Assembly (NCBI GenBank): GCA_903887845.1
Contig: CAISRC010000009.1
Location: forward strand, 1-51,423
Length of the DNA stretch: 51,423 bases
Direction of reading: 5' to 3'
Source: an uncultured Chlorobiaceae bacterium
GTDB lineage: Bacteria > Bacteroidota > Chlorobiia > Chlorobiales > Chlorobiaceae
Every line of letters begins with the position of its first letter. The stretch's first letter is position 1. Shown here one piece after another: positions 1 through 51,423 of this stretch. A program made the translations under genes and the position numbers. The notes under the pieces were generated by a model, which was not told the origin of the DNA, searched no databases, and worked only from the letters and a program-made list of their open reading frames with translations.

Positions 1-402
1 CGCTGGGATTTTGAAAAGTTCAAGAATGTTGATGCCCGTCTTGGTGTCCAGATGAAGTCCGTTGGTGAAGTTATGGCTTTCGGAAGAAACTTCAGGGAGG
101 CGTTGCAGAAGTCACTCCGTGGGCTTGAAATCGGCCGTGCGGGGCTTGGCTCTGACGGCAAGGATGTCATGAATGTGCTTGATATGACTCCGCAGCAAAA
201 GAAGTTTGCCAAAGAGGATATTCTTGAAAAAATCAGGATACCCAAAGCTGACCGTATGTTTTATCTTCGTTATGCTTTCCAGGCTGGCGCAACCATCGAT
301 GAGCTGCATCAGTCGACCGGTATTGATCCCTGGTTTCTTGACAACATCCTCCAGATTGTTGAGCTCGAAGACGAGCTACGCGAACTGGCCTCCGCTGACT
401 GA
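1..402 (+). CDS. carB: Carbamoyl-phosphate synthase large chain, N-terminal section (3' part only)
   Basis: This frame is open from the first base and shows the last ~133 residues of a CarB N-terminal half. It contains the family segment RWDFEKF, then MKSVGEVMAFGRNF, and the start of the oligomerisation domain (IDPWFLDNI, then VELEDEL). CarB makes carbamoyl phosphate from bicarbonate, glutamine-derived ammonia and two ATP for pyrimidine and arginine synthesis. In a single-chain enzyme such as that of E. coli (1073 aa), the protein continues for ~590 residues after the IDRWFL-like motif. Here it stops about 27 codons after that motif, and trpC begins six bases later. This suggests a split CarB with the second half elsewhere, as known in some archaea and Aquifex. 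The start lies outside the window. Family identity is firm; the split is an inference from the stop position. Confidence 0.9.
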   Translation, partial: RWDFEKFKNVDARLGVQMKSVGEVMAFGRNFREALQKSLRGLEIGRAGLGSDGKDVMNVLDMTPQQKKFAKEDILEKIRIPKADRMFYLRYAFQAGATIDELHQSTGIDPWFLDNILQIVELEDELRELASAD

Positions 403-408
403 TCTGCC

Positions 409-1179
409 ATGACCTATCTTACCCGGATATTAGAGGAGAAAAAGCGGGAAATAGTGGAGCTTGGAAAGGAGAAGCCTGCCGAGCGTTATCTGGAGCTGCA
501 GGGCTCTCTGTCTTCCACTCGTGATTTTGCCGGTGCCATCAAGCGTAGGGATCGGGGGTTGAAGCTTATTGCCGAAATCAAAAAAGCTTCTCCTTCGCGC
601 GGTCTTATTGTGCAGGATTTTGATCCTGTCGTGATGGCCCGTCATTATGGGGAGCTTGGCGCTGCGGCCTATTCGGTGCTTACTGATCGCCTGTTTTTTC
701 AGGGCTCCATCGACTATCTTCAACAGGTGAGACGCTTGTTTCCGCTTCCAGTTCTGCGCAAAGATTTTATTATTGATGAATCACAGATCTTTGAGTCCAG
801 GCTGATTGGCGCTGATGCCATTCTGCTGATTGTTGCGGCGCTTGATCCTGCGCAACTTGGCGACTATCTGCAGCTCTCTTCCGCTATCGGTCTGCACGTT
901 CTTGTTGAAGTGCATGACCGTTCGGAGCTGGACGTCGCCATTGAAAAGGGTGCCGCAATAATCGGTGTCAACAACCGCAATTTAAAGGACTTTTCAGTCG
1001 ATCTGCAGACATCTGTAATATTGCGCTCCTGTATCCCTCCCGGGGTTATTGCGGTGGCCGAAAGCGGCCTGAAAACTTCTGCTGATATCGACCTTGTCGA
1101 GACGGCATCGTTTGATGCCGTCTTGATAGGAGAGGGACTGCATATCAGCCCCGAGCTTCGCGAAATTATCTGGTCATAG
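409..1179 (+). CDS. trpC: Indole-3-glycerol phosphate synthase
   Basis: This 256-aa protein is a normal-length monofunctional TrpC, a (beta/alpha)8 barrel that closes the indole ring from CdRP in tryptophan synthesis. Family motifs are in order: KKASPSRG near residue 60 (catalytic Lys, phosphate site), VLRKDFI near 120 (general acid Lys), VEVHD near 166, IIGVNNRNL near 186 and VAESGL near 218. The start follows the carB stop by six bases, so the two genes are probably cotranscribed. The 3' end overlaps the convergent rpe gene by 14 bases. No fusion to TrpF is present. No other trp gene lies in the window. Confidence 0.97.
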
Positions 1180-1831
1180 CCCTGATGTTAGCCGCAGTGC
1201 GTGCCGGATCGGTCGATTTGAAGAATGCCGTGCCGGCAATCAGCGCATCGGCTCCAGCCGAAACAACTTCCTGGGCATTTTCTTCTGTTATTCCACCGTC
1301 AATGGCGATGACCATCTGAGGGTTGGCCTGCAAGCGCATTTCATGAAGCTGCCTGATTTTTCCAATTGATGATGGTATGAACTTCTGTCCCCCGAAACCG
1401 GGATTGACCGACATCAGCAGGACAAGGTCAAGATCCGGCAGAATGGAATCAAGTGTAGAAAGTGATGTGCCCGGATTGATTGAAACGCCAGCTTTTGCGC
1501 CAAGGCTTTTAATGAACTGAACGGTGCGATGGAGGTGAGGGCAGGCTTCCTGATGTACGGTAATCTGGTGAGAACCAGCCTTGACAAAATCTTCAATGAA
1601 ACGATCTGGGTCGGCAATCATCAGATGAGTGTCGATGATCATGGGTGTGCAGGCCGCAATAGCCTGTACAATGAGTGGTCCGAAGGTGATGTTGGGGACA
1701 AAGTTACCGTCCATGATATCGCAATGCATCCAGTCCGCGCCTGCTTTTGTGGCAATTGCAATCGAGTGCTCAAGTCGGGTAAAGTCTGCTGAAAGAATGG
1801 ACGGTGCGAGAAGTGTGGATGGTGCTGGCAT
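1166..1831 (-). CDS. rpe: Ribulose-phosphate 3-epimerase
   Basis: This 221-aa protein interconverts ribulose 5-phosphate and xylulose 5-phosphate in the pentose phosphate pathway. It shows the whole family signature set: [10 protein letters not shown] at the N-terminus, the metal-binding His/Asp region [14 protein letters not shown], the second metal site [16 protein letters not shown], and the C-terminal phosphate site IDGGI followed by AGTAFF. Length is typical. In an organism fixing CO2 by the reductive TCA cycle it would serve nucleotide and sugar synthesis, not the Calvin cycle (inference). It is transcribed convergently with trpC and overlaps its last 14 bases. The upstream neighbour on the same strand is the BamA-like gene, whose stop lies 44 bases before this start. 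Confidence 0.96.
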
Positions 1832-1875
1832 GGGAACAGGTACTTAATCGTGAAAAAAATAACTTGGGCAAATAA

Positions 1876-4077
1876 TTAAAAAGCTTCACCAATTCCAAAA
1901 TTGAAGGTGTATTTTCCGATGTTCAAGGTTGAGATACGCCAGGGCTTCGCCTCAGTCGGGTCATGGAGTTTATAGGCAAAATCAAAACGGAACGGACCGA
2001 TAGGTGAGCCGATTCTCAGGCCCACTCCAGAGTCCCAGGCGAAGTCTTTTGTCAGGGAATCAAGGTTGAATGCGTATGGCCCGGTTCGGTCCCAGATGTT
2101 TCCGATATCGGTAAAGAACGTTACTCCTGAAGACTGGTTGAGGAATCTGAAAAATTTCAGACGGTATTCCAGACTGAGTTCAAGCTTGATGTCAGCACCG
2201 AAATTAGCTGCGGCTTCGCTCGCACTGCTTCCAGGCCCGAGAGTATTGAAAAGCCAGCCCCGCATGTCGTTTGCTCCGCCAGCATAGAATCGGCGTTCTT
2301 CTGGTGTTGCATCCGCTTTGCCATAAGGCATCATCCATCCTATCCGCCCTTTTCCGGCAAGTTGGCTTTTTGTTGACAGGTTTTTTGCAAAGCTCAATCC
2401 GTTTTCAAGTTTGACATACTGAGAATAGGTCGTGCCGAATATCTGGGGATCTTTATCGGTGAACCCGCTGTAATGTTTTGTGTCAATATAGTTATCTATC
2501 AGCCAGGCAAGGCTTCCGGATTCTTCAAGAAGAAGGTCGATGTTCCATATTGTCTTTTCCGGAAGAACGCGCTGTCGGTTTGTAGAGTTGAAGCGAAGCC
2601 GGAATGTCTGGTTGACATGGGTGTTAATCAGACTGTCAATTCCCGCATTGACCGCCGCTTCATTGGAGGGGTTAATGCCGATATTATTGGCAAGATCTGA
2701 TTTGAAAAGTTGTTTGAATCCTCTGAGAGAATCTTTTTTGACCCATTCGATTTCAAAAAAGTCGAAATTCAGGCGTGATGAAGAATTCAATCGTGCGTTG
2801 TAGGTTCCGCGGATCAATCCGCTTCTGCTTGAGAGCAGTACAGGCTGTTTTGTAGTTGCATATTCAACTGTTGTCGAATAGAAGTTGCCGGGTTTTTTGA
2901 GAACCGGCATGACCAGAGTGCTTTTCAGGCTGAATTCGTATGGAATTATTTTGCTGTATTGGTCTGGATTAAGGTTTGTAAGCAACTTGCTGTTGGAACT
3001 AGCCTGAGTACCGTATTCGGTTGATGTACGGAACTGTTCACCTCCACCAAAAAAGTTTTTGTTTTCATAAGCCAGAGATGTACCGAAAAAGAGGGGTCCG
3101 TACCGGTTATCAACCAGGATTTTTGGTTCTATCTGGTGTTTTGGTGCAGTTTCAAGGTTGATCGTTGTGTAGAGTTCGCCAGCGCGCACCGAATCCGGGG
3201 TGATGTAAATGGATGAAAAGAGATTGGTGGCACCGAGATTCTGCAACGTTCGCTGTTCAAGGCTCTGCCGGGTAAAGTTTCCGGGCCTGAATTCTATGGC
3301 AGAGGCGATAAGAGCAGACGAAATTTTCTGTTTTCCAAAAACTTTTCCCTTGATACCTTCCCTTGAAAATGTTTTTTCTTTCTGTGCGATATCGTTTTTC
3401 AGGTGGTTGTGGACGACAGCCTGGATTGTGCCGTATTTTAGTCTTTCAGGCAGACTCAGCCTGAACTGGATTCCTGCATGAGTCCCAACGGTATCAACCT
3501 TGATGCGGATACTGTCTTCGTGAAAAAAAGTGAAACCGTACTCTCTGAAAAATGATATGGTACGGTCACGCTCTTCGATAAGTCGTTCAACAGAAAAAAC
3601 ATCATTTAATTTCAGTCGGTTATGGCTGAGATACTCTGTTTTAAGTTCTGTAGGAATGCGTTCAAGCCCTTCATAATGAAAGGCATCAACTTTTGATGGT
3701 TCATGTTCATGAATCAGAATATTCAGGTTAACTTTTTTGCCGTTGTTTTTTCGGACAATTGTGGTGTCCACGTCGGTAAAAAAATATCCCTTATAGGTAT
3801 AGAGCTTTTTGATCAGAAAAATGTCTTTGGCAAACTCTTCGGAATTGAACGGTTTTTGTGCACCGCCAAAAAGGCCTAGTCCAAGGAAAGATTTGTTTTC
3901 AGCGGTGCTTATTATCAGGCGAAGTTCCTCTTCGCTAATCGAGGTATTGCCCCTGAAATTGATTTTACCTACATAGGGAGGTGAAGAGGTGCTTTTTTCA
4001 CCTCCGCTGTCAGGTTGACCATGAACAGGAACAGTACAGAGCAGTATAAGTGCTATAAAAATGAACGCTTTTGCCAA
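1876..4077 (-). CDS. BamA/Omp85-family outer membrane protein (surface antigen D15 type)
   Basis: This 733-aa protein begins with a signal peptide (hydrophobic stretch, then VHGQP near residue 21). POTRA-like repeats follow from about residue 35 (YVGKINFRGNTSISEEELR) to about 320, and the rest is a beta-barrel in the bacterial surface antigen pattern. It ends in Phe (GIGEAF), as barrel proteins recognised by the BAM machine do. The barrel carries GGANDMRGW, the substrate-pore-loop type motif of Omp85 proteins, and the last third has GLRIGSPIGPFRFDFAY, typical of the final strands. It is shorter than E. coli BamA (810 aa) with fewer POTRA domains, so it could be BamA or a TamA-like paralogue; I cannot tell which. 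The DUF2795 gene ends 19 bases upstream and the M23 peptidase before that, so the three form a likely envelope operon. Confidence 0.88.
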   Translation of the reverse strand: MAKAFIFIALILLCTVPVHGQPDSGGEKSTSSPPYVGKINFRGNTSISEEELRLIISTAENKSFLGLGLFGGAQKPFNSEEFAKDIFLIKKLYTYKGYFFTDVDTTIVRKNNGKKVNLNILIHEHEPSKVDAFHYEGLERIPTELKTEYLSHNRLKLNDVFSVERLIEERDRTISFFREYGFTFFHEDSIRIKVDTVGTHAGIQFRLSLPERLKYGTIQAVVHNHLKNDIAQKEKTFSREGIKGKVFGKQKISSALIASAIEFRPGNFTRQSLEQRTLQNLGATNLFSSIYITPDSVRAGELYTTINLETAPKHQIEPKILVDNRYGPLFFGTSLAYENKNFFGGGEQFRTSTEYGTQASSNSKLLTNLNPDQYSKIIPYEFSLKSTLVMPVLKKPGNFYSTTVEYATTKQPVLLSSRSGLIRGTYNARLNSSSRLNFDFFEIEWVKKDSLRGFKQLFKSDLANNIGINPSNEAAVNAGIDSLINTHVNQTFRLRFNSTNRQRVLPEKTIWNIDLLLEESGSLAWLIDNYIDTKHYSGFTDKDPQIFGTTYSQYVKLENGLSFAKNLSTKSQLAGKGRIGWMMPYGKADATPEERRFYAGGANDMRGWLFNTLGPGSSASEAAANFGADIKLELSLEYRLKFFRFLNQSSGVTFFTDIGNIWDRTGPYAFNLDSLTKDFAWDSGVGLRIGSPIGPFRFDFAYKLHDPTEAKPWRISTLNIGKYTFNFGIGEAF

Positions 4078-4096
4078 ACATGAATTCCGTTTTGTT

Positions 4097-4324
4097 CTAT
4101 GTCAATGGCTCTTCATCTCCGTAGCCAAAGTCTTCGTCAGTAGGGTAATCAGGCCATATTTCGTCCAGGCTTTCATACATTTCATCGCTGTCGGGAAGAT
4201 CAACCAGATTTTCAATCACCTGTTGAGGGGCGCCGGTTCTGTTTGCGTAATTGATCAGCTCATCTTTTGTTACAGGCCATGGAGCATCAGCTATATAACG
4301 GGCAAGGTCTAAATTCCAGTACAT
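4097..4324 (-). CDS. DUF2795 small acidic protein
   Basis: This 75-aa protein matches the DUF2795 pattern: a short domain with DLARYIADAPWPVTKDELI followed by a predicted helix with ENLVDLPD. The C-terminal third is strongly acidic (DEIWPDYPTDEDFGYGDEE). It has no signal peptide or membrane segment, so it is probably cytoplasmic. Its function is not known. The spacing is tight (24 bases from the M23 gene, 19 to the BamA-like gene), so it is very likely translated from the same message as these two envelope genes. The family assignment is from memory of the motif. Confidence 0.75.
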   Translation of the reverse strand: MYWNLDLARYIADAPWPVTKDELINYANRTGAPQQVIENLVDLPDSDEMYESLDEIWPDYPTDEDFGYGDEEPLT

Positions 4325-4348
4325 ACTATTTCGATTGATTTGTTCAGG

Positions 4349-5128
4349 TTAAGAGTTATTGTCTCGTCCGTCAGGTTCAGTCTTTTGTGTTGTGATGAAC
4401 TTGTCAGGGTTTGTTTCATCAAAGAAATAAGCTGTTGGATTGACTTTTACGTTGTCCTTCAGTACTTCATAATGGAGATGCGGACCTGTCGAAACGCCAG
4501 TGTTTCCCGAAAGCGCTATAATGTCGCCCCGTTTGACTTTCTGTCCCTGTCGCACAAGAGATTTCGAAAGATGAGCATAAATGGTTTTATAACCGTATCC
4601 GTGATTGATGGTTATTTTTTGTCCATACCCTTTATCATATCCTGAAAATGCCACAATTCCGTCACCTGTAGTCTGTACTCTGGTGCCTTCAGAGGCTGAG
4701 ATATCAATGCCTGAGTGAAAAAGAGAGACATTGTAGATCGGATGTACCCGGACGCCAAATTCGCTGGTAATTGCACCACTGATGGGCTTGATATTTGGTA
4801 TGCTTGAAAAAAAAGATGTTGGATTTGGGTTTTCAGCGAGTTCGGTCGACTCAGATGCGTTGTCCTTCTGAAAGTCCATTTTCATGATCATTTGTTCAAT
4901 CATCTGTTCGGTGCTTGCCAGAAGCCCTTCAGCAGTTTTAACTGGTTCGGATTTCTTTATATCGCCGGGCTGTTTGTCTTCAGCCAGGAGAGTTGCGGGA
5001 GTGTGTGAAAGAGAGAAAAGCAGAATCAGAAAAAAATACAAAGTGCCTTTGGAAAAGCTCACATTCAGAGCTGACAAACATTTCCTGCTGAATTCAGACA
5101 GAGTCACAAACCGATTTGTGAAGGTCAT
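4349..5128 (-). CDS. M23-family peptidase (LytM-type murein hydrolase)
   Basis: This 259-aa protein has an N-terminal hydrophobic segment near residues 29-48 (signal peptide or anchor), a linker, and a C-terminal peptidase M23 domain from about residue 115. The zinc-site motifs are intact: HSGIDIS (metal His and Asp), then a His near YAHLSKS, and the HLHYE motif near residue 220. An intact site predicts real endopeptidase activity on peptidoglycan, unlike degenerate EnvC-type activators. No coiled coil or LysM domain is evident. The gene is first in a likely operon with the DUF2795 gene and the BamA-like gene. A near-perfect palindrome lies upstream at 5179-5199. Confidence 0.92.
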   Translation of the reverse strand: MTFTNRFVTLSEFSRKCLSALNVSFSKGTLYFFLILLFSLSHTPATLLAEDKQPGDIKKSEPVKTAEGLLASTEQMIEQMIMKMDFQKDNASESTELAENPNPTSFFSSIPNIKPISGAITSEFGVRVHPIYNVSLFHSGIDISASEGTRVQTTGDGIVAFSGYDKGYGQKITINHGYGYKTIYAHLSKSLVRQGQKVKRGDIIALSGNTGVSTGPHLHYEVLKDNVKVNPTAYFFDETNPDKFITTQKTEPDGRDNNS

Positions 5129-5178
5129 GCGGTATCCTGATTTTTTTGTCTGAACGGCTTAACTCGCCAAACCGAAAA

Positions 5179-5199
5179 TATAGGAAAAGTTTTCCTATA
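5179..5199. promoter_or_regulatory. Perfect 10-bp-arm palindrome between polA and the M23 gene
   Basis: The arm TATAGGAAAA at 5179-5188 is mirrored by TTTTCCTATA at 5190-5199 around one central G. It lies 10 bases past the polA stop and about 51 bases upstream of the M23 gene start, both on the minus strand. A stem with such a short loop is a poor terminator on its own, so an operator for the M23 operon or a crude polA terminator are both possible. Confidence 0.4.
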
Positions 5200-5208
5200 A
5201 GTCAATGA

Positions 5209-8040
5209 TTAGTGGGCTTCCAGCCAGTTTTTTCCAATGCCCGTATCAATCACGACCGGTACATTTTTAAGTCCACAAATGATTGCGGCATCAATCATTG
5301 CCTGTTCAATCATCATTGAGAGCGGTTCTTTTTCATCGTCAGTGGTTTCAAAGAGCAGTTCGTCGTGTACCTGCAGCAGCATGACGGATTTCATAAGGTT
5401 TTTTTCCATGCGTGTGCTGCAGAGGTTCATGGCGCATTTGATGATATCGGCTGCCGTACCCTGGATAGGGGTATTCATTGCCGCCCGTTCAGCCGCTTTT
5501 TGCAGGTTGATATTTCGACTGTTGAGGTCGGCAATGTAACGGCGCCGTCCGAGAAGAGTGGAGACATAACCATTTTTTCTGCCGACGTCAATAATGTTCT
5601 GCAATGCTATGAAAAGGCCTGGATATTTTGCTTTGTAGGTATCGATGATGGCTGCCGCCTCTGATCGTGGAATGTTGAGCCTTTTTGAGAGACCGAAAGG
5701 CATGATGCCGTAGAGTACCCCGAAATTCACCTCTTTTGCCTTGCGCCGCATATCACCGGTGATCTCATCGGTGCTGAATATAACTTTTGCAGTTGCGGTA
5801 TGGATGTCTTCACGGTTGCGGAATGCTTCGATAAGTTGAGGGTCTCCGGAGATTTCTGCGGCAATTCTCAACTCAATCTGGGAGTAATCAGCGGAAAGCA
5901 GCCAGTTGTCGGGTAATGACGGTATGAATGCTCTGCGTATCTCTTTACCCAGAGCGGTGCGTATGGGGATGTTCTGCAGATTCGGATTGGAGGAAGAGAG
6001 TCTTCCTGTTGCTGTTATATGCTGATTGAAAGAGGTATGCAGTTTTCCGGTTCTCGGATTGAGCATTTTAGGCAATGCGTCGATATAGGTGTTCTTGAGT
6101 TTTTGGAGCGTTCTGTATTCGAGGAGTGTGCTGGCGACCGGATGAAGCGGCGCAAGCTCCTCCAACACCTCGACATTGGTGGAGAAGCCTGTTTTTGTGG
6201 TTTTTTTTGTTGGCAGCTTTAACACGTTGAAGAGAATATGTGCAAGCTGCTTCGGGGAATCGATGTTGAAGGAAGATCCTGCTGCGGCATAAATCGTTTC
6301 TGTCAAAAGTTCGAGTTGTTGTTTGACCGTTTCGGATGTCTTTGCCAGATGCGGGGTGTCGATGGAAACACCTGCGGACTCCATCGCAGCCAGGACGCTG
6401 ACCAGCGGGAATTCTATATGTTCGCATAGCCAAAGCAGCTCTTTTTCCCCATCAAGTTTTTTGCGGAACGTTTCTTCGAGCTGGAGGGCAAGATCGGCAT
6501 CCTGGCAGGCATAGTCCGCAAGCTTTTTTGGATCGACCTCGAAAATGTGCAGTTTCGTTTTTCCTGACCCGACAAGTTCATCATAGGTTGTGGTCTTGTA
6601 GCCTAAATAATTGGCCGCAAGATCATCAAGATTGTGTCGTTCTTCGGGGTTGAGCACATAGCTGGCAATCATGGTGTCGAATCCAACTGGCGAAAGATCA
6701 ATGCCATATTTTTTCAGGACGAGAATGTCGTATTTAAGGTTCTGTCCGGTTTTTGGCAGTGATGCCTGTTCAAGCAGAGGCTTGAGGATATCAAGTCCAC
6801 GTTTCAGGTCAACGGCGTCGTGTGCAAAAGAGATAAAGCTGGCTTTTCCGGTTTCAACGGAGATAGAAATACCTGCCAGTTCGGCTGCAAACGTATCAAG
6901 ACTTGTGGTTTCTGTGTCGACTGCGATGCGAGATGACTTCTGCAGTGATTCGACAAGTATCCGCAGTTTTTCTGTTGTATCGACGAGAGCATACACGGTT
7001 CCAGCTTGCGGCTGCAGATGCGTTGAGTGTTCGTCCTCAAGGAGAGCCGGGTATTTATGAGGTGGCGCATCTTCTGAAGAATTCTGCAAGAGTGCTTCAA
7101 AAATCGCAGGAACTCTGGATGCAATGGTTTTAAGCCCAAGCTTCTGCAGCAGCGGCACCAGTTTTGTCCGGTCTGGAAACCCGCAGGCAAGCTCTTTCAG
7201 GGAAAAGTCGATCTGCAGATCGGTGCGTATGGTGACCAATTGTGTTATCAGATCGAGGCGGGGTTGAAATTCTTTCAGGCTCTGACGGATTTTCGGGGAG
7301 ATATGGTCGAGATGGGTATAGATATTTTTCAGGGAGTGGTATTTTCCAAGCAGCGCGGAGGCCGTTTTGGGGCCGATACCTTTTGCTCCTGGAATATTGT
7401 CGGATACATCACCGCAGAGAGTCAAAAACTGGGTGAACAGTTCAGGCGGAACTCCGAATTGTTCAGTAATCTCTTTTGTACCGAGCAATTCAAGCTCATT
7501 CTGGTTTTTGGCTGGTTTCAGGATTTTAACTCCTTCGTGAACCAGTTGGGCAAGATCTTTGTCCGGGGTGACAATGTAAACCTGGCATGAGGGTTCAAAT
7601 TTTCTGGCGGTTGTGCCGATCAGGTCGTCGGCCTCATATCCGGCTGTTTTGATGAGGGGAATATTGAAGGCTTCAAGCAGTTCGAAGATGGCGTCAAGCT
7701 GTAGGATGAGATCTTCAGGTGGTGCTGGTCGATTGGCTTTGTATAAGGGGTAAAGATCGTGTCGGAATGTTTTTTCCTTGCTGTCAAAGACCGCTGCGAG
7801 GTAATGCGGCTTCCAGGTTTCATAGATTTTAAGCAGAGCGGTCGCAAAGCCGTAGATTGCACCTGTTGGCATTCCGTCCTGATTGGTCATGCCTGCCCGC
7901 TGCAGGGCAAAGAAGGCCCGATAGACCATGGCCATGCCATCGATCAAAAAGAGGGCGGGTTTTTCCTGGCTGGCCGCAGCGACGTTAGTGTTGATCTCCT
8001 GGCTGACAGGAGAAAAGAAGTCAAGTTGTCTCTTGTTCAT
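5209..8040 (-). CDS. polA: DNA polymerase I
   Basis: This 943-aa protein is a full three-domain Pol I for Okazaki fragment processing and repair. The N-terminal 5'-3' exonuclease domain starts at LFLIDGMAMVYRAF near residue 30 and includes GVSDNIPGAKGIGPKTA-like helix-hairpin-helix residues. The middle 3'-5' exonuclease domain keeps its catalytic motifs: DTETTSLD near 373, NLKYD near 430 and YACQDAD near 510, so proofreading should be active. The polymerase domain has motif A (SADYSQIELR, ~718), motif B (KEVNFGVLYG, ~770) and motif C (VHDELL, ~890). The ATG overlaps the pheA stop in an ATGA arrangement, so translation is coupled to pheA. Confidence 0.97.
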   Translation of the reverse strand: MNKRQLDFFSPVSQEINTNVAAASQEKPALFLIDGMAMVYRAFFALQRAGMTNQDGMPTGAIYGFATALLKIYETWKPHYLAAVFDSKEKTFRHDLYPLYKANRPAPPEDLILQLDAIFELLEAFNIPLIKTAGYEADDLIGTTARKFEPSCQVYIVTPDKDLAQLVHEGVKILKPAKNQNELELLGTKEITEQFGVPPELFTQFLTLCGDVSDNIPGAKGIGPKTASALLGKYHSLKNIYTHLDHISPKIRQSLKEFQPRLDLITQLVTIRTDLQIDFSLKELACGFPDRTKLVPLLQKLGLKTIASRVPAIFEALLQNSSEDAPPHKYPALLEDEHSTHLQPQAGTVYALVDTTEKLRILVESLQKSSRIAVDTETTSLDTFAAELAGISISVETGKASFISFAHDAVDLKRGLDILKPLLEQASLPKTGQNLKYDILVLKKYGIDLSPVGFDTMIASYVLNPEERHNLDDLAANYLGYKTTTYDELVGSGKTKLHIFEVDPKKLADYACQDADLALQLEETFRKKLDGEKELLWLCEHIEFPLVSVLAAMESAGVSIDTPHLAKTSETVKQQLELLTETIYAAAGSSFNIDSPKQLAHILFNVLKLPTKKTTKTGFSTNVEVLEELAPLHPVASTLLEYRTLQKLKNTYIDALPKMLNPRTGKLHTSFNQHITATGRLSSSNPNLQNIPIRTALGKEIRRAFIPSLPDNWLLSADYSQIELRIAAEISGDPQLIEAFRNREDIHTATAKVIFSTDEITGDMRRKAKEVNFGVLYGIMPFGLSKRLNIPRSEAAAIIDTYKAKYPGLFIALQNIIDVGRKNGYVSTLLGRRRYIADLNSRNINLQKAAERAAMNTPIQGTAADIIKCAMNLCSTRMEKNLMKSVMLLQVHDELLFETTDDEKEPLSMMIEQAMIDAAIICGLKNVPVVIDTGIGKNWLEAH

Positions 8041-8888
8041 TCTGCAACTACCCCGTAACTTCCAAGTACATTGACCATTGTGGCGAATTCTCTAAGATGG
8101 TTGAGAGCATTGATAATGTTCTGGTCGTTCTGGTGTCCGATAAAATCGACATAAAAAAGGTACTCAAACGCTTTTTTTCTGAAGGGCCTCGATTCTATTT
8201 TTGTCAGGTCTATTGTGCGCATGGCAAAGGTGGCCAGTGCCTTGAATAGCGATCCCTGTTCGTTGGGCAGCGCAAAAGCAATGGATGTTTTGTACTGCGA
8301 GGTATCCAGTGTTGTTTTCAGTTCCCGGAGATGCAGTGGTTCAGGATTTACGGCATGAGTGATACAGAAAAACCGGGTAATGTTCCACTCTTCGTCGGCC
8401 AGGTTTTCACGCAGGACTTCAAGCCCGTAGAGCTCGCCAGCCCTTTTTGATGCTATGGCAAGTTTTGCAGGATCTTTTTCAGCGGAAATTATTTTTGCGC
8501 TTCCGGCAGTGTCATAAGCGGCTTCGGCTTTGAGTGACTTGTGGGTGGCAAAAAAATTCCGGCACTGGGCCAATGCCTGTGGGTGTGAGAGTACTTTCGT
8601 TGCCAGTTCTATCGATGATCCGGAGATACCGAGCAGACAGTGTTCAACCTTGACAAAGGTTTCGGCTACAATAGTGACTGGATGCTGGAGCAGAAGGTCA
8701 TAGTTTTGATGAATACTGCCGCCTAGTGAATTTTCTATAGGGATAACCGCATAATCGACATTACGGTTTTCAACGGCAGCAAAAACCTCTTCAAAGGATT
8801 CAAAGGGTTCAGGCTCTCCTATCCTGAGCGCGGCTATTTCACTGTATGCTCCTGGCTCCCCCTGATAGGCGATCATCACGTTTGTCAT
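8037..8888 (-). CDS. pheA: Prephenate dehydratase
   Basis: This 283-aa protein converts prephenate to phenylpyruvate for phenylalanine synthesis. The catalytic domain covers about residues 4-185: IAYQGEPGAYSE at the N-terminus, VIPIENSLGGSI near residue 75, and the conserved ITRFF motif near 167 (the TRF residues important in catalysis). A C-terminal ACT domain follows (SIAFALPNEQGSLFKAL, then KIESRPFR), the usual phenylalanine-binding feedback domain. No chorismate mutase domain is fused. Its stop codon overlaps the polA start by four bases. It is divergent from yebC, with a 116-base AT-rich gap that must hold promoters for both. Confidence 0.96.
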   Translation of the reverse strand: MTNVMIAYQGEPGAYSEIAALRIGEPEPFESFEEVFAAVENRNVDYAVIPIENSLGGSIHQNYDLLLQHPVTIVAETFVKVEHCLLGISGSSIELATKVLSHPQALAQCRNFFATHKSLKAEAAYDTAGSAKIISAEKDPAKLAIASKRAGELYGLEVLRENLADEEWNITRFFCITHAVNPEPLHLRELKTTLDTSQYKTSIAFALPNEQGSLFKALATFAMRTIDLTKIESRPFRKKAFEYLFYVDFIGHQNDQNIINALNHLREFATMVNVLGSYGVVAE

Positions 8889-9004
8889 TGTTTTTTCTTG
8901 TTATTAACTTGCATAAAAGCAGTTGGATTTGATTTTATTTAAAGAAAATAAATCTATTATCATAGGCAGGGTGATTCAGGAATAATAATTCAGCAGTTTT
9001 TGTT

Positions 9005-9757
9005 ATGTCAGGACATAGTAAATGGGCAACCATCAAAAGGAAAAAGGCGGTAACTGATCAAAAAAGAGGCAGCTTGTTCACCAAGCTGGTCAAGGAGATC
9101 ACGATTGCTGCGAAAATGGGTGGAGGTGATCCAACAGGCAATCCCCGTCTCCGGCTTGCCATTGATACAGCTCGAGACAACTCAATGCCTATGGATAATA
9201 TCCAGCGTGCGGTCAAGAAGGGAACAGGGGAGCTTGAGGGTGTCATCTGGGATGAAATTACTTATGAAGGGTATGGCCCTGCGGGGATTGCCCTTATTAT
9301 TGAGACCGCAACCGACAACCGTAACAGGACCGTTGCTGATCTCCGTCATATTATGAGTCGCAATAATGGTTCGCTTGGTGAAAGCGGCAGTGTGAGCTGG
9401 ATGTTTCAGCGGAAGGGCTCACTTGAAGTTTCCAGGTCGGCAGCCAGTGAGGATCTTCTTATGGAGCTGCTTTTGGATGCCGGCCTTGAAGATCTCAACA
9501 GTGATGATGAGAACTATTTTAATGTCATTACTGATATAAAGGATCTTGAATCGGTAAAAAAAGCGCTTGAAGCTGCCGGTATAGCTTATGAGAATGCAAA
9601 AATTGATCTGGTACCGGAGAATTATATTGAGCTTGAAGCGGAGGATGCACGGAAAGTGATCAAGCTGATAGACGCACTTGAAAGTAATGATGATGTACAG
9701 GCGGTCTACAGTAATATGGAGATCAGTGAAAGTGCTATGAACAGCTTAAACGAGTAG
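9005..9757 (+). CDS. yebC: YebC/PmpR/TACO1-family protein
   Basis: This 250-aa protein has the family N-terminus [15 protein letters not shown] and the internal signatures [23 protein letters not shown] and [15 protein letters not shown]. YebC proteins were long annotated as DNA-binding regulators; more recent work links family members to translation by the ribosome, as for mitochondrial TACO1. I cannot say from sequence which role holds here. ruvC starts three bases after its stop, so the two form an operon, a common linkage in bacteria. Length is typical. Confidence 0.95.
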
Positions 9758-9760
9758 AGT

Positions 9761-10324
9761 ATGGTTGTTCTCGGGGTTGATCCCGGAAGCCTGAATACCG
9801 GCTATGGAGTGCTTCATTGTGATTCCGGAAGGGTCTCTGTTCTGGTGTGCGGTCTGATCAGGCTTCATTCCGGTCGTAGCCATCCGGAGCGAATAGGCGA
9901 AATATGCCATGAACTTGAACAGGTGATCGTTGACTTCAAGCCTGACCGGCTGGCCCTTGAAACTGCTTTTTTAAGCAGAAATGTGCAGTCGGCCCTGAAG
10001 CTTGGACAGGTTCGGGGTGCGGTTATTGCGCTTGCAATGAGCAAACACCTCATCCTTCATGAGTATGCACCCCGAGAGGTAAAATCAGCGATAACAGGGA
10101 AGGGTGCGGCAAGCAAGGAACAGGTTGCGTTTATGGTTGCAAGGATGCTTGGTCTTGGTGCGGTTCCAGAACCTTATGATGTTACCGATGCACTGGGCAT
10201 CGCGTTGTGTGATTTGCTCAGAGGCGAAAGTCGGGAGCCTTTTTTGCCAGGGGGGAACGCCCGCAGAGGAGGCAGGAGCTGGTCAAAATTTGTCCACGCA
10301 TCGCCCGATATGGTCATTCGGTAG
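9761..10324 (+). CDS. ruvC: Holliday junction resolvase RuvC
   Basis: This 187-aa endonuclease nicks Holliday junctions symmetrically. The acidic catalytic residues of the RNase H-like fold are visible: Asp in [12 protein letters not shown] (residue 7), Glu in LALETAF near residue 68, and two Asp in [11 protein letters not shown] near 143-146. The C-terminal extension ([12 protein letters not shown]) is basic and slightly longer than in E. coli RuvC (173 aa). It sits directly behind yebC. ruvA is not adjacent, and ruvB is 30 kb away at 40175. Confidence 0.96.
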
Positions 10325-10396
10325 CTTTTGACAACGTCGTGCGTCATTGTTATCTTTTACAAAGAGCTGATATGACTCAATAATAAATTCATTACT

Positions 10397-10951
10397 GTGG
10401 AAGGTCGTATCTTTAATCTGCCGAATTCTCTCAGCTTCCTGAGAATAATATTGATACCCTGGTTTCTCTATTATTTTCATACAGGTCATCTCAAAACAGC
10501 CATTGTTATCATGATTGTTGCTGTTCTGACCGACTGGTTCGACGGCCAGACGGCCCGATGGACTAACGAGGTTTCTGAAATGGGAAAAATTCTTGATCCC
10601 CTTGCCGACAAGCTCTGTCTGGCCAGCGTGGCAGTTTATTTTCTCTGGATCGGGGAGTTGCCCTTGTGGTTTGTGCTTTTTGCAGTGATCAGGGATATCA
10701 TGATTTTTATCGGTGCAGGGTATGTGAAATTCCGTCATTCGGTGGTTACGACATCCCTCTGGCCTGGCAAATGGGCCGTTGGCTTTGTCTCCATGATGTT
10801 TATCGTCATGGTCTGGCCTCATCCCTTTTTCAGGCACTATCCCTTGAAAGAGTTTTTTTTAATCCTCTCGACGGTTATGCTTCTGTATTCTTTTGTCTTG
10901 TATTGTGTGAGATTTTACAGAATTCACAAGGGGTTGGATTACAGTGCATGA
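10397..10951 (+). CDS. pgsA: CDP-diacylglycerol--glycerol-3-phosphate 3-phosphatidyltransferase
   Basis: This 184-aa inner-membrane enzyme makes phosphatidylglycerol phosphate. The CDP-alcohol phosphotransferase motif is complete near residues 49-73: DGQTAR, then G eight residues on, then DPLAD (pattern DG-x2-AR-x8-G-x3-D-x3-D). Several hydrophobic segments follow. The N-terminus NLPNSLSFLRI is the classic PgsA start. The start codon is GTG, because an upstream ATG in the same stretch runs into a stop and no other good start exists. Phosphatidylglycerol is a major lipid of photosynthetic membranes, so the enzyme is expected here. Confidence 0.93.
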   Translation: MEGRIFNLPNSLSFLRIILIPWFLYYFHTGHLKTAIVIMIVAVLTDWFDGQTARWTNEVSEMGKILDPLADKLCLASVAVYFLWIGELPLWFVLFAVIRDIMIFIGAGYVKFRHSVVTTSLWPGKWAVGFVSMMFIVMVWPHPFFRHYPLKEFFLILSTVMLLYSFVLYCVRFYRIHKGLDYSA

Positions 10952-11284
10952 GTTTTGCTGCGAGTTACCGTCTCTTATTTGTTAGTATCAGTACCTGTTA
11001 ATCAGTTGTTTTTCGCTGTTTTATAGTCAGGCAATTTCTGTTGCCTGGATATTGATAACTCTCGACAAGAAGAATAGATTCCCTTCTCCGTTTCTTTTTA
11101 ATTACTCTTTTATAACGAGTTATCAGTATTAACGCACTTTATTCAGCAGGATCAGAAATGTTGACAACTTGTTGGCAAGGTGTGGAAAGCCAATCTTTTG
11201 ATCTCGGGGCAGTCGGCTTTTACTGTTTGTCATCTGAGGGATAAAGCCCTGCTTTTGAGTGCAGGGCGTTCTTCCATTTGCGCT
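10952..11284. other. 333-bp intergenic stretch with three inverted repeats
   Basis: No convincing coding frame lies here between convergent pgsA and lpxC/fabZ. It holds a perfect 7-bp stem with a 6-base loop (CAGGCAA at 11028-11034 with TTGCCTG at 11041-11047), a longer-range 9-bp inverted repeat (TGATAACTC at 11053-11061 with GAGTTATCA at 11117-11125), and the terminator-like hairpin at 11246-11267. The first hairpin may end pgsA transcription, though no T-run follows. I do not recognise a known RNA family. Confidence 0.5.
11246..11267 (-). terminator. Hairpin downstream of lpxC/fabZ
   Basis: GCCCTGC at 11246-11252 pairs with GCAGGGC at 11261-11267 around an 8-base loop. Read on the minus strand, the stem lies 18 bases past the lpxC/fabZ stop and is followed by TTTAT, a short T-run. 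A weak intrinsic terminator is the likely role. Confidence 0.55.
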
Positions 11285-12688
11285 TTATTTGTTTTTTGGT
11301 GCAACTGTAGCCATAAGGGAGGCTTCGCAGACCAGTTCGCCCCGGACGTATGCTTTTGCGTCGAACTGACAGACGCTTCTGCGCTTGTTGGTTATGGTCG
11401 CTTCAATGACAAGCGTGTCGCCTGGAAGTACCGGCTTGCGGAAGCGGGCCTTGTCGATACCCATAAAATAGACGACACTCTCCTTGATATTATCGTTCCC
11501 GTTGAGCATCATGATGCCTCCAGTCTGGGCCATGGCTTCAAGAATGAGCACGCCCGGCATAATGGGATTTCCCGGAAAATGACCCTGAAAAAATGGTTCG
11601 TTTATGGTGACATTTTTGATCGACACAATTTTTTCATCAAGCTTGAACTCAACAATCTTGTCGATCAACAAGAACGGATAACGGTGGGGGAGGATATTCA
11701 GAATCGCATTGATATCAAAAATAACTCCTGCTTTTTTCTCGTGCTGGTACTGCCTGGCAAGTTTGTTGCGATCAGCGTATTTCTTGAGATGCTTTACGAA
11801 TTCTACATTTGATGCATGACCTGGTCGTGCGGCAAGTACCTGTGCTGTTATCGGCATACCGAGGAGTGCAAGATCGCCGAGAAGGTCAAGCAGTTTATGG
11901 CGTGCAGGCTCGTTATGGAAGCGCAGTTCCCGGTTATTGAGAATACCGTTTGCACCAATCACAAGATTCTCTGATTCTAAGCCAAGTTTTTTACCAAGGT
12001 CGGCCAGCTCCCCTTTTCTCATGCTTTTATCGATAATGACAATAGCGTTGTCTACATCGCCACCCTTGATGATCCCCTGGTTTGCAAGGGCTTCTACTTC
12101 ACTGAGGAAACAAAATGTTCTGGAGGGTGAAAACTCCTTGAAAAACTCCTTGTCGAGGTTAAAAAGCCCTGAGTGCTGTGAGCCAAGTGCCGGGTTTTTA
12201 TAATCCACCATGACTGTTATTCTAAAGCTGTCGAGCGGCAGTGCAACAATATCAACGCCGTTTTTGGAGTCGTGGTATTCAATGGTTTCATCAATGACCA
12301 GATAATTTTTTGGCTCTTCCTGTTCCTGAAAACCGGCTTCCAGCAGGGCTTCGGCAAAAGGATGCGCACTTCCGTCCATAACTGGAGGTTCCGGGCCGCT
12401 CATATCAATGCGGCAGTTATCGATCTGAAGACCGTACAGCGCAGCAAGAACATGTTCGGTTGTATGAACCTTTACACCGTTGAGTCCAATGGTTGTGCCC
12501 CGCAAAACATCAACCACATTTTCAATCAGTGCCGGTATTTCCGGGCAATCTTCAATATCGGTTCGAATAAAACGGTAACCATAGTTTTCTGGTGCAGGTT
12601 TGAAGGTAATCATACATTTTTCGCCGGTATGCAGTCCGGTACCGCAGAGAGAGACCTCTTTTTGAATAGTGCGCTGATGAATAAGCAT
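11285..12688 (-). CDS. lpxC/fabZ: Bifunctional LpxC deacetylase / FabZ 3-hydroxyacyl-ACP dehydratase
   Basis: This 467-aa protein joins two enzymes. Residues ~1-310 are LpxC, the zinc deacetylase committing UDP-acyl-GlcNAc to lipid A; HTTEHVLAALYG near 76 and RHKLLDLLGDLALLG near 260 hold the zinc ligands, and PGHASNVEF near 290 the catalytic His. Residues ~320-467 are FabZ, with ILPHRYPFLLID and GHFPGNPIMPGVLILEAMAQ, the His/Glu hot-dog active site. The fusion is established in Bacteroidetes and Chlorobi and links lipid A synthesis with fatty-acid elongation, which compete for the same hydroxyacyl-ACP. It shows the organism makes lipopolysaccharide. It is followed by a hairpin at 11246. Confidence 0.97.
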   Translation of the reverse strand: MLIHQRTIQKEVSLCGTGLHTGEKCMITFKPAPENYGYRFIRTDIEDCPEIPALIENVVDVLRGTTIGLNGVKVHTTEHVLAALYGLQIDNCRIDMSGPEPPVMDGSAHPFAEALLEAGFQEQEEPKNYLVIDETIEYHDSKNGVDIVALPLDSFRITVMVDYKNPALGSQHSGLFNLDKEFFKEFSPSRTFCFLSEVEALANQGIIKGGDVDNAIVIIDKSMRKGELADLGKKLGLESENLVIGANGILNNRELRFHNEPARHKLLDLLGDLALLGMPITAQVLAARPGHASNVEFVKHLKKYADRNKLARQYQHEKKAGVIFDINAILNILPHRYPFLLIDKIVEFKLDEKIVSIKNVTINEPFFQGHFPGNPIMPGVLILEAMAQTGGIMMLNGNDNIKESVVYFMGIDKARFRKPVLPGDTLVIEATITNKRRSVCQFDAKAYVRGELVCEASLMATVAPKNK

Positions 12689-12827
12689 GATGTAATTGTT
12701 GCTCCCGAAAGGCTTTGCCGATCAGGAAATGGAGACAAATCGGATATGATTAAAAACCTTCTGCTTTGAAGATAGTAAAAAATTTCCGCTTTAAATCAGA
12801 CGTCTACACGAACTGCTTCTGTAACGA

Positions 12828-13628
12828 TTATGTGGTGAAGTGTTTTAGTGCTTTTTCGAGAAGGAGTGTATGGGTTGTGTTGTTGCCGGCGATAATGCTT
12901 TGTCCATTAATGACATCGGCATCGCCACTAAAATTGGTGACTGTTCCTCCAGCCTCTCGCACCAGCAGAACGCCAGCAGCGAAATCCCATGGAAAAAGCT
13001 TGTATTCCCAGAAGCCGTCGAAGCGTCCGCAGGCTGTATACGCAAGATCTATGGCTGCTGAGCCTGCACGACGGATACCGGCAGAATCGTGAATGACATC
13101 CCGTAGCATACCGATGGTGGAGTCGAGGTAATGGTATTCGCTGAATGGAAGACCGGTTGCCATAAGATAACTCTCCTTGTCCGTGCGGCTGGATATTGTT
13201 ATCTGTTTCCCGTTCAGGTAAGCTCCGCGATCACGCTCTGCGGTAAAAAGCTCATTCAAAACAGGCTGATACACAACGCCGGTGATCAGCTCATTATTGC
13301 TGTTTTGCAGTGCAATGCTTACCGAAAAGACAGGAAAAGAGTGAATAAAGTTGAGTGTGCCGTCAAGAGGATCGACAATCCATGTTCTTCCTGAAGTTCC
13401 CTTGATGACGGTTCCCTCTTCGCAGAGCAGACTGTCATCCGGAAAACTTTCAGAGAGAATTGAGCTTATCGCGGCTTCACAGGCCTTGTCAACGTCAGTC
13501 ACAAAATCCTTGAAATCTTTTGCCCGGATTTCAGGATGAGAGAGTTCTCCAAATTTTTCAAGGGTTATTGTGCCTGCAGCTCGAGCTGCTCTGATTGCTG
13601 CGTGCAGCTCATTGCTGATATTTTCCAT
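12828..13628 (-). CDS. suhB: Inositol monophosphatase family protein (SuhB-like)
   Basis: This 266-aa protein belongs to the Mg-dependent, lithium-sensitive phosphatase family. The metal-site Glu lies in LLCEEG near residue 70. Motif 1 is WIVDPLDGTLNF near 81-92, and motif 2 is WDFAAGVLLVREAGG near 210. Substrates in this family range from inositol and glycerol phosphates to PAP and fructose bisphosphate, and sequence alone does not fix it. It is followed on the same strand by lpxC/fabZ after 139 bases, enough for a separate promoter. A palindrome lies just upstream of its start codon at 13631-13661. Confidence 0.9.
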   Translation of the reverse strand: MENISNELHAAIRAARAAGTITLEKFGELSHPEIRAKDFKDFVTDVDKACEAAISSILSESFPDDSLLCEEGTVIKGTSGRTWIVDPLDGTLNFIHSFPVFSVSIALQNSNNELITGVVYQPVLNELFTAERDRGAYLNGKQITISSRTDKESYLMATGLPFSEYHYLDSTIGMLRDVIHDSAGIRRAGSAAIDLAYTACGRFDGFWEYKLFPWDFAAGVLLVREAGGTVTNFSGDADVINGQSIIAGNNTTHTLLLEKALKHFTT

Positions 13629-13630
13629 GT

Positions 13631-13661
13631 AACCGTCAAGATTGAAATTTCAATGGCGGTT
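13631..13661. promoter_or_regulatory. Palindrome immediately upstream of suhB
   Basis: A perfect 14-base palindrome (ATTGAAATTTCAAT at 13641-13654) is flanked by AACCG at 13631-13635 and CGGTT at 13657-13661. It starts three bases upstream of the suhB start codon, so it would overlap the leader of that message. It could be an operator or a leader hairpin. No family of regulator is suggested by the sequence. Confidence 0.35.
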
Positions 13662-13816
13662 AATATAACATTTCTTTTTCCTGAAAACAGGAAGAGCTAT
13701 GATAGTGAAAAGGTACAAGTTCTTATAAAATTCAATGATCTCCTGTCGTTGCGGGAATTAACAAGAGACGGTAATTGTTTTGTTATTTTAATGTTATAAA
13801 ATGCGTTATAACTTAA

Positions 13817-14305
13817 ATGAAAATGGTGATGAAATTTAATTTTCCAAGGTTGGCACTCTGTATTGTTTTGTGTTTTGTGTTTGCATACGCAGGCAGCACT
13901 TTTACGCCTGTACCGGGTTCAGAGTGGTATTATTCGGTGCTCCATAAACCATCATGGAATCCTCCTGACAGGCTGTTTCCTCCAGCATGGAGCCTCTTGT
14001 TCCTTCTTATGGGTATTGCGCTTTCTCTTGTCGTTGAACAGTGGGGTGAAAAAAAACAGATACAGGGAGCTCTTGTTGTTTTTGGTGTGCAGCTTTTGCT
14101 CAATCTTGCCTGGTCTGCCTCTTTTTTCGGACTTCACTCTCCTCTGCTTGCGTTGGCAGTGATTGTTCTGCTCTGGCTTGCCATTGTGTTGACGATCGTG
14201 AAATTCAGAGCGGTTTCGCCAGTTGCAGGATATCTGCTGATCCCCTATCTCTTATGGGTGAGTTTTGCGTCGTATCTAAACTTTACAATCTGGCAACTCA
14301 ATTAA
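13817..14305 (+). CDS. tspO: TspO/MBR family tryptophan-rich sensory protein
   Basis: This 162-aa membrane protein has about five hydrophobic segments and the TspO hallmarks: an aromatic and proline-rich first half (HKPSWNPPDRLFPPAWSLLFLLMG) and NLAWSASFFGLHSPLLAL in the fourth helix. TspO proteins bind tetrapyrroles and, in Rhodobacter, modulate photosynthesis gene expression in response to oxygen. A role linked to porphyrins would make sense in a chlorosome-bearing phototroph, but this is inference. The gene stands alone between divergent suhB and convergent acs. The start chosen is the first ATG; a second Met is at residue 3 and another at 5. Confidence 0.92.
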   Translation: MKMVMKFNFPRLALCIVLCFVFAYAGSTFTPVPGSEWYYSVLHKPSWNPPDRLFPPAWSLLFLLMGIALSLVVEQWGEKKQIQGALVVFGVQLLLNLAWSASFFGLHSPLLALAVIVLLWLAIVLTIVKFRAVSPVAGYLLIPYLLWVSFASYLNFTIWQLN

Positions 14306-14373
14306 TCAGGTAATATCTGCCGCGTTGTTATTTTTGCACAGGCATTACTAATATATTACTCCGCAACCTCCGA

Positions 14374-14406
14374 TCACTGAGTAGCGCCAAGCGCGTATCG
14401 AAGTGA
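14374..14406. repeat. REP-like imperfect palindrome
   Basis: TCACT at 14374 mirrors AGTGA at 14402-14406, and the interior (GAGTAGCGC, CAA, GCGCGTATC) also folds back on itself with few mismatches. It lies in the tspO-acs gap, 30 bases before a terminator. Palindromes of this style occur as dispersed intergenic repeats in other bacteria. Only one copy was noticed in this window, so its repeat status rests on recall of the pattern. Confidence 0.4.
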
Positions 14407-14435
14407 CCAAAAGCAGCGGGGTATAGCAAAAAAAC

Positions 14436-14464
14436 AAAAAGCGCAGTATCGAACTGCGCTTTTT
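14436..14464. terminator. Bidirectional terminator between tspO and acs
   Basis: AAAAA-GCGCAGT at 14436-14447 pairs with ACTGCGC-TTTTT at 14453-14464 around a 5-base loop. The GC stem is flanked by A-run and T-run, so it works on both strands. It lies between the convergent stops of tspO (14305) and acs (14494). Confidence 0.85.
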
Positions 14465-14493
14465 GTTTGAACACTCTTTGTTAAAAAAGAGGT

Positions 14494-16506
14494 TTAGTCA
14501 TTTTCCTGGTCACGCAGGTTCTCAAGAACACCGAAATCTTCAAGCGTGGTGACGTCTCCCTTAATCTCATTGCTTGTGGCAAGTTCGCGAAGGAGGCGGC
14601 GCATGATTTTTCCGCTGCGGGTTTTCGGAAGTCCTTTGGCCCATCTGATTTCGTCAGGTTTGGCAATAGGCCCGATCTCCTTGGCAACATGGTTGCGCAG
14701 GGCTTCACGGAGAGTCATATCGCCGACATACTCATCTTTCAGTGTCACGAAGGCGACAAGGGCATTGCCTTTCAGCTCATCAGGACGGCTGACAACGGCT
14801 GCCTCTGCGACAGATTCGTGTGACACAAGAGCGCTTTCGACCTCACTGGTTCCGAGGCGGTGACCTGAAACGTTGACCACATCATCGACACGACCCATGA
14901 TCCAGATATAGCCGTCCTCATCTTTGCGGGCACCGTCGCCGGTAAAGTACATGTCGTTGAAGTCTGACCAGTAGGTTTTTTCATACCGAGCGTTGTCGCC
15001 GTATATGGTACGAAGCATTGAAGGCCATGGCTTTTTGATAACGAGGTATCCGCCTTCGTTGGCTGCGCATGGTGTGCCATCCTTGTGGACCACGTCGACC
15101 GCGATGCCGGGGAGCGGACGGGTTGCTGTGCCGGGTTTGGTCGGTGTTGCGCCAGGGAGAGGTGAGACCATGATGCCGCCAGTCTCGGTTTGCCACCAGG
15201 TGTCGACAATCGGACATCTTTCCTGTCCGACAACCTTGTGATACCACATCCAGGCCTCAGGATTGATTGGCTCACCAACCGTGCCAAGCAGGCGGAGCGA
15301 ACTGAGGTTGTGTTTGGTGACCCACTCGTTTCCTGCGCGGATAAATGCGCGGATAGCAGTTGGCGCAGTATAGAGGATCGTGACTTTGTGGCGGTTGATG
15401 ATATCCCAGAAGCGATCCCATTGCGGGTAGTTTGGAGCGCCTTCGTACATCAGCATGGTGGCACCGCAGAGCAGAGGACCGTAAGCCATGTAGGTGTGAC
15501 CGGTAATCCATCCGACATCGGCCGTACAGAAGTAGATATCCTCGTCCTTGATATCAAAAACGTATTTGAATGAACTTGCAGCATGGATCATGTAGCCGGC
15601 GGTGGTGTGCAGGATACCTTTTGGTTTTCCGGTTGAACCGCTGGTGTAGAGCACGAAGAGCGGATGTTCTGCGTCGAGTTCTGCCGGTTCGCATTCATCA
15701 GCGGCAAGGCCCATAAGATCATGCCACCAATGGTCCATCCCGTTATGCATGTGGACCTCTTCGTTGGTGACTTTCAGGGTGATGACACTGCGAATCGAAG
15801 GTGTATTGACGATCGCTTCATCAACAATATTTTTCAGGTTGATGGAACCGCCACGGCGTCTTGTGCCATCTGCGCAGATAACCATCCTGGCACGTGAATC
15901 ATTGACTCGTTCAGTAATAGCGTGGGCAGAGAAACCGGCAAAAATAACGTTATGGACTGCACCAACCCGTGCACAGGCGAGAACTGCGATAATCAATTCA
16001 GGAACCATGCCCATATAGATCGCCACCCTGTCGCCAGGCTTGATACCGGCGATTTTCAGCACGTTTGCAAATTTGCTGACCTGGCGGTGCAGTTCACCGT
16101 AGGTCAGAACCCGCTCATCACCCTCTTCGCCTTCCCAGATAATGGCAGCCTTGTTTTTTCTCCAACTGTTGACATGGACATCAAGGGCATTGTAGCAGAT
16201 ATTGGTCTTGCCGCCGTTAAACCATTTTGCATAAGGGGTATTCCATTCCAGCACGGTATCCCACTTTTTAAACCAGTGAAACTGTTCAGCAATTCCACCC
16301 CAGTAAGCGTCAGGATCTGCTTCTGCTGCTGCATAAAGCTTCTCATACTCTTCCATGGAAGAGACACGTGCAGCTTTCGAAAATTCTACCGGAGGAGGAA
16401 ATTTTCGCTTTTCAGACATCACAGAACTGATCGATACTTCGGCAGAAGAGGAGGCCGCGGTCTGCTGTGCGTTTGAGGTTGTTTCGTCTGTAGCCATTGA
16501 TACCAT
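14494..16506 (-). CDS. acs: Acetyl-CoA synthetase (AMP-forming)
   Basis: This 670-aa enzyme makes acetyl-CoA from acetate, ATP and CoA through acetyl-AMP. It has the N-terminal ACAS domain (FHWFKKWDTVLEWN), the P-loop-like motif LYTSGSTGKPKG near residue 287, the adenylate motif WWQTETGG near 438, and the C-terminal KTRSGKIMRR near 627, whose Lys is the acetylation target in Sir2/Pat-regulated homologues. Length is normal for the family. Green sulfur bacteria co-assimilate acetate during photomixotrophic growth, and this enzyme would supply acetyl-CoA to NifJ. An alternative ATG lies three codons in. No pat-like acetyltransferase is nearby. Confidence 0.97.
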   Translation of the reverse strand: MVSMATDETTSNAQQTAASSSAEVSISSVMSEKRKFPPPVEFSKAARVSSMEEYEKLYAAAEADPDAYWGGIAEQFHWFKKWDTVLEWNTPYAKWFNGGKTNICYNALDVHVNSWRKNKAAIIWEGEEGDERVLTYGELHRQVSKFANVLKIAGIKPGDRVAIYMGMVPELIIAVLACARVGAVHNVIFAGFSAHAITERVNDSRARMVICADGTRRRGGSINLKNIVDEAIVNTPSIRSVITLKVTNEEVHMHNGMDHWWHDLMGLAADECEPAELDAEHPLFVLYTSGSTGKPKGILHTTAGYMIHAASSFKYVFDIKDEDIYFCTADVGWITGHTYMAYGPLLCGATMLMYEGAPNYPQWDRFWDIINRHKVTILYTAPTAIRAFIRAGNEWVTKHNLSSLRLLGTVGEPINPEAWMWYHKVVGQERCPIVDTWWQTETGGIMVSPLPGATPTKPGTATRPLPGIAVDVVHKDGTPCAANEGGYLVIKKPWPSMLRTIYGDNARYEKTYWSDFNDMYFTGDGARKDEDGYIWIMGRVDDVVNVSGHRLGTSEVESALVSHESVAEAAVVSRPDELKGNALVAFVTLKDEYVGDMTLREALRNHVAKEIGPIAKPDEIRWAKGLPKTRSGKIMRRLLRELATSNEIKGDVTTLEDFGVLENLRDQEND

Positions 16507-16685
16507 GTTTTATGTGTTGAAAAAAAAGATACTTCACCCGTCCCGGTTATTCGGGAACATGAAAAATAAATCGATAAAGCTGAGTCTGGAAAGCTGTATA
16601 GCAGGCTTATTGCTTTCTACCGAATGTTACACAAAAAAAATCTTGTTGACAACAATTGTGATGAAGCAATCATTGTTCTTTCTTG

Positions 16686-19103
16686 TCATTTTACAGCGAA
16701 ACTAACCAGTTTATCCAGCACAACAATTTCACGGACAATACTCTTCCCTTCGAGAAATTTGAGTACCGATTCAACTTTTTTTGCTTCGGCAAGGAGCAGC
16801 TCTTGCGGACTTTTTGCAGGAGCAGAAAAGGTGCCTCTCAGTTTTCCGTTGATCTGCACAGCAATGGTCAAAACGCTCTCTTCGACCAGTTCAGGATTAT
16901 AGGCGGGAAAGGGCTGCAAGCTGATTGATGAGCGGTGACCGATGGCCTCCCAGAGCTCTTCAGTGAGATGTGGTGCGTAGGGTGCAAGGAGGAGCAGCAG
17001 TGTTTCAATGGCATTACGATTGTTGCTCCCGGCTTTGCTTAGTTCATTGACCAAGACCATCATTTCGGAAATGGCGGTATTGAATTTGAGATTTTCGGTG
17101 TCTTCAGCAACTTTTTTGATGGCTTTGTGCATGCGCCGCAGCAACTCTTCGGGCATTGGTTCCGAAGAGAGTATTGTCGGTGCGCCTTCGTATGTAGGGT
17201 AAATCAGTCGCCAAACTTTCGACAGAAACCGGCTGATGCCTTCAATGCCGTTCGTATTCCATGGTTTCACCTGTTCAAGGGGGCCGAGAAACATCTCATA
17301 AAGTCGTACTGCATCTGCGCCGTATCGTTTCAGGACGTGGTCAGCCGGGATGACATTGCCGCGTGATTTCGACATTTTCTCGTTGTCTTCACCAAGAATC
17401 ATTCCCTGATTGAAAAGCTTCTTGAATGGCTCTTTTGTGGAGACAACACCGAGATCAAAAAGAACTTTGTGCCAGAAGCGTGCATACAGCAGGTGAAGGA
17501 CGGCATGTTCAGCGCCGCCAATATAAAGATCGACATTCATCCAGTAGCGCTCTTTGTCAGGATCGATCAATTTCGTGCTGTTGTCAGGATCAATGAAGCG
17601 GAGGTAGTACCAGCAGCTTCCCGCCCATTGCGGCATGGTGTTGGTTTCTCGTCTGAAAGCGCCGTATTCATCTGTTCCGTAAAGCCAGTGCGGTATGTTC
17701 GCAAGGGGCGACTCGCCGGTTGATGATGGATGGTAGGCCTCGACGTCAGGAAGCACAAGGGGAAGGGCTGTTTCAGGTCGTTGTGTGCCATCTTCGTAAT
17801 GCTTGATTGGAATCGGTTCTCCCCAGTAACGCTGACGGCTGAAGATCCAGTCGCGCAGTTTATAGTTCACCTTTCTTGTGCCAACACTCTTTGTTTCGAG
17901 CCATGAAGCCATTCGCTCAAATGCTTCAGCGAAGGCAAGTCCGTCAAGCGAAATTTCACTGTTGGAGGAGTTGACGCAAATACTGTTTTTATCTTCAAAA
18001 ACACTCTCTTCGACATCATGCGGGCTTTTGATAACCTCGATGATGGGCAGGTTGTACTGTTTGGCAAACTCCCAGTCGCGGCTGTCATGCGCCGGAACTG
18101 ACATGATGGCTCCTGTACCGTAGCTGATCAGCACAAAGTCGGAAATCCAGACAGGCAGTGGTTCGCCTGTTGCCGGGTTGATGGCATAAGATCCGGTAAA
18201 AACTCCTGCTTTCTCTTTCTGCAGGCCGGTCCGCTCAAGCTCGGTTTTCAGCTTTGCCTGACTGATATAGTTTTTCACTTCCACCAATTGCTGTGCGGTG
18301 GCCAGTTTTTCGGCAAAAGGATGTTCTGGTGAAATAACCAGATAAGTGGCACCGAAAAGGGTGTCTGGTCTGGTTGTGTAGACTCTCAGTGTTTTGTTAT
18401 GGCAGCGAAGTTCAAAGTCAATTTCAACACCTTCCGAACGGCCAATCCAGTTGCGCTGCATCTGCTTGACATTTTCGGGCCATTCAAGTTCGTCAAGATC
18501 AGCAAGCAGGCGGTCGGCATAGGCGGTGATTTTCAATACCCACTGCCGCAGAGGGCGACGCACAACGGTATAACCATCAGCAATCTTTTCATCGACCTCT
18601 TCATTGGCAAGAACGGTTTTCAGCTCTTCGCACCAGTTGACGTCCACTTCCGACATATAGGCCAGTCCCATCTCGTAAAGCTTCAGAAAAATCCACTGTG
18701 TCCATTTGAAGTATCCGGGATTGGTGGTATTGATTTCCCGTGACCAGTCGTAGGAGAAGCCCATAGCCTGCAGGGTTCCCTTGAAACTCCGGATATTCTC
18801 TTCTGTGGTGGTTTTCGGGTGAGTGCCAGTTTTAATGGCAAACTGTTCCGCAGGAAGTCCAAAGGCATCCCATCCCATCGGGTGGAGTACATTATAGCCG
18901 CAACTCCGTTTGTAGCGGGCCACAATATCCGAAGCGGTATATCCTTCAAGATGGCCGACATGGAGCCCGGTACCGCTGGGGTAGGGGAACATGTCGAGCA
19001 CATAGTATTTTGGTTTACCGGCATCGTCTCCGGTAGTGAAGGTCTCCTGCTGCTGCCACCAGGCCTGCCATTTTGCTTCTATGGACGAGAAATCGTACTT
19101 CAT
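16686..19103 (-). CDS. leuS: Leucyl-tRNA synthetase
   Basis: This 805-aa class I synthetase charges tRNA-Leu. It has the HIGH-type motif as LHVGHLEGY near residue 45, the CP1 editing domain from ~225 (TTRPDTLFGATY, and GTGAIMSVPAHD with the editing Asp near 340), KMSKS in NEKMSKSRGN near 577, and a C-terminal anticodon-binding region ending in VVLDKLVSFAVK. The open frame runs 56 codons further upstream, but that part crosses the pnp terminator and the end of pnp and is not synthetase-like. MKYDFSSIEAKWQ at 19103 is the family N-terminus, so I start there. The gene is followed by the 179-base gap before acs. Confidence 0.96.
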   Translation of the reverse strand: MKYDFSSIEAKWQAWWQQQETFTTGDDAGKPKYYVLDMFPYPSGTGLHVGHLEGYTASDIVARYKRSCGYNVLHPMGWDAFGLPAEQFAIKTGTHPKTTTEENIRSFKGTLQAMGFSYDWSREINTTNPGYFKWTQWIFLKLYEMGLAYMSEVDVNWCEELKTVLANEEVDEKIADGYTVVRRPLRQWVLKITAYADRLLADLDELEWPENVKQMQRNWIGRSEGVEIDFELRCHNKTLRVYTTRPDTLFGATYLVISPEHPFAEKLATAQQLVEVKNYISQAKLKTELERTGLQKEKAGVFTGSYAINPATGEPLPVWISDFVLISYGTGAIMSVPAHDSRDWEFAKQYNLPIIEVIKSPHDVEESVFEDKNSICVNSSNSEISLDGLAFAEAFERMASWLETKSVGTRKVNYKLRDWIFSRQRYWGEPIPIKHYEDGTQRPETALPLVLPDVEAYHPSSTGESPLANIPHWLYGTDEYGAFRRETNTMPQWAGSCWYYLRFIDPDNSTKLIDPDKERYWMNVDLYIGGAEHAVLHLLYARFWHKVLFDLGVVSTKEPFKKLFNQGMILGEDNEKMSKSRGNVIPADHVLKRYGADAVRLYEMFLGPLEQVKPWNTNGIEGISRFLSKVWRLIYPTYEGAPTILSSEPMPEELLRRMHKAIKKVAEDTENLKFNTAISEMMVLVNELSKAGSNNRNAIETLLLLLAPYAPHLTEELWEAIGHRSSISLQPFPAYNPELVEESVLTIAVQINGKLRGTFSAPAKSPQELLLAEAKKVESVLKFLEGKSIVREIVVLDKLVSFAVK

Positions 19104-19122
19104 GGGTATATAAGCGAAATAA

Positions 19123-19156
19123 AAAAAGCAGTACAGTGTGACCTGTACTGCTTTTT
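19123..19156 (-). terminator. Strong terminator downstream of pnp
   Basis: AAAAAGCAGTACAG at 19123-19136 pairs perfectly with CTGTACTGCTTTTT at 19143-19156 around a 6-base loop, a 14-bp stem. It lies 15 bases past the pnp stop and 20 bases before the leuS start, so leuS must have its own promoter overlapping this region or depend on read-through. Confidence 0.85.
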
Positions 19157-19170
19157 CAGTATTGTTGTGT

Positions 19171-21357
19171 TTAGTTACTTTCTGCGTTGCTTTCTTTTGG
19201 TTTCTCCTGGTCAACGGCCTTGATTGAGAGGGCAAACTTGGTTTTTCCGGTACGGGGATCCTTGCGGACATCCACCAGCTTGACCTTTACTTTCTCTCCG
19301 ATTTTCAGGTGATCACTCACCTTCGTCACTCTTGTGGTCGATATCTCGGAGATGTGGACCAAACCGTCAGTTTTGGGAAGGAATTCCACAAAGGCGCCAA
19401 GCTCATCACGAATATCTCGCACCTTGCCAATATAGATGGTGCCGACCTCAGGTTTGGCGGTAAGACTTTTGATGGTGGCCAAGGCAGCGTTTGTGCCCTC
19501 ACTGGTCGAGCAGGCGATGGTGACGGTTCCGTCGTCATCAATATTGATTTCAGCGCCGGTCTCTTCGGTAATGCTGCGAATGGTCTCTCCACCTTTTCCG
19601 ATGATCATGCCGATACAGTCAACAGGCACCTTGATGGTAGTCAGTTTTGGAGCAAAGTTGGCAAGCTCGTTTCTGGTTGAGGAGATTGCTTTTTCCATTT
19701 CGCCCAGAATGTGAAGCCGTCCTCTGCGTGCCTGCTCAAGAGCGGTTTCAAGTATGTGATAGTCAAGCCCGTCAATCTTGATGTCCATCTGGCAGGCGGT
19801 AATACCGTCTTTGGTGCCTGATACCTTGAAATCCATATCTCCGAGGTGATCTTCGTTACCGAGAATATCAGAGAGCACAGCATAGGATGATCCTTCCTTG
19901 ATCAATCCCATGGCGATACCGGAGACTGGTTTTTTGATTGGTACACCGCCATCCATGAGGGCGAGTGTTCCACCGCAGACCGAAGCCATCGATGAAGAAC
20001 CGTTCGATTCAAGAATGTCAGAGACGATGCGGATGGTGTAGGGAAACTCCGCCTGTGAAGGGGCTACCATCTTGATGGAGCGTTCGGCAAGATTGCCGTG
20101 TCCAATCTCCCGGCGTCCGATGCTGCCAAGCCTTCCGCACTCTCCAACGCTGAAAGGCGGGAAGTTGTAGTGGAGGAAAAATGTTTTGTCAGCACTGTTG
20201 GTCAGTGTATCAACTGATTGAGCATCTTTTTTTGTGCCGAGAGTAATGGTGACAAGCGCCTGCGTTTCACCTCTGGTGAAGAGGGCGGAACCGTGGGCTC
20301 TCGGGATGATGCCAAGTTCAATACTGATAGGGCGTACCTGATCAAGCGCTCTGCCGTCAAGTCGTTTTGCATCGTCAAGAATCATGTGGCGCATCACTCT
20401 TTTTTCAACCGCATGAATCTGCTCTTCGATGATATGCGGGTTCAGGCAGAGTGCTTTCGAAGCGTCGGCCTGAATATCCTCGCTGCTGATTGCTGCTTTG
20501 AAGTGTTCAAGGGTTGCATCGATGATTTCATGGTAGATGAGGGCGGTTTGATCTGCCCGTTCTTCCTTTGCAAGCGGCGTATAGGCGAGCTCTTTCAGAC
20601 GTGTTTCGCAGAGCCCGCGAATCACTTCGGTAAGCTCGGCTGGTATTGCTGTCGGGGTAAAGGGGCGCTGCGGTTTTGCTACTTCCTCAGCAATTTCGCT
20701 TTGAAGAGCACAGAGTTTGCGGATTGCTGTATGACCGAACCGGATAGCTTCAACCATTTCGGCTTCGGAAATCTCCTTCATTTCGCCTTCAAGCATACAA
20801 ATGGTATCATTGGTGCCGCCAATACAGATATCAATGTCACTTTCCAGCAGCTCGTTGATGTCAGGATTGATGATATAGAGACCATTGATTCTGCCTACTC
20901 TGACTTCGGACATAGGGTTCCGGAAAGGAATGTCGGATACCATAATGGCGGCAGACGCAGCCAGTCCACCGAGTACGTCGGCATCATTGACCTGGTCGGA
21001 AGAGATAACGGTTATGATGATCTGGGTTTCATAAAGGTAGCCGTCAGGAAAAAGCGGCCGGAGGGCACGATCGATAAGTCGTGCTGAAAGAATCTCTTTT
21101 TCGGAGGGACGGCTTTCACGTTTGAAAAAACCTCCGGGAAACTTGCCGGCAGCCGAATATTTTTCGCGGTATTCCACCTGGAGCGGGAAGAAGTCCTGGT
21201 TGGGTGGAGGCGTCTTTTTGCTTGATACAACCGTTGCAATCACCATAGTGTCGCCAAGGCGGACAACTACAGCACCGTCGGCCTGTTTTGCCATTTTGCC
21301 GGTCTCAATCGAGATTATCTTGCCCTGACCAAGATCAATTGCTTTGTTAACAATCAT
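19171..21357 (-). CDS. pnp: Polyribonucleotide nucleotidyltransferase (PNPase)
   Basis: This 728-aa phosphorolytic 3'-5' exoribonuclease takes part in mRNA decay and RNA quality control. It shows two RNase PH-like cores (first near residues 10-220, second near 310-550, with GNGS-type segment [20 protein letters not shown] near 455), a KH domain ([12 protein letters not shown] near 580), and an S1 domain ([12 protein letters not shown] to LVHISEI near 640-690). The open frame extends 17 codons upstream, but [20 protein letters not shown] is the family N-terminus, so I start at 21357. There is no clear Shine-Dalgarno. The gene is closed by a strong terminator at 19123. Confidence 0.97.
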
Positions 21358-21470
21358 GTAAATTGTGTTGTAAATTGTGATAAAAATGTTGCCCGGTTTT
21401 TCAAGCAATAAGTATGTTTTGCAATATAATATAAAAAATTCTCTTCCGGTACATTGTTCTCAGCCTGCCA

Positions 21471-22322
21471 TCACGTACATATCTTTCCGTTATCGATCAG
21501 CCGGACATTCCCTGCATGGACGGCCAGAAGCAGACGGTACACCTTGCCCTTTTCAGCGGTTTCAACCGGTTCAAACGTCGTTTCATTAACAAAACAGACA
21601 TAAGCAGGGCTGAGTCCGGGAGTAGAGCTGATCATCTCCTTTATTTCTGCAGTAATGGACTGAAGGTTATATTCCTGTGCTGCGATACGTTTTTCAGCAT
21701 GGCAGATCCCCTGATAAATAATGCCCGCCGCACTCCGCTCCTGGCTTGAGAGATAGGTATTTCTTGAACTTACCGCCAGTCCGTTTTCTTCCCTGACAGT
21801 GGGTGCCGCAACAATGGTAATGTCCATATTGAGATCAGCGACAAGCTGACGGATAACAGCGAGTTGCTGTGCATCCTTTTCACCAAAAATAGCGATATGT
21901 GGTTTCGTAATGTTGAAGAGTTTCGTAACAACCGTCGCCACTCCGTTAAAATGGCCAGGCCGCTGCTCGCCCTCAAACCGTTCAGCCAGGTCTCCGCACT
22001 CCAGAGTGGTCTGATAGTGTTCGGGGTAGATGCTTCCAGCTTCAGGAGCAAAAAGGTAGTCGACATCTGCTGATTTGGCAAGAGCAATGTCTTGCTCAAT
22101 AGGTCTTGGGTAACGATGGAGATCTTCAGTTGGTCCAAACTGCCGGGGGTTTACAAAAATGGTGAGAATGACAATTCCTGCGCTTTTTCGGGCAAGTTTT
22201 ACAAGGCTGAGATGTCCTTCGTGCAATGCGCCCATGGTCAGGACGACGCCGATAAGCTGACGGTTAAGTCGCAGTTTTTCAGCGATGGCCTGCATCTGAC
22301 CGGGGTCAGTAATGATCTGCAT
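21471..22322 (-). CDS. panC: Pantothenate synthetase
   Basis: This 283-aa enzyme condenses pantoate and beta-alanine with ATP. It carries the nucleotidyl-transferase motif [16 protein letters not shown] near residue 25-40, [10 protein letters not shown]-type segment near 60, [15 protein letters not shown] near 145-160, and [17 protein letters not shown] near 180. The open frame extends 42 codons further, but that part overlaps rsmI and looks unrelated; [11 protein letters not shown] is the family start. With this start panC overlaps the rsmI 3' end by 17 bases, so the two are cotranscribed. panB and panD are not in the window. Confidence 0.96.
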
Positions 22323-23088
22323 GGTTCTCTTCTGATTTGGTTGTTTTTTTTCCGGCTGGATGGACAATAATGACAAACTCGCCTCTTGTTTTTCCATCGG
22401 CAAGCTGTTGGCGAAGCTCGTCAAGAGTTCCTGTAAGATACTCCTCATATATTTTTGTCATCTCCCGTCCAATGAAGATCTGCGCATCAGGAATGAGGCT
22501 GTTGAGTTCGTCGAGGAGCTTGATAATTCTATAGGGGGATTCATAAAGGACAAAAGAGACCTGCAGCGCTACAAGATATTCAAGACGGCTTTTCCGTCCT
22601 TTTTTGTGAGGAAGAAAGCCTGCGAAAAAAAAATTGTTGACAGGAAGAGGGCAAACCGACAGTGCGGCTGTCAGCGCACTTGGGCCCGGAATTGGAATAA
22701 CCGGAAGATTTTGTTCATGCAAGGCATGCAGAAGCGCATAACCGGGGTCACTGATAACGGGAGTTCCTGCATCGGTAATGAGTGAGACATCAGTACCCTC
22801 TTCGAGCAGAGCAATAATTTGCCCGATTGCTTTTGGTTCGTTGTAGTTGTGGTAACTGACAAGTTTTTTTCCGGTAATTTCAAGATGCTTCAGCAAAATT
22901 GATGCCCGCCGAGTATCTTCACAGGCAATTGCCCCGGATTCTTTCAGGATTTTTATCGCTCTCAGGGTAATATCTTCGAGATTGCCAAGAGGCGTTGCAA
23001 CAACGTAAAGCGTTCCTGTATGTGATGGTTCAGTGTGCAATGGCAAGAGCAGGAGTGGAACAAAGGGTTTGTTATGGTAGATTCTCAA
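22306..23088 (-). CDS. rsmI: 16S rRNA (cytidine-1402-2'-O)-methyltransferase
   Basis: This ~260-aa protein methylates the ribose of C1402 in the ribosomal decoding centre. It has the tetrapyrrole-methylase fold signatures of Rsm[18 protein letters not shown] near residue 25, [13 protein letters not shown] near 57, [15 protein letters not shown] near 100 and [12 protein letters not shown] near 135. The frame opens with a TTG codon; no ATG occurs before the conserved GTLYVVATP block, so the exact start is uncertain. The divergent oppF starts 51 bases away, so both promoters share a very AT-rich gap. The 3' end overlaps panC. Confidence 0.93.
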
Positions 23089-23138
23089 TGGTTTTATTAT
23101 AATAATAAATAAAAACGATAAACAGCATTCAGCGAGAG

Positions 23139-24119
23139 ATGAAGGATCAAGGGCGGTTACTGTCGGTCAGCGACTTACGGGTTCATTTTCCCGGCAGAAA
23201 AAGCGGGTTTCTGGGTAAACCTCTTCCGATACAAGTTGTTAACGGAGTCTCTTTTGACGTTTACCGGGGAGAGACGCTCGGTCTTGTTGGTGAATCGGGT
23301 TGCGGAAAAACAACTCTTGGCAGAGCCCTGATTCGTCTTGGCCATCCTGTTGTAACCGGCAAAATATCGTTTGAAGGGCGGGAGATTTCCGGTATCGGCA
23401 ATCGTGAGTTCCGTTCCCTTCGTAAAGAGATGCAGATGATTTTTCAGGATCCTTTCGGATCGCTGAACCCTCGTCTGACTGTCGGGCAGATGCTTGGAGA
23501 GGTTTTGCTGATTCATGGTATCGGCCGGGGAGAGGCTGCCCGAAAGCGGATTGAGGAGCTGCTTGATGTTGTTGGCTTGACCAGGGAATATTTCAACCGT
23601 TATCCCCATGAGTTTTCAGGAGGACAACGGCAGCGGATTGGAATTGCACGGGCTATTGCGGTCAATCCGAAGTTCATTATCTGTGATGAGCCGGTTTCGG
23701 CGCTTGATGTCTCAATTCAGTCACAGATTATCAATTTACTCAAGGATCTTCAGCGTGATCTTGGATTGACCTATCTCTTTATTGCGCACGATCTTTCGGT
23801 TGTTGAATACATTTCCGACAGGGTTGCCGTCATGTATCTTGGCAAGATCGTTGAAATTGCAGACTCCACTGAACTCTATACCAACCCAAAACATCCTTAC
23901 ACCAGAGCTCTTCTCTCAGCCATTCCCAATCCTGAACCCGGCAGCAAAAAAGAGAGGATTCTGTTGAACGGCGATTTACCGGGACCTCTGCATATCCCTT
24001 CCGGCTGCAGTTTTCATCCACGATGTCCTGTGGCAACAGCGGAGTGCCGGCACAGGGAGCCAAAACTTCGGAACCTTAATAATAATGGCCACCAGGCAAG
24101 TTGTCTTCTTTATGAATAA
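23139..24119 (+). CDS. oppF: Oligopeptide/dipeptide ABC transporter ATP-binding protein
   Basis: This 326-aa ATPase energises peptide import. It has Walker [10 protein letters not shown] near residue 51, the Q-loop [13 protein letters not shown] near 100, signature [13 protein letters not shown] near 160, Walker [12 protein letters not shown] near 180, the H-loop FIAHD, and the C-terminal oligopeptide-transporter extension with four cysteines ([14 protein letters not shown], and CLLYE at the end). The conserved Cys are typical of OppD/F-type subunits, which may carry an Fe-S cluster. Partner genes oppA and oppB are at 37354 and 39172, not adjacent. It overlaps sppA by eight bases. Confidence 0.92.
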
Positions 24120-25914
24120 TTCGCAGACACCAACAAAGAGAGGGGGATGTTTTCGTAACGGTTGCCTTGCTCTCCTTATTATCCCGCTTTTGCTTATAGC
24201 CGGATTGTTCTGGGGGCTTCGCTCTTCCCATTCCATTCCCGATCGCTTTGTGCTGATCTTGCCTCTCAGCGGAGGGCTTGATGAAATTCGCAATGAAAGT
24301 ACCTCACTGCCCTTTATGCCATCCAGAGGGCCGCTCTCTCTTCAGGAGGTGCTGTTTGTGCTTGATCAAGCAGCAACTGACGATCGGGTAAGGGAGGTGC
24401 TTCTTGATATAGGAGGACTGCATACAACTCCCGCAAAGATAACTGAAGTACGGGAAGCCGTTGAAAAGGTTCGAAAAAGGGGGAAAAAAGTCACGGCTTT
24501 TCTTCGTTCCGGCGAAGACAGCGATTATCTCCTTGCCGCGTCATGCGATTCCATTATAGTGGAGCGAGGCGGTTACCTTCTTCTTGATGGTCTGAAGGCA
24601 GAGTCTCTTTTTTACACGACTCCGCTTGGAAAGATAGGTGTTCAGGTTCAGGCCGCACAGTGGAAAAAGTACAAGAGCGGCATTGAGCCTTTTGTCAGAA
24701 CCGGAGCAAGCAAAGAGTACTTCGAGCAGATCAATGCCTTGCTTGATGAGGTCTATAATGATTATCTCGCTTACGTCTCGACGCGGCGGAAAATCAGCCG
24801 AAACGCTTTTGAAGCGATTATCAACAATGATGCGCTGCTTTCAGCAACAAAAGCTCAAACGCTCGGACTGATTGACGGCATCTCCTCATACTGGGAGTTA
24901 CAGCGGTCGTTGACCCGGAAAGTTACCGGAAAGGAACTCACCAGTGATAACGATGCGTTTGTAAGCGCATCTGAGTATCGTTCTGCTGTTCCATGGCCCC
25001 GGAAGTCAACGACTGATGAAGCTCTTGCGGTGATTACCATGTCTGGTACGATTGTTCGTTCTGCCGGGGAGTTGAGTGAAGGTATTGATGTTGAAACACT
25101 CAAAAATTCTCTTGACGCCGCTCTGGAAAACAAAAAAGTCAAAGCGCTGGTGCTGCGCATTGACAGCCCCGGTGGCGATGCGCTTGCATCGGCTGATATG
25201 TTGCAGATGCTTGATTCTGCTGCAGTGAAAAAACCTCTTGTGGTCTCCATGTCAGGTGTTGCAGCATCCGGGGGTTATATGACAGCTCTTGCAGGGAAAA
25301 CCATTTTTGCTGAGCCGCTTACCATTACGGGTTCGATTGGTGTTTATGCTCTTAAACCAAACTTCAGCGGACTTGCTGAAAAAATCGGGCTTGGTCGCGA
25401 TGTTGTAACGCGAGGTCGCTATGCCGATGCCGACACCCCGTTCAAGCCGCTTGAAGGCGAGGCGTATAATAAATTTGTCGCGGCATCAGGCGAGGTGTAT
25501 GATGACTTTGTCAGGAAGGTTGCCGTGTCGAGAAGGATGTCGATTATGCAAGTTGATTCGGTCGCTGGAGGAAGGGTCTGGACCGGGAGCCGAGCGTTGA
25601 AGGCTGGCCTGGTTGATCGTACCGGCGGACTTTTTGAGGCTCTTCATGCCGCCCAGCTTCTTGCCAAAATTGATATGACCAAAAAGCCGAAAATCTTGCT
25701 GTATCCGGTGCAGAAAAGCTGGTATGAATCTCTTTTGCAAGGTAATAATGCCAGTTTTTCCGAGAGGGTGGTGGTTGCCCTCAAAAAACAGTTGCTGCAT
25801 GAAATTGTTCCCCGGAGGCAATTTTCCTCAATGGCGGCTTTTTATGAGATGCTGACGAGTACGGGTCAGCTTCATATCCTTGCGGTGATGCCTTGTGAGG
25901 TTAATATCAACTGA
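24112..25914 (+). CDS. sppA: Signal peptide peptidase SppA, 67-kDa type
   Basis: This 600-aa membrane-bound serine peptidase degrades cleaved signal peptides. A single membrane segment lies near residues 19-37 ([18 protein letters not shown]). Two ClpP-like S49 domains follow. The first holds the general-base Lys region [10 protein letters not shown] near 186, and the second holds the nucleophile Ser in [13 protein letters not shown] near 387, followed by [13 protein letters not shown]. The two-domain layout matches the E. coli long type, in which Lys and Ser come from different halves. The frame is open nine codons further upstream, but MNNSQTP at 24112 gives a short overlap with oppF and a normal N-terminus. 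A hairpin follows at 25923. Confidence 0.94.
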
Positions 25915-25922
25915 CTTTTTAT

Positions 25923-25952
25923 CTCTTCCCCGATGGTCTGCTCGGGGAAGAG
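25923..25952. terminator. Hairpin between sppA and the porin gene
   Basis: CTCTTCCCCGA at 25923-25933 pairs with TCGGGGAAGAG at 25942-25952, an 11-bp perfect stem with an 8-base loop. It starts 9 bases after the sppA stop and is followed by an AT-rich but mixed sequence. It probably terminates sppA and may also serve the convergent porin gene. Confidence 0.7.
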
Positions 25953-26003
25953 TATTAAAATTATCTGGCAAGATCTTTTCATGTTGCCTATAAATGTTTT
26001 TGC

Positions 26004-27335
26004 TTAAAACTTATAGGTCAGTGAGGTTTGAGCCCGGACGGCTTTACTGTCAGCATCATTTTTGTAGTCGGTTCGCCACTCTGAGATCTGCAGACCAAGG
26101 ATAAAACTCGGTGTTATTTTATTGATGACACTGGCAAAAATGGTCTGGTTTTTTAAGCGTGCATCGACCATAGCCGTGAGGTCGTTATCGTTCGGGTTAT
26201 CTATGCCTGCACCGATACTGAAAGTGGTAGAAGGGTTTGCGATGAACCTGAGTGCTGCCCACCCACCATTTGATCGGATTTCTCTGAGGTCTGCCTTTGA
26301 ACTGCTGTTTACTCCCTGACCGACTCCACCAAAGTAGTCATCAAGGTTGGAACCGGTAAAGTATTCCCCGGCAAGGGTCATTTTCGGGCAGAGAGGCATG
26401 GCCAGTTCCAAGTTGCATGACCATGAATCAAGGGTTTTATGAGTGCCTGTTTTATCGGTATCCCACTCCTCTTGGCCGTAATGACCTGATAGCGCAAGGG
26501 TTGCAGGCTGATTGTCGACAAGAAGCGGCGCCGAATATGCGATTCTTCCCTGGATAGTCGGTATGGCGGCATCCTTTCCAGTGTCGGTATTCCATGTCTC
26601 ACCCCAACTGTTTGACTCCCCGATTGTTCTTGACGCGGCAACTGCCAGTTCACCATGGCCTTTTTTCCCTGATGTAAACCCTTTGGTAAGACGCAATTGG
26701 GCATGGCGGGATCCGATATTCCCAGCATCCAACATAAGGGCAGGATCATCCACAAAAGGGATGAGGGAGGAGATGACATCCCATGTTTGTCCGGCGATAA
26801 TGCTGAAGTCAGAAGCTGGCCAGTAAGCCTTAAGATAGCCGTGACGCAGACGGGGTGTCTGGTTGTTTTCAGTCGAAACGCTGGTGAGAAAATCAAATTC
26901 AATGTTGCCTGTAAGCTTCATGCTCTCGGTATCAGGGCCGCTGAGATTCAGCCCGAGCCTTGTTGCGCCTGCGGTAAGGTTCCATTCAGCATCATTATTA
27001 TTTATTCCTTCAGGACGCACCCATAGTGCGATGTTGCCGGGATTAATTTTTCCGGTATCATACGATGCGTCGAATCGGGTAAAGCCGTAGAACTGAATTT
27101 TTGTCCCCGAGCCGGTTGAGACCAGAGGTGCTGAAGGTGATTCGGCTTTTTGTGTCGTTGCGGGTTGCTCCGGATTGACGGTGCTTTTGGTGTTAACCTG
27201 TGTTTTTAAATCAGCAAGTTCCTGCTCAAGACGGTTTATGCGCGTCTCAACCGTTTCTGCGGCAAAGCTGGGGACTGCAGTGCAGAGTGAGCCAGCAAGC
27301 AGCAAGGCGTAACTGAATTTTCCCCTTTCATTCAT
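26004..27335 (-). CDS. Outer membrane porin
   Basis: This 443-aa protein has a signal peptide (KFSYALLLAGSLCTAVPSFAAE), a short coiled-coil segment just after it (VETRINRLEQELADLKTQV), then a long beta-barrel rich in alternating polar and hydrophobic residues, ending in LTYKF with the terminal Phe of outer membrane proteins. The coiled coil plus barrel is a common layout for trimeric porins of Chlorobi and other phyla; substrate is unknown. I start at 27335 because AAGGAGA lies eight bases upstream of that ATG, while the frame is open 20 codons further without such a site. It is 141 bases downstream of comM and has its own leader. Confidence 0.85.
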   Translation of the reverse strand: MNERGKFSYALLLAGSLCTAVPSFAAETVETRINRLEQELADLKTQVNTKSTVNPEQPATTQKAESPSAPLVSTGSGTKIQFYGFTRFDASYDTGKINPGNIALWVRPEGINNNDAEWNLTAGATRLGLNLSGPDTESMKLTGNIEFDFLTSVSTENNQTPRLRHGYLKAYWPASDFSIIAGQTWDVISSLIPFVDDPALMLDAGNIGSRHAQLRLTKGFTSGKKGHGELAVAASRTIGESNSWGETWNTDTGKDAAIPTIQGRIAYSAPLLVDNQPATLALSGHYGQEEWDTDKTGTHKTLDSWSCNLELAMPLCPKMTLAGEYFTGSNLDDYFGGVGQGVNSSSKADLREIRSNGGWAALRFIANPSTTFSIGAGIDNPNDNDLTAMVDARLKNQTIFASVINKITPSFILGLQISEWRTDYKNDADSKAVRAQTSLTYKF

Positions 27336-27476
27336 GAAGAGTCTCCTTGACATGTTTTGGTTAAAGGAGGTAGCGGAATCTGTAAATAATGGCAAATATA
27401 GGCAGACAAGAGGAATCTTCCGCGTCGGGTGCTGCTTTATGAAAGATCTAACCTCTATACTTTGATCAGTTTCGTT

Positions 27477-29033
27477 TCAGAAGCTCCAGAAATCCCTGTC
27501 AAGATTGCGATACTGAATGCCCTGGATGAGGTGTTTCATGGCAATATGTTCCGAACTGTCCAGGTCGGCGATGGTACGGCTCACCTTGAGGATTCGGTCG
27601 TGGGCCCGGGCAGAAAGGTTCATGCGGTTCATGGCCTCCATGAGCTTTTGCGAGCTATCCCGATCGAGACGGCAGAAGCTCTTGATTTGTCGGGAGCTCA
27701 TCTGGGCATTGGTATAAATTTTGGGTGATGTTATTGAGGAAAATCGCTTCTGCTGGATGTTTCGGGCTGCTATAACCCTCAGGCGGATTACTGCTGAGTT
27801 TTCGGCAGTTGAAGAGGTAAAAAGGTCGGAATTTTGAACTTTAGGCACGTCGATGTGAATATCGATACGGTCAAGCAGCGGGCCTGAAATCTTTGAAAGA
27901 TAACGCTGAATCTGCCGGGGCGGGGCGGTCAGGTTGCCGTCACGGTCTTTCAGAGCACCGGCAGGACTTGGATTCATGGCGGCAATCAGCATGAATCCCG
28001 CAGGATACTTTGCGGTAATAGAAATTCTTGAGACGGTGACCTCCCGCTCTTCAAGCGGCTGGCGGAGCACTTCAAGGGCATTTCGGCTGAATTCGGGCAG
28101 TTCGTCGAGAAAGAGAATGCCGTTGTGGGCAAGGCTGACCTCGCCTGGTTTGGCTGTTGCGCCTCCCCCAATCAGTGCAACATTGCTGGTTGTGTGGTGC
28201 GGGCTGCGGAACGGTCGCGTCACCATGAGAGGCCGATCTTTTTCAAGCAGGTTTGCAACCGAGTAGATTTTTGTGGTTTCAAGCGACTCTTCAAAGCCGA
28301 GAGGGGGGAGAATGCCAGGCAACCCTTTTGCCAGCATCGTTTTTCCGCTGCCGGGAGGGCCGATCATTATGACGTTATGTCCTCCCGCCGCCGCAATTTC
28401 AAGCGCTTTTTTTGCCGCTCCCTGTCCCTTGATATCAGCAAAATCAACCGGATAGTCCTGCTCTCCCTCAAACAACTCTGCGACATTAACCCGCACCGGT
28501 GCTTGCATACATTTTTCTCCCATCAGAGCGACCGTCTCATTGAGGCTTTCAACGCCGAAAACCTCAATGCAGGAACTTGACGCTGAAGCAGCTACAGCCG
28601 CTTCAGCCGCATTTGCCAATGGCACAATCAGTCGTTTTATTCGCTCTTTTCCTGCCATAATTGCTACCGGGAGCGCTCCGCTTATTCTTCTCAGAGAGCC
28701 ATCAAGAGCCAGTTCTCCCATAATCAGGGTATCTTTAAAGCGGTTACTGACAAGATCAAGCGAACCAAGCAGTCCGATGGCAATCGGGAGATCAAATGCC
28801 GTTCCTTCCTTTTTTATGTCAGCGGGAGCCAGGTTAACGGTAATTTTTTTCGGCGGCATAGTAAACCCTGAGTTTCTGATTGCCGTCAGTATCCTCTCCC
28901 GGCTCTCTCTGATAGCATTGTCCGGCAGACCTACCACGGTAAAGGATGGTATTCCGGCAGTAACATTGATTTCGACAGTAACCTTCATGGCATCAATGCC
29001 GATCAGTGCTGCAGCGTTGAGTGTTGAGAGCAT
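27477..29033 (-). CDS. comM: YifB/ComM-family Mg-chelatase-like AAA+ ATPase
   Basis: This 518-aa protein has an N-terminal Lon-protease-like S5 fold domain (residues 1-170, with IDAMKVTVEINVTAGIPSFTVVGLPD), a central AAA+ Mg-chelatase domain (Walker A GPPGSGKTMLAKGLPG near 228, Walker B LFLDELPEF near 310), and a C-terminal Mg-chelatase domain. Haemophilus ComM is a helicase promoting branch migration during natural transformation, and this family is commonly annotated so. It is not the pigment enzyme: BchI/ChlI lack the S5 domain. The gene is flanked by ppc upstream and a porin downstream on the same strand. Confidence 0.92.
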   Translation of the reverse strand: MLSTLNAAALIGIDAMKVTVEINVTAGIPSFTVVGLPDNAIRESRERILTAIRNSGFTMPPKKITVNLAPADIKKEGTAFDLPIAIGLLGSLDLVSNRFKDTLIMGELALDGSLRRISGALPVAIMAGKERIKRLIVPLANAAEAAVAASASSSCIEVFGVESLNETVALMGEKCMQAPVRVNVAELFEGEQDYPVDFADIKGQGAAKKALEIAAAGGHNVIMIGPPGSGKTMLAKGLPGILPPLGFEESLETTKIYSVANLLEKDRPLMVTRPFRSPHHTTSNVALIGGGATAKPGEVSLAHNGILFLDELPEFSRNALEVLRQPLEEREVTVSRISITAKYPAGFMLIAAMNPSPAGALKDRDGNLTAPPRQIQRYLSKISGPLLDRIDIHIDVPKVQNSDLFTSSTAENSAVIRLRVIAARNIQQKRFSSITSPKIYTNAQMSSRQIKSFCRLDRDSSQKLMEAMNRMNLSARAHDRILKVSRTIADLDSSEHIAMKHLIQGIQYRNLDRDFWSF

Positions 29034-29149
29034 GGCTGATAAATTGGATAATTTCGGTATTTATACGCAAGGTAGGTAAATATTCAGAATACGTAAATAT
29101 TTCTTTCATTGCTTTTCTTGTCATAAACCGCCCTCTTATCCATTGTGAC

Positions 29150-31951
29150 CTATCCTGTTGTTCGCAATCCTCCCGAAATGGCGTTGACGGTCAGAAAGAG
29201 TTCCATCAGGAGCTTCTCAGCCTCTTCCTGTTTTCCTGAATGCTGTAGCTCTCTCCATTGCCGGAGCAGCGTTATTTGCTGCTGGTGCAGCTTGTCAAGC
29301 CCTTCCCGACGGGGTGTAATGAATTTATTGACATTGAGACGCTGGGTTTCAAGGGGCTTGGCAAAAAGCAGATCAATAAGTGTTTTTGTCCGATGGTATT
29401 CGGCCTCAATCATGCCGAGAACTCGTTCCCGAATGGCGATATCACTGACGAGAGAGGCGTATTGGCGCATAATATCAAGATTGGCTGATGCCAGGCTGGT
29501 GTCTGCATTGCTGATAATGTAGCGAATCGGAGGCCATTCGTGGCTGCGGGCACGGATCTCTTCAAAAGTTTTCGGAGTGCTTGCTTGAAGATACTCAAGG
29601 GCGGAGCCAACTCCGTACCAGCCTGAAATGGAGAAGCGAGCCTGGTTCCAACTGAACACCCAGGGAATGGCGCGCAGGTCATCAAGGCTTGTTTTGCCGC
29701 TTCTTCGAGCAGGTCGGGATCCAATTCTGGTCGATTCTATAATATCAATAGGGGTGGCTTCCCGGAAAAAAGTGAGAAACCCTTCAGTTTCGATTAACTC
29801 ACGGTAAGCAGAATTACTTTTTTCTGACAACATGTCCATAACCGGTTCGAGAGGGTGGGGCCTGTTATCGCTCTTGTGTTGTCTGATCAGGGCGCCAGCC
29901 GCTCCGGCCATGAAGAGCTCAAGATTATAGACGGCGCTGATACGGTTGGCATACTTCTGTGCAATAGTTTCGCCCTGCTCGGTAAAGCACATTCCAGCTC
30001 TGAACGATCCAAAAGGCTGTGCCTTGATGAAGCGGTGAGTCGGGCCTGCTCCCCGGCTGATGCTTCCGCCTCTTCCATGAAAAAAGAGGATATCGGTTTC
30101 GTGCTCCTTGCCCGCCTTGAGCAATGCTTCCTGGGCGCGGAAGAGTGTCCAGATACTTGAAAAAATACCGCCATCTTTATTGCTGTCACTGTATCCGATC
30201 ATGACCTGCTGCACCTTTCTTGCTTTGCCGCTCTTCTTTTTTCGGAATTCGAGGCTGCGCTGTGTGACGGGGTGGCAGAGAAATTCCTGGAGAATTGCCG
30301 GACTTTTTTTCAGGTCATTAATGGTTTCAAAGAGAGGGACGACAGGGAGAATGCAGGCGTCGCCCTCATCGGTCGGGGTCATCAAGCCGACTTCCCTGGC
30401 AAAAAGATAGACAACGAGAAGGTCGGAGACGTTTCTGGTCATGCTCACAATAAGGGATCCGAGTCCGCCGGTACCATACTGTTTGCTATGGTTCAGCAAG
30501 ACCCGGTAGCAGGCAAGTACTGCTTCAGCTTCTGCGCCCACAGTCATGTCAGGATGGGTAAATGGCCGGGGTGACTGTAGCTCCTGATCAAGAAAGGCCA
30601 GTCTTGCAGCTTCATCCCATTCCAGAAAATCGCCGCCATTCATGCCTGCTGCGCTCATGAGCTGAGAGAGTGCAAGTTCGTGAACCTGGCTGTTCTGACG
30701 GATATCAAGGGTGCCGAGATGAAACCCGAAGGTCTGCACAATCCGGTAAACCGGAGTGACCTGCGTGTCTGCGATATGCTGTGCTCCAACGTCAAGCAGT
30801 GATTGTCGCAGGAGCGTGAGATCGTCAAGCAGTTCATCCGAAGTAACGTAGCGAAAAGGTTCATCACTGATACGAATACTGCCCAACGCATCGGTTTCAA
30901 GAGGAAGAGAGGCAATCATCAGGTTCAGAAACTGACGCCAGGGTTCACGGCGATTTCTTTTGAGTGCCGCAGAGCCTGCATCTCCAAGTTTACTGCTGAG
31001 GGTAGCGATACGCCTGGAAAGCAACTCTCCCGGAGACTGAAGTCTTTCGGAGAGGCTTAATTTTGATGCGAGTTCCCTGAGATGACGCAACACTAGTTTC
31101 AGTGCATTGCCGCGCATGTCGACCAGAGTCTCTTCTGTTACCCCGGCGGTAACCAGTGGATGTCCATCCCGATCACCGCCCACCCAACTGCCGAAACTGA
31201 GGTGAGGCAGCATAAGGGGGTTCAAAAGTTTTGCTGTATTGAAGCCGCTCTCTTTCCATGCCTGCTGGAGCCGCTTGTCGAGCATGGGCAGAACTTCAGG
31301 GAAAATATTGAAGAGATAGTGAATCACATTTCTCCGTTCATCAGAGACATCAGGTTTTTCATAGAGAATCTCGCCTGTTCTCCAGAGCCTTTCCATGACA
31401 ACTTTAATTTCGTTGCGGATGTCGATCTGTTCAAGGGGAGTCCACATCTGGTTTTCCCGTTGAACCAGAAGCAGGTAAAGTTGACGGTGCTGTTCCAGTA
31501 CTGTTTTTCGTTTGGCTTCGGTCGGATGTGCGGTCAGCACTGCTTCTATCGAAACCTCAGGAAGGAGGTTACAAATCGTTGTTTCTGGAATTCCAAGTTC
31601 ACGGAAGCGCAGAAGTGTTTTTCCCCAGAGTCCGGTAAGATGCGATAACCCATGCTCAGCCTCAAATGCACGACGGTTCTGTGCGGTTGAGTTCTCTTCC
31701 GCCATGTTGAGAAGCTGAAAAAAAATGGAAAATGCCTGAAGAGCGCGCTCGGAATCAGGATAGTGTTCAAGAGGCATACTCGCATTCTGCCAGGGAAGGT
31801 GTTCAGCCAGTTCACTTTCTCCAAGGTCGCGGAGTACCTCCTGAAAGCAAAGGAGAAGAAACATGAAATCGCGTTCTGCTTTTTCGAAATCAATAATAGT
31901 GCTGGCTGTGGTGATCATGAGAGAAAACGATTCGGGTGAAAATTGTTGCAT
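29150..31951 (-). CDS. ppc: Phosphoenolpyruvate carboxylase
   Basis: This 933-aa enzyme adds bicarbonate to PEP to form oxaloacetate. The catalytic motifs are intact: TAHPTE near residue 140, GYSDSNKDGG near 587, FHGRGGSISRGAGPTHR near 625 and RIGSRPARR near 745. Length is normal for the bacterial long form (E. coli 883 aa). The C-terminal Asn/Gly-type allosteric end seen in E. coli is replaced by SGGLRTTG, so regulation may differ. In reductive TCA cycle organisms this is a CO2-fixing anaplerotic step next to pyruvate synthase. It is transcribed away from pscC, with a 192-base gap holding hairpins. Confidence 0.96.
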   Translation of the reverse strand: MQQFSPESFSLMITTASTIIDFEKAERDFMFLLLCFQEVLRDLGESELAEHLPWQNASMPLEHYPDSERALQAFSIFFQLLNMAEENSTAQNRRAFEAEHGLSHLTGLWGKTLLRFRELGIPETTICNLLPEVSIEAVLTAHPTEAKRKTVLEQHRQLYLLLVQRENQMWTPLEQIDIRNEIKVVMERLWRTGEILYEKPDVSDERRNVIHYLFNIFPEVLPMLDKRLQQAWKESGFNTAKLLNPLMLPHLSFGSWVGGDRDGHPLVTAGVTEETLVDMRGNALKLVLRHLRELASKLSLSERLQSPGELLSRRIATLSSKLGDAGSAALKRNRREPWRQFLNLMIASLPLETDALGSIRISDEPFRYVTSDELLDDLTLLRQSLLDVGAQHIADTQVTPVYRIVQTFGFHLGTLDIRQNSQVHELALSQLMSAAGMNGGDFLEWDEAARLAFLDQELQSPRPFTHPDMTVGAEAEAVLACYRVLLNHSKQYGTGGLGSLIVSMTRNVSDLLVVYLFAREVGLMTPTDEGDACILPVVPLFETINDLKKSPAILQEFLCHPVTQRSLEFRKKKSGKARKVQQVMIGYSDSNKDGGIFSSIWTLFRAQEALLKAGKEHETDILFFHGRGGSISRGAGPTHRFIKAQPFGSFRAGMCFTEQGETIAQKYANRISAVYNLELFMAGAAGALIRQHKSDNRPHPLEPVMDMLSEKSNSAYRELIETEGFLTFFREATPIDIIESTRIGSRPARRSGKTSLDDLRAIPWVFSWNQARFSISGWYGVGSALEYLQASTPKTFEEIRARSHEWPPIRYIISNADTSLASANLDIMRQYASLVSDIAIRERVLGMIEAEYHRTKTLIDLLFAKPLETQRLNVNKFITPRREGLDKLHQQQITLLRQWRELQHSGKQEEAEKLLMELFLTVNAISGGLRTTG

Positions 31952-32025
31952 TTTTTTGCAGTATTCGAAAAAATTTCATGAGTTACAAATGATGTTTTTT
32001 CTTGATTGTCAGCAGTAAAGCCAAA

Positions 32026-32066
32026 TCTGTTTTTTTAAACAGAAAGCTTTTTTAAGCTTTCTGTTT
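32026..32066. promoter_or_regulatory. Alternative hairpins upstream of pscC
   Basis: Segment A (TCTGTTT, 32026-32032), segment B (AAACAGA, 32037-32043) and segment C (TCTGTTT, 32060-32066) are mutually complementary in the order A-B-C, so B can pair with A (about a 7-bp stem) or with C. The B-C form is a 13-bp perfect stem (32037-32049 with 32054-32066) with a 4-base loop of T. It ends 77 bases before the pscC ATG and 85 bases upstream of the ppc start. The longer hairpin has a run of seven T before it on the plus strand and could act as a terminator or mRNA-stabilising leader. Confidence 0.45.
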
Positions 32067-32143
32067 GTCGTCTTTACTATTTATGCTTATCTTACTCCAT
32101 AATCTTTTGGGTTAAGCCACTAACACCTAATTCATTACCTGTC

Positions 32144-32785
32144 ATGGACAACAAATCAAATGGTAAGCTGCTCGCATTAGCAGCAGGCGGCGCTGTCTTA
32201 ATGGGGTCATTGTTTTTCGGGTTGTCATTGTTAACCGGATATAAACTTCCGGCCGAAAATATCTCCATATTTGCAAGCCCTTTAGGTTCTTTTGCCGGGT
32301 GGATTTCACTGATTCTTTTTGCTTCGCTCACTATTATGGGACTTGGCAAAATGTCGGCCAGAATCAGTACCAAGTGGTTTTTAAGTTTTCCGCTCAGTAT
32401 AATTGCTATTATTGCCGTCATGTTTGCCTCTCTATGGTTCAGGCCTTCAGGCATATTGATGTCAACCACTGGTCGCACGACGATGATGGACGGAAAATAC
32501 ATTCGTTCTGTTGATGAATTGAAAGCCTATCTCGAAAAGCCCGTTTTATCGGCAAATGTTCCGCTGGCACCTGCCGGTTTTGATTTTAATGCAGCCAAGG
32601 CACTTTGGGTTGCGAAGTGCAACATCTGTCATACCCAGGAATCGACGATGGATGCGTTTAGAACCAAGTACAAGAAGACCGGGAAAATTGATGTGATTGT
32701 TAATCGTATGCAGGCAACTCCAGGCTCGGGTATTACGGTTGCAGAAGCGAAGGATATCATGATCTATATGAACCAGAAGCTCTGA
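32144..32785 (+). CDS. pscC: Photosynthetic reaction centre P840 cytochrome c-551
   Basis: This 213-aa protein matches PscC of Chlorobium, the membrane cytochrome that reduces the special pair P840. Three hydrophobic segments (~9-31, 50-67 and 79-98) anchor it, and the C-terminal haem domain has one CXXCH site (C159, C162, H163 in CNICHTQ) with a likely axial Met at 189 (VNRMQATPGSG). The N-terminus MDNKSNGKLLALAAGGAVLMG is like that of C. tepidum PscC. It is the diagnostic phototrophy gene of the window and has no other reaction-centre gene beside it. It is monocistronic: a hairpin-bearing leader precedes it and a terminator follows at 32819. Confidence 0.95.
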   Translation: MDNKSNGKLLALAAGGAVLMGSLFFGLSLLTGYKLPAENISIFASPLGSFAGWISLILFASLTIMGLGKMSARISTKWFLSFPLSIIAIIAVMFASLWFRPSGILMSTTGRTTMMDGKYIRSVDELKAYLEKPVLSANVPLAPAGFDFNAAKALWVAKCNICHTQESTMDAFRTKYKKTGKIDVIVNRMQATPGSGITVAEAKDIMIYMNQKL

Positions 32786-32818
32786 TATAAGCCACCTCTT
32801 TTACGTTTTAATGTCAAC

Positions 32819-32853
32819 AAAAAAGCCTCAGAGAAGCACTCTGAGGCTTTTTT
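32819..32853. terminator. Bidirectional terminator between pscC and queF
   Basis: Six A plus GCCTCAGAG (32819-32833) pair with CTCTGAGGC plus six T (32839-32853) around a 5-base loop. The structure has A and T runs on both sides and lies between the convergent stops of pscC (32785) and queF (32864). Confidence 0.9.
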
Positions 32854-32863
32854 GTTGAGGGTT

Positions 32864-33214
32864 TCAACATGCTGCGCTGTAGTTGACCGTGACGGTTTCC
32901 GTTATTCCGCCCCTTGCTTTCCATTCGGTGATGACCGTGAGTGATCTTGGCTGAAGGAGGCCGACAAGGTCATCAAGGATCCTGTTGGTTATATTTTCAT
33001 AAAAGATGCCAGCGTTGCGGAACTCAAGAAAATAGTATTTCAGTGATTTGAGCTCTATGCAGGATTTATCAGGTACATATCGAATGATAATAGTACCAAA
33101 ATCCGGCAGCCCGGTAATAGGGCAGACTGACGTAAACTCGGGATTGACGATTTCAATCGTGTAGTTTCTGTCGGGGTAGGTATTGTCGAAAAGTTCCAGA
33201 ATCTCTTTTTTCAT
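32864..33214 (-). CDS. queF: NADPH-dependent 7-cyano-7-deazaguanine reductase QueF
   Basis: This 116-aa protein is the short, single-domain form of QueF. It reduces preQ0 to preQ1 in queuosine synthesis. The catalytic Cys is residue 31 in SVCPITGLPDFGTI, and the general acid Asp is residue 38. The signature SLKYYFLEFRNAGIFYENITNRI follows near 60, and the C-terminus has the pattern WKARGGI. It belongs to the T-fold enzymes related to GTP cyclohydrolase I. No other queuosine gene lies nearby. A terminator separates it from pscC, and its upstream region is shared with the divergent methyltransferase gene. Confidence 0.95.
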   Translation of the reverse strand: MKKEILELFDNTYPDRNYTIEIVNPEFTSVCPITGLPDFGTIIIRYVPDKSCIELKSLKYYFLEFRNAGIFYENITNRILDDLVGLLQPRSLTVITEWKARGGITETVTVNYSAAC

Positions 33215-33361
33215 CGTTTGTCGGGGTTGAGTTGTTGTTGTATCGTTTTTTTACCTGGTTAAAAGTGCTCTTTTCGATGCAAAATAGAAATCCATTGCGA
33301 TTTTTCGGTAAATTCGATTGACTTTTGTGATGTCATTTCTTCAAGAAAAAAGTTGGGAATT

Positions 33362-34060
33362 ATGCTGGTATCCCGGGAAGGGGAGAATTTGGAGCTTCCG
33401 CTGCTTTATAAAGCGCTGGAGGCGGAGTATGATCTTACTGAAACGCACTATACGTTCGGAGGGCACTCGTTCAGTTTTTTAAGTGTGCTTGACAGTTATG
33501 CGCTTCTTGACCGAATATCACCCGAAGAGTTCATCAAAGATGAGCAGATGCCCTATTGGGCAGAAATATGGCCGTCAGCGATAACCCTTTCCTCATTTAT
33601 TGCTGATGAACTGGCCCTTCAGGGGCAACGCGTAATTGAGATAGGCGCTGGAGTTGGCATGGCTTCGATTGTCGCGGCATGGAACGGTGCCAATGTTCTG
33701 GCTACCGACTACTCTCTTGAAGCACTGCGTTTTGCCCGGTACAATAGCTTGAAAAACGGGGTGCATCTTGCTTGTGAGCGCCTCGACTGGCGGCTTGTGC
33801 AGTGCGATGAACAATTTGACCTGTTATTTGCGGCTGATGTGCTTTATGAACGGGTGAATTTGCTGCCAATTGTTACTGCCATCGACAAACTGCTTAAACC
33901 GGGCGGCGTAGCATACATTGCTGATCCCCGGAGGAGGCTTGCCGAGCAGTTTCTTGAGTTGGCTGCGGAAAATAATTTTTCAATAACTTCATTTCCGAAA
34001 AAATATATCGGAGGTTCCAAGGACGTTGCGGTGAATATCTTTAAAATGACAAGGCAATGA
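33362..34060 (+). CDS. Class I SAM-dependent methyltransferase, METTL21/ETFB-methyltransferase-like
   Basis: This 232-aa protein has the Rossmann methyltransferase motifs: motif I VIEIGAGVGMASIVAAWNGA near residue 97, a post-I acidic site LATDYS, and DLLFAADVLYE near 155. The sequence YWAEIWPSA before motif I and the D-x-x-Y motif (DVLY) resemble the MTF16 group of protein lysine methyltransferases (METTL21, ETFB-KMT). Lysine methylation of a protein is thus a reasonable guess for the function, but unproved. I start at the ATG at 33362; a TTG three codons earlier is also in frame. The stop overlaps the next gene start in ATGA form. Confidence 0.8.
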   Translation: MLVSREGENLELPLLYKALEAEYDLTETHYTFGGHSFSFLSVLDSYALLDRISPEEFIKDEQMPYWAEIWPSAITLSSFIADELALQGQRVIEIGAGVGMASIVAAWNGANVLATDYSLEALRFARYNSLKNGVHLACERLDWRLVQCDEQFDLLFAADVLYERVNLLPIVTAIDKLLKPGGVAYIADPRRRLAEQFLELAAENNFSITSFPKKYIGGSKDVAVNIFKMTRQ

Positions 34061-34920
34061 AGAAGAACGAAGGGCTGCTCTCTCAACGCTGGCAGTATAA
34101 TGCAGGTTCTGGAGCTCTTGTCTGGCAACTGATGTTCACGGAAAACGGTGACCTTATCGGGCAAAAGCGTTTTGCTGCTGAAAGGCAAGCACTCTTTTTT
34201 TGTATTGATACGGTGAATGGACAGGTGTTGCTTAATGATTATCTCCTGACGGGCCATTTTCCGCCGGATCCTGCAGGTGAAGGCTGGTTTACAGGGCTTG
34301 AAACAACCGGTAAAAATCTTGGTTACTGTTATGCCTGCCAGCCGCAAAGCCCTGAGCATAAAGGAATTTGGGCGATTGATTTCAGGACGGGCGGAGTGGT
34401 ATGGTCTCGACCCGATATTGGTTTTGTTGCTAACCTCAATGATAAGTTTCTTGTTTCTCAATCTTCTGTTTTTGGAGGGTTTCCCGAGAGGCAGTTTTTG
34501 TTTATTGATGCTGTTACTGGCAATGACCTTCCTTTCCCTGATCTCGATAGTGCTCAAGTCAATGCTGTCAGGGAGGATGTCGTCCAGGAGGAGGTGCGGC
34601 AGAAGGTTATTCTTCCTGAGATTGTAAGGGAAGGCATGGTCAAGGAGCGTCTTGCTTTACGGCGAGTTGGTATTTCTGAAACGGTTTGCTGTGAATGTAT
34701 TGTCAAGGGTGAATTTACGGTTGTCGCACTGCATGAACAGGCTGATTTGCCCGGGTCATGGCGATCTGTTCTTAAAGTATGGCATAATGATCGCCTGGTG
34801 TATATCGACTGGATGGAAAAAGGTGTTGACAAGCCACACCTCAACAATTTTCTGATCCAGAGGGATAACTTATATTACATAAGAGAAAGAGAGGAATTGG
34901 TTTGTGTTGCACTTTCATGA
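34057..34920 (+). CDS. DUF4905-like protein of unknown function
   Basis: This 287-aa soluble protein has no signal peptide or membrane segment. Short repeats such as [14 protein letters not shown] and [11 protein letters not shown] resemble strands of a beta-propeller-like sequence, and the [11 protein letters not shown] segment recalls DUF4905 proteins of Bacteroidetes/Chlorobi. Function unknown. Its start overlaps the methyltransferase stop (ATGA), and its stop overlaps the Xer start in the same way, so the three genes are translationally coupled. A role connected with either neighbour would be a guess. Confidence 0.6.
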
Positions 34921-35891
34921 AGGATTCATCACGACATCGTTTACCTGCCTTCCTGGAATGCTCTCTTCCTGTCAGTGACTTTCTCGGCAATCTTCAGAGT
35001 CGCAAGAATTTGTCGTGGAATACGGTTATTGCTTACAGAACCGATCTTGTTCAGTTTTTCTCTTTTATCATGCGGCATTTCGGGGTTGCCGATTTGAGCA
35101 GTTTTAATCCAGAGCAGGTAACCGCACTGGATGTAAGGCTTTTTATAGGCGACATGATCGAAAGGGGAATTCAGCAGCGATCAATTGCCAGAAAGCTTGT
35201 ATCGGTTAAAAGCTTTTATCGGTACATGCAGGAAATCGGGTATATAAAAAGTTTTCTTTTTTCTTCTCTTCTTACTCCAAAATACCCGCAGCGTGTTCCC
35301 GGTTTTTTAACAGAACAGCAGACGGAAAAGCTGTTTAACGAGGTGCTTCCTGGCAGTTCTGAAGAATCCTTTGCCCTTGAGCGCGACCGTAGTATTCTGG
35401 AACTGTTGTATGCCAGCGGGCTTCGTGTTTCAGAACTGATCGGTTTGACGGTGGAATCTCTCGATCTTGAACGGGGATATGTTAAATTAACAGGAAAAGG
35501 CAGAAAGCAGCGAATTGTACCTGTAGGGCAGCCGGCAGTCGAGGCGCTTAAAAAATATTTTGAAGTCCGGAGAAACTTCTTTAGAATGAAAGAGGAAGGG
35601 GAATCGGCAGAGTTACGGTATGTTTTTGTAACAAAAAGGGGCAAAAAACTTTATCCCATGCTTCTCCAAAGATTGACTTCAAAATATCTTGTATCAGTCA
35701 CTGAGCAGAAAAAGAAAAATCCACATTTACTGCGCCATACATTTGCCACTCACCTGTTAAACAGTGGCGCCGATCTTGAAAGTGTCAGTGAAATGCTCGG
35801 GCACAGCAATCTCTCAACTACTGAAATATATACTCACGTTACCTTTGAGCGCTTAAAGGAGGTTTACCGGAAAGCGCATCCCAACGCATAG
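34917..35891 (+). CDS. Tyrosine recombinase XerC/XerD
   Basis: This 324-aa recombinase resolves chromosome dimers at a dif site. The N-terminal SAM-like core-binding domain covers residues ~20-105 ([20 protein letters not shown]). The catalytic domain has Arg in [11 protein letters not shown] near 170, Lys in [12 protein letters not shown] near 194, [12 protein letters not shown] near 272, LGHSNLSTT near 295 and the nucleophile Tyr in EIYTHV near 304. Length and charge pattern fit a chromosomal Xer rather than a phage integrase. I start at 34917, where ATG overlaps the previous stop; the longer frame (from 34902) is less likely. I see no dif-like site in the window. Confidence 0.9.
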
Positions 35892-35970
35892 AACATCTTT
35901 TGTGGGCTCCGGATAATTTTTTCCCCGGGGTTCTGTTTCTTACGTTCACCATATTTTAATGGAGGTTATT

Positions 35971-36291
35971 ATGACAAAAGCTGTCGTCAATGATGCGGTC
36001 AATGTAAAGGTTACTCTACGCCATTCAAATAATCATACCGATATAGAAGAGTATGCCCGTAACGCAGTGCTTATGCTTACCAGGGTTTTTCCGGGTATTA
36101 TCAGTTGTCACGTCATTCTTGATCATCAGAAAAATGACTTTGAAAAAAACAAGCTTGCCGAGATAACAGTGCACGTGCCGCAAAATGTTTTTGTTGCCAA
36201 AGAAGCCGGTGCTGTATACGAGCAGACTATCGACACCTGTGTCGAGGCTTTGAGCCGGCAACTTTTGAGGTATAAGGAAAAAACGCTATAA
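35971..36291 (+). CDS. hpf: Ribosome hibernation promoting factor, short form (HPF/RaiA family)
   Basis: This 106-aa protein is the short HPF form, which binds the 30S A/P sites to inactivate ribosomes in starved cells. It has the S30AE-type pattern: VTLRHSNNHTDIEEYARNAV, a strand with CHVILDHQKN, and AEITVHVPQNVFVAKE. The longer C-terminal dimerisation domain is absent. GGAGG at 35961-35965 is spaced five bases from the ATG at 35971, which decides the start over an ATG four codons upstream. It lies 79 bases after xer and is followed by a hairpin, then hprK. Confidence 0.9.
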   Translation: MTKAVVNDAVNVKVTLRHSNNHTDIEEYARNAVLMLTRVFPGIISCHVILDHQKNDFEKNKLAEITVHVPQNVFVAKEAGAVYEQTIDTCVEALSRQLLRYKEKTL

Positions 36292-36305
36292 CAGCACATT
36301 CAGAG

Positions 36306-36339
36306 AATCTGCCGGGCGTCAGCGAAGCGCCCGGAGATT
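36306..36339 (+). terminator. GC-rich hairpin between hpf and hprK
   Basis: CCGGGCG at 36312-36318 pairs with CGCCCGG at 36328-36334 around a 9-base loop, extended by AATCT (36306-36310) with AGATT (36335-36339) across one bulged G. It is followed by a mixed T-rich run but no strict poly-T. It may partly terminate hpf transcription before hprK. Confidence 0.6.
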
Positions 36340-36350
36340 TCTGTAGTTTT

Positions 36351-37370
36351 ATGTACACCTCGATTGCTGAAACCATGAACCTCGAACAAAAAGGATTAAA
36401 GAAGCGATCAATAACGGTCGCCTATTTTTTTAATACTATCGGCCAGAAGCACGATATCAAATTGCGGCGACTGAACAGTGTTGATGAACAGAAACGGCGC
36501 ATTTTTGAGCGTGATCTTCATCGTCCGGGGCTTGCACTTGCTGGTTTTACCAACCTCTTTACCTACAAACGGATTCAAATTTTCGGTAATACAGAGACCA
36601 GATTTTTAAATCACCTTGAGGAGAAAGAAAGAATGCGGGTGTTTCAAAATCTTGTACGATTCAAGATGCCATGCATTATTCTGACCAGCAATAACAAACT
36701 GCCGGAGGATCTTCTCGATATGGCCACCAATGCCGGTATTCCTGTCTATATTACCCGATATTCCTCCACGAAAACCATCTATATTGTTACCGGCTTTCTT
36801 GATGACCAGTTTTCGCTATACCAGCAGTATCATGGCTCAATGGTAGATGTTTACGGTGTAGGAGTTCTGATTGCAGGCAGGAGCGGTCTCGGGAAATCCG
36901 AGATTGCACTTGATCTTGTTGAAAGAGGGCATGGGCTTGTGGCTGATGATGTGGTCATTATCCACCGGAAAGGGGAGTCGATGATACTCCAGGCCAAAAG
37001 AAACCATATTATCGACCATTTTATGGAAATCCGGGGTCTTGGCGTTGTTGATGTGCGGGCCAACTTTGGTATCCGGGCAATTCGGGATGTCAAGGAGGTT
37101 CAGGTTGTTGTCGAGCTGCTTGAATGGAACAAAGAGATTGCTTATGAAAGGCTCGGATTGGATACAAAATTTATAAAGATTCTCGGAGTTGAAGTTCCAT
37201 TGGTAGAATTACCTATATTTCCCGGTAAAAATATTACCGTCATTATTGAGGTGGTTGCCCTTAATTTCCTTTTGAAACGATACTCAAATTATGTCGCAGC
37301 CGAAGCTCTGACCGAAAGGATAAACAATGTGATCAACAGCGAGAAACCAGAAGATGATAGTCATGACTGA
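36351..37370 (+). CDS. hprK: HPr kinase/phosphorylase
   Basis: This 339-aa enzyme phosphorylates a serine of HPr using ATP or PPi. It has the N-terminal domain, then the P-loop GRSGLGKSEIALDL near residue 176, a catalytic Asp in ADDVV, and the family signature IRGLGVVDVRANFGI near 226-240. Organisms with few sugar-transport PTS components may still keep HprK with an HPr-like protein for regulation, so the physiological partner here is unclear. The start could also be the internal Met nine codons in (36375), which gives MNLEQKG. The 3' end overlaps the oppA-like gene by 17 bases. Confidence 0.93.
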   Translation: MYTSIAETMNLEQKGLKKRSITVAYFFNTIGQKHDIKLRRLNSVDEQKRRIFERDLHRPGLALAGFTNLFTYKRIQIFGNTETRFLNHLEEKERMRVFQNLVRFKMPCIILTSNNKLPEDLLDMATNAGIPVYITRYSSTKTIYIVTGFLDDQFSLYQQYHGSMVDVYGVGVLIAGRSGLGKSEIALDLVERGHGLVADDVVIIHRKGESMILQAKRNHIIDHFMEIRGLGVVDVRANFGIRAIRDVKEVQVVVELLEWNKEIAYERLGLDTKFIKILGVEVPLVELPIFPGKNITVIIEVVALNFLLKRYSNYVAAEALTERINNVINSEKPEDDSHD

Positions 37371-39165
37371 AAAAGGCAGAAACAGGATCGCCGCTGCAGA
37401 CAGGTTTGCTGGCTGCATGTTTTTTGCATTGTTGATGTTGGTACTCTCTTCCTGCGGGCGTCACAATGGAGGTTCTGGACAAGCTGGCAATGGGGGAAGA
37501 GCTATGGATTCAACCCTTGTTATAGCCATGCTCGGCGATGCTGATTATCTTAATCCAGTGCTTGGAAGTTCCGTGACTTCGGGAAATATTATTGGACTTA
37601 TCTATCCCTCACTTCTGCAGAGTGAGTTTGACACAGCAACAGGGCTTGTGAATTACATTGCCCTTGAAAAAAAACTGAGGGCCGTAACACCAGGTCAGGG
37701 GAAAAAAACACCGAAGGGTGCCCTTGCAAAGAGCTGGCGTATGGCGGAGGATCATAAATCCATCACCTATATTCTCAGAAATGATGCCTTCTGGAATGAT
37801 GGACAACCAGTGGTATCAGGAGATTTCAAGTTTTCCTACAAGTTGTATGGTAATCCGGTTATCGCAAGCGCCCGTCAGCAGTATCTTGCAGAGCTGCTTG
37901 GGGCTGACAAGGGCCATGTTGATTTTGACAAGGCGATTGAGACGCCTGATGATACAACCCTGGTTTTCAGGTTTTACAAGCCGGTTCCTGAACATCTTGC
38001 TCTTTTCCATACATCACTAACCCCCCTTCCTGCTCACCAGTGGAAAAATGTCAAACCGGATGAGTTTCGTCACTCTCCCCTCAATCTCACTCCGCTTGGT
38101 GCTGGTCCCTATCACCTGAAAGACTGGAAGCAGCAGCAGGAAATCGTACTGGCCTCAAGCCGGAAATCGAATCTTCCGAAGCCCGGGAACATTCCGCAGA
38201 TTACTTTCAGGGTTGTGCCTGATTACACGGTGCGGCTTGCGCAACTTCAGACAGGAGCAGTGGATGTGGTTGAAAATATCAAGCCGGAGGATTTTACCGC
38301 TCTTTTGCGTGCAAATAAGCAGATTGATGTCAAAACAGTCGGTCTGAGAGTTTACGACTATGTTGGCTGGTCTAATATCGACCAGGAAGAGTATCGCAAA
38401 AGCGGTCGAGTCAGGCCGCATCCTCTTTTTGGCTCTGCCAAAGTTCGGCTCGCCCTTACCCAGGCGATAGATCGCGAAGCGATCATCGACGGCTATCTTA
38501 AAGAGTATGGTGTTATCTGCAATACTGATGTTTCACCTTCCCTGAAATGGGCTTATAATGACCGGATTACTCCTCATGCCTTTGATCCCGCAAAGGCTAC
38601 AGCCCTGCTGAATGCGGAAGGCTGGCAGCCCGGGCCGGATGGGATTCTGCAGAAACAGGGCAGGAAGTTCAGTTTTGTGCTCTATACCAATTCGGGCAAT
38701 GCAAGAAGAAACTATGCAAGTGTTATTATTCAGCAGAATCTGCGTTCTATCGGTATTGACTGCAAGCTTGATGTTCAGGAATCAAATGTCTTTTTTGAGA
38801 ATCTTCAGCAGAGAAAGCTTGATGCATGGATGGCTGGCTGGTCGATTGGTCTGGAGATAGATCCTCTTGATGTCTGGGGTTCAGATCTCAAGAAGAGCCG
38901 CTTTAATTTTACGGGTTATCAGAATCCACGTTTGGATCAGCTCTGTGAGCTGGCTAAACAGAAAATGGATCCCACAGGTGCAAGGCCCTACTGGCTTGAG
39001 TATCAGGAGATTCTTCATCGCGATCAGCCGATCACCTTTCTCTACTGGATGAAGGAGACTCAGGGATTCAGCAAAAGGATTGAGGGCGAGGAACTCAATA
39101 TTTCCGGTACTTTTTATAATATTGATGACTGGAGGCTGCGCCCTTCGGCAAATGTTGCACTATAG
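37354..39165 (+). CDS. oppA: Oligopeptide ABC transporter substrate-binding lipoprotein
   Basis: This ~600-aa protein is a periplasmic solute-binding protein of family 5. The N-terminus carries a signal with the lipobox LSSC (Cys34), so it is a lipoprotein. The family 5 features follow: GDADYLNPVLGSS near 55, YILRNDAFWNDGQPVVSGDF near 135 (ligand-pocket region), and LGAGPYHLKDWK near 250. Substrate is likely a peptide but could be another family-5 ligand. A second ATG lies three codons in (37363). oppB starts six bases after its stop, and oppF is 14 kb away. Confidence 0.88.
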   Translation: MIVMTEKGRNRIAAADRFAGCMFFALLMLVLSSCGRHNGGSGQAGNGGRAMDSTLVIAMLGDADYLNPVLGSSVTSGNIIGLIYPSLLQSEFDTATGLVNYIALEKKLRAVTPGQGKKTPKGALAKSWRMAEDHKSITYILRNDAFWNDGQPVVSGDFKFSYKLYGNPVIASARQQYLAELLGADKGHVDFDKAIETPDDTTLVFRFYKPVPEHLALFHTSLTPLPAHQWKNVKPDEFRHSPLNLTPLGAGPYHLKDWKQQQEIVLASSRKSNLPKPGNIPQITFRVVPDYTVRLAQLQTGAVDVVENIKPEDFTALLRANKQIDVKTVGLRVYDYVGWSNIDQEEYRKSGRVRPHPLFGSAKVRLALTQAIDREAIIDGYLKEYGVICNTDVSPSLKWAYNDRITPHAFDPAKATALLNAEGWQPGPDGILQKQGRKFSFVLYTNSGNARRNYASVIIQQNLRSIGIDCKLDVQESNVFFENLQQRKLDAWMAGWSIGLEIDPLDVWGSDLKKSRFNFTGYQNPRLDQLCELAKQKMDPTGARPYWLEYQEILHRDQPITFLYWMKETQGFSKRIEGEELNISGTFYNIDDWRLRPSANVAL

Positions 39166-39171
39166 ACTTTT

Positions 39172-40137
39172 ATGCTGAGTTATCTTTTTAAGAGGTTTTT
39201 GATTGCCATCCCCCTGATTTTTGGAGTACTGACCCTTACGTTTTTCATTATCAGGCTTGCTCCAGGCGATCCGGCTGCGTTTTTTATTCAGCCGGGGATC
39301 AGTCCAAACGTAGCCGAGCAGATCAGGGCCCAGTATGGTCTTAACGATCCGGTACCTGTCCAGTATGTGAAATGGCTTGCCAATGTGCTGCAGGGTGATT
39401 TCGGGCGGAGTTTCAGTCGTGCCCAGCAGCCGGTTTTTGATGTGATTGCCGAAGCGCTTCCAATAACCATGACCATCGCCTTATTGACACTTGTTGCAAA
39501 TTTTACTTTTGGGATTCTCATTGGAGTTATCTCTGCGATTCGCCAGAATACCTTTCTTGACAGATTTCTTACGGTAACCGCTCTCTTTTTCTATTCGATG
39601 CCGGAGTTCTGGTTTGCCTTGATGATGATTATTCTTTTTGCCCTGAAGTTTCCTCTTTTTCCGGCATCAGGCCTGAACGAAATTGGTGCGGAGGGTTTCG
39701 GCCCGGTTGAGTTTGTTCTTGACCGTTTATGGCATCTTGTGTTGCCGGTGACGGTGCTCAGCATCAACGGGGCTGCCGGTATTGCCCGCTATGTCAGGGG
39801 AAGCATGCTTGAAGTTATCCGCCAGGACTATATCCGTACTGCCAGGGCCAAAGGGTTACCGGAAAAGGTTGTTATTTTCAAACACGCACTTCGAAATGCC
39901 CTTTTGCCGGTGATTACCCTTATGGGAAGTTCATTGCCCTTTATTTTCAGCGGAGCTTTGTTTATTGAGGTTATCTTTGCTTTTCCGGGAATGGGAAGAG
40001 TAACGGTCGAGGCTATTTTTGCAAGAGATTATCCACTGATTATTGCCAATACCTTTATTTCCGGCTCTTTGATCGTTCTCGGGAATCTTTTTGCGGACGT
40101 CCTCTATGCCGTCGCAGATCCGCGAATAAAGCTCTGA
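39172..40137 (+). CDS. oppB: Oligopeptide/dipeptide ABC transporter permease, DppB/OppB type
   Basis: This 321-aa inner-membrane permease has about six membrane segments, the N-terminal LFKRFLIAIPLIFGVLTLTFFII, the family LAPGDP motif, and the cytoplasmic EAA-type loop near YIRTARAKGLPEKVVIFKHALRNA. It pairs with OppA directly upstream. The second permease (OppC) does not follow: ruvB comes next, so oppC must lie elsewhere. The gene is not truncated (IADVLYAVADPRIKL-type end is present). Confidence 0.93.
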   Translation: MLSYLFKRFLIAIPLIFGVLTLTFFIIRLAPGDPAAFFIQPGISPNVAEQIRAQYGLNDPVPVQYVKWLANVLQGDFGRSFSRAQQPVFDVIAEALPITMTIALLTLVANFTFGILIGVISAIRQNTFLDRFLTVTALFFYSMPEFWFALMMIILFALKFPLFPASGLNEIGAEGFGPVEFVLDRLWHLVLPVTVLSINGAAGIARYVRGSMLEVIRQDYIRTARAKGLPEKVVIFKHALRNALLPVITLMGSSLPFIFSGALFIEVIFAFPGMGRVTVEAIFARDYPLIIANTFISGSLIVLGNLFADVLYAVADPRIKL

Positions 40138-40174
40138 CTGCACTGACTGCCGTTCAACCTGTAATGTTTTCTGT

Positions 40175-41209
40175 TTGAGAATAGAATTACTGAATACTCC
40201 CCCCGATGCGGTCGAGTCGAGGATTGAGGAGCAGATACGACCGCTTTGTATGAATGATTTTGCCGGCCAGCAGCGGCTGACCGATAACCTCAAAGTCTTC
40301 ATATCAGCGGCAAAAATGCGAGGTGATGCACTCGACCATGTCTTGTTGTCCGGGCCGCCAGGTCTCGGTAAAACGACACTTGCCTATATTATCGCTTCCG
40401 AAATGGGGAGCAGTATCAAGTCCACCTCAGGTCCACTGCTCGATAAGGCGGGTAATCTTGCGGGACTTCTGACCGGGTTGCAAAAAGGAGATGTGCTCTT
40501 TATAGACGAAATTCATCGTATGCCGCCGACGGTGGAAGAGTATCTCTATTCAGCCATGGAAGATTTTCGCATCGATATCATGCTTGACAGCGGTCCCTCT
40601 GCAAGGGCTGTCCAGTTGCGTATCGAGCCCTTTACTCTTGTCGGTGCTACAACTCGTTCCGGACTTCTGACATCCCCCCTCAGGGCAAGGTTCGGCATTA
40701 ACAGCCGATTTGACTATTATGCTCCTGAACTTCTTGAAGGTATTATTATCAGGGCATCTGGTATTCTTGGCATCGGCATTGATAGTGAGGCTGCATCGGA
40801 AATTGCCGGACGCTCAAGGGGGACGCCCCGTATTGCCAACAGGCTGCTCAGGCGAGCCAGAGATTTTGCACAGGTTGACGGCGTATCGCTGATAACCAGG
40901 GATATTGCTATAAAAACCCTTGACTGTCTTGAAATTGATGAGGAGGGGCTTGATGATATGGATAAAAAAATCATGGAGACTATCGTTAACAAATTCAATG
41001 GTGGTCCTGTCGGGATTGCTTCTCTTGCCGTCTCAGTGGGCGAAGAGCGGGATACCATTGAAGAGGTTTATGAACCATATCTTATTCAGGCAGGATATCT
41101 TACAAGAACTACAAGGGGGCGGGTTGCTACCCATCAGGCGTTTATCCGTTTTTCAACCGGTGCCAACAGTTATGAACCTTCCTTGTTTGATGCGAAACCT
41201 GATCGATAA
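40175..41209 (+). CDS. ruvB: Holliday junction branch migration ATPase RuvB
   Basis: This 344-aa AAA+ motor has the RuvB features: Walker A GPPGLGKTTLAY near residue 59, Walker B LFIDEIHRM near 108, the sensor 1 region GATTRSGLLTSPLRARFG near 150-170 including the arginine finger, and the C-terminal winged-helix DNA-binding domain (MDKKIMETIVNKFNGGPVGI, then GYLTRTTRGR). The start is TTG, since no ATG fits the family N-terminus (MRIELLN...). A TPR lipoprotein begins inside its last 20 bases. Confidence 0.95.
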   Translation: MRIELLNTPPDAVESRIEEQIRPLCMNDFAGQQRLTDNLKVFISAAKMRGDALDHVLLSGPPGLGKTTLAYIIASEMGSSIKSTSGPLLDKAGNLAGLLTGLQKGDVLFIDEIHRMPPTVEEYLYSAMEDFRIDIMLDSGPSARAVQLRIEPFTLVGATTRSGLLTSPLRARFGINSRFDYYAPELLEGIIIRASGILGIGIDSEAASEIAGRSRGTPRIANRLLRRARDFAQVDGVSLITRDIAIKTLDCLEIDEEGLDDMDKKIMETIVNKFNGGPVGIASLAVSVGEERDTIEEVYEPYLIQAGYLTRTTRGRVATHQAFIRFSTGANSYEPSLFDAKPDR

Positions 41210-42677
41210 ATTACCTCTTCTCTGCCTTCTATTCCTTTCGGCTTGTTCCTCCCGCCCTTCTCTTTCTGGTAAAGCCGCCGATCGAGATTCGCTTTCTGAA
41301 ACAACGAAAAGAGAGCTTGTTGCTGCGACACTACAAAGCGCCAAAGGAGAGTATCGTGGAGCTGTTGACCGTTATCGGAAGCTCCTGACAGCTCAGCCAT
41401 CAAACGCAGCGCTTCATTATGCCCTCTCGAAAGCATACATTGGTCTTGGCGTGCTCGATTCCGCCCGTCTATACAGCGAAAAAAGCGTTACGCTCAATCC
41501 CGCTAACAAATATTATCTAAGGTTGTTTGCCGGAATAACTCATCAGATGCATGATTACAGTCGTGCTGTTGAGCTTTCCCGACAACTTGTCGCTCTTGAA
41601 CCGGGAAGTACAGAACCACTTGCCGCCCTTGCTCTGGAATATCTTGCAGCCGATCAGCCAGAGAAAGCGCTTGCCACTTTTCAGGATATTTTAAAACGTG
41701 ATCCAAAGAACGAGACAACCCTGGCCCAGGTGCTGCTCATGGAGATAAAGCTCACCCGCTACCAGGATGCGATAGGTACCTTGAGCGCGCTTCTTGAGCG
41801 GAGCGATGGAAAAGAGAAACTTCGTCTTACCCTTGGCGAGCTTTACCGGCAGACGAAACAGTATGATCTTGCTGCCAGGACCTTCAGGGAGGTACTCCGC
41901 AGTGATCCCCGCCTTCTTCCCGTATGGCTGGGATTGTTCGATGCTGAGGTACAGTCCGGCAATCGTCCTGCTTTTCGTGAAGATCTTGACCTGTTTTACA
42001 ATACTGCTCAGATAACTCTTGAAGAGAAAATAGAGCTTGCTCAATTTTTTGTAGCGCGCTCATCCAGAGAGAGCTTTTTTGTTGAGCCAGCTTCTCTTAT
42101 GATCAGTGAAATTAAAAGACGATATTCTGGGAAAACTCCTATGACCTTCAGGTTGCAGGTGATGGAAGGAGAACTTCTTTTTCATACTGGCAAGGTTCAG
42201 CAGGCATTACGACTTCTTGAAAGGACCGTACATTCGAAAAACGCACAAAAGCAAAAAGAACTTTATGTTGAAGCCTGCAGTATCCTTGCTTTATGTTATG
42301 ACAAGATCGGTTACTCACATAAAAGTATCCATCTTTATGAGACGATTCTTCATCTGGAGCCGGGGAATATTCTCATGATGAACAACCTTGCCTATATTCT
42401 TGCCGGTCAGGGCAAGGAGCTGCTGAGAGCTAAAAAACTGGCAATGAAAGCGGTTGCAGCAGAACCTGTCAATGGAGGTTATCTCGATACCCTTGGCTGG
42501 GTATTGTTCAGGATGGGAGAATATGAAAAGGCTCGGGAAATTCTGGAAAAAGCCATTGAACTGAATCCCGAAGAGGCTGAAATCCCTGAGCATCTCAGCA
42601 AGGTGTATGAGAAACTTGGCAAGATGCAGAAGGCAATTGATATGAACGATATCTCCCGAAAACGCAAAGAAAAGTAG
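41190..42677 (+). CDS. TPR-repeat lipoprotein
   Basis: This 495-aa protein has a signal peptide with lipobox LSAC (about residue 19), then a solenoid of tetratricopeptide repeats from ~40 to the end (ALHYALSKAYIGLGVLDSARLYSEKSVTLNPANKYY is a clear unit; others near 75-130, 185-225 and 390-470). TPR lipoproteins often scaffold outer membrane or periplasmic complexes; the partner is unknown. The frame is open upstream inside ruvB, but only Met at 41190 (or 41172) precedes the signal, and 41190 is chosen. It overlaps ruvB by 20 bases, so it is coupled to it. A strong terminator follows at 42722. Confidence 0.82.
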   Translation: MRNLIDKLPLLCLLFLSACSSRPSLSGKAADRDSLSETTKRELVAATLQSAKGEYRGAVDRYRKLLTAQPSNAALHYALSKAYIGLGVLDSARLYSEKSVTLNPANKYYLRLFAGITHQMHDYSRAVELSRQLVALEPGSTEPLAALALEYLAADQPEKALATFQDILKRDPKNETTLAQVLLMEIKLTRYQDAIGTLSALLERSDGKEKLRLTLGELYRQTKQYDLAARTFREVLRSDPRLLPVWLGLFDAEVQSGNRPAFREDLDLFYNTAQITLEEKIELAQFFVARSSRESFFVEPASLMISEIKRRYSGKTPMTFRLQVMEGELLFHTGKVQQALRLLERTVHSKNAQKQKELYVEACSILALCYDKIGYSHKSIHLYETILHLEPGNILMMNNLAYILAGQGKELLRAKKLAMKAVAAEPVNGGYLDTLGWVLFRMGEYEKAREILEKAIELNPEEAEIPEHLSKVYEKLGKMQKAIDMNDISRKRKEK

Positions 42678-42721
42678 TGCTTTTTTTGTGGGTTCTTAAG
42701 CCGGCGAGCCGATGTGGCGCA

Positions 42722-42759
42722 ACACAAAAAACGACGGGATTTCGCGTCGTTTTTTGTGT
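42722..42759. terminator. Bidirectional terminator between the TPR gene and nifJ
   Basis: ACACAAAAAACGACG (42722-42736) pairs with CGTCGTTTTTTGTGT (42745-42759), a 15-bp perfect stem around an 8-base loop. The A and T tracts lie inside the stem on both arms. It is 45 bases past the TPR stop and 22 bases beyond the nifJ stop on the other strand. Confidence 0.8.
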
Positions 42760-42780
42760 GACCAGTTGTTTTGTAAAGCG

Positions 42781-45700
42781 TTACTCACCGCCAAACGTGC
42801 GGGCCGCCAGGTATTCGTAATGTGCCCATCGAGCGTCAACCTCTTTCTGGATTGCTGTGTAATACTCACCGGCAAGAGCGGGATGGCTCTTCTTGAGCAT
42901 TCTGAAGCGGTTCTCCATATCAAGAAACTGAGCTACAGGTATTTTCGGCTTTTTCGAATCAAGAATCAGTGGATTTTTCCCTTCAAGCAAACGTTCAGGA
43001 TTGTAACGATAGAGTATCCAGTGTCCGGAATCAACAGCAGCTTTCTGATTATCAAGCCCCGTCGACATGTTGATGCCGTGAGCAATACAGTGCGAATAAG
43101 CGATGATAATGGACGGCCCGTTGTATGCTTCGGCTTCAAGGAATGCTTTCAGTGTCTGATCGTCTCTGGAGCCAAAAGCAACCGAGGCAACATAGGCATT
43201 TCCATAGCTCATGGAGATCAGCCCGAGATCTTTTTTGGTTACGGTACGTCCGGCGGTGGCAAATTTTGCAACTGCCGCCTTTGGTGTAGCCTTCGACGCT
43301 TGTCCTCCTGTGTTTGAATAAACTTCAGTATCGAGCACCAGCAGGTTAATATTTTTATTGCTGGCAGTCACATGGTCAACGCCACCATATCCGATATCAT
43401 AAGCCCATCCATCGCCACCGACGCCCCAGACACTTTTTTTAACAAGCATATCAGCCAGCGAGAGTAAATTTCTGGCGTCAGACGAATCAAGCTGAAGGAG
43501 CTTCTCCTTCAGGATCGAAACCCGCTTTCTCTGCTCATAAATTTCAGGCTCATTGTTTTCAGAGGCATTCAGTATTTCATTCGTCAGTGTTTCACCGATT
43601 TCAGAAGCCACTCGTTTTAAAAGTTCGCATGCATATTCCCGCTGTTTGTCAATGGAAATTCTGAAGCCGAGAGCAAATTCAGCAGTATCTTCAAAGAGCG
43701 AGTTTGACCATGCCGGGCCAAGACCGCTTGCATTTGTTGTATAGGGTGTTGTCGGAAGGTTTCCACCGTAAATCGAAGAACATCCCGTTGCATTACCGAT
43801 CACAAGACGGTCCCCGAACAACTGGGTCATCATTTTGATATAGGGTGTTTCACCGCATCCAGCGCAGGCGCCGGAGAACTCGAAGAGAGGTTGCTGAAGC
43901 TGCTGTTCCTTGATCAGCTTTAAATTGATATGACTCCGGTCAAATTCAGGAATATTCAGATAATAGTTCCAGTTGTCAACCTCGGTTTCACGAAGAGGCT
44001 GCTGGGGATTCATGTTGAGGGCTCTTTTTCCCGGGGTGTTTTTATCTCTTCCCGGACAGACGTGAGCACAGACTTCGCATCCGGTACAATCTTCAGGGGC
44101 AATCTGAATGGTATACTTCATCCCGCTCCAGGCGGCTCCTTTTGCCTCAGCAGATTTAAACGTACGTGGTGCGCTTGCAAGATATTTTGGATCATAGACC
44201 TTTGCACGTATGGCCGCGTGCGGGCAAACGAGGGCGCATTTAGCACACTGGATGCATATCTCAGGCTCCCATACCGGAATTTCATCGGCAAGGTTACGTT
44301 TTTCAAATTTTGAGGTTCCAGTAGGATAGGTGCCATCCACAGGCAGTTCGCTGACCGGAATGTCGTCACCTTCGCCGGAAATGATTTTGGCCAGAACGTT
44401 GCAGACAAAATCAGGAGCCTCCCCGACAATAGGCTGCCGAAGTTCTTTTGCACTGTCGGCAATGGTGCCGATGGTAACCTGATGCAGGTTGGAGAGAGTA
44501 TTATCTACGGCCTGTATGTTCTGGTTTACAACATCATCACCTTTTTTCCCGTATGTTTCCCTGATTGAGCTCTTGATTTTCTCAACAGCCTCTTCACGGG
44601 GCAGTACACCTGAAATGGCAAAAAAGCAGGCCTGCATAATCGTGTTGATGCGCTGGCCCATGCCGCTTGTATGGGCAACTTTATAGGCATCTATGGTATA
44701 GAGCTTTGCCTCTTTGCGGATCAGGTGCTCCTGAACAATCTTCGGCAGTTTATCCCAGAGTTCTTCAGCAGCATAGGGAGAGTTCAGAAGCAGCGTTCCC
44801 CCCTTCTTGAGATATTTGACCAGGTCGACCATCTCAAGAAATACCCAGTGGTGGCAACCAATAAACTGAGCCTCGGTAATCAGATAGGCTGAACGAATCT
44901 GAGAGGGGCCGAACCTGAGGTGTGAAGTGGTAATGGAACCGGATTTCTTTGAATCGTAAACAAAATAACCCTGGGCAAAGTTCGGTGTGTTTTCACCAAT
45001 AATCTTGATGCTGTTTTTATTGGCGCCAACGGTACCGTCTGATCCAAGACCGTAAAAAAGAGCCCTGAACATTTCATCCGGTTCGATAGAGAAGGTTGAA
45101 TCAACCTCAAGACTTGTTTTGGTTACATCATCAGTGATGCCAACCGTAAAATGATTTTTTGGTTTTGCTGAAGCAAGGTTGTCGAAGACCGCCTTGATCA
45201 TTGCCGGAGTAAATTCCTTGGATGAAAGTCCATATCTGCCGCCAATGATAGTCGGTACAGCTTTCAGCAAGCCATTCTGCTGACCCTCGTGCATGGCATT
45301 GACGGTGTCAAGGTAGAGCGGTTCACCTGCACTGCCGGGTTCCTTAATACGGTCAAGGACTGCAACAGAGGTAACGGTAGACGGAAATGCTTTGACAAAG
45401 CGCTCAATATCAAATGGACGGAAGAGACGGGCATGGATGACACCGACTTTTTCGCCCTGCTTGTTGAGATATTCCATGGTTTCACGGGCGGTTTCAACAC
45501 CTGAACCCATCAGCACAATAACACGTTCAGCATCCGGCGCACCGTAGTATTCGTAAAGATTATAATGGCGGCCTGTGAGCTCTCCGAATTTCGCCATCAC
45601 CTTTTCAGTAATTTCAGGGCAGGCATTGTAGAAACTGTTGACAGTCTCCCTTGCCTGGAAATAGATATCCGGATTTTGTGAGGTTCCCCGAATAGCAGGT

Positions 45701-46347
45701 GCGTCAGGGCTCAGTCGACGATTTCTGTGTGCAATGACCAGATCATCATCAATCATACTCTTTATGATAGAATCAGGAATAACCTCAATTTTTGAGATCT
45801 CATGAGATGTTCTGAATCCGTCAAAGAAATGAAGGAATGGAACTCTCGATGCAAGGGTTGCTGCTGCCGAAATAAGAGCCATGTCCATGACCTCCTGAAC
45901 AGAACTTGAGGCCAGAAGAGCAAAGCCTGTTCCACGGACTGACATTACATCACCATGGTCGCCGAAGATTGAAAGCGCCTGAGCGGCAAGGGCGCGAGCT
46001 GATACATGTATGACGCAGGGAGTGAGTTCACCTGCAATTTTATACATATTCGGAATCATGAGCAGAAGGCCCTGTGATGCCGTGAAGGTTGTTGTCAGAG
46101 CACCGGTCTGCAATGCGCCGTGAACTGCGGCTGCTGCGCCAGCTTCACTCTGTAATTCATCAATTTTTGGTACTGTTCCCCAAATGTTGGTTTTTCCCTC
46201 TGTAGCCCATGCATCCGAATACTCACCCATCGGTGAGGCAGGAGTAATCGGGTAGACACATACTACTTCACTGGTACGATAAGAGACATGAGCCAAAGCT
46301 TCATTTCCCTCCATTGTTTTATAAATCTGGCTCATACTGGCAGTCAC
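42781..46347 (-). CDS. nifJ: Pyruvate:ferredoxin (flavodoxin) oxidoreductase, homodimeric
   Basis: This 1188-aa protein is a single-chain PFOR. It includes the pyrimidine-binding domain (SYRTSEVVCVYPITPASPMGE, ~21-41), a central domain, two [4Fe-4S] sites (CIQCAKCALVCPHA near 699 and CTGCEVCAHVCPG near 755), a further cluster-ligand set (CAGCGETPY near 829), and the TPP-binding segment GDGWAYDIGYGG near 980. In green sulfur bacteria it works as pyruvate synthase, carboxylating acetyl-CoA with reduced ferredoxin; acs and ppc supply the substrate and use the product in this window. Length is normal. A second Met is four codons in. The 277-base upstream gap is shared with the divergent rlmB-like gene. 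Confidence 0.96.
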   Translation of the reverse strand: MTASMSQIYKTMEGNEALAHVSYRTSEVVCVYPITPASPMGEYSDAWATEGKTNIWGTVPKIDELQSEAGAAAAVHGALQTGALTTTFTASQGLLLMIPNMYKIAGELTPCVIHVSARALAAQALSIFGDHGDVMSVRGTGFALLASSSVQEVMDMALISAAATLASRVPFLHFFDGFRTSHEISKIEVIPDSIIKSMIDDDLVIAHRNRRLSPDAPAIRGTSQNPDIYFQARETVNSFYNACPEITEKVMAKFGELTGRHYNLYEYYGAPDAERVIVLMGSGVETARETMEYLNKQGEKVGVIHARLFRPFDIERFVKAFPSTVTSVAVLDRIKEPGSAGEPLYLDTVNAMHEGQQNGLLKAVPTIIGGRYGLSSKEFTPAMIKAVFDNLASAKPKNHFTVGITDDVTKTSLEVDSTFSIEPDEMFRALFYGLGSDGTVGANKNSIKIIGENTPNFAQGYFVYDSKKSGSITTSHLRFGPSQIRSAYLITEAQFIGCHHWVFLEMVDLVKYLKKGGTLLLNSPYAAEELWDKLPKIVQEHLIRKEAKLYTIDAYKVAHTSGMGQRINTIMQACFFAISGVLPREEAVEKIKSSIRETYGKKGDDVVNQNIQAVDNTLSNLHQVTIGTIADSAKELRQPIVGEAPDFVCNVLAKIISGEGDDIPVSELPVDGTYPTGTSKFEKRNLADEIPVWEPEICIQCAKCALVCPHAAIRAKVYDPKYLASAPRTFKSAEAKGAAWSGMKYTIQIAPEDCTGCEVCAHVCPGRDKNTPGKRALNMNPQQPLRETEVDNWNYYLNIPEFDRSHINLKLIKEQQLQQPLFEFSGACAGCGETPYIKMMTQLFGDRLVIGNATGCSSIYGGNLPTTPYTTNASGLGPAWSNSLFEDTAEFALGFRISIDKQREYACELLKRVASEIGETLTNEILNASENNEPEIYEQRKRVSILKEKLLQLDSSDARNLLSLADMLVKKSVWGVGGDGWAYDIGYGGVDHVTASNKNINLLVLDTEVYSNTGGQASKATPKAAVAKFATAGRTVTKKDLGLISMSYGNAYVASVAFGSRDDQTLKAFLEAEAYNGPSIIIAYSHCIAHGINMSTGLDNQKAAVDSGHWILYRYNPERLLEGKNPLILDSKKPKIPVAQFLDMENRFRMLKKSHPALAGEYYTAIQKEVDARWAHYEYLAARTFGGE

Positions 46348-46624
46348 CCTATTTGTATTGACGAAAGAAGTGTGTAAAATTGCAGTGTGCTGATATGTAA
46401 ACCACGAAGCAACGGGGAAAGGAAAGAACGTTACATTCGTAGCCAGGAAATCAAATCAATGCGTTACAAAAGATATTAAAAAAAATGATTTTTGATAAAT
46501 TTAATTAGATTCCGGTTTTCCCCATTGAGCGCGCTTGCTGTCTGCCGGAAATGTCCCGGACAGTATTCGATACAGGGCTTTTTGCTTACTTATTTTACAC
46601 ATCTAATACAGAATAAGAGGTTCT

Positions 46625-47371
46625 ATGGACGCGGAACATTCCGAAAACATTGTCTATGGCAGAAATGCCGTACTTGAGCTTCTTCAGCAAAAGCCTGAGA
46701 GCATCGAGAAAATCTATTTCCAATTTAAAACCTCTCATCCGAAACTCAAGGAAATTGTTATCACCGCAAGGCGACTGAAGCTTGTCAGCGGCAAGGCTCG
46801 CCTTGAAAAACTCTCACTGATTGCCGGGACCACGAAGCATCAGGGTGTTTGCGCTCTCATCAGCACCGTCACTTACTATTCGCTGGAGGAGGTTCTGGCC
46901 ACCCCCCGAAATACTTTTCCGATTTTTGTTGTACTGCAGGGTCTGGACGATCCGCACAACATCGGAGCAATTATCAGAACAGCCGAAGCAGTTGCAGCCG
47001 ATGCCGTTGTGCTTGTTGAAGGAAAGGGGGCGCCGGTTAATGCTGTTGTTCACAAAGCTTCTGCCGGAGCACTCTCCCATATTAGAGTCTGCAAGGTAAA
47101 AAGCCTTGTGCGCGCCCTGGAATTTCTCCACCAGTGCAATGTTCAGATTATTGCGGCTGATATGGATGCAGAACTGAATTACACCGATGCCGACATGAAA
47201 AAAGCCACAGCAATTGTGCTTGGTATGGAGGGAAGCGGGCTTGCACCTGAAGCAGTGAAATTCTGTGACCATGTTGTTCGGATTCCAATGGCTGGCTGTG
47301 TCGAATCCCTGAATGTTAGTGTGACGGCAGGCGTGCTGCTCTATGAGGCAATGCGGCAGCGACTTGCGTAA
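46625..47371 (+). CDS. rlmB: 23S rRNA (guanosine-2251-2'-O)-methyltransferase, TrmH/RlmB family
   Basis: This 248-aa SpoU-type methyltransferase has the N-terminal L30e-like substrate domain (IVYGRNAVLELLQQKPESI) and the knotted C-terminal domain with the three motifs: DDPHNIGAIIRTAEA near 105, IVLGMEGSGLA near 195, and RIPMAGCVESLNVSVTAGVLLYEA near 220. Within the family, RlmB is the best match from N-terminus and length, but a tRNA or other rRNA target is not excluded. GAGG lies five bases upstream of the ATG as its Shine-Dalgarno. gcvH follows after 101 bases. Confidence 0.88.
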   Translation: MDAEHSENIVYGRNAVLELLQQKPESIEKIYFQFKTSHPKLKEIVITARRLKLVSGKARLEKLSLIAGTTKHQGVCALISTVTYYSLEEVLATPRNTFPIFVVLQGLDDPHNIGAIIRTAEAVAADAVVLVEGKGAPVNAVVHKASAGALSHIRVCKVKSLVRALEFLHQCNVQIIAADMDAELNYTDADMKKATAIVLGMEGSGLAPEAVKFCDHVVRIPMAGCVESLNVSVTAGVLLYEAMRQRLA

Positions 47372-47472
47372 CTTGCCATGTACTCTGATTTGAAGGGATA
47401 CCAAAAAATATTACCTTGTTTCATTACAAGATTTGCCAAGCAGACTTCATCAACACACTTTCACCTTCTGCC

Positions 47473-47856
47473 ATGACTATTCCTGAAGATCTCCGCTATA
47501 CCAAAGACCACGAATGGATTAAACTGCTTGAAGACGGCAGTACCGCCCTGGTCGGCATTACTGACTTTGCCCAGTCAGAACTTGGCGATATTGTTTTTGT
47601 AGAGTTGAAGACTGCAGGAACCAGCCTTAAAGAACATGAGATTTTTGGAACCGTCGAAGCGGTAAAGACCGTTGCCGATCTTTTTGCGCCGGTTGCCGGT
47701 GAAATTCTTGAGCTGAACCCACAGCTTGACATCGCTGAAATTGTCAATCAGGATCCCTACAACGCAGGCTGGCTTGTCAAGATGAAAGTTGCCAATCCTG
47801 CATCCGTCAATGCTCTGCTTGACGCAACGGCATACCGCCAGTTGACGGGGGAGTAA
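47473..47856 (+). CDS. gcvH: Glycine cleavage system H protein
   Basis: This 127-aa lipoyl carrier shuttles the aminomethyl group between GcvP, GcvT and the dehydrogenase. It begins with MTIPEDLRYTKDHEWIK and has the lipoyl-Lys motif GTVEAVKTVADLFAP with the modified Lys near residue 65. Length is typical. The frame is open 19 codons further upstream without family similarity. gcvPA starts three bases after its stop, so the two are in one operon. gcvT is not in the window. Confidence 0.95.
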   Translation: MTIPEDLRYTKDHEWIKLLEDGSTALVGITDFAQSELGDIVFVELKTAGTSLKEHEIFGTVEAVKTVADLFAPVAGEILELNPQLDIAEIVNQDPYNAGWLVKMKVANPASVNALLDATAYRQLTGE

Positions 47857-47859
47857 CTC

Positions 47860-49197
47860 ATGCCATTTATAGTCAATACTGCAAGCGAAAGAGAGGAGAT
47901 GCTCAAGGCCATCGGCGCAAACTCCTTTGATGATCTTATTGCTGATATTCCTGAAGAGATTCGGCTGAAAAGAGCTCTCGATATTCTTCCCGCCTCCGAT
48001 GAGCTCCAGGTGCGCAAACTCCTTGAAGGGCTCGCTTCAGCCAACCGCAGCACCTCCGATTATGTCAGCTATCTTGGGGGAGGGGCTTATGACCATTTTA
48101 TTCCCGCAGCCATTAAAACCATAGCCTCCCGCAGTGAGTTTTATACGGCATATACTCCCTATCAGGCCGAAGTCTCACAGGGAACCCTGCAGGCCATCTA
48201 CGAATACCAGAGCCTTATCTGTCGACTCTATGAGATGGATGTCACCAACGCTTCGATGTACGACGGGGCAACAGCTCTTGCTGAAGCGGTTTTGATGGCC
48301 ATGAATGTCACCGGACGCAGCCAGGTTGTGGTGGCAGGAAAGCTGCATCCCTGGAACAGCTCTGTTCTGAAAACCTATCTTGAAGCTTCGGGTCATAACG
48401 CCGTTCTTCAGAATGTTCTTCAGGATGGGGTCGGCGATATTGCTGCGTTGAAGGAGCTGGTCACTGAGAGCGTGGCTGCCGTGGTTGTTCAGCAGCCAAA
48501 CTTTTATGGTTGTCTCGAAGACGTTGAGGCCATTGGAGCTGTTGCGCATCAAAAAGGGGCGCTCTTTGTTGTCTCCGCCGATCCGCTCTCTCTGGGAGTG
48601 CTTGCCGCTCCCGGAAGTTACGGAGCAGATATTGCTGTGGGAGAAGGCCAACCGCTTGGCAATCATCAGAATTTCGGTGGCCCATATCTTGGTATTTTCA
48701 GCGTCAAGCAAGCGCTTGTGCGCAAAATTCCGGGCCGTCTGGTTGGCATGACGAAAGACCGGGATGGAGAAGATGGTTTTATTCTTACCCTGCAGACTCG
48801 CGAGCAGCACATCCGGCGCGAAAAAGCCACTTCGAATATCTGCAGCAATCAGGCGCTTAATGCACTTCAGGCGGCAGTCTATCTTTCACTTCTCGGTAAA
48901 GAGGGACTTCAGCAGGTTGCCGCACAATCAGCACAGAAAGCACACTATCTTGCTGGAAAAATTGCAGCTCTTCCAGGATTCTCCCTGAAGTTCTCGTCGC
49001 CATATTTCCGTGAGTTTGTTGTTGAAACACCAGTTCCTTCAGCTCTTGTGGTTGAGCGGATGCTTGAGAAAAAGATTTTTGCAGGCTATGATCTTGCTGC
49101 TCACGGTGAAACCGGCTTGCTTGTTGCTGTTACGGAGAAGCGGACTCAGGAAGAGCTTGACCGCTTTGTTGAAAACCTTGGATTGATTGTTGTATAG
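47860..49197 (+). CDS. gcvPA: Glycine dehydrogenase (decarboxylating) subunit 1
   Basis: This 445-aa protein is the N-terminal half of a split glycine dehydrogenase P protein. It shows [14 protein letters not shown] near residue 70, [21 protein letters not shown] near 95, and [13 protein letters not shown] near 130, all of the GcvPA family. The PLP-binding Lys lies in the partner subunit GcvPB, which is not present: the next gene is dapA on the other strand. The enzyme cannot work without it, so gcvPB is presumably elsewhere. A convergent hairpin follows at 49211. Confidence 0.95.
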
Positions 49198-49210
49198 AAG
49201 GGTGAAGCTA

Positions 49211-49242
49211 TTTCAGCTCCCTGCCTTTGCCGGGAGCTGAAA
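49211..49242. terminator. Terminator between gcvPA and dapA
   Basis: TTTCAGCTCCC (49211-49221) pairs with GGGAGCTGAAA (49232-49242), an 11-bp stem with a 10-base loop. It lies between the convergent stops of gcvPA (49197) and dapA (49253) and has A/T-rich flanks, serving either strand. Confidence 0.7.
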
Positions 49243-49252
49243 AGATATCTTT

Positions 49253-50143
49253 TCAAATGAGCCCGAGAGTCTTGAGTTCCTGATCGATAATCTGCTTGTT
49301 CTCCTGTGAGAGAGGCACAAGCGGCAGCCGATAGTTTTCCTCAATCATGCCCATCCGTGCAAGAGCATACTTTACCGGTACAGGGTTACTCTCTATAAAG
49401 TTCAGCTTTAACAGCTTGCGATAGCGTCGGTTGATGGCGCGTGCCTCAACAAGATCACCCCTTCTCATTGCCTCGACCAGTTGCTTGATCGGTGATGGAA
49501 TCTGGTTGGCCGCCACAGAAATCACTCCGTCTCCTCCCATAGCCATAAAAGGCAGAATCAGTGAATCCTCTCCGGTCAGCACTGAAAAATGGTCGGGACG
49601 CTCCTCAAGCAGCTCCGATATCTGGCTGATATTCTCCGAAGCCTCTTTGACCGCCGCAATATTTTCAAAATCACGGGCAAGCCGCAGAATCGTTGCTGCC
49701 GATACATTGCTGCCGGTTCTTCCCGGAACATTGTAGATAATAATGGGCACAGAAACAGCCTCTGCGATATGCTTGTAATGCTGATAAATACCCTCCTGAG
49801 AAGGCTTGTTGTAATAGGGAGCAACCGACAGAATCGCCGAAGCGCCCGCCTTTTCAGCATTTTTTGCCAGTTCTACCGCATGTTGTGTATCATTGGTGCC
49901 AGCGCCGGCAGCCACCATTATTTTTCCTCCAGCCTCATCCTGTACCGTGCGGATAATCTCAAACTGTTCATTGCCGGAAAGTGTCGGCGACTCACCCGTC
50001 GTTCCACAGGTTATGATGATATCGGTTCCAGCTTCAATATGAAACTGTACCAGCCTTCTCAACGCATCGGTATCTATCGACCTGTCCTGCCTGAACGGAG
50101 TTACCAGTGCAACGGCGGATCCTGAAAGGTATCGTGTGGACAT
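49253..50143 (-). CDS. dapA: 4-hydroxy-tetrahydrodipicolinate synthase
   Basis: This 296-aa Schiff-base aldolase condenses pyruvate with aspartate semialdehyde in the lysine and meso-diaminopimelate pathway, which also feeds peptidoglycan. It has [10 protein letters not shown] at the N-terminus, [11 protein letters not shown] near residue 46, the catalytic Tyr in [11 protein letters not shown] near 136, and the Schiff-base Lys in IAAVKEAS near 164. Length is typical. Its 5' gap of 272 bases is shared with the divergent secreted protein gene. Confidence 0.97.
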
Positions 50144-50415
50144 ACTTTTTTATCCCAGTGTTAATGAAAATCGTTTTATCAATCTGAAGAACTCGTTCCC
50201 CTTCGTCGATCATTCTTGCTCTTATCGAGAATATACTGAGAAAGGGTATTTGTAAAACCGATTTTATCGTAAAAGAGTTTAATAAAGAGAAGAAGGAGAA
50301 GAGACCATATCAATAATGCGCCTTGCGGTTTCAGCATTGAGTTTTTTTTGTTATTTTTTTCAGCGAGTGTTAGTGTTTATTATTTCGCGTAAAAAAACTA
50401 AATCAAGGAAGGGAA

Positions 50416-50814
50416 ATGCGTAAAATTCTTGCCTTGCTTTTTGTTCTGATTTCCTTTTTTCCTGCCTTGCATTTTGCTGTGGCAAAGAATATTACCATTG
50501 AGTCACCATCTAATGGAGAAAAGGTTGACGGTGAGTTATTCGTGAGTGGGACTGCACACAAAGCCAAAGAGGTTTGGGTTATTGTTCATCCCAGTGAAAC
50601 TCCGGATTATTGGGTACAACCGACAGTTACTCTTAAGGATGAGCTCTGGGAAGTGCAAATTTCCATTGGGAGGCCAGGTACTATTGACAATGGCAAGCAT
50701 TTTGAGATAATGGCCATTGCAGATCCTTATCAGCCGTTAACCGAAGCTCAAGTTTTTAATGAATGGCCTTCAGCTCGATCAAGATCACAAGTTATTTCAA
50801 TAACGAGAAAATAG
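50416..50814 (+). CDS. Small secreted protein of unknown function
   Basis: This 132-aa protein has a signal peptide (KILALLFVLISFFPALHFAVAK) and a mature part of about 110 residues that looks like an all-beta domain with hydrophobic strands, KNITIESPSNGEKVDGELFVSGTA near the start and WVIVHPSE. The 'ESPSNGEKVDGELFVSGTA' pattern recalls Ig-like Gmad2/spore-germination-type beta domains, but I do not recognise it firmly. AAGGAAGGG lies just upstream of the ATG. The gene is at the edge of an accessory region. Confidence 0.75.
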   Translation: MRKILALLFVLISFFPALHFAVAKNITIESPSNGEKVDGELFVSGTAHKAKEVWVIVHPSETPDYWVQPTVTLKDELWEVQISIGRPGTIDNGKHFEIMAIADPYQPLTEAQVFNEWPSARSRSQVISITRK

Positions 50815-51018
50815 ATTCAAGTCCGACGTTACTGTTGGCTCTATCCACTTTGCTTCCAACTCCTCTTCTTTGCCTCGTCCTTGCTGCTTATATAACCACT
50901 CGGGCAACAGGCCAAAGCGCTCTTGAAGCTGCCTTTCCTTAAGCCGGGTGTGCCTCCGACGGGCAATATATTTTATAAGAACTGAATTTGATCTATATTC
51001 AGTCTTGTGATGACATCT
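50797..51018 (-). pseudogene. Possible remnant frame of 73 codons lacking a start codon
   Basis: The minus strand stays open for 73 codons with a protein-like, charged sequence (for example RLKERQLQERFGLLPEWLYK, then GKEEELEAKW), but it has no suitable start codon after the upstream stop at 51019-51021. Its end overlaps the 3' end of the secreted protein gene. It may be a decayed gene fragment, or an accident. I do not recognise the family. Confidence 0.3.
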
Positions 51019-51036
51019 TTACGAAAAGGATCTACA

Positions 51037-51288
51037 ATGAAACTATCAGAAAGGGTTCGCCCGATTTCATGGCTTAAATCTCATGCAGCCGAGATTGTAA
51101 GGGATTTTGAAGAGAATCGGAGCCCGCTTATTGTTACCCAGAATGGGGAAGCAAAAATGGTTGTCATGGACATTCGTACCTACGAAGAGCAGCTTGACAC
51201 AATGGCTTTTCTGAAACTCATCAACATGGGCAAAAAAGAGATTTCCGAAGGGAAATTTCAAAGTCCGGAAGATTTTTTTGCTGACTGA
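51037..51288 (+). CDS. Type II antitoxin, Phd/YefM family
   Basis: This 83-aa protein has the family N-terminus for DNA binding (RPISWLKSHAAEIVRDFEE), then the strand-rich NRSPLIVTQNGEAKMVVMDIRTYEE, and a C-terminal toxin-binding tail (MGKKEISEGKFQSPEDFF). Family members normally sit just before a RelE/ParE toxin, and the complex represses the operon. Here AAGGA lies seven bases before the ATG at 51037, which decides the start against an earlier ATG at 51007. No toxin follows: the stop TGA directly abuts a repeat array at 51291. The stop may even be supplied by the inserted end, so the last residues are uncertain. Confidence 0.85.
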   Translation: MKLSERVRPISWLKSHAAEIVRDFEENRSPLIVTQNGEAKMVVMDIRTYEEQLDTMAFLKLINMGKKEISEGKFQSPEDFFAD

Positions 51289-51385
51289 GTATTCCGGTGA
51301 AAGTGTACCACTGATTCCGGAGCAAAGTGTACCAGTCATTCCGGGTGAATATGTACCACCGATTCCGGAGCAAAGTGTACCACCA
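51286..51385. mobile_element. IS21-like element end (left part of a mobile element running out of the window)
   Basis: The sequence right after the antitoxin stop consists of four tandem 23-24 bp units starting ATTCCGG and ending GTACCA(C/G). Multiple short repeats of this style, with the recurrent GTGTACCA, are typical of the ends of IS21-family elements, where they bind the transposase. The left terminus may begin at the TGA of the antitoxin stop. No transposase gene is visible before the window ends. The assignment is from recall of the pattern. Confidence 0.55.
51291..51385 (+). repeat. Four tandem 23-24 bp direct repeats
   Basis: Units are 51291-51313, 51314-51337, 51338-51361 and 51362-51385. 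Units 2 and 4 share ATTCCGGAGCAAAGTGTACCA; units 1 and 3 carry GGTGAA after ATTCC(G). All share ATTCCGG and TGTACCA. The alternation of two sub-types suggests duplicated paired transposase-binding sites. Confidence 0.85.
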
Positions 51386-51423
51386 TTTTCATGCCAGATT
51401 TGGTGTTAGAACTTACAAAATTA

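Follow-up and report, generated by a model that had tools for sequence, protein, structure and literature searches.

What ends the antitoxin gene at the edge of this contig, and what became of its toxin? The window, i.e., the whole stretch of 51,423 nucleotides analyzed here, is the entire contig C9 of a draft genome of an uncultured Chlorobiaceae bacterium (G000; 144 contigs, 98.77% complete). Near its end, a reading frame of 83 codons (51037–51285) followed by TGA encodes a protein that matches the Pfam family PhdYeFM_antitox over residues 6–76 (E = 1.1e-14) and also NCBIfam TIGR01552. The gene is therefore a Phd/YefM antitoxin whose stop codon directly meets four repeats, as the original prediction had described it. 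Its ATG at 51037 is common to all 19 sequences of our alignment (A1), and the records encoding close relatives of it are labelled Chlorobiaceae or Chlorobium. We consider it highly likely that a multi-copy IS21-family element of about 2.6 kb, carrying istA and istB, was inserted between antitoxin codons 83 and 84 and thereby split a Phd/YefM–toxin operon; the exact junction, the identity of the element, the native gene order in relatives and the truncation are observed directly. The features are listed in Table 1.

Table 1. Features at the 3' end of the window.
Feature	Position	Strand	Basis
Truncated Phd/YefM-family antitoxin of 83 residues (native length 88); its TGA stop, by its sequence, comes from the IS element	51037..51288	+	PF02604, TIGR01552, identity to L009
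istB-side terminus of IS21-family element, runs off contig end	51286..51423	-	10 genome places; 133/138 identical to L149 end
Terminal repeat 1 (ATTCCGGTGAAAGTGTACCA)	51291..51310	+	Sequence; GTACCA core at 51305
Terminal repeat 2	51314..51334	+	Exact motif match
Terminal repeat 3	51338..51358	+	Exact motif match
Terminal repeat 4	51362..51382	+	Exact motif match
Last 11 bases of istB (end of ATA codon, ATT, TTG, TAA)	51413..51423	-	Reverse complement TAATTTTGTAA = IstB ORF end in L149

The native form of the gene is seen in locus L009 (genome G053), which is colinear with window positions 47036–51285 over 4250 unbroken bases (96.6% identity), the match ending exactly at 51285. Over the 249 bases of the antitoxin frame the two do not differ. 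Past the junction, L009 continues with codons for LEKEG and a TAG stop, and a toxin frame follows, the final G of the TAG being also the first base of its GTG start codon. Judged from this comparison, the stop codon TGA of the window is the first three bases of the element, and the native gene is five codons longer. The suggestion that the TGA may belong to the terminus of the element was thus borne out; relatives with an uninterrupted, repeat-free locus differ from the window in both the position and the codon of the stop. Two further loci, L010 and L012, are also colinear upstream, across a region with a gene (49253–50143) that we take, from its protein sequence, to be dapA. Also upstream of the antitoxin, a 132-residue ORF with a signal-like N-terminus (50416–50814) had no match in Pfam or NCBIfam. 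An 85-base intergenic stretch (50852–50936) has a counterpart of 79% identity in L013, located there behind the toxin and not ahead of the antitoxin; part of the stretch is also present on contig C136 of G000.

A ParE-like match follows the antitoxin in 50 of 54 loci. The exceptions are L010, in which the toxin is lost after 8 codons, L062, with a broken antitoxin, L050, whose contig stops 100 bases on, and L045, where the matched stretch starts at residue 6, so that the assigned start was off the gene start. Among the 18 loci with the label Chlorobiaceae or Chlorobium, 16 combine the toxin with an 88-residue antitoxin. When 61 genomes were searched with both proteins, ten others carried a close antitoxin (at least 77% identity), nine of them with the toxin beside it, the exception being G019, to which L010 belongs. 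The L009 toxin matches Pfam ParE_toxin (E = 7.6e-9), stays under the cut-off of the Txe/YoeB model, and has no confident solved relative by sequence. The toxin is thus normally the next gene and is cut off here by the element, in line with the separation first proposed. As no cognate toxin lies directly downstream of the antitoxin in the window, this is a broken toxin–antitoxin (TA) locus and not a TA pair.

The element was identified from its ends. Its terminal block in the window recurs at ten places of the genome, the window included, with 137–138 identical bases. All ten of these istB-side copies, oriented alike, begin with TGAGTATTCCGG next to ten different flanks, which sets the first base of the element at 51286; the window stops inside the element because the assembly breaks at the end of C9. 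Within the block, units of the form ATTCCGG...TGTACCA (starts in Table 1) have their GTACCA cores at 51305, 51329, 51353 and 51377. A scan with the repeat motif (at most 3 mismatches) returned three exact matches in the block and three matches with 3 mismatches elsewhere, compared to a mean of 0.45 and a maximum of 3 matches in dinucleotide shuffles. Eight other contigs end in a related five-repeat block beginning TGAGCACACCGG, representing istA-side junctions. Direct repeats are therefore found in both ends of the element, four on the istB side and five on the istA side, as is typical of IS21, and both termini begin with TGA.

Comparison of istB-side with istA-side flanks revealed seven pairs sharing direct repeats of 5–7 bp, i.e., the target duplications TCAAC, ATATTCC, GTTAAC, GCCTCC, GACAAGG, TTGAAT and CTTCGGT. 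Random flank positions gave a mean of 0.154 pairs of at least 5 bp and a maximum of 3 in 2000 trials. Left without a partner were C9 (the window), C143 and C27 on the istB side and C32 on the istA side. The far side of the insertion in the window is absent from the assembly, leaving its own target duplication, istA/istB and the toxin out of sight. As errors are typical of collapsed repeats such as the one at the end of this contig, the antitoxin might have been joined in assembly to a repeat end from elsewhere. Such an artefact is barely credible: ten junctions have the same first base of the element and different flanks, seven of them are confirmed independently by target duplications shared with opposite-end contigs, and divergence from L009 starts exactly at the first base of the element.

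The body of the element is known from relatives, the block being matched in 47 of 86 family genomes searched. The contig of L149 contains, in this order, istA-side repeats, a 524-residue IstA, a 271-residue IstB, and an end of the type seen in the window. In this relative's copy, IstA exceeds the cut-off of the IS21 transposase model NF033546 (E = 6.1e-66) and IstB matches the IS21 helper ATPase model NF038214 (E = 1.1e-66), with Pfam in agreement. Both the recurrence of the terminal block in the genome and its position next to istB and istA in L149 agree with the prediction of an IS21-type end. Transposase genes had been expected to follow; indeed, the window closes with 11 bases that correspond to the end of the L149 IstB frame, which has its stop at 2455–2457. 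Copies with both ends measure 2599 bp in L151 (from the end positions), 2598 bp in L153 and 2577 bp in L154; the latter two encode proteins of 524 or 523 residues plus 271 residues. A 5 bp target duplication flanks the L153 copy, and none flanks that of L154. The L149 copy lies beside or inside a gene for an Mrr restriction endonuclease, with a frame open from the end of the element (L149:2497-3237; G069:C102). In the window's own genome, an IstB search returned eight matches, among them a degraded IS21 copy on C122 in which the element end adjoins an IstB remnant, and a domain search did not find an rve domain. Apparently, the body of the element was not included in the genome bin. Given the layout of the relatives' copies, istB and istA beyond the window would lie on the minus strand, pointing at the antitoxin, with the istA-side end facing the toxin.

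With regard to the course of events, the element would have entered a chromosomal Phd/YefM gene between codons 83 and 84, in inverse orientation to the gene. As the element has TGA at the start of either terminus and entered at a codon boundary, translation would stop immediately, giving 83 instead of 88 residues. With the element in between, the ParE/RelE-type toxin gene would no longer be served by the operon promoter, and its translation would no longer be coupled to that of the antitoxin. In L009, the toxin start codon overlaps the antitoxin stop; the codons severed here contain the likely ribosome-binding site of the toxin, GGAGAAGGAGGG, which would thus stay with it. The toxin gene may therefore persist on the far side of the element, equipped with its ribosome-binding site but silent or weakly expressed, while the antitoxin would bind it less well and the locus would be decaying.

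The expected weakening of binding can be narrowed down by means of PfiA, the only solved chain matched by the antitoxin (E = 1.7e-8). The five missing residues fall outside the Pfam domain. Position 84, occupied by L or M throughout the 21 relatives L009–L029 (read by eye) and lost by the truncation, faces L75 of PfiA in the alignment. According to the part of PMC13048266 available, the residues of PfiA helix 3 touching the toxin PfiT are S67, V68, L71, L75 and F79. Since the positions facing L75 and F79 are gone and those facing S67, V68 and L71 are retained, the truncated antitoxin probably binds the toxin more weakly, while binding is perhaps not absent. PfiA–PfiT of phage Pf4 is also the nearest solved relative, with a Phd/YefM antitoxin before a ParE_toxin-family gene, as in the chlorobial relatives; in contrast, the window antitoxin lacks the last five residues and no toxin follows it.

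Neither the toxin nor the downstream DNA of L009 was found in the window's own assembly, by DNA search for both and by protein search for the toxin. With the same protein query, matches were obtained in 25 of 61 family genomes, and thus the search works; the assembly, however, is incomplete. One explanation is that the toxin was deleted, with recombination between IS copies or an adjacent deletion joining the element to unrelated DNA and leaving a true orphan antitoxin. The missing toxin and downstream sequence are consistent with such a deletion, as are the lack of a partner for the window junction and for two other istB-side junctions, and the loss of the toxin after 8 codons through another event in L010 (G019). 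However, short pieces flanked by IS copies easily drop from draft genomes, and 4 of the 11 sites inferred from junctions lack one side. Furthermore, the downstream DNA of the colinear genomes G019 and G033 matches contig C39 of the window's genome. By synteny, the next stretch therefore probably lies on C39; as a second multi-copy repeat forms the end of this contig, a short intervening contig with the toxin could well go missing. This end comprises 140 bases, is inverted at the opposite end of C39, and recurs with 97–100% identity on five other contigs and as an 89% copy on a sixth. With respect to a deletion joining the flank of C32, the unpaired istA-side junction, to the TA locus, that flank had no match on the TA contigs G033:C4, G053:C96 and G019:C42. 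Deletion of the toxin is therefore possible but rather unlikely. Synteny suggests that the toxin lies in a short gap between the IS21 copy of the window and the C39 repeat; as a short piece between two repeats is easily lost from an assembly, retention seems more probable than deletion.

The C39 repeat (L173:1-140 and 19789-19928) is perhaps the end of another insertion sequence. The same contig (L173:14777-19882) as well as L012 (4655-7825) contain a reverse transcriptase (RVT_1) beside a NACHT protein with an FGE-sulfatase-type C-terminus, loci that presumably resemble a diversity-generating retroelement.

A second antitoxin without toxin is present in L010 (4249-4330; G019:C42), where only the first 8 toxin codons remain before unrelated DNA takes over. 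Its stop codon is altered, with the frame extending to 109 residues, and no IS21 end was found at the break of the toxin. The retention of this antitoxin, the intact frame in the window with its identity to L009 over 249 bases, and intact pairs in nine related genomes would be compatible with the anti-addiction role suggested in the original prediction, by which the antitoxin would counter related toxins, here of the ParE type and arriving on incoming elements. Such a role has been proposed for orphan antitoxins, but, in the part of PMC7354431 available, is not established as a common use. We regard it as very unlikely here: the insertion may be very recent, so that an intact frame tells little; the residue lost at position 84 aligns with L75 of PfiA, which contacts PfiT in the accessible section of PMC13048266; and no relative of the cognate ParE toxin was detectable in the genome itself. 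In the L010 antitoxin, no more than two changes are private, of which one is silent and the other is not; they are too few to test selection and do not show it. Equally doubtful is the broader reading that IS insertion and small events repeatedly turn the chlorobial Phd–ParE pair into a retained antitoxin protecting against incoming intact relatives, for which the window and L010 (G019) are the cases among the 18 chlorobial loci.

Disruption of the operon by the element, the reading that we prefer, involves well-known components. Like other IS21-family members, e.g., IS5376, the element combines IstA and IstB with repeats spaced 23–24 bp and target duplications of 5–7 bp; the portion of PMC10122671 at hand gives a separation of 23 bp and 5 bp duplications for IS5376. 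In contrast to the usual description of at least two end repeats in that portion, four and five are present here. Orphan antitoxins are common, with 2253 occurrences in a Klebsiella survey (PMC7192599, available in part). As in the cases described there, the frame is kept without an adjacent toxin and the upstream context is conserved, whereas in the window the event that caused the separation can be pinned to the exact base. Among the papers listed in literature searches, none was, by its title, on Chlorobium TA loci with IS elements or on IS21-disrupted antitoxins. Overall, we see here an unremarkable case of a TA locus disrupted by an IS element, in a green sulfur bacterium, with nothing beyond the kinds already described. 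It also calls for caution: where an orphan antitoxin is annotated at the end of a contig, an insertion sequence may simply have interrupted the assembly there. The locus shows, at single-base resolution, how a type II TA operon can be split by an IS element in a cell that survives the event: almost the entire antitoxin is encoded ahead of the insertion point, and the terminal TGA of the element supplies the stop codon.
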